This document shows, piece by piece, positions 1 through 64,000 of a DNA stretch of 64,000 nt; position 1 is the stretch's first letter; every line of letters starts with the position of its first letter. The translations under genes and the position numbers were made by a program. Below the pieces are notes generated by a model. It searched no databases, was not told where the DNA came from, and saw only the letters and a program-made list of their open reading frames with translations. The stretch is from Terriglobus sp. TAA 43 (lineage in GTDB: Bacteria > Acidobacteriota > Terriglobia > Terriglobales > Acidobacteriaceae), in assembly GCF_000800015.1 (NCBI RefSeq), contig NZ_JUGR01000005.1, forward strand, positions 1-64,000, read 5' to 3'.

Positions 1-383
1 CAATCGGAGCATGCTGGGTGTTCGCTGAGTTTGCAGTTCGACATCGGGAAAGCAGGCGAGACATCAATTCCAGAGAGCAGTTGGCCACGGTCCGTTCCGG
101 CGCCATCGTCTGAAGAAATACGTTGTGTCCAGAGTTTTTGAACGGGCACCTGCCGTTGTTCGAGACGAGCTTAGCCACGTGGGGCGTTTTCCCACGCACA
201 GGCCCATGACGTCTCGTCTTAGTGAGGGCTCAGACGGCATCTTCCAAGTCGAGACGACAGAAGGCATCGATGTTTTTCTCCCCGGTCGACGACGATACTT
301 CCCGACAAAGAGCCGAAGAGGTGGATAGCTAGACCCGATCCTCCGTTTCACGGAATAGCTGACCGCGACGAACTCGGAGGCCT
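1..383. other. no convincing gene at left edge
   Basis: Open frames exist on both strands, but none has a ribosome binding site, a recognisable domain or a plausible composition. The forward frame that is open over about 29-328 gives a basic peptide I do not recognise. It could be the 3' part of a gene whose start lies outside the window, or a relic. Confidence 0.5.
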
Positions 384-1913
384 TTAATCCACCGCCTGTG
401 AGACCGGGGTCTGGTAACGCTTCAGCAGGTGTTCGCGTTCCAAGTGGACGATTTCGCCTGCAGCCTGGCGACGATCTACCCACGCTTCAATGATTTCAAT
501 GCACGCGTGGTCGATGTACCGGAGACAGAAGCTGTGGATGTAAATGGGGGGACCGCTTGGAGCGTCGTCCAGCGTGCGGGAGATTTTCGGAATTGCAAGA
601 AACGTTCCAACTCCGGCCAGATGAATATCCGTGCGTTGTTCCGTGGTCTCCACATCCAACTGCAGATGAGTCAGCTTCCAGAGTGTCCATAGTAGCGACA
701 GACCGATGCCCACCAGGACTCCCGTCAACAGATTGGTGGCGACAATAGTCACCATCGACAGGCCGTACACGATGACAGGTGGCCAGCCGAAACGACGCAG
801 ATGAAGAATGTCCTTTAGCTTCACCAGTCGTATACCGGTCAGCACGAGCACCGCTGCGAGTGACGCCATCGGGATCATCCGCAACGTTCTGGCGAATAAA
901 GCAACTGAGATAAGCAGCCACAGTCCATGCAGAATGGTGGATCTGCGCGTTTCGGCTCCGGCCTGCACATTGGCGGAACTACGCACAATGACTCCTGTCA
1001 TTGGCAGTGCGCCAAGAAAACCGCAGAGCATGTTGCCGATACCCTGGGCGGCTAGTTCCTTGTCGTAGTTGGCACGAACCTTGGTTTGCATCTGATCGAC
1101 AGCAGCGGCTGACAGAAGCGTCTCGGCGCTTGCGATGAAGGCCAGTGCGATTGCAGTCCCCAGAAGTGATGTCCAGCGTGTGGCGGTGAAGGCGGTTAGC
1201 GGCGTGAAGCTGACCATGTCGCCCAGGTTTGCCGGAACATCAATGCGACGGATGCCCAGATGCAGCGTCTGGGCCAACGCTGTGCCAGCTCCGATGCCAA
1301 GAAGAGCAGCGGGCACAAGCTTAAGTTTCGCTGGCCGAAAGCGCTCCCAAAGCAGGATCACGATCAGGGTCAGCACACCCACCAGCAGTGCCCATTCTTC
1401 CTTGCTGCCATCCAACGGGAACAATCCGACGGCAAGAGCTTCGCCCATGGCGAAAATGTTCGCTGGGCCGGTGGCCTTGGGTGCACGGTCCAACACGACG
1501 TGAAACTGTTGAATGACGATGAGGACGCCGATACCCGCGAGCATGCCGTGTACGACTTCCGGCGAGATTGCACGGAACCAGCGGCCTACACGCAGAACGC
1601 CCGCCAGCAACTGAATGGCTCCCGCAACGACCAAAATTGGACCAAGAGCTCCAAGCCCGTGGTCTTGCACCAGTTCGAAAACGATGACGGCCAGTCCTGC
1701 AGCGGGTCCGCTCACCTGCAATGGCGACCCGGACAAGGCCCCCACCAGGATGCCGCCGACGATGCCGGTTACCAGACCACGCGCGGGCGGCATACCTGAT
1801 GCAACGGCGATGCCCATGCAAAGCGGTAGCGCGACCAGGAACACGACCAGCGACGCCGAAATGTCGCTGATCAGGGCATGAGGCTTCTTTGAAGATTCAT
1901 TTGTACTGTTCAT
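384..1913 (-). CDS. SulP-family inorganic anion transporter
   Basis: A 509-residue inner-membrane transporter of the SLC26/SulP family, which moves sulfate, bicarbonate or other anions. The N-terminal core is rich in transmembrane helices and carries the family-typical stretch PARGLVTGIVGG and the SGPAAG segment near residues 65-75. The C-terminal cytosolic part is short and looks like a reduced STAS-type tail. The ATG was chosen because GGAGG lies seven bases upstream; an alternative start 21 bases earlier has none. No carbonic anhydrase is next to it, so the substrate cannot be told from context. Two copies of CGTATGCA 21 bases apart lie just upstream and could be a regulator site. The family call is firm; the transported ion is not known. 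Confidence 0.93.
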   Translation of the reverse strand: MNSTNESSKKPHALISDISASLVVFLVALPLCMGIAVASGMPPARGLVTGIVGGILVGALSGSPLQVSGPAAGLAVIVFELVQDHGLGALGPILVVAGAIQLLAGVLRVGRWFRAISPEVVHGMLAGIGVLIVIQQFHVVLDRAPKATGPANIFAMGEALAVGLFPLDGSKEEWALLVGVLTLIVILLWERFRPAKLKLVPAALLGIGAGTALAQTLHLGIRRIDVPANLGDMVSFTPLTAFTATRWTSLLGTAIALAFIASAETLLSAAAVDQMQTKVRANYDKELAAQGIGNMLCGFLGALPMTGVIVRSSANVQAGAETRRSTILHGLWLLISVALFARTLRMIPMASLAAVLVLTGIRLVKLKDILHLRRFGWPPVIVYGLSMVTIVATNLLTGVLVGIGLSLLWTLWKLTHLQLDVETTEQRTDIHLAGVGTFLAIPKISRTLDDAPSGPPIYIHSFCLRYIDHACIEIIEAWVDRRQAAGEIVHLEREHLLKRYQTPVSQAVD

Positions 1914-1941
1914 GAGGATTCCTCCGTCGCACACTCTGGTG

Positions 1942-1970
1942 CGTATGCAGGCCGCAATACTCCGTATGCA
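1942..1970. promoter_or_regulatory. direct repeat CGTATGCA x2 upstream of the SulP gene
   Basis: Two identical octamers begin at 1942 and 1963, 21 bases apart (about two helical turns), some 30-60 bases upstream of the transporter start. Such spacing suits a dimeric regulator bound on one face of the helix, but chance is possible. Confidence 0.3.
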
Positions 1971-2565
1971 CGACAGCGCGGTATGTTCTGCGCGTAACGT
2001 GCGAAGCGATCGGGGAACGAATTAGGAAAGAGGGGGACCGCGTGAAGAACCCGGTGCGCGTGGAGCAGAGCGTCCCGCAAGGGCCGAAACTCTTGCGAGA
2101 GGCTCTGTAACTGGCTCGGGAAAGGGGAGACCTATCGATACGAGCTGTGTGTGCAACCTGCCACCGTTGTCAGAGCTCGGATGCGAGTCGTGTCTGGCTT
2201 CAACACGAAGCACTTGCCGGGAGACAATCGGCTGGTGAGTATGCGTAGTTTCGGGCAGTGACGCCTCTAGCAATTCCCAGTCTTGCGAACGGCGTGTGCG
2301 ACTAGAGGTTTTGCTTCCGACGTGTGAGGGCAGGTGCCGCCGGTTGTGATGAGGAGCATGGGAGAGTGCCCAGTTCGGGGATGAGGCATTCGACGAACAC
2401 ACGTGCAAGCCGAAGCAGAGCGCCATCAGCAGCATGATCCGGGCGACTTGCGGCTGGATCCTCATCGTGGAGAACGATCATGTCACAATCGGTGTGCCAT
2501 TGCCCACGGAATTTGTCGGGCGTGCGAAAGAACCTCATCTGTGAGTGGATCGCGCAATCCCAAAA
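1971..2565. other. intergenic, no convincing gene
   Basis: The longest reverse frame (2022-2465) begins with a hydrophobic stretch that resembles a signal peptide, then turns into Arg/Pro/Ser-rich sequence with no domain. It has no Shine-Dalgarno site. It may be a lineage-specific secreted protein or a chance frame next to the decaying reductase relic. I do not call it a gene. Confidence 0.4.
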
Positions 2566-2953
2566 ATCATGGTGTATCACCATGCTTGCCAATCGCTGTA
2601 CCGTTTTCATTCCGTGCGGGGCAATATGCAACGGCTGCTCTTGCGGATGGAGTTCGGTTAGTTGCGAGGGGCCATTCGATCGTTTCTTCGCCTCACGACC
2701 CGCTGCTGGAGTTCTATATCGAACTGGTAAAGCCCGGTGCGCTCACTCCCAGACTGTGGCAGCTAAAACCTGGTGGCCGCGCCTACATACGGAATCGTGC
2801 GGCGGGGCGCATGGGCTTGTAAAACGAGAGGGTGTCAAAAATCATCTCATCATCGCGACTGTAACCGGAGTCGCGCCATTTATCAGCATGGCGAAAAGAT
2901 ACGCTGCGGAAAAGGCACCGCACAAAACTCACCGGTACGGCGCCCTTTGCTAA
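2566..2953 (+). pseudogene. relic of a ferredoxin-NADP+ reductase (Fpr-type)
   Basis: Pieces of one FAD/NAD(P)-binding reductase are spread over three reading frames in the right order. The frame beginning at 2569 gives an N-terminal piece (HHACQSLYRFHSV). The frame through 2601-2819 gives FSFRAGQYATAAL, the FAD-site region SIVSSPHDPLLEFYIELV and LTPRLWQLKPGG. The frame from about 2831 gives NHLIIATVTGVAPFISMAK, the NADP-side motif. So there are at least two frameshifts, near 2600 and 2815-2830. The flavin-stacking RxYS motif has become RGHS, and about 100 C-terminal residues are missing. In intact relatives the protein moves electrons between NADPH and ferredoxin or flavodoxin. The order and motif matches make the relic call strong; sequencing error cannot explain all the defects. 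Confidence 0.8.
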
Positions 2954-2961
2954 GTGATGCT

Positions 2962-3882
2962 TTATCTAAGACCCTTGCCCCAGACATAGTCATATCGCAC
3001 CGCAAATCCACTGATGTTTGGACCATTGTCATGTACTAATGCATGGGCATACACAAAAATCAGTGTGCTTCTTGCGTTTATGGAGGCATTTAACTGGCTG
3101 CCCACGATGAAGTTGCGCTGCACGTTGTCCTGATTTACACCGTTGATCAACGTGTCCCCACGAAATGAGTAGCGAATATCCAGCGAAGCCCAGACGGAGT
3201 TATTAAGTGAGTAACTGAGGTGCGCCTCCACTCCAGGGAGAGGCATCTGTTTTAATACCTCCGCGCCGCGGTACATCGTATTGTCTGAAAAGAAATAGGA
3301 ATTGACATAAGCGTCGATTACCCATTTTTGCTCCGGTCCGAACGGATGGGATAGGCCAACCTCGGGCTTGAATGACCAGCGATCCGAACCGAGGTTGAGA
3401 AGCCTGTTATGGTCATACTGGCCTGTGGGCGCCGTAAAGGTAAAGCTGGCTCCTATAGAGGTCTTAGGTTTATATGTTTCGAATTCTGACGCAGTGAGCG
3501 CTGGGCCACCTTTCAACAACGTGCCGATCTGATAGCTGGTATCACCCGCACCGTTCACATCCCCACTAATCGTGGTCCCAGCGATCGAACCTGAAGCTGA
3601 GGCAATCGGAATACTGGGCTGTATCCAAGTCAGTCGATGACGCACACCAAAATACCGTGTGTAAGCGATGACTCCCTGATTCAGATTGAATTTCGCATTT
3701 CCCACAATAATCGAGGGGTCGATCGAAGCATCGGATCGGACATAGGCATACATCAGTTCGATTTGATTGAGATCCACCGGAGAATTGGTGTAGGTGCGAG
3801 GGTCCGAAAACTGCGCAAAAACAAGATTGTGTGAGTGTGCGAGCGCCAAAGCCATGCAAGAGTAGATCAAGCGTCTGCGCAT
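2962..3882 (-). CDS. outer-membrane beta-barrel, phenol-degradation MetA-like transporter family
   Basis: 306 residues with a signal peptide (MRRRLIYSCMALALAHSHNLVFAQ) followed by repeated amphipathic strands ending in an aromatic or Arg residue, the usual pattern of a porin-like barrel. Segments such as PTGQYDHNRLLNLGSDRWSF and the final VRYDYVWGKG fit the MetA-pathway family (Pfam Phenol_MetA_deg), whose members are outer-membrane channels proposed to admit aromatic or hydrophobic compounds. No catabolic gene lies beside it, so the substrate is open. Its 3' end almost touches the decayed reductase on the other strand. Confidence 0.75.
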   Translation of the reverse strand: MRRRLIYSCMALALAHSHNLVFAQFSDPRTYTNSPVDLNQIELMYAYVRSDASIDPSIIVGNAKFNLNQGVIAYTRYFGVRHRLTWIQPSIPIASASGSIAGTTISGDVNGAGDTSYQIGTLLKGGPALTASEFETYKPKTSIGASFTFTAPTGQYDHNRLLNLGSDRWSFKPEVGLSHPFGPEQKWVIDAYVNSYFFSDNTMYRGAEVLKQMPLPGVEAHLSYSLNNSVWASLDIRYSFRGDTLINGVNQDNVQRNFIVGSQLNASINARSTLIFVYAHALVHDNGPNISGFAVRYDYVWGKGLR

Positions 3883-4183
3883 GGCAGCAAATGTAACAAA
3901 AGATTGTCTTATGCGCGATCACTTACTCGAAGATGCCCGAATCAATCGTTGATAACTCCAAGAGTAATGGATTCCAGATATGGGATGTAAATGTGGCAAG
4001 GAACGCGACGGTGCGCGGATTGCCTGATGGGTCCCGGCTTTGAACGGCAGCGGGATCTGCTTCTAGATCTCAATATCTTCCCCTGTATCTTTCGACAGTT
4101 TGCAGGAAATTTTGTGAACGCTAGTATCTCCTTTGCAGTCCCGGATCAGGTAAGGAGATAGCGTCTTCCAGGATGCGTTAGTT
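3883..4183. other. intergenic upstream of the DUF3300 gene
   Basis: Divergent spacer between the barrel gene and the DUF3300 gene. It should hold promoters for both, but I could not single out a convincing -35/-10 pair. A small reverse frame (4063-4296) covers the ribosome binding site of the DUF3300 gene and is not credible. Confidence 0.4.
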
Positions 4184-4247
4184 AGGCGGTTGTAAGTGCT
4201 TGAGTGAATCAGCTTAGAGAGGCGGTCACTCAATAGCTGAACCGCCT
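4184..4247 (+). promoter_or_regulatory. nested inverted repeats in the 5' leader of the DUF3300-DUF2950 genes
   Basis: Outer arms AGGCGGTT (4184-4191) and AACCGCCT (4240-4247) pair perfectly. Inside them, TTGAGTGA (4200-4207) pairs perfectly with TCACTCAA (4226-4233). As RNA this would make a two-tier stem of 16 base pairs about 50 bases before the start codon. It could be a leader structure or paired operators. Confidence 0.5.
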
Positions 4248-4296
4248 GATGAAATCGGGCCGCGATTTCAATCGGAACGAGGAGAGGGAGGCACAA

Positions 4297-5832
4297 ATGA
4301 ATCCGAGAGCAAGAATGCTTGGTTCCAGCTTCCAGCGCTTGGTTGGTGCGCTGTGTATCGTTGCCTTGGTTCCTGGGGACGGACTAGCTTACACACAGAC
4401 TGCGCAGGCGAATACAACTCAGCAACCGTCCGCGAAAATCTCCTCCGACCAACTCGATTCGCTGGTTGCGCCAATTGCCCTCTATCCCGATCCAATGCTG
4501 GCGCAGACGCTGGCGGCTTCTACTTATCCTCTTGAAATTATCCAACTGCATCAATACTTAACCAAAAATCCTGGACTAAAGGACAAGGCGCTTGCGGATG
4601 CTGTTGCCAAACAGGCCTGGGATCCGAGCGTCCAGGCACTTGCAGGTCTGCCGGACCTGGTCAAACGCCTTGCGGACGACATTCAGTGGACCACTGATCT
4701 TGGTAATGCGTTTCTGGCGCAGCAGAAAGATGTGATGGATAGTGTTCAACGCATGCGTAAGAAGGCGCAGGATACTGGCAATCTGAAATCGAGCGAGCAA
4801 CAGAAGGTAGAAACCAAGGTCATTGAGAGCAAAAGCACCATCATCATTGAGCAGGCGAATCCGCAGGTCGTCTATGTGCCTTCCTACAATCCTACGGTGG
4901 TGTATGGGCCGCCTGTCTATCCTTATCCCCCGATTTACTATCCGCCGCCGGGATACTATGCGGCGGGCATGGCGATCTCGTTCGGTGTGGGCATAGCGAT
5001 GGGGGCGTTCTGGAGTGGCGGTTGGGGCTGGGGCTGCGGCTGGGGCGGCAATAACAACATCACCATCAACAACAACAACAACTTCAACCGCAACACGAAC
5101 GTTGGCGGCGGCAACCGAGGGAACATCGGCGGCGGCAACCGGCCTTCTCAGCTACCTTCTCGCGGTGGTGTGGGAGGTGCCGGCGGTGTGGGCGGCGTAG
5201 GTGGGGCTGGCGGTGTTGGGGGTGTAGGTGGCGTTGGCGGTGCCGGTGGAGTCGGCGGCGCTGGCGGGGTAGGCCGGCCGGGTGGAGTTGGCGGTGTCGG
5301 CGGAGCAGGAGGTGCCGGCCGGCCGTCGCAACTGCCCGCTGGGGGCAACAGTTGGCAGCACAATCCGCAGCATCGCGGTGGCGCTCCTTATGGAGATCGC
5401 GCGACTGCCGACCGTTTTGGTGGCCTGTCACGCGGAGACTCATTGAGCAATCGCCAAGCCAACGCGAGGCAACAGATCGGGCGAGAGGGAGGCAATTTGG
5501 CCAGCAATAACCGGGGAGGCGCTGGCCTAGGCGATCGTTCGGGAGGCGGATTCGGAGGAGGAAACCGTGCCGGAGGTGGAGCTGGCGTGGCGGATCGGTC
5601 AGCCGGCGGTCCAGGTAGCCGCGGCGGAGCTGCTGGCGGGGGAGCAGACCGCGTTGGGAGCCGGGATTTGTCGCGCGGCAGTGGTAGCAGTGGGGGCGCG
5701 TTCGGAGGCGGTTCCAGAGGCTACAGCGGATCAAGCGCACGCTCCAGCAGCTCACGAGGGGCTTCCAGCATGGGAAGCCGCGGAGGCGGTGGCGGTGGTA
5801 TGCGCGGAGGCGGCGGTGGTCGACGCCGGTAG
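4297..5832 (+). CDS. DUF3300 domain protein with Gly-rich C-terminal tail
   Basis: 511 residues: signal peptide, then a DUF3300 domain over roughly residues 45-210 (LDSLVAPIALYPDPMLAQTLAASTYPLEI is diagnostic, with VVYVPSYNPTVVYG at the end). A Tyr/Pro-rich stretch (YPYPPIYYPPPGYY) and a hydrophobic Gly/Trp segment follow. The last half is almost pure Gly/Val/Ala/Arg/Ser. The function of DUF3300 is unknown; export and the low-complexity tail suggest an envelope or surface role. ATG chosen because GGAGAGGGAGG stands just before it; an upstream ATG lacks a site. The DUF2950 gene follows after 34 bases, a pairing common in Proteobacteria and Acidobacteriota, so the two are probably co-transcribed. 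Confidence 0.88.
   Translation: MNPRARMLGSSFQRLVGALCIVALVPGDGLAYTQTAQANTTQQPSAKISSDQLDSLVAPIALYPDPMLAQTLAASTYPLEIIQLHQYLTKNPGLKDKALADAVAKQAWDPSVQALAGLPDLVKRLADDIQWTTDLGNAFLAQQKDVMDSVQRMRKKAQDTGNLKSSEQQKVETKVIESKSTIIIEQANPQVVYVPSYNPTVVYGPPVYPYPPIYYPPPGYYAAGMAISFGVGIAMGAFWSGGWGWGCGWGGNNNITINNNNNFNRNTNVGGGNRGNIGGGNRPSQLPSRGGVGGAGGVGGVGGAGGVGGVGGVGGAGGVGGAGGVGRPGGVGGVGGAGGAGRPSQLPAGGNSWQHNPQHRGGAPYGDRATADRFGGLSRGDSLSNRQANARQQIGREGGNLASNNRGGAGLGDRSGGGFGGGNRAGGGAGVADRSAGGPGSRGGAAGGGADRVGSRDLSRGSGSSGGAFGGGSRGYSGSSARSSSSRGASSMGSRGGGGGGMRGGGGGRRR
5161..5325 (+). repeat. in-frame Gly-Val-Gly-Gly coding repeat
   Basis: A run of GGVGG/GGAGG units inside the DUF3300 gene, flanked on both sides by the same peptide RPSQLP, which suggests the block grew by duplication. 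Slipped-strand changes in length would stay in frame only when whole codons are gained or lost. Confidence 0.7.
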
Positions 5833-5866
5833 CTGGGTTATGAAGGCCAAATAGAGGAGCGCTGTC

Positions 5867-6874
5867 ATGAGAACGATATCTACGAAGGGAAGTCTCCCTT
5901 GGGTTGCTTCGACTATCTGCCTCGCAGCTCTGGCATGTCTGTTCGCGCCGGTTCTTGCGGCGCAACAAACTGCGGATGCAGGGGCTCCGGCTGCTGTGGT
6001 CGCGTCCCCCACGACCGAGTCCGACATGGTAGCCAAGACTTTCAGTAGTCCGGAGCAGGCTGCCGATGCATTAGTCAACGCGGCTGCGCAGTTCGACCAG
6101 GCAGCGCTTATAGAAATCTTCGGCCACGATGGGGATGGCATTGTATTTAGCGGTGAACCCGCACAGGACAAGCGACGCGCCGAAGAGTTCGCTGCTGAGG
6201 CACATGAGAAGAAGAGCGTTTCCATCTCTCCTCGAGGTGGTCGCCGCGCATTCCTGCTTGTGGGGAATGAAGACTGGCCCTTTCCTGTGCCGATCGTCAA
6301 GATAGGAGATAAGTGGTCGTTTGATAGTAGGGCCGGGCGCCGCGAACTGTTGTATCGCCGCATTGGCGAGAATGAGCTCGATGCCATTCAAATCTGTCAC
6401 GGATTTGTGGACGCACAACAGGACTATGCTCTCAAGCCGCGTGAGGGGTATCAGGTCAATCAGTACGCGCAAAACATCATCAGTACTCGGGGCAAGCAGG
6501 ATGGTCTTGCGTGGCAAAACGAGGATGGCACGTGGGGCGGTCCCATTGGCGAAAAAGCAGCCGAGGCAATCCAGCAAGGTTACGGCCGTGGCGAGCCGTA
6601 TCACGGCTACTTCTTCAGGGTGCTAAAAGGGCAAGGTCCTGCCGCGCCGCTTGGGCAGCTGGATTACGTGATCGACGGCGCGATGATCGGAGGCTTCGCC
6701 CTTGTGGCTGCGCCGGCTGAATACGGCGTGACCGGAGTAAAAACCTTCATCGTGAGCAACGATGGCGTTGTTTATGAAAGGGACTTTGGCGCTGGTACAG
6801 CAAACCAGTTCGCGAAGATGGATCGCTTCAACCCGGACAAATCGTGGACGCCAGTCCTTAACGAGACCAACTAG
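5867..6874 (+). CDS. DUF2950 family secreted protein
   Basis: 335 residues with a signal peptide (hydrophobic stretch near residues 10-30 ending AALACLFAPVLAAQQ). The mature part matches DUF2950 along its length: FSSPEQAADALVNAAAQFD at the start, EDWPFPVPIVKIGDKWSFD, a middle block ARREGYQVNQYAQ-like, and the C-terminal pattern YGVTGVKTFIVSNDGVVYERDFG. The biochemical role of the family is unknown. It follows the DUF3300 gene closely, has its own GAGGAGC ribosome site, and probably shares its promoter. Both products are predicted periplasmic or outer-envelope proteins, so a joint envelope function is a reasonable inference. Confidence 0.88.
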   Translation: MRTISTKGSLPWVASTICLAALACLFAPVLAAQQTADAGAPAAVVASPTTESDMVAKTFSSPEQAADALVNAAAQFDQAALIEIFGHDGDGIVFSGEPAQDKRRAEEFAAEAHEKKSVSISPRGGRRAFLLVGNEDWPFPVPIVKIGDKWSFDSRAGRRELLYRRIGENELDAIQICHGFVDAQQDYALKPREGYQVNQYAQNIISTRGKQDGLAWQNEDGTWGGPIGEKAAEAIQQGYGRGEPYHGYFFRVLKGQGPAAPLGQLDYVIDGAMIGGFALVAAPAEYGVTGVKTFIVSNDGVVYERDFGAGTANQFAKMDRFNPDKSWTPVLNETN

Positions 6875-7269
6875 AGACAGAACAACTGTTTGTAACGGTC
6901 GTAGGTTAATCAGCGAAGTCGAACGGGCTTGAGCCGGATGTGATTGGATATTGCGATGGCAACGCAGCTGTCGTGAAGAACAACGTTCTATGCATGAATA
7001 AGCAAGATTGAAGGTTCGATCAAGATGAGCCTTATTCCGGTCTTGCTAAGTCGTTTGGACCCTCGAACATCTCATCCTTAACCTCTAGCAACAGAAAACA
7101 TCAGGCACGAGGCGAAGGCGTGTGCCCAATAGCCGGGACAGTATTCCCCTTTGCGGATTTGACATATCAAATCCGCAAAGGGTTAGTCGCGTGGTAAAGG
7201 AAGTCCAACACGAGATGGATAGGATGCGTTAAAAAGCTACGTGAAAGCTTCAGCTTATAACTTAACTTC
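6875..7269. other. convergent intergenic spacer
   Basis: Between the ends of the DUF2950 and OmpA-like genes. Apart from the perfect hairpin listed separately I see no gene, repeat or RNA in it. Confidence 0.5.
7147..7182. terminator. perfect 16-bp hairpin between convergent genes
   Basis: CCCTTTGCGGATTTGA (7147-7162) and its exact complement (7167-7182) are separated by a 4-base loop CATA. It sits between two converging genes, so a bidirectional terminator is the likeliest role, although no long T run follows on either strand. Confidence 0.6.
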
Positions 7270-8166
7270 CTACACTCCAGCGATAGCTTTGTTCTGCAGT
7301 ACCCGCACGACGACGCGACGATTCTCGGCCTGCCCTTCCTTCGTGCTTTCGTTGCCGACCTGTTCGCTTTCGCCCATCGCGCCAGGCGCCAGCATTCTTG
7401 TCAGAGGTACCCGACCATGCTGAATGAGAATATTCGTTACATTGCCGGCACGGTCTTCGCTGAGCTTCTGGTTCATGGCGGCGCTGCCTGACGCCGAGGC
7501 ATAGCCCTTGACTTCGATCATGTATCCATTAATCCCCTTGGCTTTCTCGGCCAGCGCAGTTAGTTGAGAAGCGTACTTGGGATCGACGGTGACCTTACCG
7601 TTAGCGAAGTAAACCGTCACTTCGTCCAGGATGTAGTAGTCGTCCAGTTGGCCGAAGCGAACGACAGCTGCATCGACCGCGGCCTTATTGGCGGCGATCT
7701 TCGTCTCATGTTGTCGCAGTGCCTCGTTCTGTGCCTTCAGTTCGGCGTTATGCTTCTCCAACTCTTCCTGGTTCTTTTGGACCTGTACTTTGGTCTCGTG
7801 CATGCCAGCCTGAATGGATTCGGCTCTTTCAAGATCATTGCCCTTAAACCGAACCGACTTCGCTACCAACTGTTGCTGTTCGTCGTATTCGCCCTCGACC
7901 TTGACCTCGAGGCCAGGAATTAGCGCGGCCATGGACATCTGCTTCCTGCGTGCTTTGAGCATTCCCTGCACCTGGGCCACATCCGTTGTGTCGGTTAATT
8001 GGACTACTAGATTGGGATTGTCCGAGGTCTGCACGACCATATGTTCTCCGCTGCGTGCTTTGATCATGCCTTCGGCCTTTACGGACTGTGCGACGCTGTT
8101 CGTCTGGAACAACGTTGGACCAAGAATGAGTAGAACTGCTGCGTATACGGTCTTAGGCAGTGACAT
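7270..8166 (-). CDS. OmpA-family protein with coiled coil
   Basis: 298 residues. A signal peptide (MSLPKTVYAAVLLILGPTLF) leads to a small beta-rich N-terminal part (VKAEGMIKARSGEHMVVQT), with a repeat of the same theme at AQVQGMLKARRKQ. A Gln/Glu/Lys-rich heptad region follows near residues 115-165 (KNQEELEKHNAELKAQNEALR), then an OmpA C-terminal peptidoglycan-binding domain (YMIEVKGYASASGSAAMNQKLSEDRAGNVTNIL, ending ENRRVVVRVL). The OmpA domain ties the outer envelope to peptidoglycan. The ATG with GGAGA upstream was preferred over a TTG start 60 bases earlier. Nothing in the context narrows the role. Confidence 0.85.
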   Translation of the reverse strand: MSLPKTVYAAVLLILGPTLFQTNSVAQSVKAEGMIKARSGEHMVVQTSDNPNLVVQLTDTTDVAQVQGMLKARRKQMSMAALIPGLEVKVEGEYDEQQQLVAKSVRFKGNDLERAESIQAGMHETKVQVQKNQEELEKHNAELKAQNEALRQHETKIAANKAAVDAAVVRFGQLDDYYILDEVTVYFANGKVTVDPKYASQLTALAEKAKGINGYMIEVKGYASASGSAAMNQKLSEDRAGNVTNILIQHGRVPLTRMLAPGAMGESEQVGNESTKEGQAENRRVVVRVLQNKAIAGV

Positions 8167-8569
8167 TGATCTTCTCCATTTCTCAAGATGAAATTGCCGG
8201 TATTTCACGCGAATCAAAAGTGCCACTGTAGCAACAGACTGAAGCGCGCAGTCTGCTACCGTTGGCGTGTCCCGAGCAAGAGAATTCTGGGATCTATTGG
8301 CACGGGGCCGATGCGACAGCTTAAGAACACGCTAACCACGAGTGCTAGACGCAGTTAAGATAGTTCAGCATACAGGTACCGCAAACTAGCAGAACTTACA
8401 GTATTGCGACGCGATGGTAACTCGTTGCGCAGTATCTTGGTTGCGGACGAGTGTCTTTGCGTAGTGGCCGAAGTAAGTAAGGAGATTGAGAATGCAGTCC
8501 CTCGTAGGTATGGTTATTTCGGGTTGCGACATACTCGCGTACATATGGATTCAGAAATTTCCTTACACT
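8167..8569. other. divergent intergenic spacer
   Basis: Separates the OmpA-like and DUF4136 genes and should carry both promoters. A 74-codon forward frame (8404-8628) has no ribosome site and no recognisable sequence. No RNA gene seen. Confidence 0.4.
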
Positions 8570-8595
8570 CTGTCAGGATTGACAGTTTCACTGTC
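8570..8595 (+). promoter_or_regulatory. overlapping TGACAG/CTGTCA palindromes upstream of the DUF4136 gene
   Basis: CTGTCA-GGAT-TGACAG (8570-8585) is a perfect inverted repeat. The second arm also begins GACAG-TTTCA-CTGTC (8581-8595), another perfect pair. The core TTGACAGTTTC recurs three more times upstream of the next gene, which points to a shared regulator or shared promoter elements. Confidence 0.45.
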
Positions 8596-8696
8596 GAAGT
8601 GCGGCTGAGTAGTATCAGCCTGAATTGAACAAGCGGCGATTTCTAAAAGCAGTGGCGCTTGGTAGCTTGTCGCACATGATCGAAAGGAGATTTGAA

Positions 8697-9254
8697 ATGA
8701 AGAAATTTACTTTTGTCTGGATAGTCATGCTCCTCGTGATGGCGAACATGGCTTTTGCTCAGGACGTTCGCTATAACTTCGACAAAAGCGCAGACTTTTC
8801 CAAATTCAAAACTTATAAATGGGTAGCCATTAAAGGCGCGAATCAGTTGGATGACCTCATCGACAAGCAGATCAAGGGGGCAATCGATACTGAATTAGCC
8901 ACTAAGGGACTGACAAAGGTGGATGGAGACGACGCGGATCTGCTTGTCGGCTATCAAACTGCGATTGGCCAGGAGAAGCAGTTCACGTCGTACAACACCG
9001 ACTGGGGATATGGTGGGGGATGGTACAGGGGCGGATGGTACGGTCCTAGCGGCGGCATGACAACCGGGCAGACTTCGACGATTTACACCGGCCAGTTGGC
9101 TCTGGATATGTATGACTCGAAAGACCACGACCTGGTGTGGCGAGGCGTTGCTAGCAAGAGCCTCGATACTAAGGCAAAGCCAGAGAAGCGTGAAAAAAAT
9201 CTCAGGAAGGCGACCGCCAAGCTCTTGAAGAACTACCCACCAAAGGTGAAGTAG
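8697..9254 (+). CDS. DUF4136 domain lipoprotein-like secreted protein
   Basis: 185 residues with a clear signal peptide (MKKFTFVWIVMLLVMANMAFAQ). The mature part shows the DUF4136 pattern: YNFDKSADFSKFKTYKWV at its start, a central ADLLVGYQTAIGQEKQF, a Gly/Tyr/Trp-rich loop (WGYGGGWYRGGWYG), and the end YTGQLALDMYDSKDHDLVWRGVASKSL. There is no lipobox Cys here although many relatives are lipoproteins. Function unknown; it should be periplasmic. ATG selected because AAAGGAG stands eight bases before it; an in-frame start 72 bases upstream is disfavoured. Confidence 0.87.
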   Translation: MKKFTFVWIVMLLVMANMAFAQDVRYNFDKSADFSKFKTYKWVAIKGANQLDDLIDKQIKGAIDTELATKGLTKVDGDDADLLVGYQTAIGQEKQFTSYNTDWGYGGGWYRGGWYGPSGGMTTGQTSTIYTGQLALDMYDSKDHDLVWRGVASKSLDTKAKPEKREKNLRKATAKLLKNYPPKVK

Positions 9255-9548
9255 CCATTCGAGCGAGTCAGAACAGGCAGATACCGGAGAACCGAAGTTA
9301 GCTCCCGGATACGTATCGCACTCTTCATTATCTATTTTCTCCATCGCCCTCATCGTCCGAGACGCAACTTTTAGCTCGTCTCTAGTGCGGCTGTGTGTTT
9401 CGAAGGGCTGGAAGTCCAAGATCAGGGCCGAATAACAGTGTGATGTTATTTGGGTCCCACACTTGTTGACATGGGCCGATGAGTTTCGCACGTTCATCTC
9501 TCTCATCACTGTCAGTGTCTACTTTCGACAAAACTTAGTCTGGCGGAA
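9255..9548. other. intergenic upstream of the DcaP-like porin gene
   Basis: No gene supported. The right part carries CACTGTCAGTG near 9507 and leads into the repeat cluster listed next. Confidence 0.4.
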
Positions 9549-9620
9549 TTGACAGGTTCAATAAAGGCAGAATTGACAGTTTCGATAACTACGCTTTCTC
9601 TGACAGTTTCATAGTGAAAC
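9549..9620 (+). promoter_or_regulatory. three TTGACAGTTTC-type direct repeats plus an inverted repeat before the porin gene
   Basis: Related 15-mers begin at 9549 (TTGACAGGTTCAATA), 9573 (TTGACAGTTTCGATA) and 9600 (CTGACAGTTTCATAG), spaced 24 and 27 bases. The third runs into GTTTCA-TAG-TGAAAC (9606-9620), a perfect inverted repeat that ends just before the ribosome site of the porin gene. This suggests a regulator-controlled leader; TTGACA is also the sigma-70 -35 consensus, so part of the signal may be promoter. Confidence 0.5.
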
Positions 9621-9635
9621 AAATTGGAGGTCGTT

Positions 9636-11081
9636 ATGAGGGAACGCCGGATTTGTTTACGGGACTTCGGCCACGTCATTCTCGCTGTCCTGCTTCTGTC
9701 CGGAGTGCGGGCATACGGGCAACAGACGGTGCCGACAGATTCTCAAGCTGCAGAGACGCAGCAGTTGAAAGACAAGCTCCAGTCACTCGAAAAGTCGATG
9801 GAGGAAATAAAAGAACAGCTTAAAGCTCTTGAGTCGAAACAGGCAGGAGCGACGCAGGCCTCCCCTGAGACGCCGCCCGCAGTGTTGAGTACAGCGGCCC
9901 CTCAAACGCCGGCGCCTCCAGAAGCGCAGGGTCCCACGAAGACTGCAGCCTCAGGGGCAAGCACCTTGGAGATCTACGGCCATGTCATGCTCGACTCCGG
10001 ATACAACTTCGGCCAGTCGAATCCGAACTGGTTCGATGTTTTGCGACCCACTCAACTGCCCTCATACACGAATGAATACGGACCCGATGGCAGCACATTT
10101 TTCGGTGTTCGTCAGACACGCTTCGGAGTCAAGACATCCAACCCCACCCGCTTTGGGGATCTGAAGACGACCTTTGAGTTTGAACTATTCGGTACAGGCG
10201 TCGATGCGGGGCAGACTACATTTCGCCTGCGGCATGCTTACGGAGAGCTGGGACAATTCGGAGCTGGCCAGTACTGGAGCCCGTTCATGGACATTGATGT
10301 GTTCCCCAACACGCTTGAATATTGGGGGCCCAACGGAATGGTCTTCTTCCGCAACGTGCAGTTCCGCTGGATGCCGATCCGAGGGAAGAGCCACCTAACC
10401 TTTGCCGTTGAGCGGCCGGGCGCCAGTGCGGATCAGGGCATCTATGCAGATCGCGTTGAGCTGCAGGGAGTGAAGCCTAAGTTCGATATGCCGGACTTTT
10501 CAATGGATGGCCGTATCGGAAGAAGCTGGGGCTATGTAGAAGGTGCGGCCATGTTTAGAAAGATCAGTTGGGTTGACCTCAACAAAACAGCGGCGCGCGA
10601 TCTCAGTGGCACTGTCTTTGGCTGGGGAGTAAACCTGAGCTCCAACCTCTATTTCACCAAAAAGGATACAGGTCGATTCCAGCTCATCTATGGAGAGGGC
10701 GTCGAGAACTACATGAACGATGCGCCAGTTGATGTTGGCATCAGGAACAACTTCAGCGATCCTCACAAACCCATCGTGGGAGTAGCCCTACCCGTACTGG
10801 GAGCTGTCGCATTCCTGGATCATACGTGGAACGAACGATTCACCAGTAGCGGCGGTTGGTCCCTGGTGCACATCACAAACTCCAACGCACAGAATCCCTC
10901 AGACTTCCGCGAGGGGCAGTATGGCTTGGCCAACCTGCTCTACCATCCGGTGAAGAACGCGATGATGGGTGGCGAATTTCAATGGGGCCGCCGCCGGAAT
11001 TACACGGATGGCTTTAGCTACGACGACTACAGGCTCCAGTTCTCGGTCAAATACAACTTCTCGAAGACATTTACTTACTAA
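9636..11081 (+). CDS. DcaP-like outer-membrane porin
   Basis: 481 residues: signal peptide, a coiled coil near residues 35-65 (QQLKDKLQSLEKSMEEIKEQLKALESK), a Pro/Ala linker, and a porin barrel from about residue 115 (LEIYGHVMLDSGYNFGQSNPNWFD) to the terminal aromatic strand (VKYNFSKTFTY). N-terminal coiled coil plus this opening strand is the layout of DcaP-type trimeric channels, whose studied member in Acinetobacter takes up small anionic compounds such as phthalates and sulbactam. The start has GGAGG five bases upstream. It heads a run of four same-strand genes, next to a secreted glutaminase, so it may import amides, dicarboxylates or their products. Confidence 0.82.
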   Translation: MRERRICLRDFGHVILAVLLLSGVRAYGQQTVPTDSQAAETQQLKDKLQSLEKSMEEIKEQLKALESKQAGATQASPETPPAVLSTAAPQTPAPPEAQGPTKTAASGASTLEIYGHVMLDSGYNFGQSNPNWFDVLRPTQLPSYTNEYGPDGSTFFGVRQTRFGVKTSNPTRFGDLKTTFEFELFGTGVDAGQTTFRLRHAYGELGQFGAGQYWSPFMDIDVFPNTLEYWGPNGMVFFRNVQFRWMPIRGKSHLTFAVERPGASADQGIYADRVELQGVKPKFDMPDFSMDGRIGRSWGYVEGAAMFRKISWVDLNKTAARDLSGTVFGWGVNLSSNLYFTKKDTGRFQLIYGEGVENYMNDAPVDVGIRNNFSDPHKPIVGVALPVLGAVAFLDHTWNERFTSSGGWSLVHITNSNAQNPSDFREGQYGLANLLYHPVKNAMMGGEFQWGRRRNYTDGFSYDDYRLQFSVKYNFSKTFTY

Positions 11082-11162
11082 CCCAAAAGTTTTGACTGGA
11101 AGTTAGTAAACAAATCTTCATTCAAGCAGCTATCTAGGAAGCGAACGAATAAGGAGTTAGAC

Positions 11163-12218
11163 ATGATTGCGAAGCGAATAATCGTTGCCTTGTTATCCGT
11201 TATGACATCCGTCGTGACGATTGCTCCGGCTCCGGTCCTGGGACAAAAGGGACAGGCCAGCCCCGTTGCTCCCAGACGGGAGTTGGTGGAATCCGTCGTC
11301 AAGGAGGCATACGCACAGTTTCGCGGCGATACCGGTGGCAAGAACGCGGACTATATCCCAGCCTTGGCCCAAGTTGATTCCAAGCTCTTTGGAATCGCCA
11401 TCGTTACTACCGATAATCAAGTCGTCACCCTGGGGGATGTGAAGGATCCCTTTTCCATCCAGTCCATCTCTAAAGTCTTTACGCTGGCGCTTGCGATGGA
11501 AGAGATGGGAGCGGACAAGGTGTTTGACAAGGTTGGTTCCGAGCCCACAGGACGCGCCTTCAATTCTCCGATCGCCGTTGTGGATATGCAGACACACACC
11601 GGAAATCCCTTCGTCAATGCAGGAGCCATCGCGACTACCAGCTTGATTTCCGGAAACGATGCGAATGCGAAGTGGAACAAGGTCCTCGACTTTTACAGCA
11701 GAGTGGCCGGCGAAAAACTTACCATCATCGACGAGATATACAAATCCGAAGCAGCCACAAACACTGGTAACAAAGCGCTCTCCTATCTCTTAGCCAAGTA
11801 TGACCGGATTTACGCGGATCCCTTTGAGTCAGTTGATATCTACACCAAGCAGTGCTCGGTCGGAGTGAATGCTCTTCAACTCGCTCGCATGGGCGCTACG
11901 CTCGCAAACAACGGTAAGAATCCTGCCACCGGCGAACAAGTTATCAAAGCGGAAGACGTGCCCCACATCCTCAGCACGATGACAATGGCAGGCCTCTACG
12001 ACGGTTCCGGTGGTTGGGCATGGCACGTTGGTCTTCCCGCGAAGAGCGGTGTGGGTGGCGGAATCGTGGCGGTCGTGCCCGGTAAAGGCGCTATCGCTGT
12101 CTTTGCGCCTCCGCTCGATGAGGCGGGCAATAGCGTCAAGGCTCAGAAGGTGATTGAGTTCGTCTCTCAAAAACTGAACTACAACCTCTTCTCGCCGAGC
12201 TCCGTCGGGTGGAAATAA
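11163..12218 (+). CDS. glsA: periplasmic glutaminase A
   Basis: 351 residues. Converts glutamine to glutamate and ammonia. A signal peptide (MIAKRIIVALLSVMTSVVTIAPAPVLG) comes before a complete beta-lactamase-fold glutaminase. The catalytic SxxK is at Ser101-Lys104 (SIQSISKVF); the substrate-site blocks NPFVNAGAIA, CSVGVNALQLARMGATLANNG and GLPAKSGVGGGIVAVVPG are all present. Most bacterial GlsA enzymes are cytoplasmic and about 310 residues, so export is the notable feature. It lies between two porin genes, with 81 and about 100 bases of spacing, which suggests that glutamine is deamidated in the periplasm. Ammonia release could also buffer the periplasm in acid soil; that part is inference. 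Confidence 0.95.
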   Translation: MIAKRIIVALLSVMTSVVTIAPAPVLGQKGQASPVAPRRELVESVVKEAYAQFRGDTGGKNADYIPALAQVDSKLFGIAIVTTDNQVVTLGDVKDPFSIQSISKVFTLALAMEEMGADKVFDKVGSEPTGRAFNSPIAVVDMQTHTGNPFVNAGAIATTSLISGNDANAKWNKVLDFYSRVAGEKLTIIDEIYKSEAATNTGNKALSYLLAKYDRIYADPFESVDIYTKQCSVGVNALQLARMGATLANNGKNPATGEQVIKAEDVPHILSTMTMAGLYDGSGGWAWHVGLPAKSGVGGGIVAVVPGKGAIAVFAPPLDEAGNSVKAQKVIEFVSQKLNYNLFSPSSVGWK

Positions 12219-12320
12219 GGCCTTCCCCGCAGGCCAGATGCGGAGCACACTGCGGACTTACCGATGTGCTCCCGTCTACTGAACCTTCCCAAAACTGAAC
12301 GTCTACTTGGAGGTTGTGCC

Positions 12321-13916
12321 GTGAAGTTACCAGCAAAAGCGATAGCGAGACTGTTTCTCGTATTGTCTGCGATCACTGCTGGCCACGCATTCGCGGACGC
12401 GCAGACAACAGCTTCTCAGGCAGGCAACAATGCCGAGGCCGTTAGTCCTGCAGAGCTATTAAAGAAACTTGACCAGCTTGTGGATCAAAACGGACAACTC
12501 GAAAAACAAAACAAAGAGCTGATGGATCAGATCGCAGCCATGCGTCAGATGCTGGCGAAACAGGCTGGAACATCGCCACAGGATCTCGAGAAGGTGACCG
12601 CCGACGCAACACCTTCGCGGACTCCTGAGAATACAACCGCAGGCGCGGCATCCACGTTGACAGGGTCTTCAGAGGCGAAAACGCAACAGGCCTCTGCTAC
12701 CCTCGCTTCCGGTAAGGAGAAGTCGAACTTCTGGAGCCCTTATACCCTTAATCAGGGTTACAAAATAGCCAACACGGAGTATGGCGACGTAAATCTCAGC
12801 ATCTATGCGTATGGGCGTTATCTCAATCAGCGCGCACTCGAGCCGACATACACAAATGCCTTTGGCGTAACCAGTAATCTCCAGCGGCGGCAAGATTTCC
12901 AGCTCAACAAGGTACAGATAAAGTTTCTCGGCTGGGCGATGAGCCCGAAGTTTCGCTACTTCCTGTACGCGTGGACTTCGAACGCAACACAGGGACAGGG
13001 AGCCCAGGTCGTATTAGCTGGAAATCTAAATTACACCTTTAATAAGTATCTTACCGTTGGCGCCGGAATCTTCTCATTGCCCGGTGCGAGGAGCGTTGAG
13101 GGAAACTTCCCGTTCTGGCTGAGTGTTGATAGCCGTCTTATCGCGGACGAATTCTTTCGGCCCTCCTATAGCTCCGGTATTAAGGCTAGTGGCACCATCG
13201 CCAAAGGGCTAACGTATCAAGCCATGGTCGCGAATAACCGAAGCACGCTTGGTGTCAGCGCAGCGCAACTTCCCAATCGTTTCAATACCATCTCTTCTGT
13301 GTTGGTGTGGATGCCGAAGGGTGAATATGGCCCGGGCTGGGGCGACTTCGAAAATAATAAGTCAACAGTCACGCGTTTCGGTTTCCATTTCAACCACAGT
13401 GACGAAAATAAGCAAAGCCAGCCGAATAGCGATTCGTTCGAGAACGTCCAGATGCGCTTGTCCGATGGTTCAGTAATCTTTACTCCCAATCTCTTTGGAC
13501 CCGGAATCACGATCACTGATGCGAGATATAAGATGGTCTCTTTCGATGCCGGGATCAAGCGTCGTGGCTTTGCGCTCGAGGGCGAATATTACTGGCAATG
13601 GTTTAACGACTTCCGCGGAACCAATACTTCAAACTTGCCAACCGACTACGCCTATGGCTATCAACTCCAGGCTTCTGCGATGTTGAAACCCAAGTCGCTT
13701 CAGCTCTATGCCGGAGGTTCGGAAATTATTGGCCAATATGGCCGCCCGTGGGACTTCCGGGCGGGTGCGAACTACTTCCCATTCGGCAATAAGGTCGTCA
13801 GGTGGAACTCTGAGTTCCTTTACGTATACAGGTCTCCCGTCGGTTATTCATCTGTTCCTTACCCGCTGGGAGGTACCGGGCCGATCTTTCATACAACTCT
13901 CGAGCTAGCCTTCTGA
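12321..13916 (+). CDS. porin with N-terminal coiled coil (phosphate-selective porin-like)
   Basis: 531 residues from a GTG chosen because GGAGG stands seven bases upstream; an ATG 57 bases earlier lacks such a site. A signal peptide (KLPAKAIARLFLVLSAITAGHAFA) is followed by a Gln/Asn-rich coiled coil (LLKKLDQLVDQNGQLEKQNKELMDQIAAM, residues about 50-80), a linker, then a beta-barrel over residues 150-531 with repeated aromatic strands and the typical C-terminal Phe (TTLELAF). The barrel resembles the OprO/OprP porin superfamily. Being second porin in the same run as the glutaminase, it probably serves the same uptake task; the ligand is unknown. Confidence 0.75.
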   Translation: MKLPAKAIARLFLVLSAITAGHAFADAQTTASQAGNNAEAVSPAELLKKLDQLVDQNGQLEKQNKELMDQIAAMRQMLAKQAGTSPQDLEKVTADATPSRTPENTTAGAASTLTGSSEAKTQQASATLASGKEKSNFWSPYTLNQGYKIANTEYGDVNLSIYAYGRYLNQRALEPTYTNAFGVTSNLQRRQDFQLNKVQIKFLGWAMSPKFRYFLYAWTSNATQGQGAQVVLAGNLNYTFNKYLTVGAGIFSLPGARSVEGNFPFWLSVDSRLIADEFFRPSYSSGIKASGTIAKGLTYQAMVANNRSTLGVSAAQLPNRFNTISSVLVWMPKGEYGPGWGDFENNKSTVTRFGFHFNHSDENKQSQPNSDSFENVQMRLSDGSVIFTPNLFGPGITITDARYKMVSFDAGIKRRGFALEGEYYWQWFNDFRGTNTSNLPTDYAYGYQLQASAMLKPKSLQLYAGGSEIIGQYGRPWDFRAGANYFPFGNKVVRWNSEFLYVYRSPVGYSSVPYPLGGTGPIFHTTLELAF

Positions 13917-13997
13917 GAGAAAGACACGCTCTGATTGTCGTAAGAAATGCCTGTGCTCACACAAATGAACCAAGCAACGTATCGGAGGAAGACTCTC

Positions 13998-15095
13998 ATG
14001 TGGGGCATCTCTAAATTACGGCGGCTCCAGCTGATCAAGCGCGTGTTCGGCGCTTGCATCGTGTTCCTGCTGTCCAGCAGCTTCGGAATCTCACAATCGG
14101 CCCCTGCTGGTCAGTACGAATTGAATGATGTTCACTTTCATCTGACCAACTACATTCAGCAAGGAACTGATATTCACGACTTTCTAGCCATCATGGGGAC
14201 AAAGGTCGGGCGTGTGGCCCTCTTTGGTATACCGCTGCAACAGCAATGGGCATATGCAAACTCCGGGGATTTCGCTCCGACCTATTATCTGCAAACCGAC
14301 GCGCCACTCTACTACTATTCGTTCACGGATGCATACATAGCGATGACGTACCGGTCTCTCACCAAAGAGGAGCAGGCACGATTCGACCCCATGATTACCG
14401 GCTTCAATCCTGCCGATATGTATGCTGCCGATCATATTCGCAGAGTGTTGAAGATCTTTCCTGGCGTATTTTGCGGGATTGGCGAATTCACGATTCACAA
14501 AGAGTTCGTCTCGGCGAAAGTAGCGGGAGAAACGGCCTCGCTTCTGAACCCCGCCCTCGATAGGGTCTTGGATCTCGCCGGAGAAGTTGGCTTGGTTGTT
14601 CTCATTCACAACGATATGGATGTGCCCTTCGCCAAGGCCGGATCTGAGCCTGCGTATCTTGCGCAGATGAAGAACGTACTAAGACGGCATCCTCAGACCA
14701 CCGTCATCTGGGCTCATACCGGCATGGGACGAGTTGTCCGTCCCGTCAATGGTCATGCTGCTGCGCTCGAAGCAATTCTCAAGGACCCGCAGTTTAGTCA
14801 TGTCTACTTCGATATCTCGTGGGACGAAGTCGCAAAGTATTTAATGGCTTCTCCCGAATCAACCAAGATCACCGCAGATTTGATTAACCGTTATCCCGAC
14901 CGCTTTCTCTTTGGGACCGATGAAGTCGCGCCTTCAAACCAGGAGAGCTATCTAAAGGTCTACCGCCAATACACACCGCTGTGGAGGCTTCTGAACAAGG
15001 ACACAAGCGAGAAGGTGCGCAAAGGAAATTACGAGCGTCTTTTCGATGCCGCCAAACCTAAAGTGAGGGCTTGGGAAGTCGCACATGCCAAATGA
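13998..15095 (+). CDS. secreted amidohydrolase (amidohydrolase 2 family)
   Basis: 365 residues with a signal peptide (MWGISKLRRLQLIKRVFGACIVFLLSSSFG). The mature protein has a metal-dependent TIM-barrel pattern: the DVHFHL metal motif just after the signal, LVVLIHNDMD and VIWAHTGMGR in the middle for further His ligands, and LFGTDEVAP near the end with the catalytic Asp. This is the amidohydrolase-2 fold used for hydrolysis or decarboxylation of cyclic and aromatic substrates. The ATG follows CGGAGGA by eight bases. It closes the four-gene forward run with the porins and glutaminase; substrate unknown. Confidence 0.85.
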   Translation: MWGISKLRRLQLIKRVFGACIVFLLSSSFGISQSAPAGQYELNDVHFHLTNYIQQGTDIHDFLAIMGTKVGRVALFGIPLQQQWAYANSGDFAPTYYLQTDAPLYYYSFTDAYIAMTYRSLTKEEQARFDPMITGFNPADMYAADHIRRVLKIFPGVFCGIGEFTIHKEFVSAKVAGETASLLNPALDRVLDLAGEVGLVVLIHNDMDVPFAKAGSEPAYLAQMKNVLRRHPQTTVIWAHTGMGRVVRPVNGHAAALEAILKDPQFSHVYFDISWDEVAKYLMASPESTKITADLINRYPDRFLFGTDEVAPSNQESYLKVYRQYTPLWRLLNKDTSEKVRKGNYERLFDAAKPKVRAWEVAHAK

Positions 15096-15197
15096 GATTC
15101 ATTCTTTCAATGACTGAGGCGTCTCTTGTGGTGGTCTGAAACACGCCCCACATGACCCACTTCGATCGTTCGCGTGAATCGAGGCGATCTCCAATCG

Positions 15198-16682
15198 CTA
15201 TTCGCGAGATGAACCAGTAGCCGCCAAGTAGCGCAGCGAAGCGAGCGAAGGTAGAAAAAAGTATGCTCCTCCACGCACGCGCACGAAACGCGGAAGTCCC
15301 TCAACAGTTCTACGTTCTCCCGGTTGTGATTCCGGTAGCGTGAAACGATCAGTGGGCGCAGCACCTTGAATGGGTTCGCGGCTACCAAGCAATGGGTCGC
15401 TTTCATCTGTCAGTGCGTCAAACTTTGTGCTCATCAACCACGCACTCTGAAGAAACTCGAACTGCCGCGCCAGGTTCGCATTGAGACACATGAAGTGAAT
15501 GCCTTCGTTCGCGCTTTGCGTGTTTGCCTGCGTCGAGGTAGAAGCGTCTTTGAATTCGCGTCCGCGCCGAAGGATGCGGTGGAATCTTGACGACGCTTTC
15601 GCATCAGAATGTAAGGTCTTCTCGCCCAATCCTAAGAGCGTAAGCAGACGTTTGATGCCACTCACTGGAGGCGAAGGTAGATCGCCATTGCGCGGGTTAG
15701 CTCGGCGGATGTGGGCGCCAAATGGACACTTCATCCCTTCTGGGTCAGAAGCGAAGTCGAAATGATTCCTGTTGTCGTTGGCATCAGCGCCCGGGATGGC
15801 GATAGTGGATGGCTCGACCAATGGCGCGCCATCCTTTCTGCGCCCGACCATTGCTGCAGCCATTACTTCCGCAGCCTCATCACTTCCGGCATGTTCGCGG
15901 AGGAAACGCCAGAACTCCTCCACGTTCTGCTCTAACGTGCGCAATACAAGATAGGAACCGTTGCGACCGAAATCCCGCATGCCTGGCTGCTCTTCTGCTA
16001 GCGGTAGGAGATCGGCTGCGAAGGCGCCGGCGGGTACTAGCGGTCTATCTGTGTAGCGGTTGTATTCATTGGGATAGCCAAGCAGCACCTCGCCAAGGCT
16101 GATCCGATTTGTGTAGGTATCCTCAATCTGTTGAGGATGCCGTGATCGCTCCCAATCGAGTTCGGGCTGACTCACTCCATCGGTGAACCCAAAGGGCTCC
16201 ACGCCGCCGAGGTACGAAGTTTTGAGTTCCGTTACAGTGGCAAACGCGTCACCCCATCCTGCCGTTAACACCGTATTTTTCCATGCATCGAGCGCGCCTG
16301 GGCGTGCATACAGCATGAGAAGTAAATCGACGTTGCTTGTTGCAGATCCCCAAAGCCACTGCTCAGGAGCGCTATTGCCAACATCTCCCAGCAGTCTGGC
16401 ACGCGCGTTGTTATTTAGCCCGGTTTTGAATTCGGTCGAGAATTGCGATAGTAGATCGGCGGTGCAGCCAAGGTTATTCAACCCCTCATAAGTAAACGCA
16501 ATCTGAAGTGCTGTCTGCGGTGCCTCTGAGCGAGCGACCGCATTGGATACCGGCGCCGCGCTTAGCCAAAGCCGCGCCTTGTCCGCATTCTTGATCGTGA
16601 CCAGGAGGAAGCTGCAATCTGTCAGTTTGCCGTAGCCAAAACGCACGATACCCTGAATCGCTTCAAACTCAACGGAATTCAT
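15198..16682 (-). CDS. DyP-type heme peroxidase
   Basis: 494 residues, no signal peptide seen. Uses hydrogen peroxide to oxidise dyes, phenolics or other donors. The family hallmark GxxDG is at Gly165-Gly169 (FGFTDGVSQP), giving the distal Asp168. The CPFGAHIRRANPR block at residues 319-331 supplies the probable proximal heme ligand His324 and a distal Arg. It is longer than the common A/B classes (about 300-350), like class C/D enzymes. ATG chosen at the natural N-terminus MNSVEFEAIQ, with GGGAGC upstream. It is the last gene of a reverse run with a catalase-like protein and a GMC oxidoreductase, 17 bases after the unknown membrane protein. Confidence 0.9.
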   Translation of the reverse strand: MNSVEFEAIQGIVRFGYGKLTDCSFLLVTIKNADKARLWLSAAPVSNAVARSEAPQTALQIAFTYEGLNNLGCTADLLSQFSTEFKTGLNNNARARLLGDVGNSAPEQWLWGSATSNVDLLLMLYARPGALDAWKNTVLTAGWGDAFATVTELKTSYLGGVEPFGFTDGVSQPELDWERSRHPQQIEDTYTNRISLGEVLLGYPNEYNRYTDRPLVPAGAFAADLLPLAEEQPGMRDFGRNGSYLVLRTLEQNVEEFWRFLREHAGSDEAAEVMAAAMVGRRKDGAPLVEPSTIAIPGADANDNRNHFDFASDPEGMKCPFGAHIRRANPRNGDLPSPPVSGIKRLLTLLGLGEKTLHSDAKASSRFHRILRRGREFKDASTSTQANTQSANEGIHFMCLNANLARQFEFLQSAWLMSTKFDALTDESDPLLGSREPIQGAAPTDRFTLPESQPGERRTVEGLPRFVRVRGGAYFFLPSLASLRYLAATGSSRE

Positions 16683-16699
16683 ACGTCTTTGCTCCCTTC

Positions 16700-18001
16700 C
16701 TAGATCAGCGCTAGCCACGCTGCCGCATCTTTCTCGCTCATGGATCGCTTTTGCAGACCGGCACGGATAAGGAGGTTGCGATGCTTGTTCGCAGCAGTGA
16801 GACCGGGGTGTGCGTTGAACCAAACCTCTGTGGGCAATTGATGACGACGCAGTACGCGCTTGAATGTTTGCTCATCCTGACATCCATCCAGCAGCAGCCA
16901 TCGTGTGCGTGGGTAACCTATACCGTTGCTGAATGTCAGGTTGAGTCCGAAGCCAACCTTGTTGATGAAGTCGTCCATGTAGCTTTCCAAGCTGCCGTCG
17001 TAAATGCTGGAAAAGAGCATACGCTTGCGGCCATCCATGAAAACCCATCGTGCGAAATGGATCGTGGAGACGCGGGAAAGATTTCCACGAAAGTACACGT
17101 GACGTGCTGTGTAGTCGGTCAATAACAGGAGAAAGCGAACGATACAAAGACGCACCAGGCCGGGCTTCAAACTACCGAAGACATTGAACTGATTTGTGAC
17201 TTCATGATTTTCCATTGCGAGAAGTTCTTCCGAATGCGCTGGGTCCACGGGAGGGGCAACGGCAGGATCGTTCTTTTCCCAAGTTCTTATTTGAAAAAGC
17301 AAGAAGGGAAGAAGGACAAGCAGAACCGGCAAAAGAAGAACTAGTGCGAGTGGAATCAAGATCAGATGCAAAGCATTGCCTATGCGCCATCCAAGGGGAG
17401 TGGGAGAAGAAGGTGTGAGTCGAAGGCGACCTTCAACCTTGGATTGCTCCACAAAAGCCTGGAGTGCCCGGCGAACCGTTTCGGCTGAGCCTGCTCGCCT
17501 GTAAGCCACGTCTGCATTCAACTTCTGCTTCAGAAAGCGTCGCAGCGTTTCCTCTTCTCTGACCTGCACGACGGTACGACCGCGCCAGTTCACATAGGCC
17601 GCTGCTGCCTGAACCCGGTTTTGTTCCAACCACTCGCTTAAATTGGTTCCGTCGGTGTAGGTCGAGCAATGCGCAAACAGGGCTGCGAGTCCCTCACCCG
17701 CCACACGCACCATGTCATTTCGTAACCCAGATTCTTCGCCGTCGATTTCCGCAAGAAAGACAAGATACGTAGGGTAGCCCGTTGTTGGAAGGCCGTAAAC
17801 AGCGCAGTCCTGAGCCGCGAGATCCTGCACAACCAACAAACGCGCATAGTGAAGTTGCGCGAACATGTGAAGCGGAATAAGGCTGTTCTGCGGATCGTAA
17901 ACGCCCGGCTGCTTGTTCATGCTGCAGAGAAGTTGGTGGACTGTTGTGATGGCTTCAGGCCTCAGAGGCGCGGCGTACATCACGCTGGTCTGCGGAGTCA
18001 T
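16700..18001 (-). CDS. unknown protein with a central hydrophobic segment, between catalase-like and DyP genes
   Basis: 433 residues that I cannot assign to a named family. There is no signal peptide. The N-terminal 200 residues are globular (YLVFLAEIDGEESGLRNDMVRVAGEGL), residues about 208-235 form a very hydrophobic stretch (LILIPLALVLLLPVLLVLLPFLLF) able to cross or anchor in the membrane, and the C-terminal part is rich in Arg and aromatics (HVYFRGNLSRVSTIHFARWVFMDGRKRMLFSS, then SYMDDFINKVGFGLNLTFSNG). Its ATG overlaps the catalase-like stop by four bases (ATGA), so the two are translationally coupled. By context it may anchor or partner the two heme enzymes; that is inference. Confidence 0.8.
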   Translation of the reverse strand: MTPQTSVMYAAPLRPEAITTVHQLLCSMNKQPGVYDPQNSLIPLHMFAQLHYARLLVVQDLAAQDCAVYGLPTTGYPTYLVFLAEIDGEESGLRNDMVRVAGEGLAALFAHCSTYTDGTNLSEWLEQNRVQAAAAYVNWRGRTVVQVREEETLRRFLKQKLNADVAYRRAGSAETVRRALQAFVEQSKVEGRLRLTPSSPTPLGWRIGNALHLILIPLALVLLLPVLLVLLPFLLFQIRTWEKNDPAVAPPVDPAHSEELLAMENHEVTNQFNVFGSLKPGLVRLCIVRFLLLLTDYTARHVYFRGNLSRVSTIHFARWVFMDGRKRMLFSSIYDGSLESYMDDFINKVGFGLNLTFSNGIGYPRTRWLLLDGCQDEQTFKRVLRRHQLPTEVWFNAHPGLTAANKHRNLLIRAGLQKRSMSEKDAAAWLALI

Positions 18002-19236
18002 GGCAGATCACCCGGGGTAGGCTCGAAATGCGGTTCAGCGTTCATCCGGTGCCGGAGTTCTGAAAGAGTTGCGTACATGACTTTGCGTGCTCGGCTTTGG
18101 TTGCCGAGCGGCCGATGATCGGCGATGCAATGCCAGGGGTTAAACGAAAGAAGACGTGCCATTCGCATAGCATAGGCAAAGTCGACAGCCTGTCGTGGCA
18201 GGCGCAGTGTGGCCACTGCTATGCGTGGCGAGAGCTTTTCCGGCCATAGCACGCTGGCATTTTCGAGAGGCATACGAAACGAATCTGTCTGTAGCTGCAC
18301 CCTCATTTCCACGTCCACTGTTTCGCGTGAGAGTCGATCCTCCAGTGCCAAACGAAGATAGTCATCGGGTGGCCGTTGCGGAAGTCGTGGAACCGAAGTA
18401 CGCCGTTCAGAGGTGGGCCAAAATGAGTACTGCATCGCCTGGCCTTCGCCCATGAGATAGGGAACACAACTGAAGTAGGGCGCCTCAAGGGGACTACTTT
18501 GAGTCTTCGTCCACAAGCCCTGCATTACCAGATCGAGCAGGTGACTCTGCTTAAAATTCAGGAAGTGGTAGATGGAAGCGTTCTGCAGGCTGGCCCGCTG
18601 AAGATTAGCATTCGACCGGATATCACCGGTAACAAACGTGGGTGTGCAGACAGCGAGAAAATCCTGGGTGAACTGTTCTTCCTGCATCAGCTTTGGCCCA
18701 GGCACCTCCATAAGCTTCACGCTGATACTCATAAAACCGACGTCATCAATATCCGGTGTGATGTAGGGTCCCGGTCCAGAGAAGCGGACAAACGCAGGAA
18801 AAGTGCGTGCCTCGCGAAAGACTCCTTTTGCTAAATGTGCTGGCAACACGTCATGCACGATGAATTCACCGCGAACGATACCGTGTGTTTTCGTATTGCC
18901 ACCGCGCTCAAAACGGCCGGGCTTCCAAAGTTCTGCCATCTGCTGTCGGAAGCTGGCGATAACATCCTGGTTAAATTCATCCTCGTGCGGCAGTAGTTTT
19001 TCCTGCGCCAATGCCAGATGTTCGTTGACGCGTCGGGCGTTCATGTATGCGGTTATCGCGCGCGCGATCGGATCTCGTAATGTCGCGTCGAATGCAGGAC
19101 GTAACCACGGGTCGATACGTCGCTCTATCTGGATGAGGCGTGTGAGGATATCTGCAGTGACGTTCTTTATCCGTGAACCCGTCTGGGCCCCAGGAATTGG
19201 CTTGCTTCGGTTCACTTCGACAGGGGAATCAGACAT
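17998..19236 (-). CDS. catalase-like heme protein (y4iL-type family)
   Basis: 412 residues. The catalase core is recognisable: THGIVRGEF with the distal His118, the RFSGPG heme-pocket segment near residue 151, and a C-terminal RARKVMY whose Tyr may be the proximal heme ligand (RxxxY). It is shorter than true monofunctional catalases (about 480 or more) and the surrounding motifs are diverged, matching the group that also includes catalase-related allene oxide synthases. So hydrogen peroxide may not be its substrate; fatty-acid hydroperoxides are an alternative. It overlaps the next gene by four bases and is followed by a DyP peroxidase, with a GMC oxidoreductase upstream. Confidence 0.85.
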   Translation of the reverse strand: MSDSPVEVNRSKPIPGAQTGSRIKNVTADILTRLIQIERRIDPWLRPAFDATLRDPIARAITAYMNARRVNEHLALAQEKLLPHEDEFNQDVIASFRQQMAELWKPGRFERGGNTKTHGIVRGEFIVHDVLPAHLAKGVFREARTFPAFVRFSGPGPYITPDIDDVGFMSISVKLMEVPGPKLMQEEQFTQDFLAVCTPTFVTGDIRSNANLQRASLQNASIYHFLNFKQSHLLDLVMQGLWTKTQSSPLEAPYFSCVPYLMGEGQAMQYSFWPTSERRTSVPRLPQRPPDDYLRLALEDRLSRETVDVEMRVQLQTDSFRMPLENASVLWPEKLSPRIAVATLRLPRQAVDFAYAMRMARLLSFNPWHCIADHRPLGNQSRARKVMYATLSELRHRMNAEPHFEPTPGDLP

Positions 19237-19307
19237 CCAGACACTCCCGAAACAAAGTTACAAAGCAGCCTGTGAGTGTTGCGGACAGGCGACGTCAGAT
19301 CGGCTTG

Positions 19308-19748
19308 TTACACCACGCCGAACTGAAGCGAAAAATGGATTGTCCGTTTTGTATCCCAATAGACAAGGCCAAGGTAAAGCTGAGGAGCGATGAGACGGAT
19401 TTCGTCTCGCACATGTTTTGCCAGAAGTGATGTCTTCGAATAATCGAGAACAATGCAATCTTTTCCGTCGAACAGACTGGGCCCAACATACACCTGCGCG
19501 ACAATCGCGTTCACACCAAGAGACGAGATGCGGTTTGTCAACGTTCCATGCTGGGCGTCAAAGGTTTTACCTTGCCAGGCAAAAATGTTGACGATGGATG
19601 CGATTTCATGGGTGAACTTAGTGTCAGGCGCGAGAATGGCCCTGCCGTCGGCCTCGCCGTTGGGGATAGGACCCACGGTGCCACTTTTGAACACGTCGTC
19701 TAACTGACTGTCCGAGAGATTCAGAAGATCGGAAGCTGAATAAGACAT
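19308..19748 (-). CDS. conserved hypothetical protein in the peroxidase cluster
   Basis: 146 residues, no signal peptide or membrane segment. Compact alpha/beta composition with features such as KGTVGPIPNGEADGRAIL-like N-terminal region, KTFDAQHGTLTNRIS, VGPSLFDGKDCIVLDYSKTSL and a C-terminal PQLYLGLVYWDTKRTIHFSLQF. The last block reads like a small ligand-binding beta domain. I do not recognise a named family. The ATG with AAGGTGG upstream was taken rather than a GTG nine bases earlier. It stands between the GMC oxidoreductase and catalase-like genes, same strand, and is likely part of their operon. Confidence 0.8.
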   Translation of the reverse strand: MSYSASDLLNLSDSQLDDVFKSGTVGPIPNGEADGRAILAPDTKFTHEIASIVNIFAWQGKTFDAQHGTLTNRISSLGVNAIVAQVYVGPSLFDGKDCIVLDYSKTSLLAKHVRDEIRLIAPQLYLGLVYWDTKRTIHFSLQFGVV

Positions 19749-19889
19749 GCGCACCACCTTGTCGCCATTTGGACAAACTTGTTACGAATGCGGCTGCGGG
19801 GACTGCTCAAGGCAACACTATTCGCTTGGCGGTCCAGTCTGTCAACAAAAATCAGAACCGCAGCACGGAGCGAAGGACGGGTTTACTTA

Positions 19890-21776
19890 TCACAACGATG
19901 CTTTCGCATCTTGAAGAATGTCTGCGGCGGCCTTCTCGCCAATCATGTAGACGGGGCAGGCCAGAAAGAAACCAGGTATCCGGGGAAAGATCGACGCATC
20001 AACGACTCGCAGTGCTGTGGTGCCATGCACCTTGAAGCGGCTATCTACAACACCACCGTCCTCCGGATCACCGATCGGGCAGGTGCAGGAAGCATGATGG
20101 CCCCACGCCTGGTCGCGAACATACTGTCGAATCTGGTCGGCACTAACTATCTCCGCACCGGGAAACTCCTCCTTCTCAATCAGGCCTTTCGCTATGAGGG
20201 GTGAACTAATGCGCCGGACGAATTGCAATCCCTCGACAACTGCGTTTAGATCGTCGTCGTTATCCGGTGTGCCCTCTTCGAAGTATGCGAAATCAATCAG
20301 GGGAGTGTCTTTGGGATCGGCCGACCGCAATGAGACGGAGCCTGCCCGGTTGTTCGTGTGAGCTTTTAATACCGCCCACGTAAGACAGTTCTGATCGTCA
20401 ATGAAGTCGCGAGAGTATCCGGGGACATATCCTTTGAAACTGCCAAGGAAGGCGACACAGAACAGGTCCGGCTGAACCCGATTTCCGGAACGACGAAATA
20501 CTGCAAGTACAGAGCCGTTGGTTGCATAGGCTCCATCACGGCAGCGTTCCCATTGGGCAAACTGCGGATCGGTGGTGTCAAAGCGGGCGCCTTTCAAGAT
20601 ATGCCATGCGGGGAAGTTCATTCGGTATACGACGCTGATTTCGTATCGGTCCTGAAGGTTTCTTCCCACGCCCGGAAGATGCTTTCGTAAAGGGATTCCG
20701 AAATGAGCGAGATGCTCTTGAGATCCAAGACCAGAAAGCATAAGCAACTGCGGTGTATTGAATGCTCCACCACTCAGGATCACTTCGCGGCTTGCAAACA
20801 TCGTCTTGCGTTCTCCTGCCGACGAGTTGGGTTTGGAATGCGCACGATACAGTCGTTCGCCTTTCAGGTATTCAACGCCAATGGCGCGATTTTCATCGTC
20901 GAAGAGGACACGAGTTACAAGGGCATTGAGTTCCACGCGGAGGCGCTCGGGATAGCGCTTTTGGATATCAAGCACTCGTTCCCGCGTGCCGTTCCGGGCG
21001 TGATTGTGTGTAGTTAAGGGGAGATAGCGGAGGCCGAATGCGTCTTCTCCGCATGTTCGCCAGTCGTTCGGATCGAGTAGCCCTTGGAAGAACCAGCGCA
21101 GGCGCTTTCTGAAGTGGCCAAGCTCCTGATTCGCATTCTGAGCGGATACAAGAATCGTACTTAGCAAATCGCGATTGGCGAGAGAAAGCATTGGAATCGC
21201 TTTCTCTGTGTGCAGCCATCCATTGAAGCCGTGCCGGGATGGGTTGAAACCGAAGAACGCAGCGATCCGGTGAAGTGGAAGATATCGGCAATTTTCGAGC
21301 CGCTGAAAGTAGCGTCGCATTTGTTTCGGATTCCAGCCGCTATCCCCGGTGAGCGCTTCAATGGCTGCCCAATCCTCATCCGCGGGATAGACAAAGATCA
21401 TTGCGTTGTGAGCAGTGCAGCCGCCGAGTGTCCCTGACCGCGGATACAAGACGCCATCTACCGGCTCTCCCGCATAATCCTTGCCGTATTTAGGATCTTT
21501 CTCTTGTTGCTGTTGATCGCGATAGTGCCGAACAAAGAAATCCCAACGCAGCGCTTCATTCTCAGAAGCGAATGCATGAAAGCACGGAACATCGTAGGCC
21601 GCGGGAAGCCGGTCAGAATCCGGGTAGGTGGGGTCTCCTCCGTGTTGCAGGCGTGGGTCCCCGCCTGCCTCCATTAACACCACCGTGTGCCCAGCCTCGG
21701 CCAGCCGCGCAGCCACTGTGCCGCCTCCTGCACCTGAACCGACGACGATATATTCTGCTTCCGCAACCTGGTCCAT
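19890..21776 (-). CDS. GMC-family FAD oxidoreductase
   Basis: 628 residues, cytoplasmic by sequence. Oxidises an alcohol with FAD, passing electrons to oxygen or a carrier. The FAD Rossmann motif GSGAGGGTVAARLAEAG is at residues 11-27. The flavin-contact loop RSGTLGGCTAHNAMIFV follows near residue 110. The C-terminal block has WGHHASCTCPIG (catalytic His), RVVDASIFPRIPGFF and MIGEKAAADIL. The position usually filled by Asn or His before the last helix reads LACPVYM, as in a lesser-known GMC branch. ATG with GAGGTG upstream; a TTG 15 bases earlier was rejected. It heads the reverse run with the heme enzymes and diverges from the di-heme cytochrome, a plausible electron acceptor. Confidence 0.9.
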   Translation of the reverse strand: MDQVAEAEYIVVGSGAGGGTVAARLAEAGHTVVLMEAGGDPRLQHGGDPTYPDSDRLPAAYDVPCFHAFASENEALRWDFFVRHYRDQQQQEKDPKYGKDYAGEPVDGVLYPRSGTLGGCTAHNAMIFVYPADEDWAAIEALTGDSGWNPKQMRRYFQRLENCRYLPLHRIAAFFGFNPSRHGFNGWLHTEKAIPMLSLANRDLLSTILVSAQNANQELGHFRKRLRWFFQGLLDPNDWRTCGEDAFGLRYLPLTTHNHARNGTRERVLDIQKRYPERLRVELNALVTRVLFDDENRAIGVEYLKGERLYRAHSKPNSSAGERKTMFASREVILSGGAFNTPQLLMLSGLGSQEHLAHFGIPLRKHLPGVGRNLQDRYEISVVYRMNFPAWHILKGARFDTTDPQFAQWERCRDGAYATNGSVLAVFRRSGNRVQPDLFCVAFLGSFKGYVPGYSRDFIDDQNCLTWAVLKAHTNNRAGSVSLRSADPKDTPLIDFAYFEEGTPDNDDDLNAVVEGLQFVRRISSPLIAKGLIEKEEFPGAEIVSADQIRQYVRDQAWGHHASCTCPIGDPEDGGVVDSRFKVHGTTALRVVDASIFPRIPGFFLACPVYMIGEKAAADILQDAKASL

Positions 21777-22007
21777 CAGCACCTCAAACAATTGGCGATC
21801 AATGCTCGCGGTTCTTCATACTGATCAAAATGAACGCGATATCAAGACCATACAGAGCCTTCATCCGCTGGAGTCTTCTCGAAATCAGTTCAGATTGTTA
21901 CTTACAGCATGTTAGGCGTTGTGGTACAAAGTACACCTTCACGGTTCGTTTGACTTGGCCACGTCGAACAGATCGTGTCTTCTACATATCCAGATCCGGA
22001 GGGCCGC
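21777..22007. promoter_or_regulatory. divergent promoter region of the GMC run and the di-heme cytochrome gene
   Basis: A 231-base spacer between two divergent starts. It contains the short mirror-like element GGTACAAAGTACACC near 21922 and a TTGACTTGG near 21950, but no -35/-10 pair that I can defend. Confidence 0.4.
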
Positions 22008-24458
22008 ATGAGCGTCCTGAAGCGTCTTGCGTGGACAGTCGTCGCTCTGATTGTTTGCGCTCTGGTAGTGGTGTACTTTCTTATTCACCCGATCATCCTG
22101 TTTCATCCCAAGGATGAAGCAATGCTTGCCGGTCGCACGGTCGCTTCGTTCCCGGCTGCGGATGAAGATTACTACCACGATATGGACGGCGCCATCTCCC
22201 TGTCTCCAGAGGAGATTAAAGGTCGCAACATGTGGATCGCGTGGACTGGAGGCGATGATCGCCTATGGGACACGCTGGCCACCACCAGCTTAGGCACGCT
22301 CGATTTTCTGAAGACCATCTCTTCGCGTCCCGGGTTGAAAGCATCCCGCAGCAATCGGTGGAACTATCTGGGCCTGGTGAATGAGCCTTGCTACGTCCAG
22401 CCGACTGGTCCAGATCCTAAGCGATATGGCCTGTGGCTCGACACGCGCGATCCTGCGTGCGGCCCTGACCCTTTTGAAAATGAGGCGAAGTATCCTGGCG
22501 TGAAGCTTGGGGCTCGAGGAAAGAGCCTACCTGCCGGTTCATTTTACGGATATGGAACCGGCATAGTTGGTCTCAGACTCTTTCCCAATCCTGCGTTTGA
22601 TGAAAAAGCGGCGAAGCGTTGGGATCCTGAACGGTATTACAACGATCCGAGCTATTACAACGACAAGAGCCTTGTGCGACCGTACCGTGTGGGTATGTCG
22701 TGTGGCTTCTGCCATGTAGGTCCGAATCCATTGAAGCCCCCGGCCGATCCAGAAAACCCCAAGTGGGAAAACCTGAGTTCGAATGTTGGCGCGCAGTACT
22801 TCTGGATTGACCGTATCTTTGCGTGGCAATCGGACATGGGCAGCTTCCCGGTGCAACTGTTTCACGCGTCGCGACCGGGAACACTGGATACATCGCTCAT
22901 CTCCACGGACAACATCAACAATCCACGCAGCATGAACGCGGTCTATGACCTGCCAGCGCGCATGGCAGCAGCGCAGCGCTGGGGACGTGAGACGCTTCGC
23001 GGCGGCGAACAGGACAACAAACAGCTCAATGACTTCATTTCCGCGGGCCCGCTGACGAACTTCTACCAGGCTCCCGATCTAGTGGAGACCCCTCGTGTGT
23101 TGAAGGACGGTGCCGACTCTGTAGGTGTTTTGGGCGCACTGAATCGGGTGTATCTCAACATCGGACTGTATAGCGAAGAATGGACCAAGCACTTCCGTCC
23201 GCTCGTGGGCGGCCAGGAAGTAAGCCCGATCCAGATCAAGACAGCAAACGAGAAGTCAATCTACTGGCAGGTGACACAAACACAAACTCCGAACATGGCG
23301 CTGTTTTTCCTGAAGAGCACCGCGGGTCATCACTTGAAGGATGCACCGGGCGGCGCAGCTTATCTGACGAAGGATCAGACCCAACTTGAGCGTGGAAAGA
23401 CTGTGTTCGCGGACCGTTGTGCACGCTGCCACTCCAGCAAGATCCCGCAACCTGCTCCGGGCCTCGATCCAAATGGCTGTTCAGGAAAGGACTATCTGAA
23501 TTGCTGGAACAAGTACTGGGCCTGGACAAAGACGGATGACTTCAAAACGAAGATGCAGGCGATTGTGCATCAGCCTGATTTTCTGGAGAACAACTATTTA
23601 TCAACGGATCAACGCGTACCCGTAACGCTCCTGAAGACGAATGCGTGCAGTCCCCTCGCCACAAATGCGATTGCAGGCAACATCTGGGATAACTTCTCGT
23701 CGAGCACCTATAAGGACCTTCCATCCGCTGGAACGATCACGGTCTATCACCCGTACACAGGAGAGCCAAGCCAGTATGTGCTTCCCGCGGGTGGTCGTGG
23801 CTACACAAGACCGCCATCGTTGATCAGTGCCTGGTCAACCGCGCCCTTCCTGTTGAACAACAGTGTTGGAAATTTCGATCCGAGTCCATCTGTTGAGGCG
23901 CGTATGCGATCGTTCCAGGACTCGATTGAAAAGATGCTGTGGCCGGAGCGACGCGACAAAGATTCTCTACTGCCAGATAAGCTGCCTGGTGCGATCGATC
24001 GAACGACACAACAGAGCTTCTTATCGGTTCCGGCAGGCTTCATACCTCCAGAGCTGAGACCTCTTCTGAGTCCGGGAAGCAGGATTTTGCCTGCTGTATT
24101 TGGTGAAGAGTCGATTCGCATCGGCCCTATTCCGACAGGGACGCCTGTTGATCTCCTTGCGAATCTGGATCTGCTTGGGGAGGGTGTGAGCCCGGCTGAA
24201 CGGCCGGCGCGACAGGAACGTGCCGTTCGGCTCCTGGTAAAGCTGAAGCTTGATCTCGCGAAGCTTCCCGCGGGAGCAAGTGACCAGCAGGCACAGCAGG
24301 TGTTCGCCAATGTATTGCCGGAGATGCTGGCACTTAGCAAATGTCCGGATTACGTCTCGAACCGTGGCCACTACTTCGGCACAAGCTACGCGAAGGAAGA
24401 GCCAGCACTGAGTGATGACGACAAACGGGCACTTATCGAATTCATCAAGACGTTCTGA
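22008..24458 (+). CDS. membrane-anchored di-heme cytochrome c
   Basis: 816 residues. An N-terminal uncleaved-type anchor (LAWTVVALIVCALVVVYFLIH) puts the protein in the periplasm. Two covalent heme c sites are visible: Cys232-Gly-Phe-Cys235-His236 and Cys471-Ala-Arg-Cys474-His475. The rest is large and without a simple repeat. Two hemes about 240 residues apart in a protein this size recall di-heme oxygenases and peroxidases of the RoxA/MauG/CcpA type, but I cannot prove the link. ATG chosen for the GGAGG five bases before it. Divergent from the GMC oxidoreductase gene; together with the DyP and catalase-like genes it makes a heme-rich neighbourhood. Confidence 0.85.
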   Translation: MSVLKRLAWTVVALIVCALVVVYFLIHPIILFHPKDEAMLAGRTVASFPAADEDYYHDMDGAISLSPEEIKGRNMWIAWTGGDDRLWDTLATTSLGTLDFLKTISSRPGLKASRSNRWNYLGLVNEPCYVQPTGPDPKRYGLWLDTRDPACGPDPFENEAKYPGVKLGARGKSLPAGSFYGYGTGIVGLRLFPNPAFDEKAAKRWDPERYYNDPSYYNDKSLVRPYRVGMSCGFCHVGPNPLKPPADPENPKWENLSSNVGAQYFWIDRIFAWQSDMGSFPVQLFHASRPGTLDTSLISTDNINNPRSMNAVYDLPARMAAAQRWGRETLRGGEQDNKQLNDFISAGPLTNFYQAPDLVETPRVLKDGADSVGVLGALNRVYLNIGLYSEEWTKHFRPLVGGQEVSPIQIKTANEKSIYWQVTQTQTPNMALFFLKSTAGHHLKDAPGGAAYLTKDQTQLERGKTVFADRCARCHSSKIPQPAPGLDPNGCSGKDYLNCWNKYWAWTKTDDFKTKMQAIVHQPDFLENNYLSTDQRVPVTLLKTNACSPLATNAIAGNIWDNFSSSTYKDLPSAGTITVYHPYTGEPSQYVLPAGGRGYTRPPSLISAWSTAPFLLNNSVGNFDPSPSVEARMRSFQDSIEKMLWPERRDKDSLLPDKLPGAIDRTTQQSFLSVPAGFIPPELRPLLSPGSRILPAVFGEESIRIGPIPTGTPVDLLANLDLLGEGVSPAERPARQERAVRLLVKLKLDLAKLPAGASDQQAQQVFANVLPEMLALSKCPDYVSNRGHYFGTSYAKEEPALSDDDKRALIEFIKTF

Positions 24459-24483
24459 ACGCAATACAAGCGGGGGCAAAAAG

Positions 24484-25884
24484 CTAAGTCGTCGACTGAA
24501 TTGGAAGCGAGGGTAGTATGACTGTAACTACGGCGCCCGCGTCCTTGTGATTTGTGATGCAGATGGTTCCACCGGCGTGTATGCAAAGAGCCTTGCAGAT
24601 GGAAAGGCCCAGCCCGGTTCCTCCGCTCTTGCGACTGCGCGATGCATCCCCACGGTAAAACGGGTCAAAGAGATAGGGCAGATCCGCTTCCAGAATGCCC
24701 GGCCCATAATCTCGAAATCTCATTGAGACCGATGCGTCGGTGTGCTCGATACTAACCTCGATGGTCGAGGCCTCGGGCGCGTGTTGAAGCGCATTCATCA
24801 GGATGTTTGAACAGAGAAGCAACGCGTCTTCGTGAGCCATGGCGATAAAGGCTGGGGTCGACAGGTTTTGCCGCGTCACCGAGACATCCTTCAGTTCTGC
24901 AAAGGCTCTGGCCTGCTGGATGCTTTCGTCGAGTGCCTCTAGCAACTCGCAGGATTCGGTTTCGGCTTGTGCGCTCTGCTCAAGTCTCGCCAAAGTGAGC
25001 ATCTTGCCAACGGTGGCCTCGAGCCTCGCGATGTCCTGCGTCACGGACGCTAAGCCCGATTGATATTCCTCAACGGTTCGTTGTCGCAAACCCAATAACT
25101 GCACAGACGATTTGATAATGGCAAGGTCTGTCTTCAGCTCGTGTGCAGCATCACTTGTGAAGCGTCGTTGTTGCTCGAACGACCGATGCAGTCGTGCAAC
25201 GGTCTTTTCAATTGCTGAAGCGAGTGGTTGCAATTCCGTGAAGTGCCTACTGCTTTCTGGCGCGAGAAATGCCCACCGTTCCGTGTCAATTCGATCAGCC
25301 TCCTCGGCGAGTTCACGAATCGGCAATAGGAACCGCTGCACGAGCCAGGATAAACAGAGTGCTGTGATGCCCAGCAGTGCAATGGTAGCGATCGCGAAAA
25401 ATCGTGTCGCTTCAAAGACAGCATGCCAGGTGCGCCCTTCCGGCATGCCATATCGAACGACGACATGGTGAACAATAGCGCGAGGGCTTTGAGGATCGAT
25501 GGTGCGTTGACCCTGCAATGTGTAGAAACGGTAGGGGCGCCGATGCACCCGAACCTTCGCCACACTGGCGGGGTTCTGGGGAAACGCGGGCATGTCTCCT
25601 TGCGAGCCCAGGGTTTGTTTGTCGTCTGCAATCACGGAATAAATTGCTTGCTCAGGGATGGCGATACCACGAGCGTCTAACTTGACGCTTCCATTCTCAG
25701 TGTCTGCTTCCTGGACGGCGCCGAAGAGCGCATTCGATGTCGCTCGCAGATTTGCATCCATTGCCTCGAACCGAACTTTCCGTTCATGGTTCGTGACAAT
25801 TCCAACGAGGACGACTGCAGCGAAAAATTCCAAGAGCAATACTGTGAGAGTCAACCTGCGGCTTAGCGATATACGAGAATTCAT
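24484..25884 (-). CDS. sensor histidine kinase
   Basis: 466 residues. Membrane segments near residues 11-30 and 160-182 enclose a periplasmic sensor part of about 130 residues. A HAMP-like stretch (VQRFLLPIRELAEEADRI) leads to the dimerisation helix with phospho-acceptor His248 in AAHELKTDLAIIK. Here Asp replaces the usual Pro of the HELRTPL box. The ATP domain is complete: N box NILMNALQHAPE, DYGPGI, LFDPFYRG and GGTGLGLSICKAL. The ATG shares one base with the stop of the regulator gene (TGATG), so both are made together. The signal sensed is unknown. Confidence 0.92.
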   Translation of the reverse strand: MNSRISLSRRLTLTVLLLEFFAAVVLVGIVTNHERKVRFEAMDANLRATSNALFGAVQEADTENGSVKLDARGIAIPEQAIYSVIADDKQTLGSQGDMPAFPQNPASVAKVRVHRRPYRFYTLQGQRTIDPQSPRAIVHHVVVRYGMPEGRTWHAVFEATRFFAIATIALLGITALCLSWLVQRFLLPIRELAEEADRIDTERWAFLAPESSRHFTELQPLASAIEKTVARLHRSFEQQRRFTSDAAHELKTDLAIIKSSVQLLGLRQRTVEEYQSGLASVTQDIARLEATVGKMLTLARLEQSAQAETESCELLEALDESIQQARAFAELKDVSVTRQNLSTPAFIAMAHEDALLLCSNILMNALQHAPEASTIEVSIEHTDASVSMRFRDYGPGILEADLPYLFDPFYRGDASRSRKSGGTGLGLSICKALCIHAGGTICITNHKDAGAVVTVILPSLPIQSTT

Positions 25885-26564
25885 CAAAGACTCTCTTTGC
25901 TTCGGATTCTGTAGCCCCGATGCCGCACAGTTTCGATGATGGATTCTCTTCCTGGAACTGTCAGCTTACGTCGAAGGTTGAAGATATGAACTTCGATGAC
26001 ATTGTCAGTATGTTCCCACTCGAAGTCATAAAGGTGTTCTAGTAGGACCTTCTTGGGAACAATCGACTTTGTATGGTGTGCGAGATATTCCAGAATGCGG
26101 TATTCCGTCGGAGACAAATCGATGGTTTCGTCAGCTCGCGTGACCTTCTGTTGCACCGTATCAATCGAGATGTCCCCCACTTGCAAATTGGGAGACGCTG
26201 TACCTTTCGAGCGGCGGATGAGCGCTTTTGCACGAGCTATGAGTTCGCGAAGATCAAAAGGCTTGCCGATATAGTCATCTGCTCCAGCATTCAGCAGTTC
26301 GATCAGGCTGTCCTTGCCCTCTCGGGCGGTAAGGATCAGCACCGGTGTCTTGATGTTGGTACGGCGCATGTGTTGCAGCACCGTTTTGCCATCACGGCCA
26401 GGAAGCATCAAGTCCAGAATGATCAAATCGTAGAGGCCTTGTTCTGCACAATACGATCCGTCTAATCCATCTGCAGCATGGTCAACGGCGAACCCAGCTT
26501 CCCGCAAGGCGGTCGCGATGTTTTCTGCAAGGCGAGGTTCATCTTCCACCACGAGCACTCTCAT
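25884..26564 (-). CDS. OmpR-family response regulator
   Basis: 226 residues. Receiver domain at residues 1-115 with the acidic pair in VVEDEP, phospho-acceptor Asp51 (IILDLMLPG), the Thr switch in LILTARE and the Lys in GKPFD. A winged-helix DNA-binding domain fills residues 130-222 (LSPTEYRILEYLAHH, NVIEVHIFNLRRKL, VRHRGYRI). It is the partner of the kinase that follows with a one-base overlap. ATG MRVLVVEDE chosen as the natural family start; a TTG 33 bases upstream gives an unlikely extension. It diverges from a Tat-exported hydrolase gene with a 78-base gap, which may be a target. Confidence 0.94.
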   Translation of the reverse strand: MRVLVVEDEPRLAENIATALREAGFAVDHAADGLDGSYCAEQGLYDLIILDLMLPGRDGKTVLQHMRRTNIKTPVLILTAREGKDSLIELLNAGADDYIGKPFDLRELIARAKALIRRSKGTASPNLQVGDISIDTVQQKVTRADETIDLSPTEYRILEYLAHHTKSIVPKKVLLEHLYDFEWEHTDNVIEVHIFNLRRKLTVPGRESIIETVRHRGYRIRSKESL

Positions 26565-26642
26565 GAGTCTCAGTCTAGACCGAGATACCTTAAGCAATGC
26601 TGAAGTTGTCGATGCTGCTGTCCGCGGAGCATACTATCTGCG

Positions 26643-27800
26643 ATGTTTCAGCGATCCATCCTGCCACAGCAAATTGCTGCTTCCCGCAGAGACTTTCTGC
26701 GCGGCGCTATCGGTGCGATCTCAGCGACGACCGTGCGGAGTGGTTTTGCTGCTCCGTTGACAGCCGCAGTGCAGCCATCGCAGAAGACCATCGTCGTGAC
26801 CTTCGGCGGTGGCGCACGCGATGAAGAGACGTTTGCAGAGGAGGGTCAAGAGAACATCCCCAACCTTCTGCATACGCTGCTGCCGCAAGGCACGTTCTTT
26901 ACGCAGGTGCGTAACGGTGGCATTCTCGGGCACTATGTTGCCACGGCAAGCATCGTTACCGGCGTGTATGAGCGCTTCAATAACTTCATCGCACAGCCGC
27001 CGCCGAACCCAACTTTGTTTGAGTACTATCGTCGTGCGTTGAAACGACCGGTGACGGATACCTGGGTGATTGCACCCAGCAATGGCTTTCAGAAAATTGG
27101 CGGTAGCAGCAATGCGCGGTTCGGCCCGCAATACGGCGCGGGTGTCATTCTTCCGAAGCGACTTCTTAGCACCGCCATGCAAAACACATCGCCCGGAGCG
27201 GACCTGCAGCATCTGCTGCAGGACAACTACGAGATGCCGGATTACCAGGTGCTGTCGACGTCGCAGGATCGTGAATTGCACCTGGAATCGTTGGAGTCCA
27301 CGTTGCGACTTTCCGTGGCCGATTTTGTGAAACATGCACAAACGCTGGATAGCGCCGATGAACTGTCGCTGTTCATAACGCGGCGGTTGATGGACCAGCA
27401 GGCGCCGTCGCTGATGATGCTGACACTGCATGACATGGACGTAGCGCACTCCGGAGCGTATTCGCTCTACATCGATGCCATTCGTCGTGCGGATCGTCTC
27501 TGCGCGGAGTTGTGGCAGGCCGTGCAGACGCATCCTGAATACCGCGATCGCACAACGGTATACATCATGCCGGACTTCGGACGCGACGCCGACGACGATC
27601 CATCCGGTAACGGCTTCCAGCATCACCGCACGGGCAGCGATATGGCGCGGACCACATGGCTATTGGCGATGGGACCTCATATCCGGCAGAACGTTGTTGT
27701 GGAGCGGCCGATTGAGTCGATTGACCTGGTGCCTACTGTGGGATGCCGCCTTGGATTCAGTACGGATACACCGGGCCGCTGTATTGAGGAGCTGCGATGA
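26643..27800 (+). CDS. Tat-exported alkaline-phosphatase-superfamily protein
   Basis: 385 residues. The twin-Arg motif SRRDFLRGAIGA at residues 14-25 marks export of a folded protein by the Tat route. The mature part has the alpha/beta hydrolase layout of the alkaline phosphatase/sulfatase superfamily: TIVVTFGGGARDEETF at the first metal site, LTLHDMDVAHSGAYSLYIDAIRRADR in the middle, TVYIMPDFGRDADDD and HHRTGSDMARTTWLLAMGP near the end. DUF1501-type and phosphonoacetate-hydrolase-like relatives share this order. The substrate is unknown. The stop overlaps the next start by four bases. The gene is divergent from a two-component system. Confidence 0.78.
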   Translation: MFQRSILPQQIAASRRDFLRGAIGAISATTVRSGFAAPLTAAVQPSQKTIVVTFGGGARDEETFAEEGQENIPNLLHTLLPQGTFFTQVRNGGILGHYVATASIVTGVYERFNNFIAQPPPNPTLFEYYRRALKRPVTDTWVIAPSNGFQKIGGSSNARFGPQYGAGVILPKRLLSTAMQNTSPGADLQHLLQDNYEMPDYQVLSTSQDRELHLESLESTLRLSVADFVKHAQTLDSADELSLFITRRLMDQQAPSLMMLTLHDMDVAHSGAYSLYIDAIRRADRLCAELWQAVQTHPEYRDRTTVYIMPDFGRDADDDPSGNGFQHHRTGSDMARTTWLLAMGPHIRQNVVVERPIESIDLVPTVGCRLGFSTDTPGRCIEELR

Positions 27801-29002
27801 CGCCCGCGGATCTGCAGCCTGCAAGCTTTACAGCGTATCCACCTCTAGCACAGGCTTTTGCCGTTCGCCATCTCGCATTGTTGCGTGCCTTGCCGATGAG
27901 CGTGTGCCCGTCTTTTCTGGCCCAGATCATCGCACTGGATATGCGTTTTCCAGTGGAGAGGGAGACGCTGGAGTGGCAGTGTGCTTCGCTTGAGTCGATG
28001 GAGTCTCAGCGTCGTGCGTCGTTACTGAGTCCGCTGCAAGCAATCACTCTGCCGCTTGAACTTGAACGCACGAACTGGGTCCGCTCACCCGCCGCGTTTG
28101 TCGAGCAACTCACGGCATCACTTTGGTCTACAGGACAGATCAACGCTTTCCATGCGGCATCGCGAGCTCTTTTTGAAGCCATCCCCGAACGGGCGGACAC
28201 AACGGACAGGTTGTTGTTGATTGTGCTGGGACAAGGGGCGGATGTCTCGCGTCCATCGTTGATGCGTAAACTGGCGCGGCAGGGGATTCGGCTGGAAGGA
28301 ATCGACGCCGCGAGCGCGAAGGCGCAAATGCTGGTGGAAATAGCCGACCGCGCAAAACGAATGCCAGCGTCATACACACACTGGTACGTGGATGGCGGTG
28401 CTGCGTGGGATGTAGCTGCTTCCTCCGGTCCTGTCGTGAGTACGAGTTATGCGCAGCTCGCGCCGTTGCGCAGTCATGTGTTGGCGCAGATGAAGTCGAT
28501 CCTGCAGAGCGGCCAGTCAGGTGCGGAGAAGATGCGCACACAGCTTTCCGAGATGTCGGCGCAAGCCTCCGGAGGTTCGCGCGTCACTCCTGACCCTGTC
28601 CTGCAGCGCTTTTATACAGAGTTGTTTACTGAAGGCTCTGGAACGCAGATATTCAGCACGTCGTTCGTTCAGTGGGCAGGCAGGGAACTGGCGCGGCGTG
28701 CGCAACCGGCGACGCTCCTGTTGCGTTACGGCCCACGCCAACGCCACCGTGGCTTGAACGAGATGGTGGAAGAACCGGATTCCACGACGCCCGATCCAGA
28801 GGGTTCGTTGGTAGATGCGGAAATGAACGCGTTCTATAACTGGATCGCGATGAAGCGGATCACCGCGCCGGGCCGTCTCACCACTCTGGCATGGGCCGAG
28901 GGAAGTTCGCGCGCGGTGTTGATCAGCCCGGGCACGAAACCAAACACAATCTCCAGCCGCCCGCTCACCATCTCGCAGGCTCTTCGTGCAAAGTACGTCT
29001 GA
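27797..29002 (+). CDS. unknown protein coupled to the Tat-exported hydrolase
   Basis: 401 residues, no signal peptide or membrane segment that I can see, no family recognised. Visible traits: a Leu/Ala-rich N-terminal half, RLLLIVLGQGADVSRPSLMRKLARQGIRLEGID like a nucleotide-fold beta-alpha unit, a central Gln/Ser-rich helix, and the C-terminal TLAWAEGSSRAVLISPGTKPNT. Its ATG overlaps the upstream stop (ATGA), a strong sign that the two products work together. As the upstream protein is exported and this one seems cytoplasmic, it could be a chaperone, assembly factor or regulator; this is only inference. The stop codon lies in the loop of a perfect 15-bp hairpin. Confidence 0.8.
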   Translation: MTPADLQPASFTAYPPLAQAFAVRHLALLRALPMSVCPSFLAQIIALDMRFPVERETLEWQCASLESMESQRRASLLSPLQAITLPLELERTNWVRSPAAFVEQLTASLWSTGQINAFHAASRALFEAIPERADTTDRLLLIVLGQGADVSRPSLMRKLARQGIRLEGIDAASAKAQMLVEIADRAKRMPASYTHWYVDGGAAWDVAASSGPVVSTSYAQLAPLRSHVLAQMKSILQSGQSGAEKMRTQLSEMSAQASGGSRVTPDPVLQRFYTELFTEGSGTQIFSTSFVQWAGRELARRAQPATLLLRYGPRQRHRGLNEMVEEPDSTTPDPEGSLVDAEMNAFYNWIAMKRITAPGRLTTLAWAEGSSRAVLISPGTKPNTISSRPLTISQALRAKYV

Positions 29003-29026
29003 TACCTGCATGTACTTTGCACGAAG
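28982..29026. terminator. 15-bp perfect inverted repeat around the stop codon
   Basis: CTTCGTGCAAAGTAC (28982-28996) pairs exactly with 29012-29026 across a 15-base loop that contains the TGA. It lies between converging genes, so it probably ends transcription in both directions; no long T run follows. Confidence 0.6.
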
Positions 29027-29036
29027 CTAAATCAGG

Positions 29037-30665
29037 TTAGAAGGTTCCGAGCCGGATCTTCACGACCGTGTCGGGGCCGCGATGGAAGTTCAGACCGCGG
29101 TCCGTCTGATCACCGTTCCAAAGGCGCATGGGTTTCCATGTGCCGTTTTCATAGCGGCCTTCTTCGGCAGAGAGAATCTGCATGCGGATGCCTGGCAGTT
29201 TTCCTTCCGTGTGAAAAGCAACGCTGCTTTCAATCCCGGTAACAAGAAACTCGTCCGGTCCAAGCTGTGCGACAAGCGCTCGTCCCTCATGGTTCGCTGT
29301 ACCGGGGACACGCTGTCCGTCGCGTTGCGGAAAGCCGAAGCGGACCGAGGCTTTCCATTTGCCGAAATCCAATTCCTGTTCAGGCTGGCCCGGCAGCTCC
29401 ATTGCGGTCTTCAAGGACCCCTGGAAGTTCAGCAGGGCAATCTCGCGTGCCATGGGATTCAACAACGCGTAATTCCTTGTGTGCGCTACAGGACCTTCAC
29501 CTTCTTTGAAGGTCCATCCTGTGTCGTCCACTCCGAACGGTGAGAAGCCAATGGCCCCATGCCCAAGGGCCAGGAAGAAGTACGGCGCATAGTCATCGCC
29601 GTTACCTGTCTCAGGAACCCACAGAGCGTTATCAGGCCTTGCATATGTCTCCAACACTTTTGTGTAGAACGCCGGATCAGAGGAGTAGATGTCCGGGCCG
29701 ATCACATCGATAGATGGTGCAAGAACCTTCCACAACGGAAGCATCCACTGCGTTGGTCCGCCAGACGGATATTGAATGCTGGCATTGCGCACCTGTCGCT
29801 CTGGAAGCTCTGCAATGGGGTACGAGAGCCACACATTGCAATACATTGGTATGTTGAATTTCGTCTTGCCTGCCGCGGCGATTTCATTGACGTACTTCGC
29901 CTGGTGATACGCTTGGAAAGTTTCATCGGCGTCTCCACCAAAGACCTCGCTCCAACTGCCAGATTTCGTATGCAGAACACGTGTAAGCTCCGCAGGAACG
30001 GCGCCGGCGAACTCGCGGTTCGAGGCAGCAGAGAAATCGCGGGGAGATCCAATGTTGCCGGACTCATTCTCTACCTGCACCAGGATGACCGTGTGATCGC
30101 TTGCATCGATCTCTGCAAGATGGCCTATCAGTGCTTCGAAGGCATGCTTGTCGGCATCAAGATTTGTTTGTGACTGCGCGGAAAGTACGTCAATGGGATC
30201 GCCATTGCGGTTGATCACGCGCTGATATTTTTGCGGATTCGTCTTTACCCACTCCGGGACGTAGTGCATGTTGCCGTTCTTCCACGTTCCAAACCAAAGC
30301 ACGACCAGCCGAAGATTGTGTTCGCGGCTGCCTTTCACAAGCTGATCGACGGAAGAGAAGTCGAACTGTCCCGGATGTGGCTCAAGCTGCTCCCAATAAA
30401 TGGGTGCCTCGATGGTATTGGCGTGCATGCGTTGCAGAGCAGGCCACACTTTCGGCAGCGTGGAAGCCCATGTGCTGGAATTATTGATCTGCGCTCCCAG
30501 TACAAGGTACGGAGCGCCATCGACAAATAAGGCATGATGACCATCGCGCACCACCATATGCGGCGGCTGCGATGTCTGCGCATGACACACAGACGTGATC
30601 GCGCAACATAGGGCAGCAGCCATGAACCGCAGAATCAAGCGTTGCAGGGCAGAGAACTGAATCAT
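29037..30665 (-). CDS. secreted GH35-like beta-galactosidase with DUF5597 C-terminal domain
   Basis: 542 residues with a signal peptide (hydrophobic stretch ending TSVCHAQ). The TIM-barrel domain shows glycoside hydrolase 35/42-type signatures: MHANTIEAPIYWEQLEPHPGQFDF near residue 80, the acid/base region VILVQVENESGNIG near 195, and a second Glu in LWVPETGNG near 355 that could be the nucleophile. The last 150 residues match the DUF5597 beta-sandwich found on such enzymes. It probably removes galactose-type sugars in the periplasm. It is the distal gene of a reverse-strand locus with a TPR protein, a TonB receptor and a second galactosidase. Confidence 0.87.
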   Translation of the reverse strand: MIQFSALQRLILRFMAAALCCAITSVCHAQTSQPPHMVVRDGHHALFVDGAPYLVLGAQINNSSTWASTLPKVWPALQRMHANTIEAPIYWEQLEPHPGQFDFSSVDQLVKGSREHNLRLVVLWFGTWKNGNMHYVPEWVKTNPQKYQRVINRNGDPIDVLSAQSQTNLDADKHAFEALIGHLAEIDASDHTVILVQVENESGNIGSPRDFSAASNREFAGAVPAELTRVLHTKSGSWSEVFGGDADETFQAYHQAKYVNEIAAAGKTKFNIPMYCNVWLSYPIAELPERQVRNASIQYPSGGPTQWMLPLWKVLAPSIDVIGPDIYSSDPAFYTKVLETYARPDNALWVPETGNGDDYAPYFFLALGHGAIGFSPFGVDDTGWTFKEGEGPVAHTRNYALLNPMAREIALLNFQGSLKTAMELPGQPEQELDFGKWKASVRFGFPQRDGQRVPGTANHEGRALVAQLGPDEFLVTGIESSVAFHTEGKLPGIRMQILSAEEGRYENGTWKPMRLWNGDQTDRGLNFHRGPDTVVKIRLGTF

Positions 30666-30690
30666 CGAAAGCTATCCTTTCCATCGGCTG

Positions 30691-32142
30691 CTATGGCTGT
30701 TTATCCACGGTAAGGATGCGGACGATCTTCTGCATCCTCAGGCTGTTGGCGTCCTTGTTTTCCTGGCGATACTTCATCTCAAGCTGCACTTGCGCCACTG
30801 CTTCTTCGCGACGTCCCATGCGGCTATACGCGCGCGACAGGCGATAGTGCGCGTCGGCGAAATCAGGTTGTAGTGCGATAGCACGCTCTAACGATGTAGC
30901 GCTCTCGTTCCATTGATTGCGCGATTGCTGTAGGACGCCCATCTGATACCAGGCGTCTGCAAGCTTCGGGTCTGCGTGCAGCGCATTCTGCAACAGTTGC
31001 TCGGCGGTCTGCGTATCGCGCGTTTCTGTTGGGCGTTGAAGGATCGCAGTGGCTGCATAAGTTGCAGCGACGGCATTTTCGGGATGCTCCTTCGCGAAAC
31101 CTTCCAGTGCAGTGCACTCTTTCAACGACGCAGCTGTTGTATCGGCGCAGCTTCGGCCTAGCATGTCCGCAGCCAATGTGTCGTTGGGCGAATGCAGCAG
31201 CATGGTGTAGAACTCTGGGGCGGCCAACGAATACATTGCGTTATTGAAATACGCCGCCCCCAATGCGAGATGCATTCGTTGGCTATCAGTGAATTTTTGC
31301 GTGCCGTACTTCAGAATTTCGATAGCCGGACCGAAGGTGCGATGTTGTAGCAACTCATTTCCATACGCGACAATCATCGGCTCGGATGGATCGAGCCGCG
31401 CAGCACTTTCAAAGGAACGAGCGGCTTCTTCGAAATCGCCAGTGGCTTCGGCCGCTTCTGCGAGTAGCGCCAGGGCAGGAGCCGACTGTTGCAGACCGTC
31501 CGCTGAGCGCAGCACGTCGCGCGCCTCGGATGCGCGATGGCTTTGCAGAAGCGCTGACGCCCAGTCCATGCGCAGTTCCAGAGGTGTTGCCTGACCAGCG
31601 GCACTGAGATTTGCGCTCGCTTTTTGGAAGGCTACGACTGCATCGGATGGGCGCTTGCTTTGTATGAGAGCCGCAGCCAGAACCAACTGGACATCGGCCC
31701 GGCTTGGAGTACGGGATGCGATCTTTTGCAGCAGTGGCAATGCTGAATCGCTGTTGCCTGTTTTCAATTCTGCTAGTGCAAGATTGAACGCGATGGCATC
31801 GTCGGTTGGACGAAGTGCGTGGGCCTGGCGAAGAAATGGAACAGCCGCGTTGATGTTCTCTGATTCAGCAAGAGCCATGCCTGCGGCTGCTTGAAGTTCG
31901 AATCGACAAGGATACTTCTTTGCAAGAGCAAGGAGATCCGGCTGCGCGGAGGCAATGTCATTGGCATCCAGACTTGCAAGAGCCTTGCGCTCTTTCGCCG
32001 CATCTTCCGGTGTCATGGTCTTAGCTGCACATGATGCTGTCCCGGAATGAACGACGTTGTTCTTTGCGGAAGATGTCTGCGCAGCCATCCGCACGCCTAT
32101 GAGCGTGAGTGCAACCGAAGGGATGAGTAGGATGCGGCGCAC
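30691..32142 (-). CDS. secreted TPR-repeat protein of the galactoside locus
   Basis: 483 residues from a GTG that yields a clean signal peptide (RRILLIPSVALTLIGVRMAAQ), with GGAAGG just upstream. An ATG 63 bases earlier lies inside a terminator-like hairpin and was rejected. The mature part is made of about ten tetratricopeptide helical pairs, for example FLRQAHALRPTDDAIAFNLALAELK, SFESAARLDPSEPMIVAYGNEL and SLERAIALQPDFADAHYRLSRAYSRMG. Such repeats bind partner proteins. In Acidobacteriota, TPR proteins often sit directly after Oar-like TonB receptors, as here. Its exact partner is not known. Confidence 0.85.
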   Translation of the reverse strand: MRRILLIPSVALTLIGVRMAAQTSSAKNNVVHSGTASCAAKTMTPEDAAKERKALASLDANDIASAQPDLLALAKKYPCRFELQAAAGMALAESENINAAVPFLRQAHALRPTDDAIAFNLALAELKTGNSDSALPLLQKIASRTPSRADVQLVLAAALIQSKRPSDAVVAFQKASANLSAAGQATPLELRMDWASALLQSHRASEARDVLRSADGLQQSAPALALLAEAAEATGDFEEAARSFESAARLDPSEPMIVAYGNELLQHRTFGPAIEILKYGTQKFTDSQRMHLALGAAYFNNAMYSLAAPEFYTMLLHSPNDTLAADMLGRSCADTTAASLKECTALEGFAKEHPENAVAATYAATAILQRPTETRDTQTAEQLLQNALHADPKLADAWYQMGVLQQSRNQWNESATSLERAIALQPDFADAHYRLSRAYSRMGRREEAVAQVQLEMKYRQENKDANSLRMQKIVRILTVDKQP

Positions 32143-32180
32143 GAACCTTCCGAGCAAAGTGGAGTGTTTCCTAAGCAGGA

Positions 32181-32206
32181 AATGCAGCCGGTCTCCCGGC
32201 TGCATT
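32181..32206 (-). terminator. hairpin after the TonB receptor gene
   Basis: AATGCAGCCGG (32181-32191) and CCGGCTGCATT (32196-32206) pair perfectly around a TCTC loop, between the receptor stop and the TPR start. The transcript continues TTTCC, a weak U tract, so it may reduce rather than abolish read-through into the downstream genes. Confidence 0.65.
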
Positions 32207-32229
32207 CCAGTGTAAGCACAGCAGACGCG

Positions 32230-35200
32230 TTAGAAGTTGATCTTCGCGGCGAACTGCCAGAATCGCGAGTCCGGGTAGAACTGTCCCAGACTGCGGGCTG
32301 AGGTGATTTGTCCGCCGCCGGTTCCAATGTTTGCATCGGGGTTGCCGTAGGCAGGAGTGTTGAGCAGGTTGAAGTAATCGGCACGCAGTTGCAGAGAAGT
32401 TTCACGCCAGATGGTGAAGTTCTTGAACAGCGAGCCATTGATGCGCTCGTAGCCGGGGCCATAGATCGTGTTGCGTGGTGACCCGAGATAGCGCAGCGCT
32501 GAGAGCCCACTGATCTGTGCACCCGCCGGAACTGCCGGAGGATTCACGAAGGAGCAGGGGTTGTACCAGTGCTTGGGCGTCCGCGTCTGTGTGGGGCAAG
32601 TGAACCCTGCAAGGTCGGTACGGCTTGCGTCAGGTGATCCGCCTCCCTTGAACGGACTGCTGATGAGGTACGGGTGCGTGGTGGCGCCGGATTGCGTGGT
32701 AACGCTGCTGTTCATGCTGAAGGGGTTTCCCGTCTGCGCGATGAACGTCAGGCTGTTGGTCCAGCCACCAAACACTATGTTCATGAAACCGGGATGATTG
32801 CCGTACTTGCGTCCCACACCATACGGGATGGCATAGGAACCATTGATGGTGAAGCGATGGCGAACGTCGATCGGCGAATTGCTGTAATCGGCACCGATGC
32901 CGATCAGGTTTGGGTTCCGATAACCCGCATCGCCGGTGCTGCCCAGCGGTGTGGGAGAGTTATCGAGTGCGTGCGCGTAGGTGTAACTGGCCAGAAAGCT
33001 GAGGCCATTATTCATGCGTTTGTCCAGCTTGGCCTGGAGTGAGTTGTAGTTTGACGCGCCTGCATACGAGCTGTATGCCGTACCGCCAATCGTCGGGAAC
33101 GGACGATACGGCGTGACGTCTACACCCGGTGCCAGGAGTGCGACTGGACCATTCTTATCGGGGAACACGATGAGGTGACGTGAGTTCGATCCTACGTAGG
33201 ACACGCTTGCAGCAAGCGTGGGTGAAACTGAGTATTCGAAGGCAACGTTGAACTGCTGGCTGTAAGGCGTCTTCACCTGTGCATCCGAACCGCGTAGGGT
33301 CGGATTCGACACAGAATTCTGCAGCCCTGCATTGATAGCATCCGTGAAGCCTCTCTCCAGCGTGATGCCGTTGTTCTGGCAATTCGTCGTAGTGCAGGCT
33401 CCGTGCAGTGTGGTGGAGTTGTATCCTGACTCAAACTCGAACGGATAGTTGAGACCAAGATTCGGGTAGTAGCCTGCGCTTTCGAGTCCACCAAAGAAGA
33501 CGCCGTAACCCGCGCGCATCACAAGGCGATCTCTAACTTTGTAGGCGAAACCGACCCGTGGGGCGAAGTTCGACTTCTGTGGCTGCACAAGGAAGCGATT
33601 ACCCGTGTATTGGATGTTGATGCGGTTTGCCGCCATCGTATTCGTGAAGCTGGGTGCCAACGTCACGCCGGATTGAGAAGCGGGCAAAAGATAGGTTCCC
33701 GTACCCGAGCTGGCACCGATGCTGTTTACGGTGAAAGCCGCCTGATGATCGTGGCGTTCCAGGTAGGGCTGCGCATATTCGTAACGAAGGCCCAGGTTGA
33801 GTGTGAAGTTCGGCGTGATCTTCCAGTCATCCTGGAAGTAGAAGGCACGAATCCAGCGCACATCGTCTGTGGTGGCGATGTTGGTCACATATGCCGTGTC
33901 CATGTTGTTGGTGAGGAAGTCCGCAACGCCGGAGCCGCTGTATGCGATGCCGCCAACAGTCGGAGAACCCTGCGCCGCCGTGAACTTGCCAGTGAAGTTG
34001 TAAGCGCCGCGAGGTTCAATCGGCTGCAGGGTAGAGAAGCGGATGCGTTGAAAGCTGACGCCCATACGCATGCTGTGGTTCCGAACGATCTTCGTCACGT
34101 TGTCCAGAATCTGGTAGACGTTCTGATACTCGTTCGTGGCAGCCCATGTGGGTGAGCCGAAGGAGGAGATTCCGGTGACAGAGACGTTTGGCAGGCCACC
34201 GTTGCTGGCGCCTCCCGGAATGCCACCCAGGCCGATGCCGGCCGCAACGCCGCTCGTAAACGTGTTTGGAGGATTGAAGCCGAAATTTCCGTAGTTATAA
34301 CCGAACCGGATTTCGTTTACGAAGTTCGGATTAAACATGTGCGTTTCGCTTGCTGCCAGCGCCTCGGACAGGTTGATGATCGTGCCCGTGTCGCCGAAGC
34401 CGCCGCCATCAAGTATGTTGCCGAACACTGGAGTACGCGTGCCTGGCGTGTTCGAGTAGCTGGTGCGAACAAACGCCTGGTCCTTCTGCGAGGCGTTGTA
34501 GTCCATGCGGATATCGAACTGCGTAGTGTTGTCCACCGCATTCCGGTTGCTGAAGTAGTTGTTGGATATCAGGCCATTTACGCTCTGGTTTGGTGCCGGA
34601 TACATCTTGAGAATATTCAGAGCGGTCTGGTTGATCTGGGCAGGGCAAAGGACATTGAGTCTGCCGTTGCATGAAAGCGGGGTCGCCTGGTTACCGGAGT
34701 TAGGCTGTACAAGCTGTACAGGGGTTGCACCAGTCAGGTTTGTGTTTAGCAACTCCGAGAAGTCACCCTGCCGCATCAGCGCTGTGGGAACGGTGTAGTT
34801 TCCGCTCTCACCAAAGATGATGCGGTTTGCTTCCACATCACCGAAGAGGAAGAGCTTGTCCTTGAAGATCGGGAAGCCAATCGTTCCGCCAAACTGGTTC
34901 TGACGGTATTTGGGAACAACGCGATTGCCGAACGATGCCCACTCGTGAATGTCAAACGCATCGTTACGGATGTATTCCCATGCGGAACCGTGAATGCGAT
35001 TGGTGCCAGACTTCACAGACACGTTCACAACTGCGCCTGCGGAGTGACCGTATTCTGCACTGTAGGAACCGGTCTGAACCTTGAACTCTGCCAGTGCTTC
35101 CGGTGGCGGCTTCACGCTGTAGGACGCACCGTTGAAGAAGTCCACCACGTTGACGTTGTTATCGACGCCGTCAAGCAGGAAGTTGTTTTGCTCAGAACGC

Positions 35201-35778
35201 ATGCCGTTAGCGGAGAAGTCGCCTTTGCCGGAACCGCGCGAACCATTGCCCGGCGCGATGCCAGCCGATAGTTGCGCGATGAAGACGTAGTTACGGCCAT
35301 TGAGCGGCGTGTCCACGATAGTCTGCGCATCTACTACCTGCCCCGTTGAACCGTCTTCCGTCTGCAGTAGCGGAGGTTCAGTTGTGACCTGAACTGTTTC
35401 CTCTGAGCCGATTGCAAGGCCAATGTTTATGCCGGTGCGTTCGCCCACGTGAAGCTGCACATTGTCCTGCTGCTTCGTAATGAAACCGGGTGCTGCCACC
35501 TTCACGCTGTAACGCCCGATCTTCAGAGGCGAAAAGGTGTAGACGCCTCCTGCGTCGGTCTTGTCGGACACTGTGAAACCGGTATCGACGTTTGTCACCG
35601 TGACCGCAGCGTTGGGTACTACGGCGCCTGAGGGGTCGGTCACTGTTCCGGTGATTGTGCCCTGATCTACCTGGGCGTGAAGTGTGGGAAGCGTGAGGAG
35701 GAGTGCTGCCAGGAGTACGGCCCACATCCATTGCCTGCTTCTGCTGTGTGTTTCTGAGTAATCCCTGCTTGCTTTCAT
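32230..35778 (-). CDS. Oar-like TonB-dependent receptor with carboxypeptidase-regulatory domain
   Basis: 1182 residues. Signal peptide (QWMWAVLLAALLLTLPTLHAQ), then a carboxypeptidase-regulatory-like beta-sandwich at residues 38-120 (GTITGTVTDPSGAVVPNAAVTV, GRYSVKVAAPGF). A plug domain follows (VVDAQTIVDTPLNGRNYVFIAQLSAG, NNFLLDGVDNNVNVVDFFNG), then a long outer-membrane barrel ending KINF. This is the Oar-type receptor common in Acidobacteriota and thought to take up large glycans or peptides. Two LacI-type operators lie 52 and 87 bases before the start, which places it under the local LacI regulator, and it is flanked by two galactosidases. The ligand is therefore probably a galactose-containing saccharide. 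Confidence 0.92.
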   Translation of the reverse strand: MKASRDYSETHSRSRQWMWAVLLAALLLTLPTLHAQVDQGTITGTVTDPSGAVVPNAAVTVTNVDTGFTVSDKTDAGGVYTFSPLKIGRYSVKVAAPGFITKQQDNVQLHVGERTGINIGLAIGSEETVQVTTEPPLLQTEDGSTGQVVDAQTIVDTPLNGRNYVFIAQLSAGIAPGNGSRGSGKGDFSANGMRSEQNNFLLDGVDNNVNVVDFFNGASYSVKPPPEALAEFKVQTGSYSAEYGHSAGAVVNVSVKSGTNRIHGSAWEYIRNDAFDIHEWASFGNRVVPKYRQNQFGGTIGFPIFKDKLFLFGDVEANRIIFGESGNYTVPTALMRQGDFSELLNTNLTGATPVQLVQPNSGNQATPLSCNGRLNVLCPAQINQTALNILKMYPAPNQSVNGLISNNYFSNRNAVDNTTQFDIRMDYNASQKDQAFVRTSYSNTPGTRTPVFGNILDGGGFGDTGTIINLSEALAASETHMFNPNFVNEIRFGYNYGNFGFNPPNTFTSGVAAGIGLGGIPGGASNGGLPNVSVTGISSFGSPTWAATNEYQNVYQILDNVTKIVRNHSMRMGVSFQRIRFSTLQPIEPRGAYNFTGKFTAAQGSPTVGGIAYSGSGVADFLTNNMDTAYVTNIATTDDVRWIRAFYFQDDWKITPNFTLNLGLRYEYAQPYLERHDHQAAFTVNSIGASSGTGTYLLPASQSGVTLAPSFTNTMAANRINIQYTGNRFLVQPQKSNFAPRVGFAYKVRDRLVMRAGYGVFFGGLESAGYYPNLGLNYPFEFESGYNSTTLHGACTTTNCQNNGITLERGFTDAINAGLQNSVSNPTLRGSDAQVKTPYSQQFNVAFEYSVSPTLAASVSYVGSNSRHLIVFPDKNGPVALLAPGVDVTPYRPFPTIGGTAYSSYAGASNYNSLQAKLDKRMNNGLSFLASYTYAHALDNSPTPLGSTGDAGYRNPNLIGIGADYSNSPIDVRHRFTINGSYAIPYGVGRKYGNHPGFMNIVFGGWTNSLTFIAQTGNPFSMNSSVTTQSGATTHPYLISSPFKGGGSPDASRTDLAGFTCPTQTRTPKHWYNPCSFVNPPAVPAGAQISGLSALRYLGSPRNTIYGPGYERINGSLFKNFTIWRETSLQLRADYFNLLNTPAYGNPDANIGTGGGQITSARSLGQFYPDSRFWQFAAKINF

Positions 35779-35829
35779 GCCAAATTGACCTCAAAACGGT
35801 AAGAGGAACAAGAAGTGATGCAGAGTCTC

Positions 35830-35878
35830 TGAATTCGTATACAAGAGGGGCGTTTCAGAGCCGCTGAATCCGTATACA
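35830..35878. promoter_or_regulatory. two LacI-type operators upstream of the TonB receptor gene
   Basis: TGAATTCGTATACA (35830-35843) and TGAATCCGTATACA (35865-35878) are near-identical 14-mers 35 bases apart. Each is an imperfect palindrome (TGnATnC / GnATnCA, five of seven pairs) centred on CG, the usual form of LacI-family sites. A third copy precedes the GH35 gene. Confidence 0.65.
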
Positions 35879-35994
35879 TCTACGTGGCCAGAGAAACTAC
35901 TCAGCCGAACAATAGAGTGTCAAGTACATTATTTTGAGTCGTCTCAAAGGCCGGATAACGTTCGTTCGGTGCAGCCTTGGGGTGATATATGGGG

Positions 35995-37851
35995 CTATTG
36001 TGATTCGCGGCTGTGCGTTACGGCTCCGTAGACAGGGTCATGTACCGAGGTCAGCGCTTCGTTTCGGCTATCGCCTTTAAGGTCGAACCACGTGATGGTG
36101 TTCATTCCGGAGTGAAGCCACGGGGCGGGCGAATACAACGTGAATTGCGGTCCAATCGACCAGAAGCGACCGAGGTTGTGGCTTCCCAGCCAGAGCTGTC
36201 CTTTGTGAAGTCCCCGTGTGTCGAGGAATGTGTCTGCTGGCTGGTCGACTGACATGGCGGTTCTGAAGAAACACGGGCCAGTGCATGGACCGGAGCGGAA
36301 CTGCAAGTGTGAAAGGTCCTGCATTGGGAATGAAAACATCTCCCACCCCTCTACCTCTGCGCCACCCAGCAGAACCGTTCCCGTGATTCCTGTTCGTTCC
36401 GTCAAGATGGCGTGCGAGTAGTTCACGCGGCCTGTGTTCTCCACCAGTATGTCGAGGGCAGAACCCTCACGAAGATTCGAAGGCAGTGTCAAAGTGGATT
36501 GATCCAAGCGGCGGTCGAGTATGCCGACCTGCTTCCGGTCAACGTAGACCACTGCGTAGTCATGCAGGCCATTGATGGTCAGCGTGCCTCCGGCATGTGC
36601 AGGCAGCTTGGAGCGATAGAGCACGTAGCCGTAGTTCTGATCCAGATCTTCGAAGGTCAACGGCGTCTCAGAGTGTACGGATGCAGGCAGATTGTCCCAG
36701 AGCGATGCTGATTCCTTTGCCGCTGCAATGGGGAAGACGCGACGTTCAGAGGCTTTCGGTACCGGCATCGGCTTGGTGTGCGTTGCGGTCGCGATGGCTT
36801 GTTGCAGCAACGCATACTTGTAGCGCGGCGAGCCGGATTCATCCAGCGGAGCGTCGTAGTCATAGCTGGTCGTGTCCGGATGGTAGTCCTTGCCGGTGTG
36901 AGAGTCGGCACCGTTCATCCATCCAAAACTGCTGCCGCCGTGGAACATGTACATGGAGACGGAGTAACCGTGTTCCAGCATCCACTGAAACTCCTGCGCT
37001 TCTTTGCGGCCGTCCGTTTCGTGATGTTCTTCGCCCCATTTGTCGAACCATCCGGCCCAATATTCGCCCACCATGCGTGGTCCATTGGGTCGAAACTTTT
37101 CCAGCATGGCGGTGGAAGCTTCTGCATTGCCAGAGCCGAAGTTGACGGTGGCGGGAAGATCTGGAAGCGAGCCTTTGGCCAGGTCTGATGCTTGGTTTGA
37201 CGTGAACATAAGGCCGTCGCCGAGACCCGCATGTAACATGTCATCCTTCACCTGCCGCAGATAGTTGAGGTCGTCGCCAAAGGCTCCATATTCGTTCTCA
37301 ACCTGAACGGCGATGATAGGGCCACCATTCTTCAGCAGCAGCGGTTTCACCTCAGTGGCCAGCCGCTGAAACCATCGTTGTACGGCCGCATGATACGCAG
37401 GATTGGTGGATCGCAGAGTAAGGGTGCGGTCTTTCAGCAGCCAGGAAGGATACCCGCCAAGCTCCCATTCGGCACAGACGTACGGCCCAGGCCGCAGAAT
37501 CACATTCAGACCTTCGGCCTGAGCATCGCGCAAGAACGCTGCAAGGTCGTTCTGCCCGCTGAAGTCGTAGACGCCCGGACGCGGCTCATGCAGGTTCCAG
37601 AAGGCATAGGTCGTGATGGTGTTCAGGCCCATGGCCTTTGCCTTTTGCAGGCGATCGCGCCAATATTCGCGGGGAATCCGCGGATAGTGCATCTCGCCGG
37701 AGATGACCTGGTAGGGCTTGCCATCCATCAGAAAGTCTCGTCCAGAAACAGTGAAGGTGTGGATCGTCCTACGCTGCGCTTGAGAAGCAGCAGGGAGGAA
37801 GGCGAGCACGCAGGCAGCGAGGAGAGAAGCACGAAGGACAGGCAAAGTCAT
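35995..37851 (-). CDS. GH35 beta-galactosidase, secreted
   Basis: 618 residues with a signal peptide (LRASLLAACVLAFLPAASQAQ). A full GH35 TIM barrel follows: FLMDGKPYQVISGEMHYPRIP, NTITTYAFWNLHEPRPGVYDF, VILRPGPYVCAEWELGGYPSWLL, the acid/base motif AVQVENEYGAFG (residues 181-192) and the region GEYWAGWFDKWGE with the probable nucleophile Glu. C-terminal beta-sandwich domains end with the YSPAPWLHSGMNTITWFDL block. It hydrolyses terminal beta-galactosides, periplasmic or surface-bound. The ATG was preferred over a TTG 15 bases upstream. A LacI-type operator stands 27 bases before the start. Neighbours are a TonB receptor and a sodium symporter, so uptake and hydrolysis are encoded together. 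Confidence 0.95.
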   Translation of the reverse strand: MTLPVLRASLLAACVLAFLPAASQAQRRTIHTFTVSGRDFLMDGKPYQVISGEMHYPRIPREYWRDRLQKAKAMGLNTITTYAFWNLHEPRPGVYDFSGQNDLAAFLRDAQAEGLNVILRPGPYVCAEWELGGYPSWLLKDRTLTLRSTNPAYHAAVQRWFQRLATEVKPLLLKNGGPIIAVQVENEYGAFGDDLNYLRQVKDDMLHAGLGDGLMFTSNQASDLAKGSLPDLPATVNFGSGNAEASTAMLEKFRPNGPRMVGEYWAGWFDKWGEEHHETDGRKEAQEFQWMLEHGYSVSMYMFHGGSSFGWMNGADSHTGKDYHPDTTSYDYDAPLDESGSPRYKYALLQQAIATATHTKPMPVPKASERRVFPIAAAKESASLWDNLPASVHSETPLTFEDLDQNYGYVLYRSKLPAHAGGTLTINGLHDYAVVYVDRKQVGILDRRLDQSTLTLPSNLREGSALDILVENTGRVNYSHAILTERTGITGTVLLGGAEVEGWEMFSFPMQDLSHLQFRSGPCTGPCFFRTAMSVDQPADTFLDTRGLHKGQLWLGSHNLGRFWSIGPQFTLYSPAPWLHSGMNTITWFDLKGDSRNEALTSVHDPVYGAVTHSRESQ

Positions 37852-37877
37852 GGGAACACCGCGCAATTTGGAAGAAT

Positions 37878-37891
37878 TGTATACGGATTCA
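37878..37891. promoter_or_regulatory. LacI-type operator upstream of the GH35 gene
   Basis: TGTATACGGATTCA is the exact reverse complement of the second operator upstream of the TonB receptor. Its position 27 bases before the start codon suits repression of initiation. Confidence 0.65.
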
Positions 37892-37946
37892 TGATTTGCG
37901 GTCCGATCAGTTATTCACGAGTGCGTTTCGCAGCGCACTCGGATCG

Positions 37947-39518
37947 TTAAAACCACCGCATGTTGAACCAGACGCATGCGATGAGCAGCAAGAACGCGAG
38001 CGCCACAAGATACGCATTTGTGCGGGAAACTGTGACGATGTTCCATCGTAAGCGGCCTTCTACAGCGGCGTTTCCTTGTGGACTCAGGCACCATGCTGCA
38101 ATTGCCGCAATGGTGAAGGCATAGATTGCGGAATGGAAATTGGCTGTCATGGTGCTGCCGTAGTGCAACCAATCACGCGATACGGCTACGGAGTGTGCAA
38201 ACGAAAAGCTGGAACCCAGAACGAAGCCGAAGATGGCTCCGCGCTCGGTTGTCCTGCGTGTCAACATTCCCAGCAGAAACACAGCCCAGAATGGGGCAGC
38301 GAACACTGAGAAGATCAACTGGATATGTTCCATGAGATCGCGAAAAAGAAAATTCAGATAGGAGGCAGACAGACTCAGGAACGTCGCAGCCACTACTGCG
38401 AAATGTCCCATGCGGAGATAGTGGGAATCATCGCGGTTCTTGCAAATGGTGGTGCGATAAATGTCTTCCGTCCAGAGCGCAGCGAAAGCGGACACGTTGG
38501 ATGCAAGGCTGGACATAAGACTAGCCGCCAGCGCAGTCAGCCCTAGCCCTTGTAACCACGGGGAATAGAGAACCGTCATCATCCGCGGCAAAGTTCGGTC
38601 ATAGTGTTCAGCGGTTTGTGGCAGAACATGTAGCGCTGCAAGCCCCGGGACAACGACTAACAACGAAAAAAGCAGTTTGCCGAAACCAGCCCAAAGGGGA
38701 ACCTGTCGCGCGTCATTCTCAGTGCGTGCGGCAAAGGCGCGCTGCATCATGACAAAGTCCGTACACCAGTAGCCGAAACCCAGTACGAAGCCCAGACCTG
38801 CTACTACACCGAAACCATCCATGCGTGCCTGCGGTGCGAAGGCTTGCATGCCGTGCCATAGATGCAGATTCTGTGACACGTCAGCTTGTCCGTGAAGTCG
38901 TAGCAACCGAAAGCTGCGCAACGCCAGTGGCAAAAGGCCGGCAACAATCACGAAGAACTGGAAGAGCTCGTTATAGATGGTGGCGCGGATGCCCCCAAGG
39001 AAGACATAGACGATGACAATGAATGCGCAGCAGAGAATTCCCCACTCGAATGACATACCGATGGTGACGGTAAGCACCTGCGCCATGGCATACAGGCTGA
39101 TGCCAGACAGCAGGAGCATCATGCAGGCGGTGACACATGCGTTCAATAGACGCATGCGTGGACCGTACCGAACCATTAAGTACTCTGGGACACTGGTAAC
39201 GCCGTTGTGTAGATAGACTGGCATCATCCACAACGCAAGGAAGATCATGCCGGGGATGGCCCCGATGAGATAGAAGTGAAATGCGAGTGCGCCGTAATGC
39301 GCAGCCATGGCGCTGAGGCCGACAATCTCGAGTGCGCCGCAGTTCGAAGCGAGATACGCAATGATGACAATTGGCAACGGCAGAGTGTGCGAGGCGTTCA
39401 GGTAGTCGCCAGCCGTGGCAAATCGCCTGCGCGACTTCCAGCCGATCAGCATGGTGATGAGGCCGTATGCCGGGAGAAACCAGATACCTATGCCGAAGCG
39501 AGAAACTCCGTCGATCAT
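37947..39518 (-). CDS. sodium:solute symporter (SSS family)
   Basis: 523 residues, about 13-14 transmembrane helices. Family features: FATAGDYLNASHTLPLPIVIIAYLASNCGALEIVGLSA near the N-terminus, the GISLYAMAQVLTVTIGM helix, VFLGGIRATIYNELFQFFVIV, the LGFGYWCTDFVMMQRAFAARTENDAR segment typical of the sugar-transporting SGLT-type branch, and ALAASLMSSLASNVSAFAALWTEDIY. It uses the sodium gradient to import a solute. Its ATG overlaps the LacI stop by four bases (ATGA). Placed beside a GH35 enzyme and its regulator, the likely cargo is galactose or a related sugar freed in the periplasm. Confidence 0.93.
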   Translation of the reverse strand: MIDGVSRFGIGIWFLPAYGLITMLIGWKSRRRFATAGDYLNASHTLPLPIVIIAYLASNCGALEIVGLSAMAAHYGALAFHFYLIGAIPGMIFLALWMMPVYLHNGVTSVPEYLMVRYGPRMRLLNACVTACMMLLLSGISLYAMAQVLTVTIGMSFEWGILCCAFIVIVYVFLGGIRATIYNELFQFFVIVAGLLPLALRSFRLLRLHGQADVSQNLHLWHGMQAFAPQARMDGFGVVAGLGFVLGFGYWCTDFVMMQRAFAARTENDARQVPLWAGFGKLLFSLLVVVPGLAALHVLPQTAEHYDRTLPRMMTVLYSPWLQGLGLTALAASLMSSLASNVSAFAALWTEDIYRTTICKNRDDSHYLRMGHFAVVAATFLSLSASYLNFLFRDLMEHIQLIFSVFAAPFWAVFLLGMLTRRTTERGAIFGFVLGSSFSFAHSVAVSRDWLHYGSTMTANFHSAIYAFTIAAIAAWCLSPQGNAAVEGRLRWNIVTVSRTNAYLVALAFLLLIACVWFNMRWF

Positions 39519-40549
39519 GATTTCCGGCGCGATGTTTTGCTGGTCTGTTTTTTGTGCCGTGGCGGGGCTGTTGTCTCACGCACGATCAGTTCCGTTGGAA
39601 CAGAAAGCTGGATGCCCTGGCTTTCGATATTTGCTTTCGAGAAATCGAGCGCCTCAAGGCAGACTTTCGCGAGCCGTTTTCGCGGTGTACGGATGGTCGA
39701 TAGAGGGGGCTGGCAGACTTCACTGAGAAGAATGTCGTCCAGGCCCACGATAGACAGATCGCGTGGTGTCGACAGACCGAGTCTGTGCAACCCCTGCGTA
39801 GCTCCAAAGGCGGTCAGATCGTTTGCCGAAAGGATCGCGGTGGGGGGCTCTGCTACTTTCATCAATGCGGTCACTTCGCGCTCTCCACCGGAGACGCGGT
39901 AATTGCCAAGGCGCATCAACTCAGAATGCAGAGTGAGTCCCGCATTGCGAACGGCCATTTTGAAAGCGTTTGCGCGAACCTCTGTTGTATGAGGTCCCTT
40001 CATACCGCCGATATAACCAATGCGAGTGTGCCCAAGCGACACGAGGTGGCGCACAGCCTCCACGAAACCGAGTTCGTAATCGATGGAGACGTCGCTGCAA
40101 CCTGCATGAACCGTTCTGCGATCCACGGTGGCTAAGGGAACGCGCCGCCGCAACAGGGGCTCGACAGACTGCGTATCGAATTCGGAGGCCATCAACACCG
40201 CTCCGTCCACCTGCCGCATCAGCATCCGACGGATGGACTTGAGCAATTTTTCCGCATCCTGCGCGCTGGTCAGAAGGACTTCGTGGTCAATCTCAACCAG
40301 CAAATCCTCAAACGCACCGAAGAACTCCGCGAAGAAGGGATTCAGCATATCCGGAACGATGAGTCCGTAGGTTTTGCTGCGTCCGTACTTCAGCGTGGTA
40401 GCGCTTGGGTTGGGGATGAACTGGACTTCTGCCAGGACCTTGCGAACGCGCTGCGCTGTATCTTCGCGGACGATCGTTGAGCCGTTGATGACGCGCGAAA
40501 CCGTAGCACTGGAAACGCCTGCCCGCCGTGCGATCTCGCGCATGTTCAT
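39515..40549 (-). CDS. LacI-family transcriptional regulator of the galactoside locus
   Basis: 344 residues. Helix-turn-helix at residues 1-25 (MREIARRAGVSSATVSRVING), hinge region near 45-60, then a periplasmic-binding-protein-like effector domain (YGLIVPDMLNPFFAEFFGAFED, LGHTRIGYIGG, PPTAILSANDLTAFGATQGLHRLGL, DLSIVGLDDILLSEVCQPPLSTIR). The ATG ahead of MREIARR was chosen; a GTG 24 bases upstream is also open. It is translationally coupled to the symporter downstream. Three 14-bp palindromes centred on CG near the TonB receptor and GH35 starts fit its likely operators, so it probably represses the locus until a galactoside-derived sugar binds. Confidence 0.94.
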   Translation of the reverse strand: MNMREIARRAGVSSATVSRVINGSTIVREDTAQRVRKVLAEVQFIPNPSATTLKYGRSKTYGLIVPDMLNPFFAEFFGAFEDLLVEIDHEVLLTSAQDAEKLLKSIRRMLMRQVDGAVLMASEFDTQSVEPLLRRRVPLATVDRRTVHAGCSDVSIDYELGFVEAVRHLVSLGHTRIGYIGGMKGPHTTEVRANAFKMAVRNAGLTLHSELMRLGNYRVSGGEREVTALMKVAEPPTAILSANDLTAFGATQGLHRLGLSTPRDLSIVGLDDILLSEVCQPPLSTIRTPRKRLAKVCLEALDFSKANIESQGIQLSVPTELIVRETTAPPRHKKQTSKTSRRKS

Positions 40550-40684
40550 ATCGCATCCACTATAACCGGACACGTCTGAACCGATTTGCCCGTTGTGGCG
40601 CGTGTCGGGACCATGATAGGTTCTATGCTCGTCTGCACATCACTGCTGCGATTTCTGATTGCAAGCATTTTCCGGACCGGGTGT

Positions 40685-42520
40685 ATGCCTTTGAGACTGG
40701 GCTTTTTGTGTTGTCTGATGTTGTCTTCCGTGGTGGTGGCCCGATGCCACGCGCAGGGAGGATCGTCTAGTGGACCACCCGCTGCGCCCATCTATGGCGA
40801 GGATCACAAACCCATAACGGAGAGCGGTTTCGTTAAGTCTGGGCCCGTTGTTTTTAAAGAAGATGCGGCGGCTGCGGGGCTAACGAGCTGGCACCACACG
40901 ATGGGGACGCCAGAGAAATCTCTGATCCTGGAGACAACAGGTTCCGGCGTCGCGATGATCGATTATGATCGCGACGGTTGGCTGGACCTCTACTTCGTAA
41001 ACGGCTCCACCTGGGACGCGGAGAAGGGGAAGGCCCGCGCACCGCATGCAGCGCTGTTTCATAACAACCACGACGGTACTTTTACGGATGTGACGGCAAA
41101 AGCTGGCGTTGCGAATGATCGCTGGGGTTTTGCTGTGGCCGTGGGCGACTACGACAACGACGGCTGGCCTGATCTTTATGTCTCGAACTACGGTAAGAAC
41201 CGGCTATATCACAACAACCATGACGGCACCTTCACGGACGTGGCGGAGAAGGCGGGTGTGACACTTGGTAACTGGTCCACGGGCGCTACCTTCGGTGACT
41301 ACGATGGCGATGGCCGGCTGGATCTTTTTGTGCCTGGTTATGTTCATTTCGATATGAACCATCTGCCGTTGTCGGGCTCTGCGGAGGTGGGATTTCTGAA
41401 TTGCTCGTTTCGCGGAACACATACTATGTGTGGCCCGAAAGGGCTTCGCGGTGAGCCGGATCATCTGTTTCATAACAATGGTGACGGTACGTTTACCGAT
41501 GTGAGTGAAAAAGCCGGAGTCGCAGACAAGAAGGGCAACTACGGCTTCAGTTCCACGTTTGTGGACATGGATGGTGATGGCAAACAGGACCTGCTTGTCA
41601 CCGATGACTCGTCGCCGAACTACCTCTATCGCAACAAGGGCGATGGCACGTTTGAAGACGTCAGTCTTATCTCCGGCTTCGCGTTGAACCAGCAGGGACG
41701 CGATCAAGCCAACATGGGACTAGCGATTGGTGACTATCGCAACAACGGTTTGCTTGACCTGTACACAGGTACGTTCTCTGACGATTACAAGCCGCTGTTT
41801 CGTAATGAAGGCGATCTGAACTTCTCTGAGATCACACCGGAGATGGGACTTGCCGCACCGACCTATCCCTTCCTGACGTGGGCCACCGGGTTTATCGACT
41901 TTGATAACGATGGGTGGAAGGACATCTTCCTGGCAAATGGACACGTGTATCCGCAGGCCGATCATTCAGATTGGGGAACGTCGTTCAAACAAAGGCCGCT
42001 TCTGTTCCACAACACGAATCAGGGAACGAAGTTCATCATGATGCCGCCGGTAGTGGGGTCAGGACTCGCCGAAGTCATTCCGGGACGCGGGGCAGCGTTT
42101 GGCGATCTGTTCAATGACGGCAGGATTGACGTGGTTATTAACAACCTGGATCAGGCGCCGTCGCTGCTGCGCAATGTCGATAACAATACGAATCACTGGG
42201 TTGGGCTGCAACTTGTGGGTGCAGCGAAAACACCGAAAGATGCTACGGGAACGACGGTTTATTTGACAGCTGGAGGCTTGCGGCAGCGTGGCGATGTGCT
42301 GAGCGGTGGAAGTTACGAGTCAAACAATGATCCCCGTGTTCACTTCGGACTTGGTAGTTCGAGCAGTATCGATGGTGTCGAGATTCACTGGACTGACGGC
42401 AGCATTGAAAAACTCAAGTTGCCGACTGTCGACCGGTTCTACACCATTGAACAAGGACATGGGGTGATTGCCGGGGTGTACGATGCTCCTGCGCCAGTTC
42501 ATGCCGTTCCGAAAAAGTAA
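40685..42520 (+). CDS. CRTAC1-like secreted protein, FG-GAP repeats and ASPIC/UnbV domain
   Basis: 611 residues from an ATG giving a signal peptide (MPLRLGFLCCLMLSSVVVARCHAQ); in-frame starts at 40613 and 40625 are also possible and the ribosome site does not decide. Seven calcium-binding repeats of the integrin/FG-GAP kind are visible, such as DYDRDGWLDLYFVNG, DYDNDGWPDLYVSNYG, DYDGDGRLDLFVPGY, DMDGDGKQDLLVTDD and DFDNDGWKDIFLANG, spread through a beta-propeller. The C-terminal part has the ASPIC/UnbV pattern (NHWVGLQLVGAAKTPKDATGTTV, GVEIHWTDGS). Function unproven; relatives are surface or periplasmic proteins common in Acidobacteriota. It is followed closely by a pentaheme cytochrome fused to TPR repeats. 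Confidence 0.88.
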   Translation: MPLRLGFLCCLMLSSVVVARCHAQGGSSSGPPAAPIYGEDHKPITESGFVKSGPVVFKEDAAAAGLTSWHHTMGTPEKSLILETTGSGVAMIDYDRDGWLDLYFVNGSTWDAEKGKARAPHAALFHNNHDGTFTDVTAKAGVANDRWGFAVAVGDYDNDGWPDLYVSNYGKNRLYHNNHDGTFTDVAEKAGVTLGNWSTGATFGDYDGDGRLDLFVPGYVHFDMNHLPLSGSAEVGFLNCSFRGTHTMCGPKGLRGEPDHLFHNNGDGTFTDVSEKAGVADKKGNYGFSSTFVDMDGDGKQDLLVTDDSSPNYLYRNKGDGTFEDVSLISGFALNQQGRDQANMGLAIGDYRNNGLLDLYTGTFSDDYKPLFRNEGDLNFSEITPEMGLAAPTYPFLTWATGFIDFDNDGWKDIFLANGHVYPQADHSDWGTSFKQRPLLFHNTNQGTKFIMMPPVVGSGLAEVIPGRGAAFGDLFNDGRIDVVINNLDQAPSLLRNVDNNTNHWVGLQLVGAAKTPKDATGTTVYLTAGGLRQRGDVLSGGSYESNNDPRVHFGLGSSSSIDGVEIHWTDGSIEKLKLPTVDRFYTIEQGHGVIAGVYDAPAPVHAVPKK

Positions 42521-42537
42521 GCGGAAGTACAAACACT

Positions 42538-44880
42538 ATGGCTATGAAACGCCGTCTCCATCCGCAAACCGCAGGTCGTCTCCTTCTAGTATTCGGGATG
42601 CCCGCTCTGCTTGTGTTCGCTCTTTTGCCAGTTGGGAAAACGTTTGCGGGCCAACAGAGCGCGAAGGGAAACACCGCGACACCACCGCAGTACACCACTC
42701 CGGTCTATACTCCTGCGACGATCCCTGCTCATGCGGAACTTGATCCAGAACGTAAGAAATGGGCTGAAATGATCCGCCACAGTTATGACTTCGGTGTGAT
42801 GTCGGACAACATCTCTCTGCCGGGTAATGCGCAGGTAGAAGGTGGTGACTTTATTCAGCCCGGAGCTTTTCCGACGGCGCAGTATTGCGGATATTGCCAT
42901 AAGGAAGCCTTTGCGGAATGGCGTCAGTCGCTTCATTCCAACTCGTTTCGTACGCCGTTCTATCGGACGAGCGTCAACATCGTTATCAATACGAAAGGCA
43001 TTCAGTTTTCGCGTCATTGCGATAGCTGCCACAACCCTATTGCGGTGCTTTCCGGTGCTCTAACGAAGAACTCGATGGTGGACCGCCGTTTCGATCAGGA
43101 CGGCGTTACCTGCATGACGTGCCACTCCATCGGGAAGGTGCAATCCACGCTGGGCAATGGCGGTTATGTGATGAGTGTGCCTTCCGTCGTAACAGATGCG
43201 CAGGGAAATCGCATATCGGGGCAGGTTCCGTACAAGGACATCCTCGCGCATCCTGATCGTCATGCTGCTGCGGTGATGCGTCCACTGATGAAGCAGCCGG
43301 AGTTTTGCGCGGCATGTCACAAAGCGAACTTGCCTGATTCATTGAATGAGTACAAATGGATTCGCGCGTTCACGACGTATGACGAGTGGCAGAACTCGAA
43401 GTTCTCAGAGCAGAATCCGCTCACGTTTTATAAGGGGAATTACTTGCCTTGCCAGGGCTGCCATATGGAGCGCTTTGACGTAGCTCTTCCCGAGCCGGGA
43501 GCTAAGCATGGCAGTTTTGCATCGCATCGCTGGACTGCTGGAAACACCGCAGTGCCGACCTACTACGCCTTTGATGAACAGATCGACAAGACGCTTGCGT
43601 TTTTGAAGCGCGGCACGTTCCTCAACGTCGATCTGTTTGGTGTGAAGATCAATGGGAAGAACCTTGTCGCACCGCTAGGCGAGCAGAACTTCAGCGTGAA
43701 ACCGAACGATGTTGTTGAAGCATACGTTGTTGTTCAAAACAAAAATATTGGACACTCACTTATTCCTGAAGTGCGCGATCTTTTCGAAGCATGGATGGAG
43801 TTCGAAGCGAAAGACTCTACGACAGGCAAGGTGATTTATCACAGCGGTTATCTGAAACCGGATGGATCGCTGGACGAATCGGCGCACAGCTTCACGAACC
43901 GGCCTGTGAATACTGGCGGTACTTTCGTCGACAACCATAAGGTATGGACGATTCATTCAGTCGCTTACGACAACACTGTGCAGGCCGGTCGCTCTGTCCT
44001 TGTGCGTTATGAGTTTCGCGTGCCGGCTGATGTGAAGCAGGGCGTTTCCATCACGGCGCGCGTTAACTATCGGCATCTTCGTCATAGCTATTCCGACAAT
44101 ATCTTTGGCAAGGTAAGCGGTTACAAAGAATTACCAGTAGTTGAAATCGCTTCTCGTACTCGCATTCTTGCCATGGGCGATAACCATGCGGAGCCTGCAA
44201 TTGCAGGCGATAACCCGGCGTGGATGCGATGGAATAATCTCGGCATCGCGTTGCTGGATCAACTGCAGTATGGCGATTCGCTCAACGCCTTTCATGAAGC
44301 ATTGAAGCTTCACCCGAACGATGCGGATGGCTACACCAACATGGCGCTCACAAACATTCAGTGGGAAAAGTTTCAACCAGCGCGCACTGCACTGGAGAAG
44401 GCGTTGGAACTGAGTCCCGCCAATGCGCGTGCGCTTTACTACCTTGCACTTGTGGAACGGCGTGACGGGAATACATCGCAAGAGATCGCTGACCTGAGAC
44501 AGGTAGTCGCCCAGTATCCAAGGTCCATCGATGCGAGAAGAGAACTGGGCGTTTCGTACTATCAGTCCGGCGATCAGAAGTCCTCTATGGAGCAGTTCCA
44601 GGCGCTGCAAAACATCGATCCCGACGACGTAGCTGCACACTATAACTTGTCGTTGCTGTATCGTCGCAGCGGCATGAAAGACAGTGCGAAGTTGCAAGGA
44701 GCACTGTTCGCTCTCAAGAAGACTGACCCAGGAGCACCGACGTACTCGCAGGACTTTCTGAGAATGCATCCAGAGATTTCTACCGAGAGTATTCCATGGC
44801 ATGTCCATTCTGGCCTGCATCACACGCATTCTGCAGACGGCAGTGCCGTGACGGAAACACCTATGGGGAGTTCACATTGA
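42538..44880 (+). CDS. pentaheme cytochrome c554-like protein fused to TPR repeats
   Basis: 780 residues with a signal anchor near residues 12-37. Five CxxCH heme sites: Cys117-His121, Cys161-His165, Cys192-His196, Cys257-His261 and Cys305-His309. The first three and the layout resemble the cytochrome c554/c-prime fold. A beta-rich middle (SVKPNDVVEAYVVVQNKNIGHSLIPE) follows, and residues about 560-730 form TPR helices (WMRWNNLGIALLDQLQYGDSLNAFHEALKLHPND, ALEKALELSPANARALYYLALVERR). The C-terminal tail is His-rich (HVHSGLHHTHSADG). So electron transfer and protein docking are joined in one exported chain. It is only 17 bases after the CRTAC1 gene and shares one base with the next start, so the three genes are likely one operon. 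Confidence 0.9.
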   Translation: MAMKRRLHPQTAGRLLLVFGMPALLVFALLPVGKTFAGQQSAKGNTATPPQYTTPVYTPATIPAHAELDPERKKWAEMIRHSYDFGVMSDNISLPGNAQVEGGDFIQPGAFPTAQYCGYCHKEAFAEWRQSLHSNSFRTPFYRTSVNIVINTKGIQFSRHCDSCHNPIAVLSGALTKNSMVDRRFDQDGVTCMTCHSIGKVQSTLGNGGYVMSVPSVVTDAQGNRISGQVPYKDILAHPDRHAAAVMRPLMKQPEFCAACHKANLPDSLNEYKWIRAFTTYDEWQNSKFSEQNPLTFYKGNYLPCQGCHMERFDVALPEPGAKHGSFASHRWTAGNTAVPTYYAFDEQIDKTLAFLKRGTFLNVDLFGVKINGKNLVAPLGEQNFSVKPNDVVEAYVVVQNKNIGHSLIPEVRDLFEAWMEFEAKDSTTGKVIYHSGYLKPDGSLDESAHSFTNRPVNTGGTFVDNHKVWTIHSVAYDNTVQAGRSVLVRYEFRVPADVKQGVSITARVNYRHLRHSYSDNIFGKVSGYKELPVVEIASRTRILAMGDNHAEPAIAGDNPAWMRWNNLGIALLDQLQYGDSLNAFHEALKLHPNDADGYTNMALTNIQWEKFQPARTALEKALELSPANARALYYLALVERRDGNTSQEIADLRQVVAQYPRSIDARRELGVSYYQSGDQKSSMEQFQALQNIDPDDVAAHYNLSLLYRRSGMKDSAKLQGALFALKKTDPGAPTYSQDFLRMHPEISTESIPWHVHSGLHHTHSADGSAVTETPMGSSH

Positions 44881-45428
44881 TGCGTGTTTCACTCCGTTGG
44901 TTCACGCTGATGCTGTTCGTCGCGTTAATCCGTTCTTCAGGCGCGCAATCATTGTGTCCGTGGTTGAACCAGGCAACAGCCAGCGGTGCGCTGGGAGCAG
45001 ACGTGGCCATGCACGTTACGTTGTTGCCTGGTTCGCCGCATTCGTCAAGATCGCCACAGACACCCTATCCGGCAAGTGATCCACGGCCAGACGGTATGTG
45101 TGAGTTCTCAACGCCTGACCAACGGTCGGCTCTGCGGATCAACGTCACGACAATGAGCAATCCAAAGAAAGACTACGCAGCCGCTATCCGATCGTCCTGC
45201 CCTGGTACGTCTCATTCGCTGACCGGAGTGGGGAATCAATCGATCGCCTGCTCGTCAGCAAGGAATGTTGGAGTCGAAGACCGAGTGGTGGCGTACGTCC
45301 GCAATCGGCTCATGCTGTTGCGATTCACTCGTCCCACGAAGGAAAGCATCCATTGGCAAGGAAGCGATGTGACCTCAGAGGCAGTCGTGCAAGCTATCGC
45401 GGAGCAGATTGCCGGCTCCATGTTTTGA
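44880..45428 (+). CDS. small secreted protein, function unknown
   Basis: 182 residues. Signal peptide MRVSLRWFTLMLFVALIRSSGAQ. Four Cys in the mature part (LCPWL, MCEFS, SCPGT, ACSSA) suggest two disulfides. The remainder is Ser/Arg-rich with an end helix AVVQAIAEQIAGSMF. The layout resembles small DUF3558-like lipid-free periplasmic proteins, but I assign no family. The ATG shares a base with the stop of the pentaheme gene (TGATG) and GGGGAG precedes it, so translation is coupled. It may help mature or bind the heme protein; this is inference. Confidence 0.8.
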   Translation: MRVSLRWFTLMLFVALIRSSGAQSLCPWLNQATASGALGADVAMHVTLLPGSPHSSRSPQTPYPASDPRPDGMCEFSTPDQRSALRINVTTMSNPKKDYAAAIRSSCPGTSHSLTGVGNQSIACSSARNVGVEDRVVAYVRNRLMLLRFTRPTKESIHWQGSDVTSEAVVQAIAEQIAGSMF

Positions 45429-45458
45429 CGTGAGATCTTAACAGACGACGTTGATCCG

Positions 45459-45821
45459 TTATCTGTCCGAAATTGGCTTGTTGTCCTCATTCAAGAGAAC
45501 AACAAGCGGCGCATGTGTTTTCGCGACAGTTTCTGGCATCCATGAGAATGCAGCGATGATGACGACATCGCCCACCTGTGCAAGTCTTGCCGCGGCGCCG
45601 TTCACCTGAATCTGTCCCATGCCTGCAGGTTGAGGAATGGCGTACGTTTCCCAGCGTTGGCCGGTATTTACGTTCCACACATGTACAGCTTCATTTACCA
45701 GGATGCCTGATTGATCCAGAAGATCCGTATCGATGCCAATGCTGCCTTCGTAGTGAAGATCCGACTGCGTCACCGTTGCGTGGTGCAGCTTCGACTTCAT
45801 CATTTTCACACTTACTTCCAT
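45459..45821 (-). CDS. panD: aspartate 1-decarboxylase
   Basis: 120 residues. Makes beta-alanine from aspartate for pantothenate synthesis. The proenzyme self-cleaves at Gly26-Ser27 in HYEGSIGID to form the pyruvoyl cofactor. The other family blocks are present: KLHHATVTQSDL, GILVNEAVHVWNVNTGQRWETYAI, and GAAARLAQVGDVVIIAAFSWM. The first ATG has GGAGG only three bases away; a second in-frame ATG six codons later (GGAAG upstream) is an alternative and would match the length of the E. coli N-terminus better. Divergent from panB-panC-coaBC, so one intergenic region controls the whole pathway. Confidence 0.96.
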   Translation of the reverse strand: MEVSVKMMKSKLHHATVTQSDLHYEGSIGIDTDLLDQSGILVNEAVHVWNVNTGQRWETYAIPQPAGMGQIQVNGAAARLAQVGDVVIIAAFSWMPETVAKTHAPLVVLLNEDNKPISDR

Positions 45822-45913
45822 AATCCTCCGGCTTGTCGCCGCTCGTGGTGAGCGGTCGCCTGCCTCACTTCAGTGTAAGGCGTGTGCGCAAAAGACTCTA
45901 CCCGGGTGCGATT

Positions 45914-45942
45914 TTGGCTGTCCTGGCGTGAGTGACTATACT
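45914..45942 (+). promoter_or_regulatory. sigma-70-type promoter of panB-panC-coaBC
   Basis: TTGGCT (45914-45919) and TATACT (45937-45942) are separated by exactly 17 bases and lie about 48 bases before the panB start. This is the best -35/-10 pair I saw in the window. Confidence 0.65.
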
Positions 45943-45989
45943 TGTTCTACGGGCTGCATCCGCGTATGTGACGGAGTGGCACTGGAGTC

Positions 45990-46907
45990 ATGATGAGTCA
46001 AACTGAGATCAGGGATGCTCTGCGTCCCGCGGCTGTGGCAAAGGTCACGCCGCAAACGCTGCTACAAAGCAAGCGCGCTTTCACCCCCCTTACAGCACTT
46101 ACCGCTTACGATTATCCGACCGCTCGTCTGGCAGACGAAGCAGGAATCGACATGATCCTAGTGGGCGATTCCGTGGGCACGGCTGTTCTCGGATACGACA
46201 ATACGCTTAGCGTAACCATGGACGACATGTTGCATCATGCGCGTGCTGCACGGCGGGGAACGCAGCGAGCCATGCTCGTTGTGGATATGCCTTACGGCAG
46301 CTATCAAGTGTCAATTGAAGACGCTGTTCGAAACGGACTGCGCTTTTTCAAAGAGAGTGGCAGCGAAGCAGTCAAGCTGGAAGGTGGGATTGCTTACGTC
46401 CCTCATGTCAAGGCATTAACGCAGTCGGAGATTCCTGTCGTCGGACATATCGGATTAACTCCGCAGTCAATCCATCGCATGGGTGGCTATCGTGTGCAAG
46501 GGCTTTCTGATGCAGCGGCGACACGTCTGCGCGATGACGCCAAAGCTCTCGAAGAAGCAGGTGCGATTGCGTTGGTGCTTGAGGGAATTCCCAGAGAACT
46601 CGCGGCTCAAATCACTGACGCTATCTCTATCCCAACGATTGGGATTGGCGCTGGTCCTGATTGTGACGGTCAAATCCTTGTATTCCATGACGTGTTCTCT
46701 CTGTCGTTCACACGGAAGCCGAAGTTCGTGCGCTCTTTTGGGGATGGACGTTCGCTGATGGAACAAGGAATCCGCGACTTTCGTGATGCTGTGGTGGCAA
46801 GAACATTTCCCGATGATCGTGAGAGCTATCACATGCCAAAGGCGGAGGCATCCCCAGAACGGTACATCGGTTCTGCGCATCAGCGGGAAGTAGCAGCATG
46901 CAAATAA
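45990..46907 (+). CDS. panB: 3-methyl-2-oxobutanoate hydroxymethyltransferase
   Basis: 305 residues. Adds a hydroxymethyl group from methylenetetrahydrofolate to alpha-ketoisovalerate, giving ketopantoate, the first committed step of pantothenate synthesis. The TIM-barrel signatures are intact: PLTALTAYDYPTARLADEAGIDMILVGDSVGTAVLGYDNTL (metal-binding Asp), VVDMPYGSY, GSEAVKLEGG, VVGHIGLTPQSIHRMGGYRVQG and ISIPTIGIGAGPDCDGQILVFHD. The first two codons are both ATG; either may be used. The C-terminal tail runs about 35 residues past the core. It overlaps panC by 10 bases and stands behind a good promoter. Confidence 0.97.
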   Translation: MMSQTEIRDALRPAAVAKVTPQTLLQSKRAFTPLTALTAYDYPTARLADEAGIDMILVGDSVGTAVLGYDNTLSVTMDDMLHHARAARRGTQRAMLVVDMPYGSYQVSIEDAVRNGLRFFKESGSEAVKLEGGIAYVPHVKALTQSEIPVVGHIGLTPQSIHRMGGYRVQGLSDAAATRLRDDAKALEEAGAIALVLEGIPRELAAQITDAISIPTIGIGAGPDCDGQILVFHDVFSLSFTRKPKFVRSFGDGRSLMEQGIRDFRDAVVARTFPDDRESYHMPKAEASPERYIGSAHQREVAACK

Positions 46908-47770
46908 TTTCATCGCCATTGGAAATGCGTGCTGCCTGTAAGGCTTATCAACGCGGCAATGCGCAACAAACGATTGGCCTGGTGCCGACCATGGGAGCGT
47001 TGCACGAGGGACATCTCTCATTAGTGCGTGCTTCACGGCAGCGCTGCGATCGCACTGTTGTCAGCATCTTCGTCAATCCGCTTCAGTTTGGACCTACAGA
47101 AGATTTGGCACGCTATCCACGCACGTTTCAACAAGACTGCGCGTTGTTGGAAGAAGAAGGAGTTGATCTCCTCTTCGCACCTTCTCCCGAGGAGATGTAT
47201 CCGGCAGGAACAGAAACTATTGTGGACGTCCCTGTGACGGGCGCGCGGCTGGATGGGGCATCTCGACCAGGACACTTCCGTGGCGTTGCCACGGTAGTTG
47301 CGAAGCTCTTCAACATTGTTCAGCCGGACGCTGCTTTCTTTGGAGAGAAGGATGCTGCGCAGGTTGCGGTGCTTCGTAAAATGGTTCTCGATCTGAATTT
47401 TGATTTGAGTCTGGTTGTGTGTCCAACGGTTCGCGAAGCAAGCAGGTTAGCCATGAGTTCCCGGAACCGTTACCTAAGCGAAAAGGAACGAGTCGAAGCG
47501 GATGCTCTCTCTCGCTCACTCCGCACAGTGGAGAGTCTGGTGCTGCAAGGCGAGCGTGGCACTCAGGTGCTACGTGAAGCTCTGCAAAGGGAACTCGCAC
47601 ATTCGGATCTATTGAAAGTCGACTATGCAGAACTCGTCGATCCACTCACGCTTGAGACGCTGGAAGCGGTTGAGTTACCTACTGAGACCCTCGTCGCAGT
47701 AGCGGCGTGGATCGGTTCAACGCGATTGATTGACAACTGCACGTTGCGAATTGATGGTGCAGGCTTATGA
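46898..47770 (+). CDS. panC: pantoate-beta-alanine ligase
   Basis: 290 residues. Joins pantoate and beta-alanine with ATP to make pantothenate in the cytoplasm. The nucleotide motif LVPTMGALHEGHLSLVRASR is at residues 28-48 (with the HxGH pair), FVNPLQFGPTEDLARYPR binds substrate, and the KMSKS-like region appears as REASRLAMSSRNRYLSEKER. Family-typical length. The start lies 10 bases before the panB stop, and coaBC begins in its last four bases, so the three genes are translated as a unit. Confidence 0.97.
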   Translation: MQIISSPLEMRAACKAYQRGNAQQTIGLVPTMGALHEGHLSLVRASRQRCDRTVVSIFVNPLQFGPTEDLARYPRTFQQDCALLEEEGVDLLFAPSPEEMYPAGTETIVDVPVTGARLDGASRPGHFRGVATVVAKLFNIVQPDAAFFGEKDAAQVAVLRKMVLDLNFDLSLVVCPTVREASRLAMSSRNRYLSEKERVEADALSRSLRTVESLVLQGERGTQVLREALQRELAHSDLLKVDYAELVDPLTLETLEAVELPTETLVAVAAWIGSTRLIDNCTLRIDGAGL

Positions 47771-48972
47771 AGATCATTCTTGGAGTGTGCGGAGGTATTG
47801 CAGCTTACAAAGCCGCTGAACTCCTCCGCGAGTTTCAACGTCGCGGCGCGATAGTTCAAGTCGTAATGACAGCAAATGCTGAACGGTTCGTCACACCGTT
47901 AACATTTGCGGCGTTGAGCGGCTCCCAGGTGATGACGTCGCTGTGGCAGCCTGTTTCAACGGACAGTGAGCAGAGTTTTGACATCGAACACATTCAGGTG
48001 ACGCAAGACGCAGACGTACTGGTTGTGGCTCCTGCTACGGCTAACATGCTCGCCAAGATGGCTCATGGATTTGCTGATGACGTCTTGTCTGCAACCGCTT
48101 TGGCCGCGACCATTCCAATTGTGGTCGCACCTGCGATGAACCTTCATATGTGGGAGCATCCGGCGACGCAGGAAAATCTGGAGATACTGCGACAGCGTGG
48201 CGTCCGGGTTGTTTCTCCCGAGAGTGGCGAACTCGCATGTGGAATGGTGGGTGCAGGGCGACTCGCCGATCCAAGTGTGATTGCAGATCACGTCTTCGCC
48301 ACGGCGAAGCACGCTCAGGATCTTGTTGGCGAAACGATCCTCATCACTGCTGGAGGAACACGTGAGCCCATCGATCCTGTCCGATTCATTGGCAATCGTT
48401 CCAGCGGGAAGATGGGAGTGGCACTTGTTGAAGCCGCGTTAGAGCGTGGTGCAAAGGTGATTCTTGTCGGTGCATCGCTGGCTGTGCCAGCACCGGCGCA
48501 GTGTGAATCGATCCGTGTGACTACAGCAGGAGAGATGGAGACCGTTGTGCTCGAGCGTCTCCCTGAGGCGTCCATGGTCATCATGGCTGCTGCAGTTTCG
48601 GATTATCGATTGATGCACCCAGCGTCGGAGAAACTCAAAAAGAAAAGCTCATTGACACTGGAGTTGGAACCGACTCGGGATATTCTTCGTCAGGTCGCAG
48701 AGCAGCGGCGTGCGGGCACAATCGTCATTGGGTTTGCGGCTGAGACTGAGAATGTTTTGGAAGAGGGAAGACGCAAGCTTCGCGCAAAAGGCGTTGATCT
48801 GATTGTTGCGAACGATGTTTCTCGCGCAGGCAGTGGCTTTGAAGCTGACATGAACGAAGGCATTCTCATCTCTCACGATGAAGAACAAGTGATGCCGCGC
48901 AGTTCGAAGCGAGAGTTGGCAGATCGAATCTTAACCTGGGCTCGATCCGCTATTCGCGCTCGCGAACGCTGA
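47767..48972 (+). CDS. coaBC: bifunctional phosphopantothenoylcysteine decarboxylase / phosphopantothenate-cysteine ligase
   Basis: 401 residues with both domains. CoaC part (residues 1-180): flavin site LGVCGGIAAYKAAELLREFQRRG, PAMNLHMWEHPATQENL and the catalytic Cys in GELACGMVGAGRL. CoaB part (residues 190-400): ILITAGGTREPIDPVRFIGNRSSGKMG and the VIMAAAVSDYR / LELEPTRDIL segments. Together they turn phosphopantothenate plus cysteine into phosphopantetheine for coenzyme A. Overlaps panC by four bases (ATGA). Finding it with panBCD gives almost the full route from aspartate and valine precursors to CoA in one place; panE and coaA/X are not in the window. Confidence 0.97.
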   Translation: MKIILGVCGGIAAYKAAELLREFQRRGAIVQVVMTANAERFVTPLTFAALSGSQVMTSLWQPVSTDSEQSFDIEHIQVTQDADVLVVAPATANMLAKMAHGFADDVLSATALAATIPIVVAPAMNLHMWEHPATQENLEILRQRGVRVVSPESGELACGMVGAGRLADPSVIADHVFATAKHAQDLVGETILITAGGTREPIDPVRFIGNRSSGKMGVALVEAALERGAKVILVGASLAVPAPAQCESIRVTTAGEMETVVLERLPEASMVIMAAAVSDYRLMHPASEKLKKKSSLTLELEPTRDILRQVAEQRRAGTIVIGFAAETENVLEEGRRKLRAKGVDLIVANDVSRAGSGFEADMNEGILISHDEEQVMPRSSKRELADRILTWARSAIRARER

Positions 48973-48997
48973 ATTTCAACGATCCGCGAACTGCGAT

Positions 48998-50383
48998 TCA
49001 GATGCTCTTTTCTTTGCGTTGATGAAGAGATCGCATGGCATAGATAATGAGGCCGCTGACTAGTACGAAGAGCGCCAAACGGAACTCGCTAATAATCTTT
49101 GGGCGAGACAAAAGAATGAAAACGAATGTGCCTGTAGCAATGAGGCTGGGCAGCGGATAGAGCGGCATGCGGAATCGCCCAGCGCGTGCGCGTTCAGCCC
49201 TATGTTTTGGAAGCAGAATGGCAATGCCCTGCAGCAAAAACTGAAAGACGATGCGTAGTACCACGAGTGACGCGATCACCTCTTGCAACCGGAAGAGGCA
49301 ACAGACCAGAGTGACAAGGCAGAGTACGCAAAGTGAGACTACGGGGAATCCGTGACGACGATGCAGGCGCGCGAAGATAGCAGGGAAGTTCCCGTCGCGT
49401 GCGGCTGCATACGGGATGCGTGAATAGCCTAGTAAAAGCGCATACACAGAGGCTAATGATGCAATGGCAATGAGAATGACCGCTGTAGACGCGGCTGCAT
49501 GCGCCCATGCGTGCGAAGCAAACGCCGTCTGTACGAAGACGGCCATGGTGTACTGCCGTTCGCCGCTGCTGCTATGTGTGAGCGATTGCCACGGAAGAAC
49601 GCCCAGCACACTAATGTTCATGAGCAAATACAACGTGCCGACGATGACGATTGCGCCGATCACCGCGCGCGGAATGGTGCGGCTTGGATCGCGGACTTCA
49701 GCTCCCAGGAAACATACGTTGTAGTAGCCCCAGTAGTCGTATGCTGCAACCAGCAGTCCAGCACCAAGGCCGCTAAAGAATGCACCGTTCAGGTGAAAGG
49801 CGTTGGGTGGGAAGCTAAATGCCAATGATGGTGAGAAGTGTGTGAAGCCGATTGCAATGACGCCAAGCAGGGTCGCGATCACCACCCCGCCCAGAATGCG
49901 CGTTACCGCGCCAATCTTTCGGATAGGTTGGAAGAGGAGCGCGGTACACGCCAGACATGCCGTAAGCGCCAGAACGGTTTGCGCGGTATGGGTAAAGCCC
50001 GGTAGAAACCACGTGGCGTATTGTGCGAAGCCAATGCAACCGGAGGCGATGGAAAGCGGGGCGGAGAAGATAAGCTGCCAGGCGTAGAGAAAGCTGAAAG
50101 CCTTGCCAAGTTTTGGCGGATAGGCGGCCTTCAGATAGGCGTATGAGCCCCCTGCTTCGGGATATGCCGTTCCGAGTTCACTCCACGTGCAGCCGTCAGC
50201 TAGTGACAGCAGCGCTCCGAGCAACCATCCCAACATGGCCTGCGGTCCCCCCATTGCCGTCACAATGAGCGGCAATGTAATGAACGGACCCACGCCGACC
50301 ATATCAATGATGTTGGCAGAGAGCGCTCCCGTAAATCCGAGTTGTCGGCGAAGGTGTGACTCGGATGGATTGACTGCGTTCAT
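48998..50383 (-). CDS. APC-family amino acid permease
   Basis: 461 residues, about 12 transmembrane helices. N-terminal family features: LRRQLGFTGALSANIIDMVGVGPFITLPLIVTAMGG with the unwound helix-1 region, LLGALLSLADGCTWSELGTAYPEAGGSYAYLKAAY, and later WGYYNVCFLGAEVRDPSRTIPRAVIGAIVIV. These mark the amino-acid/polyamine/organocation superfamily. Substrate not readable from sequence. It is the last gene of a reverse run after an argininosuccinate-lyase-family enzyme, so a basic or urea-cycle amino acid such as arginine is an attractive but unproven cargo. Confidence 0.9.
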   Translation of the reverse strand: MNAVNPSESHLRRQLGFTGALSANIIDMVGVGPFITLPLIVTAMGGPQAMLGWLLGALLSLADGCTWSELGTAYPEAGGSYAYLKAAYPPKLGKAFSFLYAWQLIFSAPLSIASGCIGFAQYATWFLPGFTHTAQTVLALTACLACTALLFQPIRKIGAVTRILGGVVIATLLGVIAIGFTHFSPSLAFSFPPNAFHLNGAFFSGLGAGLLVAAYDYWGYYNVCFLGAEVRDPSRTIPRAVIGAIVIVGTLYLLMNISVLGVLPWQSLTHSSSGERQYTMAVFVQTAFASHAWAHAAASTAVILIAIASLASVYALLLGYSRIPYAAARDGNFPAIFARLHRRHGFPVVSLCVLCLVTLVCCLFRLQEVIASLVVLRIVFQFLLQGIAILLPKHRAERARAGRFRMPLYPLPSLIATGTFVFILLSRPKIISEFRLALFVLVSGLIIYAMRSLHQRKEKSI

Positions 50384-50457
50384 CTGGCTCTCTGAGTGGA
50401 AGGATGCAGGAAATTTGGTCGAGCTGGTTTCGTTTCGATAATCCTACAGTTGCCGGT

Positions 50458-51936
50458 CTATGAATGGGCTTGGATAATTGACTCGCACTCGCTCTGAAGA
50501 AGCACCTTCGCCTCTCCAAGACTGGCTCGCGTCGCGGTCATCCATTGCTGATCAAGTAGTAGCTGACGAGATGCGCGATCGATCTGTGGTTGCATCGCAG
50601 AGACAGCAGGGCCGCCAGCGATGTTGCGGATCGCAACGAAATACTCCGGATCCATCGCCTGTTGCAGTAGGTCCTTCGTAATGCTGAGCCCCGATGCTTG
50701 TGTACGCGAGAAGAGATCGTCCACAAAAGCTGAGACATCATCCGAACTCGCAGACTTAACGGCGGCGGAGACGATTGTGTGGGCTGCGTGGAATGAAATC
50801 CCTGTCTGGCGCACGAGAGTGTCGGCGACCTCGGTGACGGGTAGAAAGCTGGTTCCCGCACGCACTCGCATCTGCTCTGTGTTGAAGGTCGCTTCCGAGA
50901 GTGCGCCAGCAATCAGTGTGAGCGCACGTTGTGCGTCAGAGAAGGCAAGGGCAACGAGAGGTTGCAGCGAGTCTTCTCCATCATTCATGTCGGCGAAGGG
51001 GGTGTTATGCAGTGAGCCGAGCACGGACTGCGATTCAGTAAGCGCCCGGGATGCAAGGATTCGCGTGTGTTCCAGGGGGACAGGGTTGCGCTTTTGCGGC
51101 ATGATGCTGCTGATCTGCACGTACCCGTTGGATAGGCGCAGGAAGTTGAATTCAGCAGTGGACCATAGCAACATGTCCTGTGTGAATCGGCCAAGGCTAA
51201 GCATCGCAGTCGCCAGCATGCTGCACGTCTCTGCTACATAATCGACTGCTGCGATGGCTCCGTAGCTATTCACTACAAGACCGTTAAATCCAAGTAGACG
51301 CATGGTGAGATCGCGCTGGATGGGAAAGCCAGTGGTCGTGATCGCACAGGCCCCAAGAGGGCTACGATTCACCCTGGAAAAGCAGGCGATCAGACGTTCC
51401 GCATCACGTTCCAGAACCTCAACCATCGCCATCATGTAATGCCCTAGTGTTGTTGGCTGCGCCGGTTGGTTATGTGTGTAAGCCGGCATCAGCGCGTCGC
51501 GGTATTGCGTCGCAATTGCCAACAGCACTGAACGTAACGTGAGAGAGGCATCGAGGATATTGAGCAGATTGGATCTAAGAACCATGCGGTACATGGTGAG
51601 GTCGATATCGTTTCGCGAACGCGCGGTGTGGAGTCTTCCGGCATGTTCTTCACCCGCGATGTCGGCGAGCTTCTTTTCGACGAGGAAGAAGAGATCTTCC
51701 ACTGAACCATCGTAGATGGAAGACCGAAGCTCTTCTATATTCAGTGCGTCAATACCCTGCAAGCATGCGGATGCCGTGTCGCGCGAGATGATGCCGCTGC
51801 GGTAAAGCATGACTGCGTGCGCGCGATCGATCTCCAATAGAGACGGCAAAAAAAGATGCTGCGCGTCGGCGAAGATGTGCGCAAGAACTTGTTCACGATA
51901 GATGTGCGCGGGGAAAGAGGACGAGACGTTCGACAC
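50458..51936 (-). CDS. argininosuccinate lyase family enzyme
   Basis: 492 residues from a GTG with GGTGGAG seven bases upstream. An earlier GTG would overlap the TonB receptor and run through its terminator. The fumarase/aspartase-superfamily core is complete: HTARSRNDIDLTMYRM, YTHNQPAQPTTLGHYMMAMVEVLERD with the catalytic His, SPLGACAITTTGFPIQRD and the flexible Ser loop SSIMPQKRNPVPLEHTRI. It lacks the usual N-terminal MKLWGGRF-type segment and no other arginine-synthesis gene is near. Thus it may be argH proper (argininosuccinate to arginine and fumarate) or a lyase for a related N-succinyl or hydroxy-acid conjugate, linked to the downstream permease and upstream receptor. Confidence 0.85.
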   Translation of the reverse strand: MSNVSSSFPAHIYREQVLAHIFADAQHLFLPSLLEIDRAHAVMLYRSGIISRDTASACLQGIDALNIEELRSSIYDGSVEDLFFLVEKKLADIAGEEHAGRLHTARSRNDIDLTMYRMVLRSNLLNILDASLTLRSVLLAIATQYRDALMPAYTHNQPAQPTTLGHYMMAMVEVLERDAERLIACFSRVNRSPLGACAITTTGFPIQRDLTMRLLGFNGLVVNSYGAIAAVDYVAETCSMLATAMLSLGRFTQDMLLWSTAEFNFLRLSNGYVQISSIMPQKRNPVPLEHTRILASRALTESQSVLGSLHNTPFADMNDGEDSLQPLVALAFSDAQRALTLIAGALSEATFNTEQMRVRAGTSFLPVTEVADTLVRQTGISFHAAHTIVSAAVKSASSDDVSAFVDDLFSRTQASGLSITKDLLQQAMDPEYFVAIRNIAGGPAVSAMQPQIDRASRQLLLDQQWMTATRASLGEAKVLLQSECESIIQAHS

Positions 51937-51976
51937 GGGGTAACTCCACCGTTGCTGCTTGGATGAAAGAGGATAA

Positions 51977-52004
51977 AAGAGGAGCGGTGGTTGCCGCTCC
52001 TCTT
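51977..52004 (-). terminator. rho-independent terminator after the second TonB receptor gene
   Basis: AAGAGGAGCGG (51977-51987) and CCGCTCCTCTT (51994-52004) pair perfectly over 11 bases with a 6-base loop. Reading in the gene direction it is followed by TTATCC, giving a short U tract. It sits between the receptor stop and the lyase start. Confidence 0.8.
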
Positions 52005-52015
52005 CATGGTGTGAA

Positions 52016-54880
52016 TTAGAACTGTACAGCGACACCCCATTGCACGATGCGCTGTTCCAGTACGGTGCTGCGGTTGATGGTGGGCGCTGCGCTGGTGGAG
52101 ATGCCCGTCGCCGCCGCTACTGCCTGTGTGTACGAGATGTTCGTGACGTTGTTGTGATTGAAGATATTGTTCGCCTCGAGCAGGAACGAAGGGGCAATTC
52201 GTTCCCAGATCTTCGGGAAGGTACGCGTATAACGAGCGTCTACCTGATAGACAGCGGGACTACGAAGCGTGTTGCGTCCAACGAAGGCTGGTCGGGCAAC
52301 AGTCTGCGAGGCATCGTTGTAGAACGTCTGGCTGGCAGCAAGAATTGTTGCCTGATCACCTGACATCAGGTTTCCGAGGACTGACAGCATGTTGTGATTG
52401 GCAAGTTCACGGCCGAATTTGTTAGTGAAGTTAAACTGCGGCTCTAGAACTCCCGTCAGATTGAATGCATTCGGGTGATTGACGTTGGAGTTTCCGCGAT
52501 CGAATTTACGATTCAAGGTGTTCGTGACATTTGCGTTCTGCTCAAATGAGTTCACGTCCGGTGCATCCGAAATGGTGTGCGACCACGTGTAACTTGCGTT
52601 CAGAGACATACCGCGTATCGGAGCCATGACAAAGTTGAGGAACATGGCATTGAAGCTCGAATTTGCGCCGGAGTCCACGCGATTTACCTGGTTGTAGCGG
52701 GCGTCATAACGTGTAGAGCTATTGACCGCACTGGAGAAGGTAGGACGACCATCTGCCAACGTGCCCGTTGGAATCCCATTGATGTTATGCATCCACATCA
52801 GGTTGCGGCCATTCGACATGATGTAGCCCAGCGTGAGCGACGTCTTATTCGTGAGCTGCTGAGCGACCTGAAGGTTCGCGTTCCAGGTGTATTCGTTCTT
52901 GAAGGTTGGGCTCACGGTTGTTACGTTCTGAGTTGCAACCGTTCCTAGGCTGGATGGAATCGTCGGATAGGCCGGAGCGCCAGCGGTGGTAGGCGTGTAA
53001 GTGTACGATGACGTGCGGTTTGAACCATCAAGGTTCAACGCGTTGGCCCAAAGATCGGTCGGTGTCTGTCCGTAGAAGATGCCGGTCGAGAGCTTTACCG
53101 TCGTCGTGTTGGTTGCACGATAGCTAAGGCCGAGGCGCGGTGCAAAATTCGTGTTTGGAACGTTGAAGTTGCGCGAATCGGCATACGGCGCATTTGGGTT
53201 TGCCTTCGGAGAGGCGAAGCGGTCCCAACGCAGACCATATACCGCAGTCAAACGCGGAGATAGAGCCCAGGTGTCCTGCACATAACCACCGTAGAACAGC
53301 GAAGCATAGCCAATACCGTTCACATCGGTCTGCGACGCGAAATTGTCATAGGAGTACAGGTTCGTACCGTTCTTCGCGCTCAGATAAGCTGCAACGGAAG
53401 CGAAGGTATAGCGGTTGAAGGAAACCAGACGCTTACGATTTTGAATCTGGGCCAGCAGGAAGCCTGCCTTGAATGTATGCGACCCACGGATATAGCTGAT
53501 GTTTTCAGATCCTGAGGGCTGCTTGTCGGTGTAGATATCACCCGCGTTGCTGCTGCCATTGAAAGCCGCAATGCCAGTAATCACGATGGCTGGCCCTTTC
53601 CCCGTGTTGGGCCCGGCAAAGTGAGTGTTCGTGCGGTACGGCACGGAGAAACGTAGCTCGTTCAGCAGGTGATCGCTGATGGTTGAAATCCACTGAACAC
53701 CGGCCACGTGGGCGCGATCCGAATAGTCCACACCCGCGCTGGTGGCATTGATGCCGCCGACCTGAGTATTGAACGGGAAGCTGTTCTTGAAGTAGTTATA
53801 GCGAAGGAAGACGGAGTTCTTGGAATTGATGTTGTAGTCAACACGGAAGTCCATGAAAGTTCCATGGAGCAGACCCGGCGCCGTAGCCAGTTCTGATGAT
53901 GGAAGACCAATCAACGCGGCGTTCGCTGGCGTAATCGTGACGACTGCTGGGCTTCCGCGAAGAACATGCTCATAGGAACCGAAGAAGAAGAGCTTGTTCT
54001 TCTTTACAGGGCCGCCAATGTTGACTGCATGGTCTTCCAGAATCAGATTTGGTTTCGTCGGGCTCGTTGTCTTGTTCTGCAACAGCGGGTATGCCGTTGC
54101 ATCTACCCAGCGCTTGATGAACTCATACTTACCGTGGAACTGGTTGCTACCCGAGTTCGAGATCACGTTGTAAACGTTACCGGTGGTCCATCCATTCTCA
54201 GGTGCAGCCGGGTTCGAGATGGTCTGTACTTCCTTCACGAAGACATTGCCGATCGGGAAGAGACGCAGGCCGATACGATCCGCCTCGGTGTTCACCATGC
54301 CGTCCATTTGGTAGTTGATGCGATCCATCAAGCCGTTGGTGTTCAGAGTACGAGGAATACCAAGCTCGGGATTCGGGTGACCCGAAACGCCCGGCTGGAA
54401 GACGATGAAGTTGTATGGGTTGCGCGAAGTGAGCGGCGCGTTCTGGATTTCAGCCGTGGAGAGCGTACGCTGCACGTTCAGGTTCGTGGGATCGATTGCC
54501 ACTTCGGATGCTTCCACTGTCACTGCAGTATCCGCAGAACCGACCTTAAGTTCACCGTCGATCACAGATTCGGTACCCGCGTTCAGATTGACAGAAGAAA
54601 CATTCAGTGGCGAGAAACCGGAGGACGTAATGTTCACCGTGTATGCACCCAACGGCAAATTGATGAGCACGTAATAGCCATCAGATCCGGTGGTTACAGT
54701 GCGGGATACGCCAACCGCAGGATTCGTGACAGTGACGGTTGCTCCCGCGATCGCCGCGCCAGTGGGGTCAGAGACCCTGCCGCGAATGGTTCCGTTAATG
54801 GACTGCGACTGGCTCCACATAGCGGGAGCCGTCGAAAAGAGAATTGCGGATGAGACACAAATCCTAGACAGCCTGGACAT
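52016..54880 (-). CDS. Oar-like TonB-dependent receptor (second copy type)
   Basis: 954 residues. ATG chosen because AAGGAGGAG lies six bases before it; an upstream frame extension was rejected. Signal peptide (RLSRICVSSAILFSTAPAMWSQ), carboxypeptidase-regulatory domain at residues 30-115 (GTIRGRVSDPTGAAIAGATVTVTNPAVG, LPLGAYTVNITSSGF), plug (APLTSRNPYNFIVFQPGVSG, DRINYQMDGMVNTEADRIG) and barrel ending VQWGVAVQF. It is shorter than, and clearly diverged from, the receptor of the galactoside locus. The ROK regulator gene lies 99 bases upstream on the same strand, which suggests sugar-linked control. Probably imports a saccharide or peptide ligand. Confidence 0.92.
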   Translation of the reverse strand: MSRLSRICVSSAILFSTAPAMWSQSQSINGTIRGRVSDPTGAAIAGATVTVTNPAVGVSRTVTTGSDGYYVLINLPLGAYTVNITSSGFSPLNVSSVNLNAGTESVIDGELKVGSADTAVTVEASEVAIDPTNLNVQRTLSTAEIQNAPLTSRNPYNFIVFQPGVSGHPNPELGIPRTLNTNGLMDRINYQMDGMVNTEADRIGLRLFPIGNVFVKEVQTISNPAAPENGWTTGNVYNVISNSGSNQFHGKYEFIKRWVDATAYPLLQNKTTSPTKPNLILEDHAVNIGGPVKKNKLFFFGSYEHVLRGSPAVVTITPANAALIGLPSSELATAPGLLHGTFMDFRVDYNINSKNSVFLRYNYFKNSFPFNTQVGGINATSAGVDYSDRAHVAGVQWISTISDHLLNELRFSVPYRTNTHFAGPNTGKGPAIVITGIAAFNGSSNAGDIYTDKQPSGSENISYIRGSHTFKAGFLLAQIQNRKRLVSFNRYTFASVAAYLSAKNGTNLYSYDNFASQTDVNGIGYASLFYGGYVQDTWALSPRLTAVYGLRWDRFASPKANPNAPYADSRNFNVPNTNFAPRLGLSYRATNTTTVKLSTGIFYGQTPTDLWANALNLDGSNRTSSYTYTPTTAGAPAYPTIPSSLGTVATQNVTTVSPTFKNEYTWNANLQVAQQLTNKTSLTLGYIMSNGRNLMWMHNINGIPTGTLADGRPTFSSAVNSSTRYDARYNQVNRVDSGANSSFNAMFLNFVMAPIRGMSLNASYTWSHTISDAPDVNSFEQNANVTNTLNRKFDRGNSNVNHPNAFNLTGVLEPQFNFTNKFGRELANHNMLSVLGNLMSGDQATILAASQTFYNDASQTVARPAFVGRNTLRSPAVYQVDARYTRTFPKIWERIAPSFLLEANNIFNHNNVTNISYTQAVAAATGISTSAAPTINRSTVLEQRIVQWGVAVQF

Positions 54881-54979
54881 AAAACTCCTCCTTGAAAGAG
54901 ACAAGACAATGAACCGCGTGCTGCAACTGCAAGTAATGTGAGAAAGCGCCAATGGCTTCTGGCGAACACCGTGGAACGG

Positions 54980-56164
54980 TCAGAACAGCAGCTTCGTTTC
55001 CGTAGCAGCAAGGGATTGCGCGATGGCCCCGAACAACTGAGCTTTTGTGCCCAGAGACGAAGAACGCAACCTTGGCAAAGCGAAATCATTTTCGCGTAAA
55101 CATCGATCTGTGGCGCTACAGAGCGCCGGGTGTGCTCCCACGCCTCCTCCCAGAACAATCAGCTCTGGGTTGAACAGGAGCGAGATGCTGCTGAGAGCGT
55201 CTGCCAATACACGTGACGTATTCTCAAGAACCTGTTCGGCAGTGGGGTCGCCTTCAAGAGCCAGGTCGAAGATCTGGGTTGCGCGCATCTGCGTGCGTGC
55301 CCGATCGCTTACGCCAGCCTGCCGCAGCAGCTTCTTCCACTGCAGTTCAACGCCTTCGCCACCGATGACACGTTCGAGTTGCCCTGTATCGCGCATACGA
55401 ACGCGTTGGCGATCCATGCCTACGACCGGTAGATAACCGATTTCTCCCGCAGACCAGTTCGCGCCACGGTGGAGTGAGCCTCGCAAAAAGATGCCAGCGC
55501 CAACTCCCGTTCCGATTGCAATGAAGATGAAGTCTTCAACGCCGCGCGCCACGCCTTCTGCAAATTCGCCTACGGAAGCAAGGTTCACATCGTTATCAAC
55601 ACCGGCGGGAATGTCTAAATCGCGTTCCAGCAAAGTCTTAAAGGGAACGTCATTCCAACCCGAAAGGTTTGGAGCGGCTAACACAACGCCGCGATCAATA
55701 TCTGTCATACCGGGTGCGCCGGCTGTGATGTGGAGAATTCTACGCTTTTCCGGAAGCCCAGCCATCATGGCATCAAGGCCCTGACGAATGTGGGCAATGA
55801 CACCGCGTGGCGTTTTCCCTTTTTCATTAAGCTTTTCTTCCCATTCGGCAACGGGATTGCCGTTCAGATCAGCAAGCATCATCCGGACGTACGTCCCGCC
55901 GATGTCTGCTGCAGCGACATAACCATGCGATGCATTGAAGCGGAGCATGGCCGGTGGACGACCGCCGGAAGATACGCCTTCTCCTCCGTCCTCTACAACT
56001 CCGCGCTCAATCAGGTCGGACACCACCAGTGTGACTGTCGGGACGGCCAACCCGGAGATACGCGCTAGTTCAGCGCGAGAGCAGGGCGAATGCTTACGAA
56101 TCAGTTGAAGCAGCAACCGCTGATTTGTCTTGCGCAATTGCGCCGGACGCGCGGGCTCGGCCAT
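54980..56164 (-). CDS. ROK-family transcriptional regulator
   Basis: 394 residues. Winged helix-turn-helix at residues 8-70 (RKTNQRLLLQLIRKHSPCSRAELARISGLAVPTVTLVVSDLIERG), then a sugar-kinase-fold ROK domain: AADIGGTYVRMMLADLNG, GVDNDVNLASVGEFAEG, IAIGTGVGAGIFLRGSLHRGANWSAGEIGYL and FNPELIVLGGGVG. The zinc-binding Cys cluster usual in ROK proteins (CxCGxxGC) is absent; the region reads MDRQRVRMRDTG. So it is a diverged repressor type. A GTG 78 bases upstream is open too, but MAEPARPAQLRKTNQ is the natural family start. A perfect 10-bp inverted repeat upstream of it is a candidate operator. Its effector is probably a sugar. Confidence 0.88.
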   Translation of the reverse strand: MAEPARPAQLRKTNQRLLLQLIRKHSPCSRAELARISGLAVPTVTLVVSDLIERGVVEDGGEGVSSGGRPPAMLRFNASHGYVAAADIGGTYVRMMLADLNGNPVAEWEEKLNEKGKTPRGVIAHIRQGLDAMMAGLPEKRRILHITAGAPGMTDIDRGVVLAAPNLSGWNDVPFKTLLERDLDIPAGVDNDVNLASVGEFAEGVARGVEDFIFIAIGTGVGAGIFLRGSLHRGANWSAGEIGYLPVVGMDRQRVRMRDTGQLERVIGGEGVELQWKKLLRQAGVSDRARTQMRATQIFDLALEGDPTAEQVLENTSRVLADALSSISLLFNPELIVLGGGVGAHPALCSATDRCLRENDFALPRLRSSSLGTKAQLFGAIAQSLAATETKLLF

Positions 56165-56268
56165 TACCTCTGTCTTCGAACGCAGAGAGGCTGTGGTGCG
56201 AGTCGAAGAGCGACGACGAGTTGGGACCAGACGGCGTTTCACGGATTGAGAAGGATTATAAGGAATAT

Positions 56269-56294
56269 TTAAAAAGTTGGTGAAAACTTTTTAA
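56269..56294. promoter_or_regulatory. perfect inverted repeat, candidate ROK operator
   Basis: TTAAAAAGTT (56269-56278) and AACTTTTTAA (56285-56294) match exactly, separated by GGTGAA. It lies in the divergent region between the ROK gene and the PIG-L gene. AT-rich 10-bp arms with a 6-base spacer resemble known XylR/NagC-type ROK sites. Confidence 0.65.
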
Positions 56295-56372
56295 TTGTCA
56301 TTTAGAAAGGTTGTCAACGAAGTGATTCCGTCCCGGTGGGGCGTGGGATAGATCTGGGGGCAAGCGCGTTCG

Positions 56373-59246
56373 ATGAAGCGATTGGTGAGCAGTGAGAGCT
56401 GGAAGAGGTCCGTACAGATGTTCGTCTATTGTGTACCGCTATCCGTCGTAGCGGTACAGGCGGCCGCGCAAACACCTGTGCCTGAGCCGATGAAGATTGC
56501 TGTGGACGCGTCCTACGCTCAGACGTTGCCGATTGAACGAGGTGCACCGGGACTCGCGGAGTCGCTGCGCGAGTTGCACACCCGAGCAAGCCTTATCCAG
56601 ATCAACGCGCATCCGGACGATGAGGACGGAGGCATGTTGGCGTACGAGAGCCGCGGCGTAGGTGCGGACGTATCATTGCTTGCCCTGAATCGCGGTGAAG
56701 GCGGTCAGAACGTGATGACCGGTGACTTCTGGGACCAGCTCGGCATTCTGCGCACCATGGAGCATCAGGCGGCAAACCGCTACTACGGTTCGCACTTGTT
56801 CTATACGCGTGTTGCGGACTTTGGCTTCTCAAAGACGCTTGAGGAGGCCTTGAAGCAGTGGAACCACGATCGCGTTCTGGAAGATGTGGTTCGCGTCGTT
56901 AGAACGGTTCGTCCAATGGTGGTGACCAGCGTCTTTGCGGGATACGTCTCTGACGGACACGGGCATCATCAAACAGCCGGCGTGATGGCACAGGAAGTGT
57001 TCAATGCAGCTGCAGATCCGAAGATGTTTCCTGATCAGATCAAAGAAGGCCTACTGCCATGGAAGCCTTTGAAGGTCTATGCGCGTGTGCCATTTGCGCA
57101 GGTGACTCCAAAGGGCATCTTCGACTATGCAACCAACAAGTGGGAACCTGTTGCGTTTAAGAACTATGTGACCGGAGAACCGATTCAGGGTGTTCCGTCA
57201 GTAACGCTGACTGTCCCAGAGAGCGAATACAACGCGTTGTATGGCCGGAACTATCTGCAGGTGGCGCGAGAGGGCCTGAACGAGCAGAAGTCGCAAACGG
57301 GCGGTGTGGCTATTCCAGCGCCGGGGAAATTTGACAGCCCGTATCATCTTTACGCATCGCGTGTGACATCAACGCTGCCCACGCATGAAGAGTCTTTCTT
57401 CGATGGCATCGATACATCGCTGGCGGGAATTGCTGGATATCTCCCGACGCAGGCGCAGGCTGAAGTTCGCGCTAAGCTAGAGGCGATTACCGCCACCGTT
57501 GATGAGGCAACACAGAAGTACAACGCGAATGATCCGTCGGTAAGTGCGCCGGCGTTGGCAAAAGGCCTCTCTTTGACGCGAGGTCTTATTGCTGAGTTGA
57601 AGGCCTCAAAGCTTCCAGATGAAGCTCGTTACAACGCATTGCATGAGCTGCAGGTGAAGGAAGGGCAGTTCAACTTTGCCTTGGGGCAGGCGCTTGGCGC
57701 GTCATTGCTGGCGAGTGTGCAGACATCACTTCCAGGTCAGGGCCAGGGGCGGTCTGGCCCCATGGGTGGAGGAGATAACGTCTTCTCTACAGCGTCCGGT
57801 AGCCCGACGGCAATTCCAGGACAGTCTGTACTTGTGGGTGTACATGTTGCAGCACAGGGGACACAGTCGTTGCAGGTTGACTCCGTAGCGTTGTCACCAA
57901 ATACCGGCGGCGACTGGAAATTAACAGAGCAAAAGGGGATCGCTGCCTCAGTGGCAGCAGGAACTGCGCAGGATGCTTATATCGCCGCAACAGTACCGGC
58001 GGCTGCTCCAAACACAGCGCCGTACTTTGAGCGGCCGAATCTTGAGCAGAGCTACTACAACCTGACATCGCCGCAGTACGTCACGTTGCCCGTGATGTCT
58101 TATCCGCTGACGGCGGTTGCTACCTATACGTACAACGGCGTGAAGGGCGAGCTTCGCAGCGTGGTGCAGACGGCGCATCGTTACAACGGCCTGGGTGTGG
58201 TGATGGAACCTCTGCTGGTGGCTCCTGCCATCAGCGTACGGGTTACCCCGCCTGCAGGTGTTATGCCTTTGAAGGCTGGCAGCGTATCGCTGGACGTGAC
58301 GGTACATTCCGATGTGAAGGGGCCTGCGCAGGGTACGTTGGAGTTGAAACTGCCAAGCGGATGGACAGCATCCCCTGCGACGCAAACCTTTGCGACGAAG
58401 CGTGATGGAGAAGATACCAATCTCCACTTTGTGATCACGCCGAAGAATGTGGAAGCGAAGACGTACGAGATCTCCGCGGTGGCGAAGTATGCCGGTAAGG
58501 AGTATGCAAGCGGATTCCAAACCATCGGCTACCCCGGTATCACGCCCTATCCGCAGTATCGAGATGCGAAGTTTCGCACGACAGGTGTCGATGTGACAGT
58601 GGCTCCGAACCTGAAGGTGGCGTACATCATGGGAACGGGTGAGGAGGTTCCGCAGTCGCTGAAGGATATCGGCATTAACGTGACGCAGCTTTCCAGCGAC
58701 GACATCGCCAAGGCTGATCTCAGTGGATACGACTGTATCATCCTGGGCATTCGCACATACGCTGCGCGTCCTGAGCTTCGGACTTACAACCAGCGCCTGC
58801 TTGATTACGCGAAGAATGGCGGCGTGGTTGTAAGTGAGTATCAGTCGCCGGAGTACGAGCGAGACTTTGCTCCCTATGTGATTCCGGTGACACGTGAGGC
58901 AGAGAAGGTTGTGGAAGAAGATGCAAAGGTAAGCATTCTGAAACCGAATGATCCTTTGTTTACATGGCCGAACCACATCGTTCCTGCTGACTTCGACAAC
59001 TGGGTAGAGGAACGTGGCCACGGTTTCCCCGGAGCGTTTGATCCGAAGTACGTCGCGTTGACTGAAGTGCATGATCAAGGGCAGGACCCGCAACAAGGCG
59101 GCCTGATCTATGCTCAGTATGGCAAAGGCTACTATGTGTATCTTGCTTATGCGTTCTTCCGTCAGATGCCGGAAGGCGTTCCAGGAAGCTTCCGCATCAT
59201 GGCCAACCTGATCAGTGCAAAGAAGAATCCCAACTTATCGCACTGA
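56373..59246 (+). CDS. large secreted PIG-L family deacetylase with C-terminal domains
   Basis: 957 residues. A signal peptide (hydrophobic stretch FVYCVPLSVVAVQAAAQ) is followed by a PIG-L/LmbE zinc deacetylase domain: the metal motif AHPDDEDGG at residues 79-87 and the second His block DGHGHHQTAG at about 195-204. Such enzymes remove N-acetyl groups from amino sugars. A middle of about 450 residues carries beta-sandwich domains (TPPAGVMPLKAGSVSLDVTV), and the last 200 residues look like a glutamine-amidotransferase/ThuA-like fold (VAYIMGTGEEVPQSLKDIGINVTQL, YDCIILGIRTYAARPEL). ATG at 56418 with GGAAGAGG upstream is an alternative start. Divergent from the ROK regulator across the candidate operator, so likely induced by a sugar. 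Confidence 0.88.
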   Translation: MKRLVSSESWKRSVQMFVYCVPLSVVAVQAAAQTPVPEPMKIAVDASYAQTLPIERGAPGLAESLRELHTRASLIQINAHPDDEDGGMLAYESRGVGADVSLLALNRGEGGQNVMTGDFWDQLGILRTMEHQAANRYYGSHLFYTRVADFGFSKTLEEALKQWNHDRVLEDVVRVVRTVRPMVVTSVFAGYVSDGHGHHQTAGVMAQEVFNAAADPKMFPDQIKEGLLPWKPLKVYARVPFAQVTPKGIFDYATNKWEPVAFKNYVTGEPIQGVPSVTLTVPESEYNALYGRNYLQVAREGLNEQKSQTGGVAIPAPGKFDSPYHLYASRVTSTLPTHEESFFDGIDTSLAGIAGYLPTQAQAEVRAKLEAITATVDEATQKYNANDPSVSAPALAKGLSLTRGLIAELKASKLPDEARYNALHELQVKEGQFNFALGQALGASLLASVQTSLPGQGQGRSGPMGGGDNVFSTASGSPTAIPGQSVLVGVHVAAQGTQSLQVDSVALSPNTGGDWKLTEQKGIAASVAAGTAQDAYIAATVPAAAPNTAPYFERPNLEQSYYNLTSPQYVTLPVMSYPLTAVATYTYNGVKGELRSVVQTAHRYNGLGVVMEPLLVAPAISVRVTPPAGVMPLKAGSVSLDVTVHSDVKGPAQGTLELKLPSGWTASPATQTFATKRDGEDTNLHFVITPKNVEAKTYEISAVAKYAGKEYASGFQTIGYPGITPYPQYRDAKFRTTGVDVTVAPNLKVAYIMGTGEEVPQSLKDIGINVTQLSSDDIAKADLSGYDCIILGIRTYAARPELRTYNQRLLDYAKNGGVVVSEYQSPEYERDFAPYVIPVTREAEKVVEEDAKVSILKPNDPLFTWPNHIVPADFDNWVEERGHGFPGAFDPKYVALTEVHDQGQDPQQGGLIYAQYGKGYYVYLAYAFFRQMPEGVPGSFRIMANLISAKKNPNLSH

Positions 59247-59293
59247 GCAGATCGATCCACGAGTCTTAGAGAACTCCCTGTAGCTCGGAAGCG

Positions 59294-60127
59294 CTAGTGC
59301 GTTGCTAGACCGTGTAGGCGAAGGTAGGCGGCCAGTGCTTCCGGGCGATTTGTTTGGATACCATTGGCTCCATCGTCGATTGCTTTCTGCCAGGACTCGG
59401 GTGTGTCGGCTTCGTCTAAGCGATCCACGAATATCTGCGCGCGTGCTTCTTTTGCGACTTGAATCGTCAATTTATTGAAGTCGGACGCATCGAATGCGAA
59501 GACGGGAATAGGCATAGAGCGCAGAAGGAAACGGCTGACATCGGGATTTTGCGACTCGGGCATCAGGCGCAACGCGGGCATAATTTTATGCACCTCGTAC
59601 AACAGGAATGGGTTACCGTAGACAACAACGTGATCCTGCATATCGTGCCGGACGATCGTGTCTACAAGCTGTTGCGGATCGGCGTCTTTCGTGTCGACGT
59701 AGACATTGATTCTATTGCGAGCAACATCGAGGGCCTCATCGAACGTGGGCACTCTCGTACCAGAAAATGCAGGCGAAAACTTGGCGCCTGCATCCAGTGA
59801 CCGAATTTCGTCAAAGGTGTGATTCTTTACTTCACCTGTGCCGTTCGTTGTTCTGTCGATCGTCCTGTCGTGCATGAGTATCAGCTTGCCGTCGGAGGTG
59901 GTACGTACATCCAGTTCAAAGTAGTCTGCACCGGCATCAGCAGCGGCACGAAATGCAGCAAGTGTGTTTTCGGGGTGGTGAAGATGTTCTCCACGATGAG
60001 AGATGATCACGACCTTGCCGGGAACTGTGGCCAACGCAGGCGCTGGCCGGTATGCAGTCTGAAGCGATTGCGAAAAGAGACTGCCGGCGGTGAGGGCTAC
60101 GAGACAAACGACACTTGCTTTCAACAC
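59294..60127 (-). CDS. secreted glycerophosphodiester phosphodiesterase
   Basis: 277 residues from a GTG with GAGGGA seven bases upstream and a clean signal peptide (LKASVVCLVALTAGSLFSQ); a GTG 60 bases earlier gives no signal. The GDPD barrel is complete: ISHRGEHLHHPENTLAAFRAAADAGADYFELDVRTTSDGKLILMHD holds the catalytic His44 and His86 and metal ligands Glu71 and Asp73, with DRTIDRTTNGTG and VYVDTKDAD after it, and GANGIQTNRPEAL near the end. It splits glycerophosphodiesters into glycerol 3-phosphate and an alcohol in the periplasm. Convergent with the PIG-L gene. Confidence 0.93.
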   Translation of the reverse strand: MLKASVVCLVALTAGSLFSQSLQTAYRPAPALATVPGKVVIISHRGEHLHHPENTLAAFRAAADAGADYFELDVRTTSDGKLILMHDRTIDRTTNGTGEVKNHTFDEIRSLDAGAKFSPAFSGTRVPTFDEALDVARNRINVYVDTKDADPQQLVDTIVRHDMQDHVVVYGNPFLLYEVHKIMPALRLMPESQNPDVSRFLLRSMPIPVFAFDASDFNKLTIQVAKEARAQIFVDRLDEADTPESWQKAIDDGANGIQTNRPEALAAYLRLHGLATH

Positions 60128-60335
60128 GAAAAGATCCCTCAGAAATTTGATCGAATGTGCCCAATGACAACGCAAAGGACGCAGCACATCGATGCTTTCA
60201 TGCTGTAGGCGATCCCATCTACTATTCCATTCTCAAGAGCGGAGATTACAGGTTAATGAGCCATGCTATTCCGCCTGCGAGATCGGATGGATACGATGTT
60301 TCGGTCTGAAGAATGATGAATCGGGGAGTAGGGAA

Positions 60336-61526
60336 ATGTGGATGCATCGGATTGCTACGGGCATGTTGTTGGCTTCGTTGAGTGTGGCAGGAACCAGCCA
60401 GACGACCGCAACACCTGCGGCGGTGATTGAATCCCCTGATGGTCTTTCGGCTAAGCTGTCCTCTGATGCAAATCTCTCGGGCGCCCAATCGGCTTTCCTT
60501 CCGGAACTTTTTCCCTCGTCGCACGCTTCGAACTTGCTGCAACTGAAGAATGGCGACCTTCTTTGTGTATGGTTTTCTGGCACCGCCGAAGGGCAATCGG
60601 ATGTAGCCATTGTTGCCTCGATTTTGCCGAAGGGGTCGATGACCTGGGGCAAGCCTGTTCGCGTGGATCACGATCCGGCCAAGTCCTATCAGAATCCTGT
60701 TGCCTATCAGACTTCGAGCGGAGAGATCTGGATTCTGCACACAGCCCAGACTGCGGGCAAAGGGCAGGCGGACGCGCAGGTGCTGAAATCCATTTCTAAA
60801 GATGGTGGAAAGACCTGGAGCACACCGACTGTACTTTTTGCAGAGGCTGGTGCCTTCACGCGTCAACCGTTTGTTCATGGTGAGCACAACGAACTTCTGC
60901 TTCCTATCTATTACTCAACAAGCGCCGGTATTACGAAGGGCGCGGAGACGAACTATCCCGTCGTGAAATTGAGTGCGGATGGGGGACAGACATGGAAGGA
61001 GTGCAGCGTTCCCAAAGCTGAGGGCATGGTGCAGATGAGTATTGTGAAGCGTGCGCCGGGGCGTTATGTGGCGTTCTATCGCAGTCGTTTTGCGGACTTT
61101 ATTCACCGTTCGACATCCACTGATGGCTGCAACTGGACTGCTCCTGAACCGACGCCGCTACCTAATAACAATGCTTCCATCCAGGCTGCGGGACTTCGTG
61201 ATGGGAACATCGTTATGGTGTTCAACAACACCTCTGGACATAAACCCGGGCACGTCACCCAGTCTGGTGAACGCGTTCCAGTGTCGATTGCACTCTCCAG
61301 TGATGGTGGCGTTACGTGGAAATATGTCCGCGACATGGAGACGCGGGATTACCACGCTCCGCTACCCAAGGGACAAAGGATGGAGTATAGCTACCCCGCA
61401 GTGTTGCAGCTTGCGAACGGAAAGATCATGGCCAGCTATACCTATCGGCGTCTCGGGATAAAAACCGTCTTGATGGATGAGAACTGGATCAAGCAGGGCA
61501 CAACAACGGGAGAGTTCAAGCCGTAA
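60336..61526 (+). CDS. secreted sialidase-like BNR-repeat protein
   Basis: 396 residues with a signal peptide (MWMHRIATGMLLASLSVAGTSQ); start chosen for GGGGAGTAGGG upstream. The fold is a six-blade propeller by its four Asp boxes: SKDGGKTWS, SADGGQTWK, STDGCNWT and SSDGGVTWK. Other family traits are LLQLKNGDLLCVWFSGTAEGQSD and the last blade AVLQLANGKIMASYTYRR. This is the BNR_2/predicted-neuraminidase group (COG4692-like), whose enzymes act on acidic sugars, though not all cut sialic acid. The Arg triad cannot be assigned with certainty. The neighbourhood of ROK regulator, PIG-L deacetylase and TonB receptor supports a host- or biofilm-glycan role, not proven. Confidence 0.85.
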   Translation: MWMHRIATGMLLASLSVAGTSQTTATPAAVIESPDGLSAKLSSDANLSGAQSAFLPELFPSSHASNLLQLKNGDLLCVWFSGTAEGQSDVAIVASILPKGSMTWGKPVRVDHDPAKSYQNPVAYQTSSGEIWILHTAQTAGKGQADAQVLKSISKDGGKTWSTPTVLFAEAGAFTRQPFVHGEHNELLLPIYYSTSAGITKGAETNYPVVKLSADGGQTWKECSVPKAEGMVQMSIVKRAPGRYVAFYRSRFADFIHRSTSTDGCNWTAPEPTPLPNNNASIQAAGLRDGNIVMVFNNTSGHKPGHVTQSGERVPVSIALSSDGGVTWKYVRDMETRDYHAPLPKGQRMEYSYPAVLQLANGKIMASYTYRRLGIKTVLMDENWIKQGTTTGEFKP

Positions 61527-61616
61527 GCTCTGCTCGAGGCTTTGCGTAGCTAAGATCAATCGCAAGAAGTGATGAAGACGTGGCATTCTGCATAAGCGGC
61601 ATGGAGGCGGCGGAAG

Positions 61617-62021
61617 ATGGCTACGGTAAGACTATGGACAGACGATGATGTGTCAGCGGATGCGAGATGCAAAGTTGTATTCGACGACATTCGCGCAACG
61701 CGTAAGTCAGATTTTGTGAATAACTTTTGGCGCGCGCTGGCCAACCAGCCTGACCTCTTGGAACAGACATGGGCGCGTGTGAAGAAGGTGATGATCGAGC
61801 CCGGGGCGCTTGATCCGCTTACAAAGGAACTGATCTATATCGCAGTCTCCACGATGAATAGTTGCACATACTGCACGCATTCACATACGGCCGCGGCGCG
61901 TGCTAAGGGGCTTACTGAGGAACAGTACGCGGAGTTCCTTGGAGTGGTGAGCATGGCAGCTCATACCAATTCGCTTGCGAATGCACTTCAGATCCCCGTG
62001 GATACTGAGTTTCTTGCGTAA
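61617..62021 (+). CDS. AhpD-like carboxymuconolactone decarboxylase family protein
   Basis: 134 residues, cytoplasmic. The AhpD-type redox centre is plain: NSCTYCTHSH with Cys83, Cys86 and His90, preceded by PLTKELIYIAVSTM and followed by AAARAKGLTEEQYAEFLGVVSMA. Members with CxxC act as thiol peroxidases or alkylhydroperoxidase partners rather than true decarboxylases. Length fits single-domain members. A strong terminator follows. The thioredoxin-like gene converges on it. Confidence 0.92.
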   Translation: MATVRLWTDDDVSADARCKVVFDDIRATRKSDFVNNFWRALANQPDLLEQTWARVKKVMIEPGALDPLTKELIYIAVSTMNSCTYCTHSHTAAARAKGLTEEQYAEFLGVVSMAAHTNSLANALQIPVDTEFLA

Positions 62022-62077
62022 GAATTCAATGCTTGGTATTACGGCAACTAAACGTCTGTGGATCTTGTGCACATAGT

Positions 62078-62110
62078 AAGACGGCGATCAGGACACCTGA
62101 CCGCCGTCTT
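62078..62110. terminator. strong bidirectional terminator
   Basis: AAGACGGCG (62078-62086) with TCAGG (62088-62092) pair with CCTGA (62096-62100) and CGCCGTCTT (62102-62110), leaving one mismatch and an ACA loop. TTTTGCG follows on the plus strand and the A-rich arm gives a U tract on the minus strand. It lies between two converging genes. Confidence 0.85.
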
Positions 62111-62127
62111 TTGCGTTTTGTTTCGTC

Positions 62128-63441
62128 TTAGTTCAGCTGTGCGCTTTGGCTGGGCGCAGGTTGTGCAAGGAGCTTCTCGACCAGTGTTGTGACTTCGTGT
62201 TCCAACGCGATGTGACCAGCGGTATTACCGGGGCCTGCGAAGCCTGCATGTGTTTCCTTTACCAGCCCATCGCGGCCAACAAAGAACGAAGTGGGCCAGC
62301 AGTTGAGATTGACACCCTGCGGGATCTTTTCATTGAGCTGATCCGTTGTACCAGCAAGCAGCACAGGATAAGTGATGCCGTAGTGTTGGATGAACGCCTT
62401 CAGGCGAGACGTATCAGTCTCCGGATCGCCCTGCTCAAAGTCGAGGTTCACGATCTCAAGACCCTTGGAGTGAAAGCGCTTGTAGAGACTCACGAGCAGA
62501 CCTGCTTCATCGTGGCAGTTAGGGCACCATGAACCACCAATTGCTACGATGACAACTTTGCCGCGAAACTGCGAATCCGTGTTGGAAAGCACCTTGCCGT
62601 TCATATCAGGGAAGCTGAAAGCTAGAGGAGCGTTGGGATCTTTAATCGATGTCTGTTGTGTCGTGTCGGTAGGAGAAGGCAAGTTCAGCTTTCGTGCTTC
62701 ATCAGGTCGATGGGCGACGAATTCTGGCGATGAACCATGCACGCCACCAAGAAGACTTTTCACCACGAGTGTTCCATCCCCCTGAGGCGTTACGGAATAA
62801 GCCGCGCCGCCTGCTGCGGTGAAATGTCCCAAGGTATAGCTAGTTCCATTCCATGTGCCCCACAGGCCGCCGGTGTCGCCGTCAATGCGCTGAATCGCCG
62901 CCTTAATCACTGGCGATTTGCTAGTTGTCGGATCAACACGCAATTCCCATGCGCCTTCGCCCTTATTGCTCTTCGTGGCAATCTCCCATGAACCGGAGAT
63001 GTTGGGAGCATTGGGAGATGAGATGGGATCAGACAGCTTTCCGACACGCTTTGCAATAAATGTCGAAGGAGGCGCAGGACGCTTACCCGGATGGGTTGCA
63101 CCGTAGGTTCCTGTCAACGAGTCACCGTCGATAGTGGCGTCCAGCGTGCGCGCAAAGTAATCAAACGACGCCACGAGATGCTTGCCATCGAGTGTGACAG
63201 AACTTGCCGGAGATACATCCGGGCTTGCAGCAGGGCCATTAAGAAAAGCCGCTTCCAGCTTGGACCCATTGCGCGAAATGCGTATGGTGATGGGAATTTC
63301 GGTGTCGCGTACTTTTGCCACACCCTGCCATACGCCTGTTGTCAGTTTTGCGGATGAGGTTTGTGCAAGTAGCGCAGGCGCGAACTGCAGAAGAGACACA
63401 GCAGCCAAAGAGGATGCGAGTACGCGTCCAGAAAGCTTCAT
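62128..63441 (-). CDS. secreted TlpA-like thioredoxin with N-terminal beta domain
   Basis: 437 residues with a signal peptide (VLASSLAAVSLLQFAPALLAQ). The first 240 residues are beta-rich and look like a repeated lipocalin-like or sugar-binding sandwich (LTTGVWQGVAKVRDTEIPITIRI; ISGSWEIATKSNKGEGAWELRV). Residues 270-420 form a TlpA/AhpC-TSA thioredoxin with Trp305-Cys306-Pro307-Asn308-Cys309, GKVVIVAIGGSWCPNCHDE, VNLDFEQGDPETD and the cis-Pro region NCWPTSFFVGRDG. It probably reduces disulfides or thioether-ligating cysteines in the periplasm, for example for cytochrome c maturation. The pentaheme and di-heme cytochromes of this window would need such help. Confidence 0.9.
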   Translation of the reverse strand: MKLSGRVLASSLAAVSLLQFAPALLAQTSSAKLTTGVWQGVAKVRDTEIPITIRISRNGSKLEAAFLNGPAASPDVSPASSVTLDGKHLVASFDYFARTLDATIDGDSLTGTYGATHPGKRPAPPSTFIAKRVGKLSDPISSPNAPNISGSWEIATKSNKGEGAWELRVDPTTSKSPVIKAAIQRIDGDTGGLWGTWNGTSYTLGHFTAAGGAAYSVTPQGDGTLVVKSLLGGVHGSSPEFVAHRPDEARKLNLPSPTDTTQQTSIKDPNAPLAFSFPDMNGKVLSNTDSQFRGKVVIVAIGGSWCPNCHDEAGLLVSLYKRFHSKGLEIVNLDFEQGDPETDTSRLKAFIQHYGITYPVLLAGTTDQLNEKIPQGVNLNCWPTSFFVGRDGLVKETHAGFAGPGNTAGHIALEHEVTTLVEKLLAQPAPSQSAQLN

Positions 63442-63760
63442 GACGAAGGCTCCGTATTAAATCGGTTTGTAGGTATGGATCAGAGAGTTTGGTCGTGAGA
63501 CGCGCCCGTTCTGTTCGGGCTGCACAGACGACTGTGTGGTGCCTGCGTTAGCGGCAACAACAACACAGTCTGGAAGCAATGTGCATAAGGAAAAAATAAC
63601 TACCTGCTCGCTGTGAGTCAAGCAGGTGTTTATTGAAAGAAGTTTTGGTTCTTACATCATCGTTTCGTTGAGCTCGTCTTTTCTTTCAGTTACGATCCGA
63701 ATCGAAACCTGAATAATGGCCAAGCTTGCCTCTCCAATGCTCTTGCGGCAAATTGTGGGC
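63442..63760. other. divergent intergenic with a 7-bp inverted repeat
   Basis: Upstream of the TlpA-like gene. ACCTGCT (63602-63608) and AGCAGGT (63621-63627) pair exactly across 12 bases and could be an operator. No gene or RNA seen otherwise. Confidence 0.4.
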
Positions 63761-63799
63761 TTGACATCAGATGTGCATGTGTTAGTTTGACTCACATGC
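63761..63799 (+). promoter_or_regulatory. promoter and overlapping palindrome of the polycysteine leader
   Basis: TTGACA (63761-63766) and TAGTTT (63783-63788) are 16 bases apart, so transcription would begin at about 63795, at or next to the ATG of the leader. GCATGTG (63775-63781) and CACATGC (63793-63799) form a perfect 7-bp inverted repeat over the -10 region and start, a likely operator. Confidence 0.5.
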
Positions 63800-63834
63800 G
63801 TACTCTCTCGCAGCTTTGTTGTTGCTCCCGATAG
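63796..63834 (+). CDS. polycysteine leader peptide
   Basis: Twelve codons, MRTLSQLCCCSR, then TAG. Three consecutive Cys codons (TGT TGT TGC) near the end are very unlikely by chance and are the mark of cysteine-responsive leader ORFs described in mycobacteria. The ATG coincides with the predicted transcription start, so it may be read as a leaderless mRNA. The distance to the next start is 142 bases, filled with hairpins. When Cys-tRNA is scarce the ribosome would stall on the Cys codons and change the fold downstream. The controlled gene begins at 63977 and leaves the window, so its nature is not visible; a sulfur-uptake or cysteine-synthesis gene is expected. Confidence 0.6.
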   Translation: MRTLSQLCCCSR

Positions 63835-63848
63835 GTTCTTGCCTATAG

Positions 63849-63950
63849 GTAGAGCGCCGTGCGCCTACGAGTTCGCTTCCACTCATTACAAATGAATGCC
63901 ACCTGTTCCGCGTTTAGAGCGGCGGCAGGTCTTCAAGCGATTCATCGCTT
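63849..63950 (+). promoter_or_regulatory. hairpin series between leader peptide and downstream gene
   Basis: Three stems can form. GTAG-A-GCGC (63849-63857) pairs with GCGCCTAC (63861-63868) with one bulge. ACCTG (63901-63905) with CCGC (63908-63911) pair with GCGG (63919-63922) and CAGGT (63926-63930). AAGCGA (63935-63940) pairs with TCGCTT (63945-63950) around a TTCA loop. They lie where an attenuator would be. Confidence 0.5.
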
Positions 63951-63976
63951 TGGCATTCCAGTACGCAGGTGATTTC

Positions 63977-64000
63977 ATGTCATCGACTCAGCGATTTCTC
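63977..64000 (+). CDS. start of a gene cut by the window edge
   Basis: ATG with AGGT upstream, reading MSSTQRFL before the sequence ends. Too short to identify. Its place behind a polycysteine leader suggests sulfur or cysteine metabolism, for instance a sulfate-binding protein or cysteine synthase. Confidence 0.45.

Follow-up and report, generated by a model that had tools for sequence, protein, structure and literature searches.

A candidate leaderless cysteine-codon attenuator in Terriglobus sp. TAA 43 and a family of similar leaders in the Acidobacteriaceae

The 12-codon ORF MRTLSQLCCCSR, near the end of a 64,000-nt stretch of the Terriglobus sp. TAA 43 genome (contig NZ_JUGR01000005.1, positions 1–64,000, referred to here as the window), probably acts as the cysteine sensor of a leader controlling a CHRD-cytochrome-DsbD-like operon. 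Stalling at its Cys codons would switch the gene, and a minus-strand twin would control a redoxin gene; a rough probability for this reading is 0.8. The leader has the sequence-level features of a polycysteine leaderless short-ORF attenuator and is proposed as a member of that class. Taken together with its relatives, it appears to be a cysteine attenuator of known kind, in a new phylum and with variant features. The relevant elements are as follows.

63761–63788, plus strand: promoter of the first leader, with -35 TTGACA (63761–63766), -10 TAGTTT (63783–63788) and a 16-nt spacer
63775–63781 and 63793–63799, plus strand: 7-bp palindrome GCATGTG-N11-CACATGC, overlapping the promoter and start codon
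63796–63834, plus strand: putative leaderless 12-codon short ORF MRTLSQLCCCSR, with Cys codons TGT TGT TGC at 63817–63825
63831–63868, plus strand: two hairpins directly past the Cys tract in the minimum-energy fold, AUAGG..CCUAU and GUAG-GCGC..GCGCCUAC
63966–64000, plus strand: ribosome-site-like CAGGTG (63966–63971) and ATG (63977) of a CHRD-domain gene (sequence and Pfam)
63586–63548, minus strand: second putative leaderless short ORF MHIASRLCCCCR, divergent from the first, with -35 TTGACT at 63621–63616
63441–62128, minus strand: 437-aa redoxin gene (CPNCHDE) behind MHIASRLCCCCR (Pfam AhpC-TSA, 2.9e-12; Redoxin, 2e-8)

A preliminary description of this region had noted a -35/-10 pair with a start site predicted at the ATG of the short ORF, three adjacent Cys codons, and an ATG with a ribosome site 142 bases on. 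All of these can be read directly, with TTGACA at 63761, TAGTTT at 63783, the ATG at 63796, the three Cys codons as listed, and CAGGTG ahead of the ATG at 63977, which lies 142 bases from the MRTLSQLCCCSR stop. The A of the leader ATG is 35 bases past the first T of TTGACA, so that the transcript is predicted to start at the start codon itself. The promoter is absent from a consensus-scan list because its -10 hexamer agrees with TATAAT at only three of six positions. The palindrome, read earlier as a possible second layer of control by a repressor, is present, and the two closest relatives also have an inverted repeat at this promoter, shifted in register, but it is not a family feature: 7-bp inverted repeats are found in five of 80 leaders, against 1.6 expected from shuffles, and three of those five are the window locus and its counterparts. 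A role as operator of the whole leader family is thus not supported.

On the minus strand, MHIASRLCCCCR starts 35 bases past its TTGACT, and this promoter (TTGACT-17-TATTTT) was listed by the consensus scan. The MHIASRLCCCCR leader is proposed to control the 437-aa redoxin gene. Both window leaders are kept with small changes in two close relatives, as MRTLSQLCCCSR / MRTLSQLCCCFR on the plus strand and MHIASRLCCCCR / MHTASRLCCCCR on the minus strand. Back-to-back leader pairs also recur in loci L081, L082, L088, L091, L094, L106, and L108; those of L081, L082, L088, L094, and L108 precede divergent genes, one encoding a DUF6152 protein and the other a member of an "SGYW" family without a Pfam match. 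A third TTGAC-type leader in the window genome, VTIPVQTCCCRRCS (L189, contig C1, position 1357592), precedes another redoxin gene.

The first gene behind MRTLSQLCCCSR encodes a 164-aa CHRD-domain protein (ATG at 63977 to contig position 64471; Pfam PF07452, E = 9.7e-15). It is followed on the same strand by genes for a second CHRD protein, a small cytochrome (CytoC_RC), a DsbD_N-like protein, a 475-aa protein, and a redoxin (Pfam); CxxCH and CPNCH proteins are encoded among them. The 475-aa protein, with a CTQCH motif (locus L002, 4062–5489, plus strand), has no Pfam match. An apparent homolog in L062 is preceded by a short ORF of its own, MTRSSSLFCCSQ.., in which two Cys codons are adjacent. 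Past the operon are a sulfatase gene and an unmatched gene on the opposite strand, then a TonB-type receptor gene. A sulfur gene had been looked for just downstream of the leader; what is found there is the CHRD gene, in a CHRD-cytochrome/DsbD-like operon that is not a known sulfur operon. This counts against a sulfur reading of the window locus, as does the position of the nearby sulfatase on the other strand.

Leaders before the CHRD operon in relatives are MRTLSQLCCCSR, MRTLSQLCCCFR, MMRRTNRRCCCSR, MMRRSDRRCCCSR, MMRRPDQRCCCSR, and MTHRLYPHLRCCCSR. Their constant part is the Cys run with Ser/Phe-Arg-stop alone, while the N-terminal residues vary; in more distant relatives CCCSR is kept and the N-termini are unrelated. 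The Cys codons are thus conserved above the rest of the ORF, as would be expected from the preliminary description.

Sequence models of the leaders were built from nine (R1), 16 (R2), and 37 (R3) sequences, with TTGAC invariant in the 37 aligned leaders but also a requirement for collecting them. Model searches gave matches in 13 of 19 genomes of the genus (E ≤ 0.5), 21 of 39 relatives (E ≤ 0.1), and 57 of 399 genomes of the class (E ≤ 0.05), the last an upper figure because about 20 chance matches are expected at this threshold over 399 genomes. Across the phylum, 23 of 396 genomes matched at E ≤ 0.005, 21 of them in the same family; of the two outside it, L164 has a leader on reading and L162 does not. 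Weak matches outside the family at L057, L069, and L162 were set aside because reading them revealed no Cys codons. Among named genomes, a pattern scan yielded five records, including Terriglobus albidus DSM 26559 and two uncultured Terriglobus. Altogether 87 distinct leaders were gathered, nearly all from Acidobacteriaceae (Terriglobus and sister genera). Another genome has a leader with seven consecutive Cys codons, MSTLIRLLCCCCCCCSPSRRCD (L126, contig C24, 57929–58006), before a 1-Cys peroxiredoxin gene. An Rfam comparison of nine leader loci (27,553 bases) returned no described RNA family other than a tRNA and one match far below its gathering score. A search of an open-access collection with few subscription papers turned up no description of such leaders in Acidobacteria.

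The scanner looked for TTGAC with a start codon 30–42 nt beyond it that opens an ORF of no more than 45 codons containing a Cys run. Among the 40 loci retrieved for model matches, 32 had a scanner leader and eight did not (L078, L080, L089, L095, L107, L109, L110, and L111); 18 of 20 further loci gave one (all but L181 and L183), as did eight of another 12 under a slightly looser rule. With the start codon allowed 34–39 nt past TTGAC, all loci together gave 83 distinct leaders. Three scanner matches, one from L002 and two from L093, were dropped as likely accidents, leaving 80 of the 83, and seven more leaders brought the set to 87.

Control scans covered 788,801 bases in 41 loci, namely the 40 picked for a model match and the window locus. 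The scanner made 51 matches, including cases in which a single leader was matched at two starts; it made one with the spacing changed to 60–72 nt and none with the hexamer reversed; the 51 are not a genome rate because the 40 loci were selected for a model match, a selection that the controls share. When Cys was replaced in the rule by each of 11 other residues, there was no clear excess over the corresponding controls (for example, Ser 10 vs. 8 and 12, Arg 15 vs. 10 and 18). These spacing and residue controls argue against a chance origin of the leaders.

Codon and spacing counts for the 83 leaders, which are partly circular because the models were trained on these leaders, are narrowly distributed: the distance from TTGAC to the start codon is 35 in 42 leaders, 36 in 31 (73 of 83 for the two together), and 37–39 in 10, and TGT is used at 82 of 83 first and 78 of 83 second Cys positions. 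The start codon is ATG in 74 and GTG in nine, and in 46 leaders the run of Cys begins at codon 8. In 430 long ORFs nearby, TGC accounts for 1439 of 1852 Cys codons and TGT for 413. Eight leaders first found by the scanner and not by a model have 29 TGT and eight TGC codons.

First genes behind the 87 leaders were assigned by BLAST to seeds from the leader loci. Redoxin genes are the most numerous (28), followed by TonB receptor (15), CHRD (9), the "SGYW" family without a Pfam match (8), DUF6152 (6), peroxiredoxin, cysteine dioxygenase, and nitrite/sulfite reductase (three each), and sulfatase (2) genes; FGE-sulfatase, rhodanese, CysH, CysD, and PQQ dehydrogenase genes occur once each, and five leaders have none. 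Counting the three nitrite/sulfite reductases, 12 of the 87 leaders precede a plainly sulfur-related gene, and the other 75 precede redoxin, TonB, CHRD, peroxiredoxin, and other or unmatched genes. The total of 87 is itself low, because the cysD leaders of the window genome and several relatives use TTGAAT, which is beyond the TTGAC scanner.

In these other family members, Pfam matches of representative genes suggest a direct link to sulfur. L167, which belongs to a different family of the phylum, has PAPS_reduct, siroheme synthase, and NIR_SIR behind one leader, and in L186, from the same order, PAPS_reduct precedes GTP_EFTU, the two being taken as CysD and CysN. CDO_I with Rhodanese is found behind the leaders of L174, L184, and L195, Sulfatase in L171 and L092, FGE-sulfatase in L087, and Rhodanese in L136. 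Two Terriglobus loci, L198 and L199, have NIR_SIR, accompanied by siroheme synthase in L198, and a 1-Cys peroxiredoxin follows the leaders of L168, L169, and L194. The gene behind the L191 leader, considered as rhodanese-like, was dropped for lack of a Pfam match. Sulfatase genes lie within 10 kb of seven of 24 leader loci (12 genomes; 0.69 expected, P about 3e-6), a figure to be read with the genomes having been chosen for leaders, some of the loci being orthologous, and one such case having been seen beforehand. The 24 are the leader loci known at that stage; two model matches without a scanner leader were excluded and later leaders were not added.

A comparison that did not start from the leaders used cysD, taken as the best-scoring PF01507 gene in each of the 17 of 19 genus genomes that have one. 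A Cys-rich short ORF is present upstream in 13 of 17 cysD loci, three of the 17 being shortened by contig ends, against three of 22 hisD loci, where the control region may include coding DNA of the preceding gene. The three hisD passes have scattered Cys and no run; four of the cysD loci have no such ORF. In the window genome, MRACCQYRNCCPACSVAVCCRVR with a TTGAAT box precedes cysD, followed by cysN, cysH, and a TauE gene (L187/L188, contig C1 near 1156.7–1160 kb, minus strand); other Cys-rich short ORFs before cysD in the genus include MRRVFTDRCCCLL and MHLRTERACCCTCCR. The main inference of the preliminary description, that a leaderless poly-Cys short ORF may serve as a cysteine-responsive leader outside the mycobacteria, thus draws support from the conserved Cys codons, from the sulfur genes behind other family members, and from the Cys-rich short ORF before cysD of the window genome.

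The first 89 RNA bases of the window leader are predicted to fold at -31.6 kcal/mol, compared with -22.4 ± 3.1 for shuffles (z = -2.98), and the AUAGG..CCUAU hairpin fold is shared with both close relatives. For the 80 leaders, the first 100 nt have a mean z of -1.51 against dinucleotide shuffles and the next 100 nt a mean of -0.78; in many, a hairpin starts right after the Cys tract. Three groups were folded separately. In the CCCSR leaders (nine of 12 folded, the window leader and its two orthologs being left out because of their different fold), GCUCCC pairs with GG-UY-GAGC with a two-base bulge and no compensatory changes. The seven CCCSSQACPAELS leaders have the same two-base bulge, with compensatory changes in four of 14 pairs. 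In the redoxin leaders (16 of 17 folded, L050 left out), GCCGC pairs with GC-U-GGC, again with no compensatory changes, so that covariation is nil in two of the three hairpin groups.

How such hairpins might act on the gene was considered in terms of both translation and termination. In a purely thermodynamic model with automatically picked gene starts, release of the ribosome site by stalling was not detected on average in the 49 leaders for which a gene start could be assigned (gain of 0.35 vs. 0.07 kcal/mol for shuffles, p = 0.51), and the cost of opening that site with no stalled ribosome was 7.95 kcal/mol, vs. 8.05 for shuffles (p = 0.37). The change in ribosome-site accessibility on stalling was +2.2 kcal/mol for the window leader, and -0.8 and -0.6 for its two orthologs. 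No terminator-like site was seen on the plus strand within about 300 bases either side of the start of the window leader. U-runs occur in 14 of the 80 leaders and 48 of 622 control regions, which makes them commoner than in the control (p = 0.01) yet a minority, and an intrinsic terminator was rejected as a general leader feature, with none at the window leader. In the 100 bases past the leader stop, C and G stand at 32.0 and 22.5; the corresponding values for 622 control upstream regions are 29.4 and 27.4, a difference with p = 3e-12. C-rich, G-poor RNA of this kind would suit Rho.

The ORF, promoter spacing, conserved Cys run, hairpin, and association with sulfur genes are all read at the sequence level, and the mechanism proposed from them is as follows. 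The transcript would begin at or next to the ATG, and a ribosome would start on its 5' end without a Shine-Dalgarno site, reaching a cluster of three or four Cys codons around codon 8. If charged tRNA-Cys were scarce, it would probably stall there, covering the base of the adjoining hairpin; with plentiful cysteine it would reach the stop and leave, and the hairpin would re-form. By analogy with amino-acid attenuators, the stalled state would be the one in which the gene is on, and the hairpin could act on either translation of the gene or Rho-dependent termination.

The polycysteine leaderless short ORFs of mycobacteria were reportedly worked out by Canestrari et al. in 2020. In mycobacteria, RNA structure reportedly masks the downstream ribosome site except when a ribosome is stalled, a release that is not seen on average in the folding of the acidobacterial leaders. 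A leaderless start, putative in the acidobacterial leaders, the run of Cys codons, sulfur or cysteine operons downstream, here behind members other than the window leader, and the proposed placing of several operons on one signal are common to both. The acidobacterial leaders differ in their phylum, in a Cys tract adjoining a recurrent hairpin, in head-to-head pairs, and in a gene set that includes TonB receptors, sulfatases, CHRD proteins, cytochromes, and redoxins. Classical trp-type amino-acid attenuators likewise sense through a run of codons in a 5'-terminal short ORF; unlike them, the leaders considered here have a putative leaderless start, no terminator-like site in the window example, and U-runs in just the minority already described. 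The mycobacterial ORFs are summarized in PMC9031893, and PMC4633059 offers transcript and ribosome data supporting earlier Cys-run leader candidates in mycobacteria. Cys-run leader peptides had been predicted in 2005 for the cys operons of Mycobacterium and Propionibacterium acnes and for cbs in Bifidobacterium longum (PMC1262725). That paper suggests Rho for the actinobacterial cys leaders and reports no conserved terminator-like hairpins; the acidobacterial leaders are similar in having a short ORF with Cys codons near its stop, no clear intrinsic terminator, and a suggested role for Rho, but differ in the hairpins that recur beside the Cys tract. The leader peptides of Streptomyces leuA and leuS, as described in PMC8079986, are also leaderless, with 12–15 codons, a run of regulatory codons, and the TTGACn -35 motif of leaderless genes, but respond to leucine and belong to Actinobacteria. 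Leaderless genes are predicted to make up 13.3% on average in three Acidobacteria genomes (PMC3160421).

Other readings of the leaders differ in what is sensed or in which direction. Were stalling at low cysteine to turn the gene off rather than on, cysteine used by the CHRD-cytochrome-redoxin operon would be spared, as the CxxCH and CPNCH proteins encoded there might suggest; the same architecture is found, however, before cysD and cysH, which would be needed when cysteine is short, and this opposite output seems unlikely. Copper-responsive, cysteine-containing upstream ORFs provide a precedent for sensing by a nascent peptide, in which the CCC run itself, and not its decoding, would detect metal or redox state and stall or release the ribosome. 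The many redoxins, peroxiredoxins, and cytochromes among the first genes could fit such a sensor, but in most leaders the Cys residues come at position 8 of a short peptide, still within the exit tunnel, and the tract also occurs as CC-x-C, as C-x-CC, and as seven successive Cys. Since, in addition, cysD, cysH, and nitrite/sulfite reductase genes bear the same type of leader and the strong preference for TGT points to decoding, a peptide sensor is considered quite improbable.

A simpler explanation is that a promoter happens to lie before an accidental Cys-rich frame. This could be true of any single 12-codon frame, and the -10 box of the window leader is weak, but the spacing and residue controls, the conservation in relatives, and the 13 of 17 cysD loci leave it with almost no weight.

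If the cysteine-attenuator reading is right, the leaders would make up a set of separately controlled operons on one signal, with functions in sulfate activation, sulfite reduction, cysteine oxidation, sulfatases, outer-membrane receptors, and envelope redox proteins. A broader proposal, given about even odds here, is that Acidobacteriota have a cysteine-sensing network without a protein regulator, in which many operons, ranging from sulfate activation to sulfatases, TonB receptors, and an uncharacterized CHRD-cytochrome-redoxin envelope module, each carry a leaderless poly-Cys ORF overlapping a hairpin, often back-to-back. Unlike in mycobacteria, the hairpin would set the output together with Rho acting on the C-rich RNA past the stop, and the attached genes of unknown role would represent new sulfur-limitation functions. 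The cysteine-codon leader known from mycobacteria and their relatives is apparently also used at many messages of soil acidobacteria, those for sulfur uptake included. As such, it may be an unusually specific tag for the genes that a soil acidobacterium ties to its sulfur supply, among them receptors, redoxins, and CHRD proteins of unknown role.
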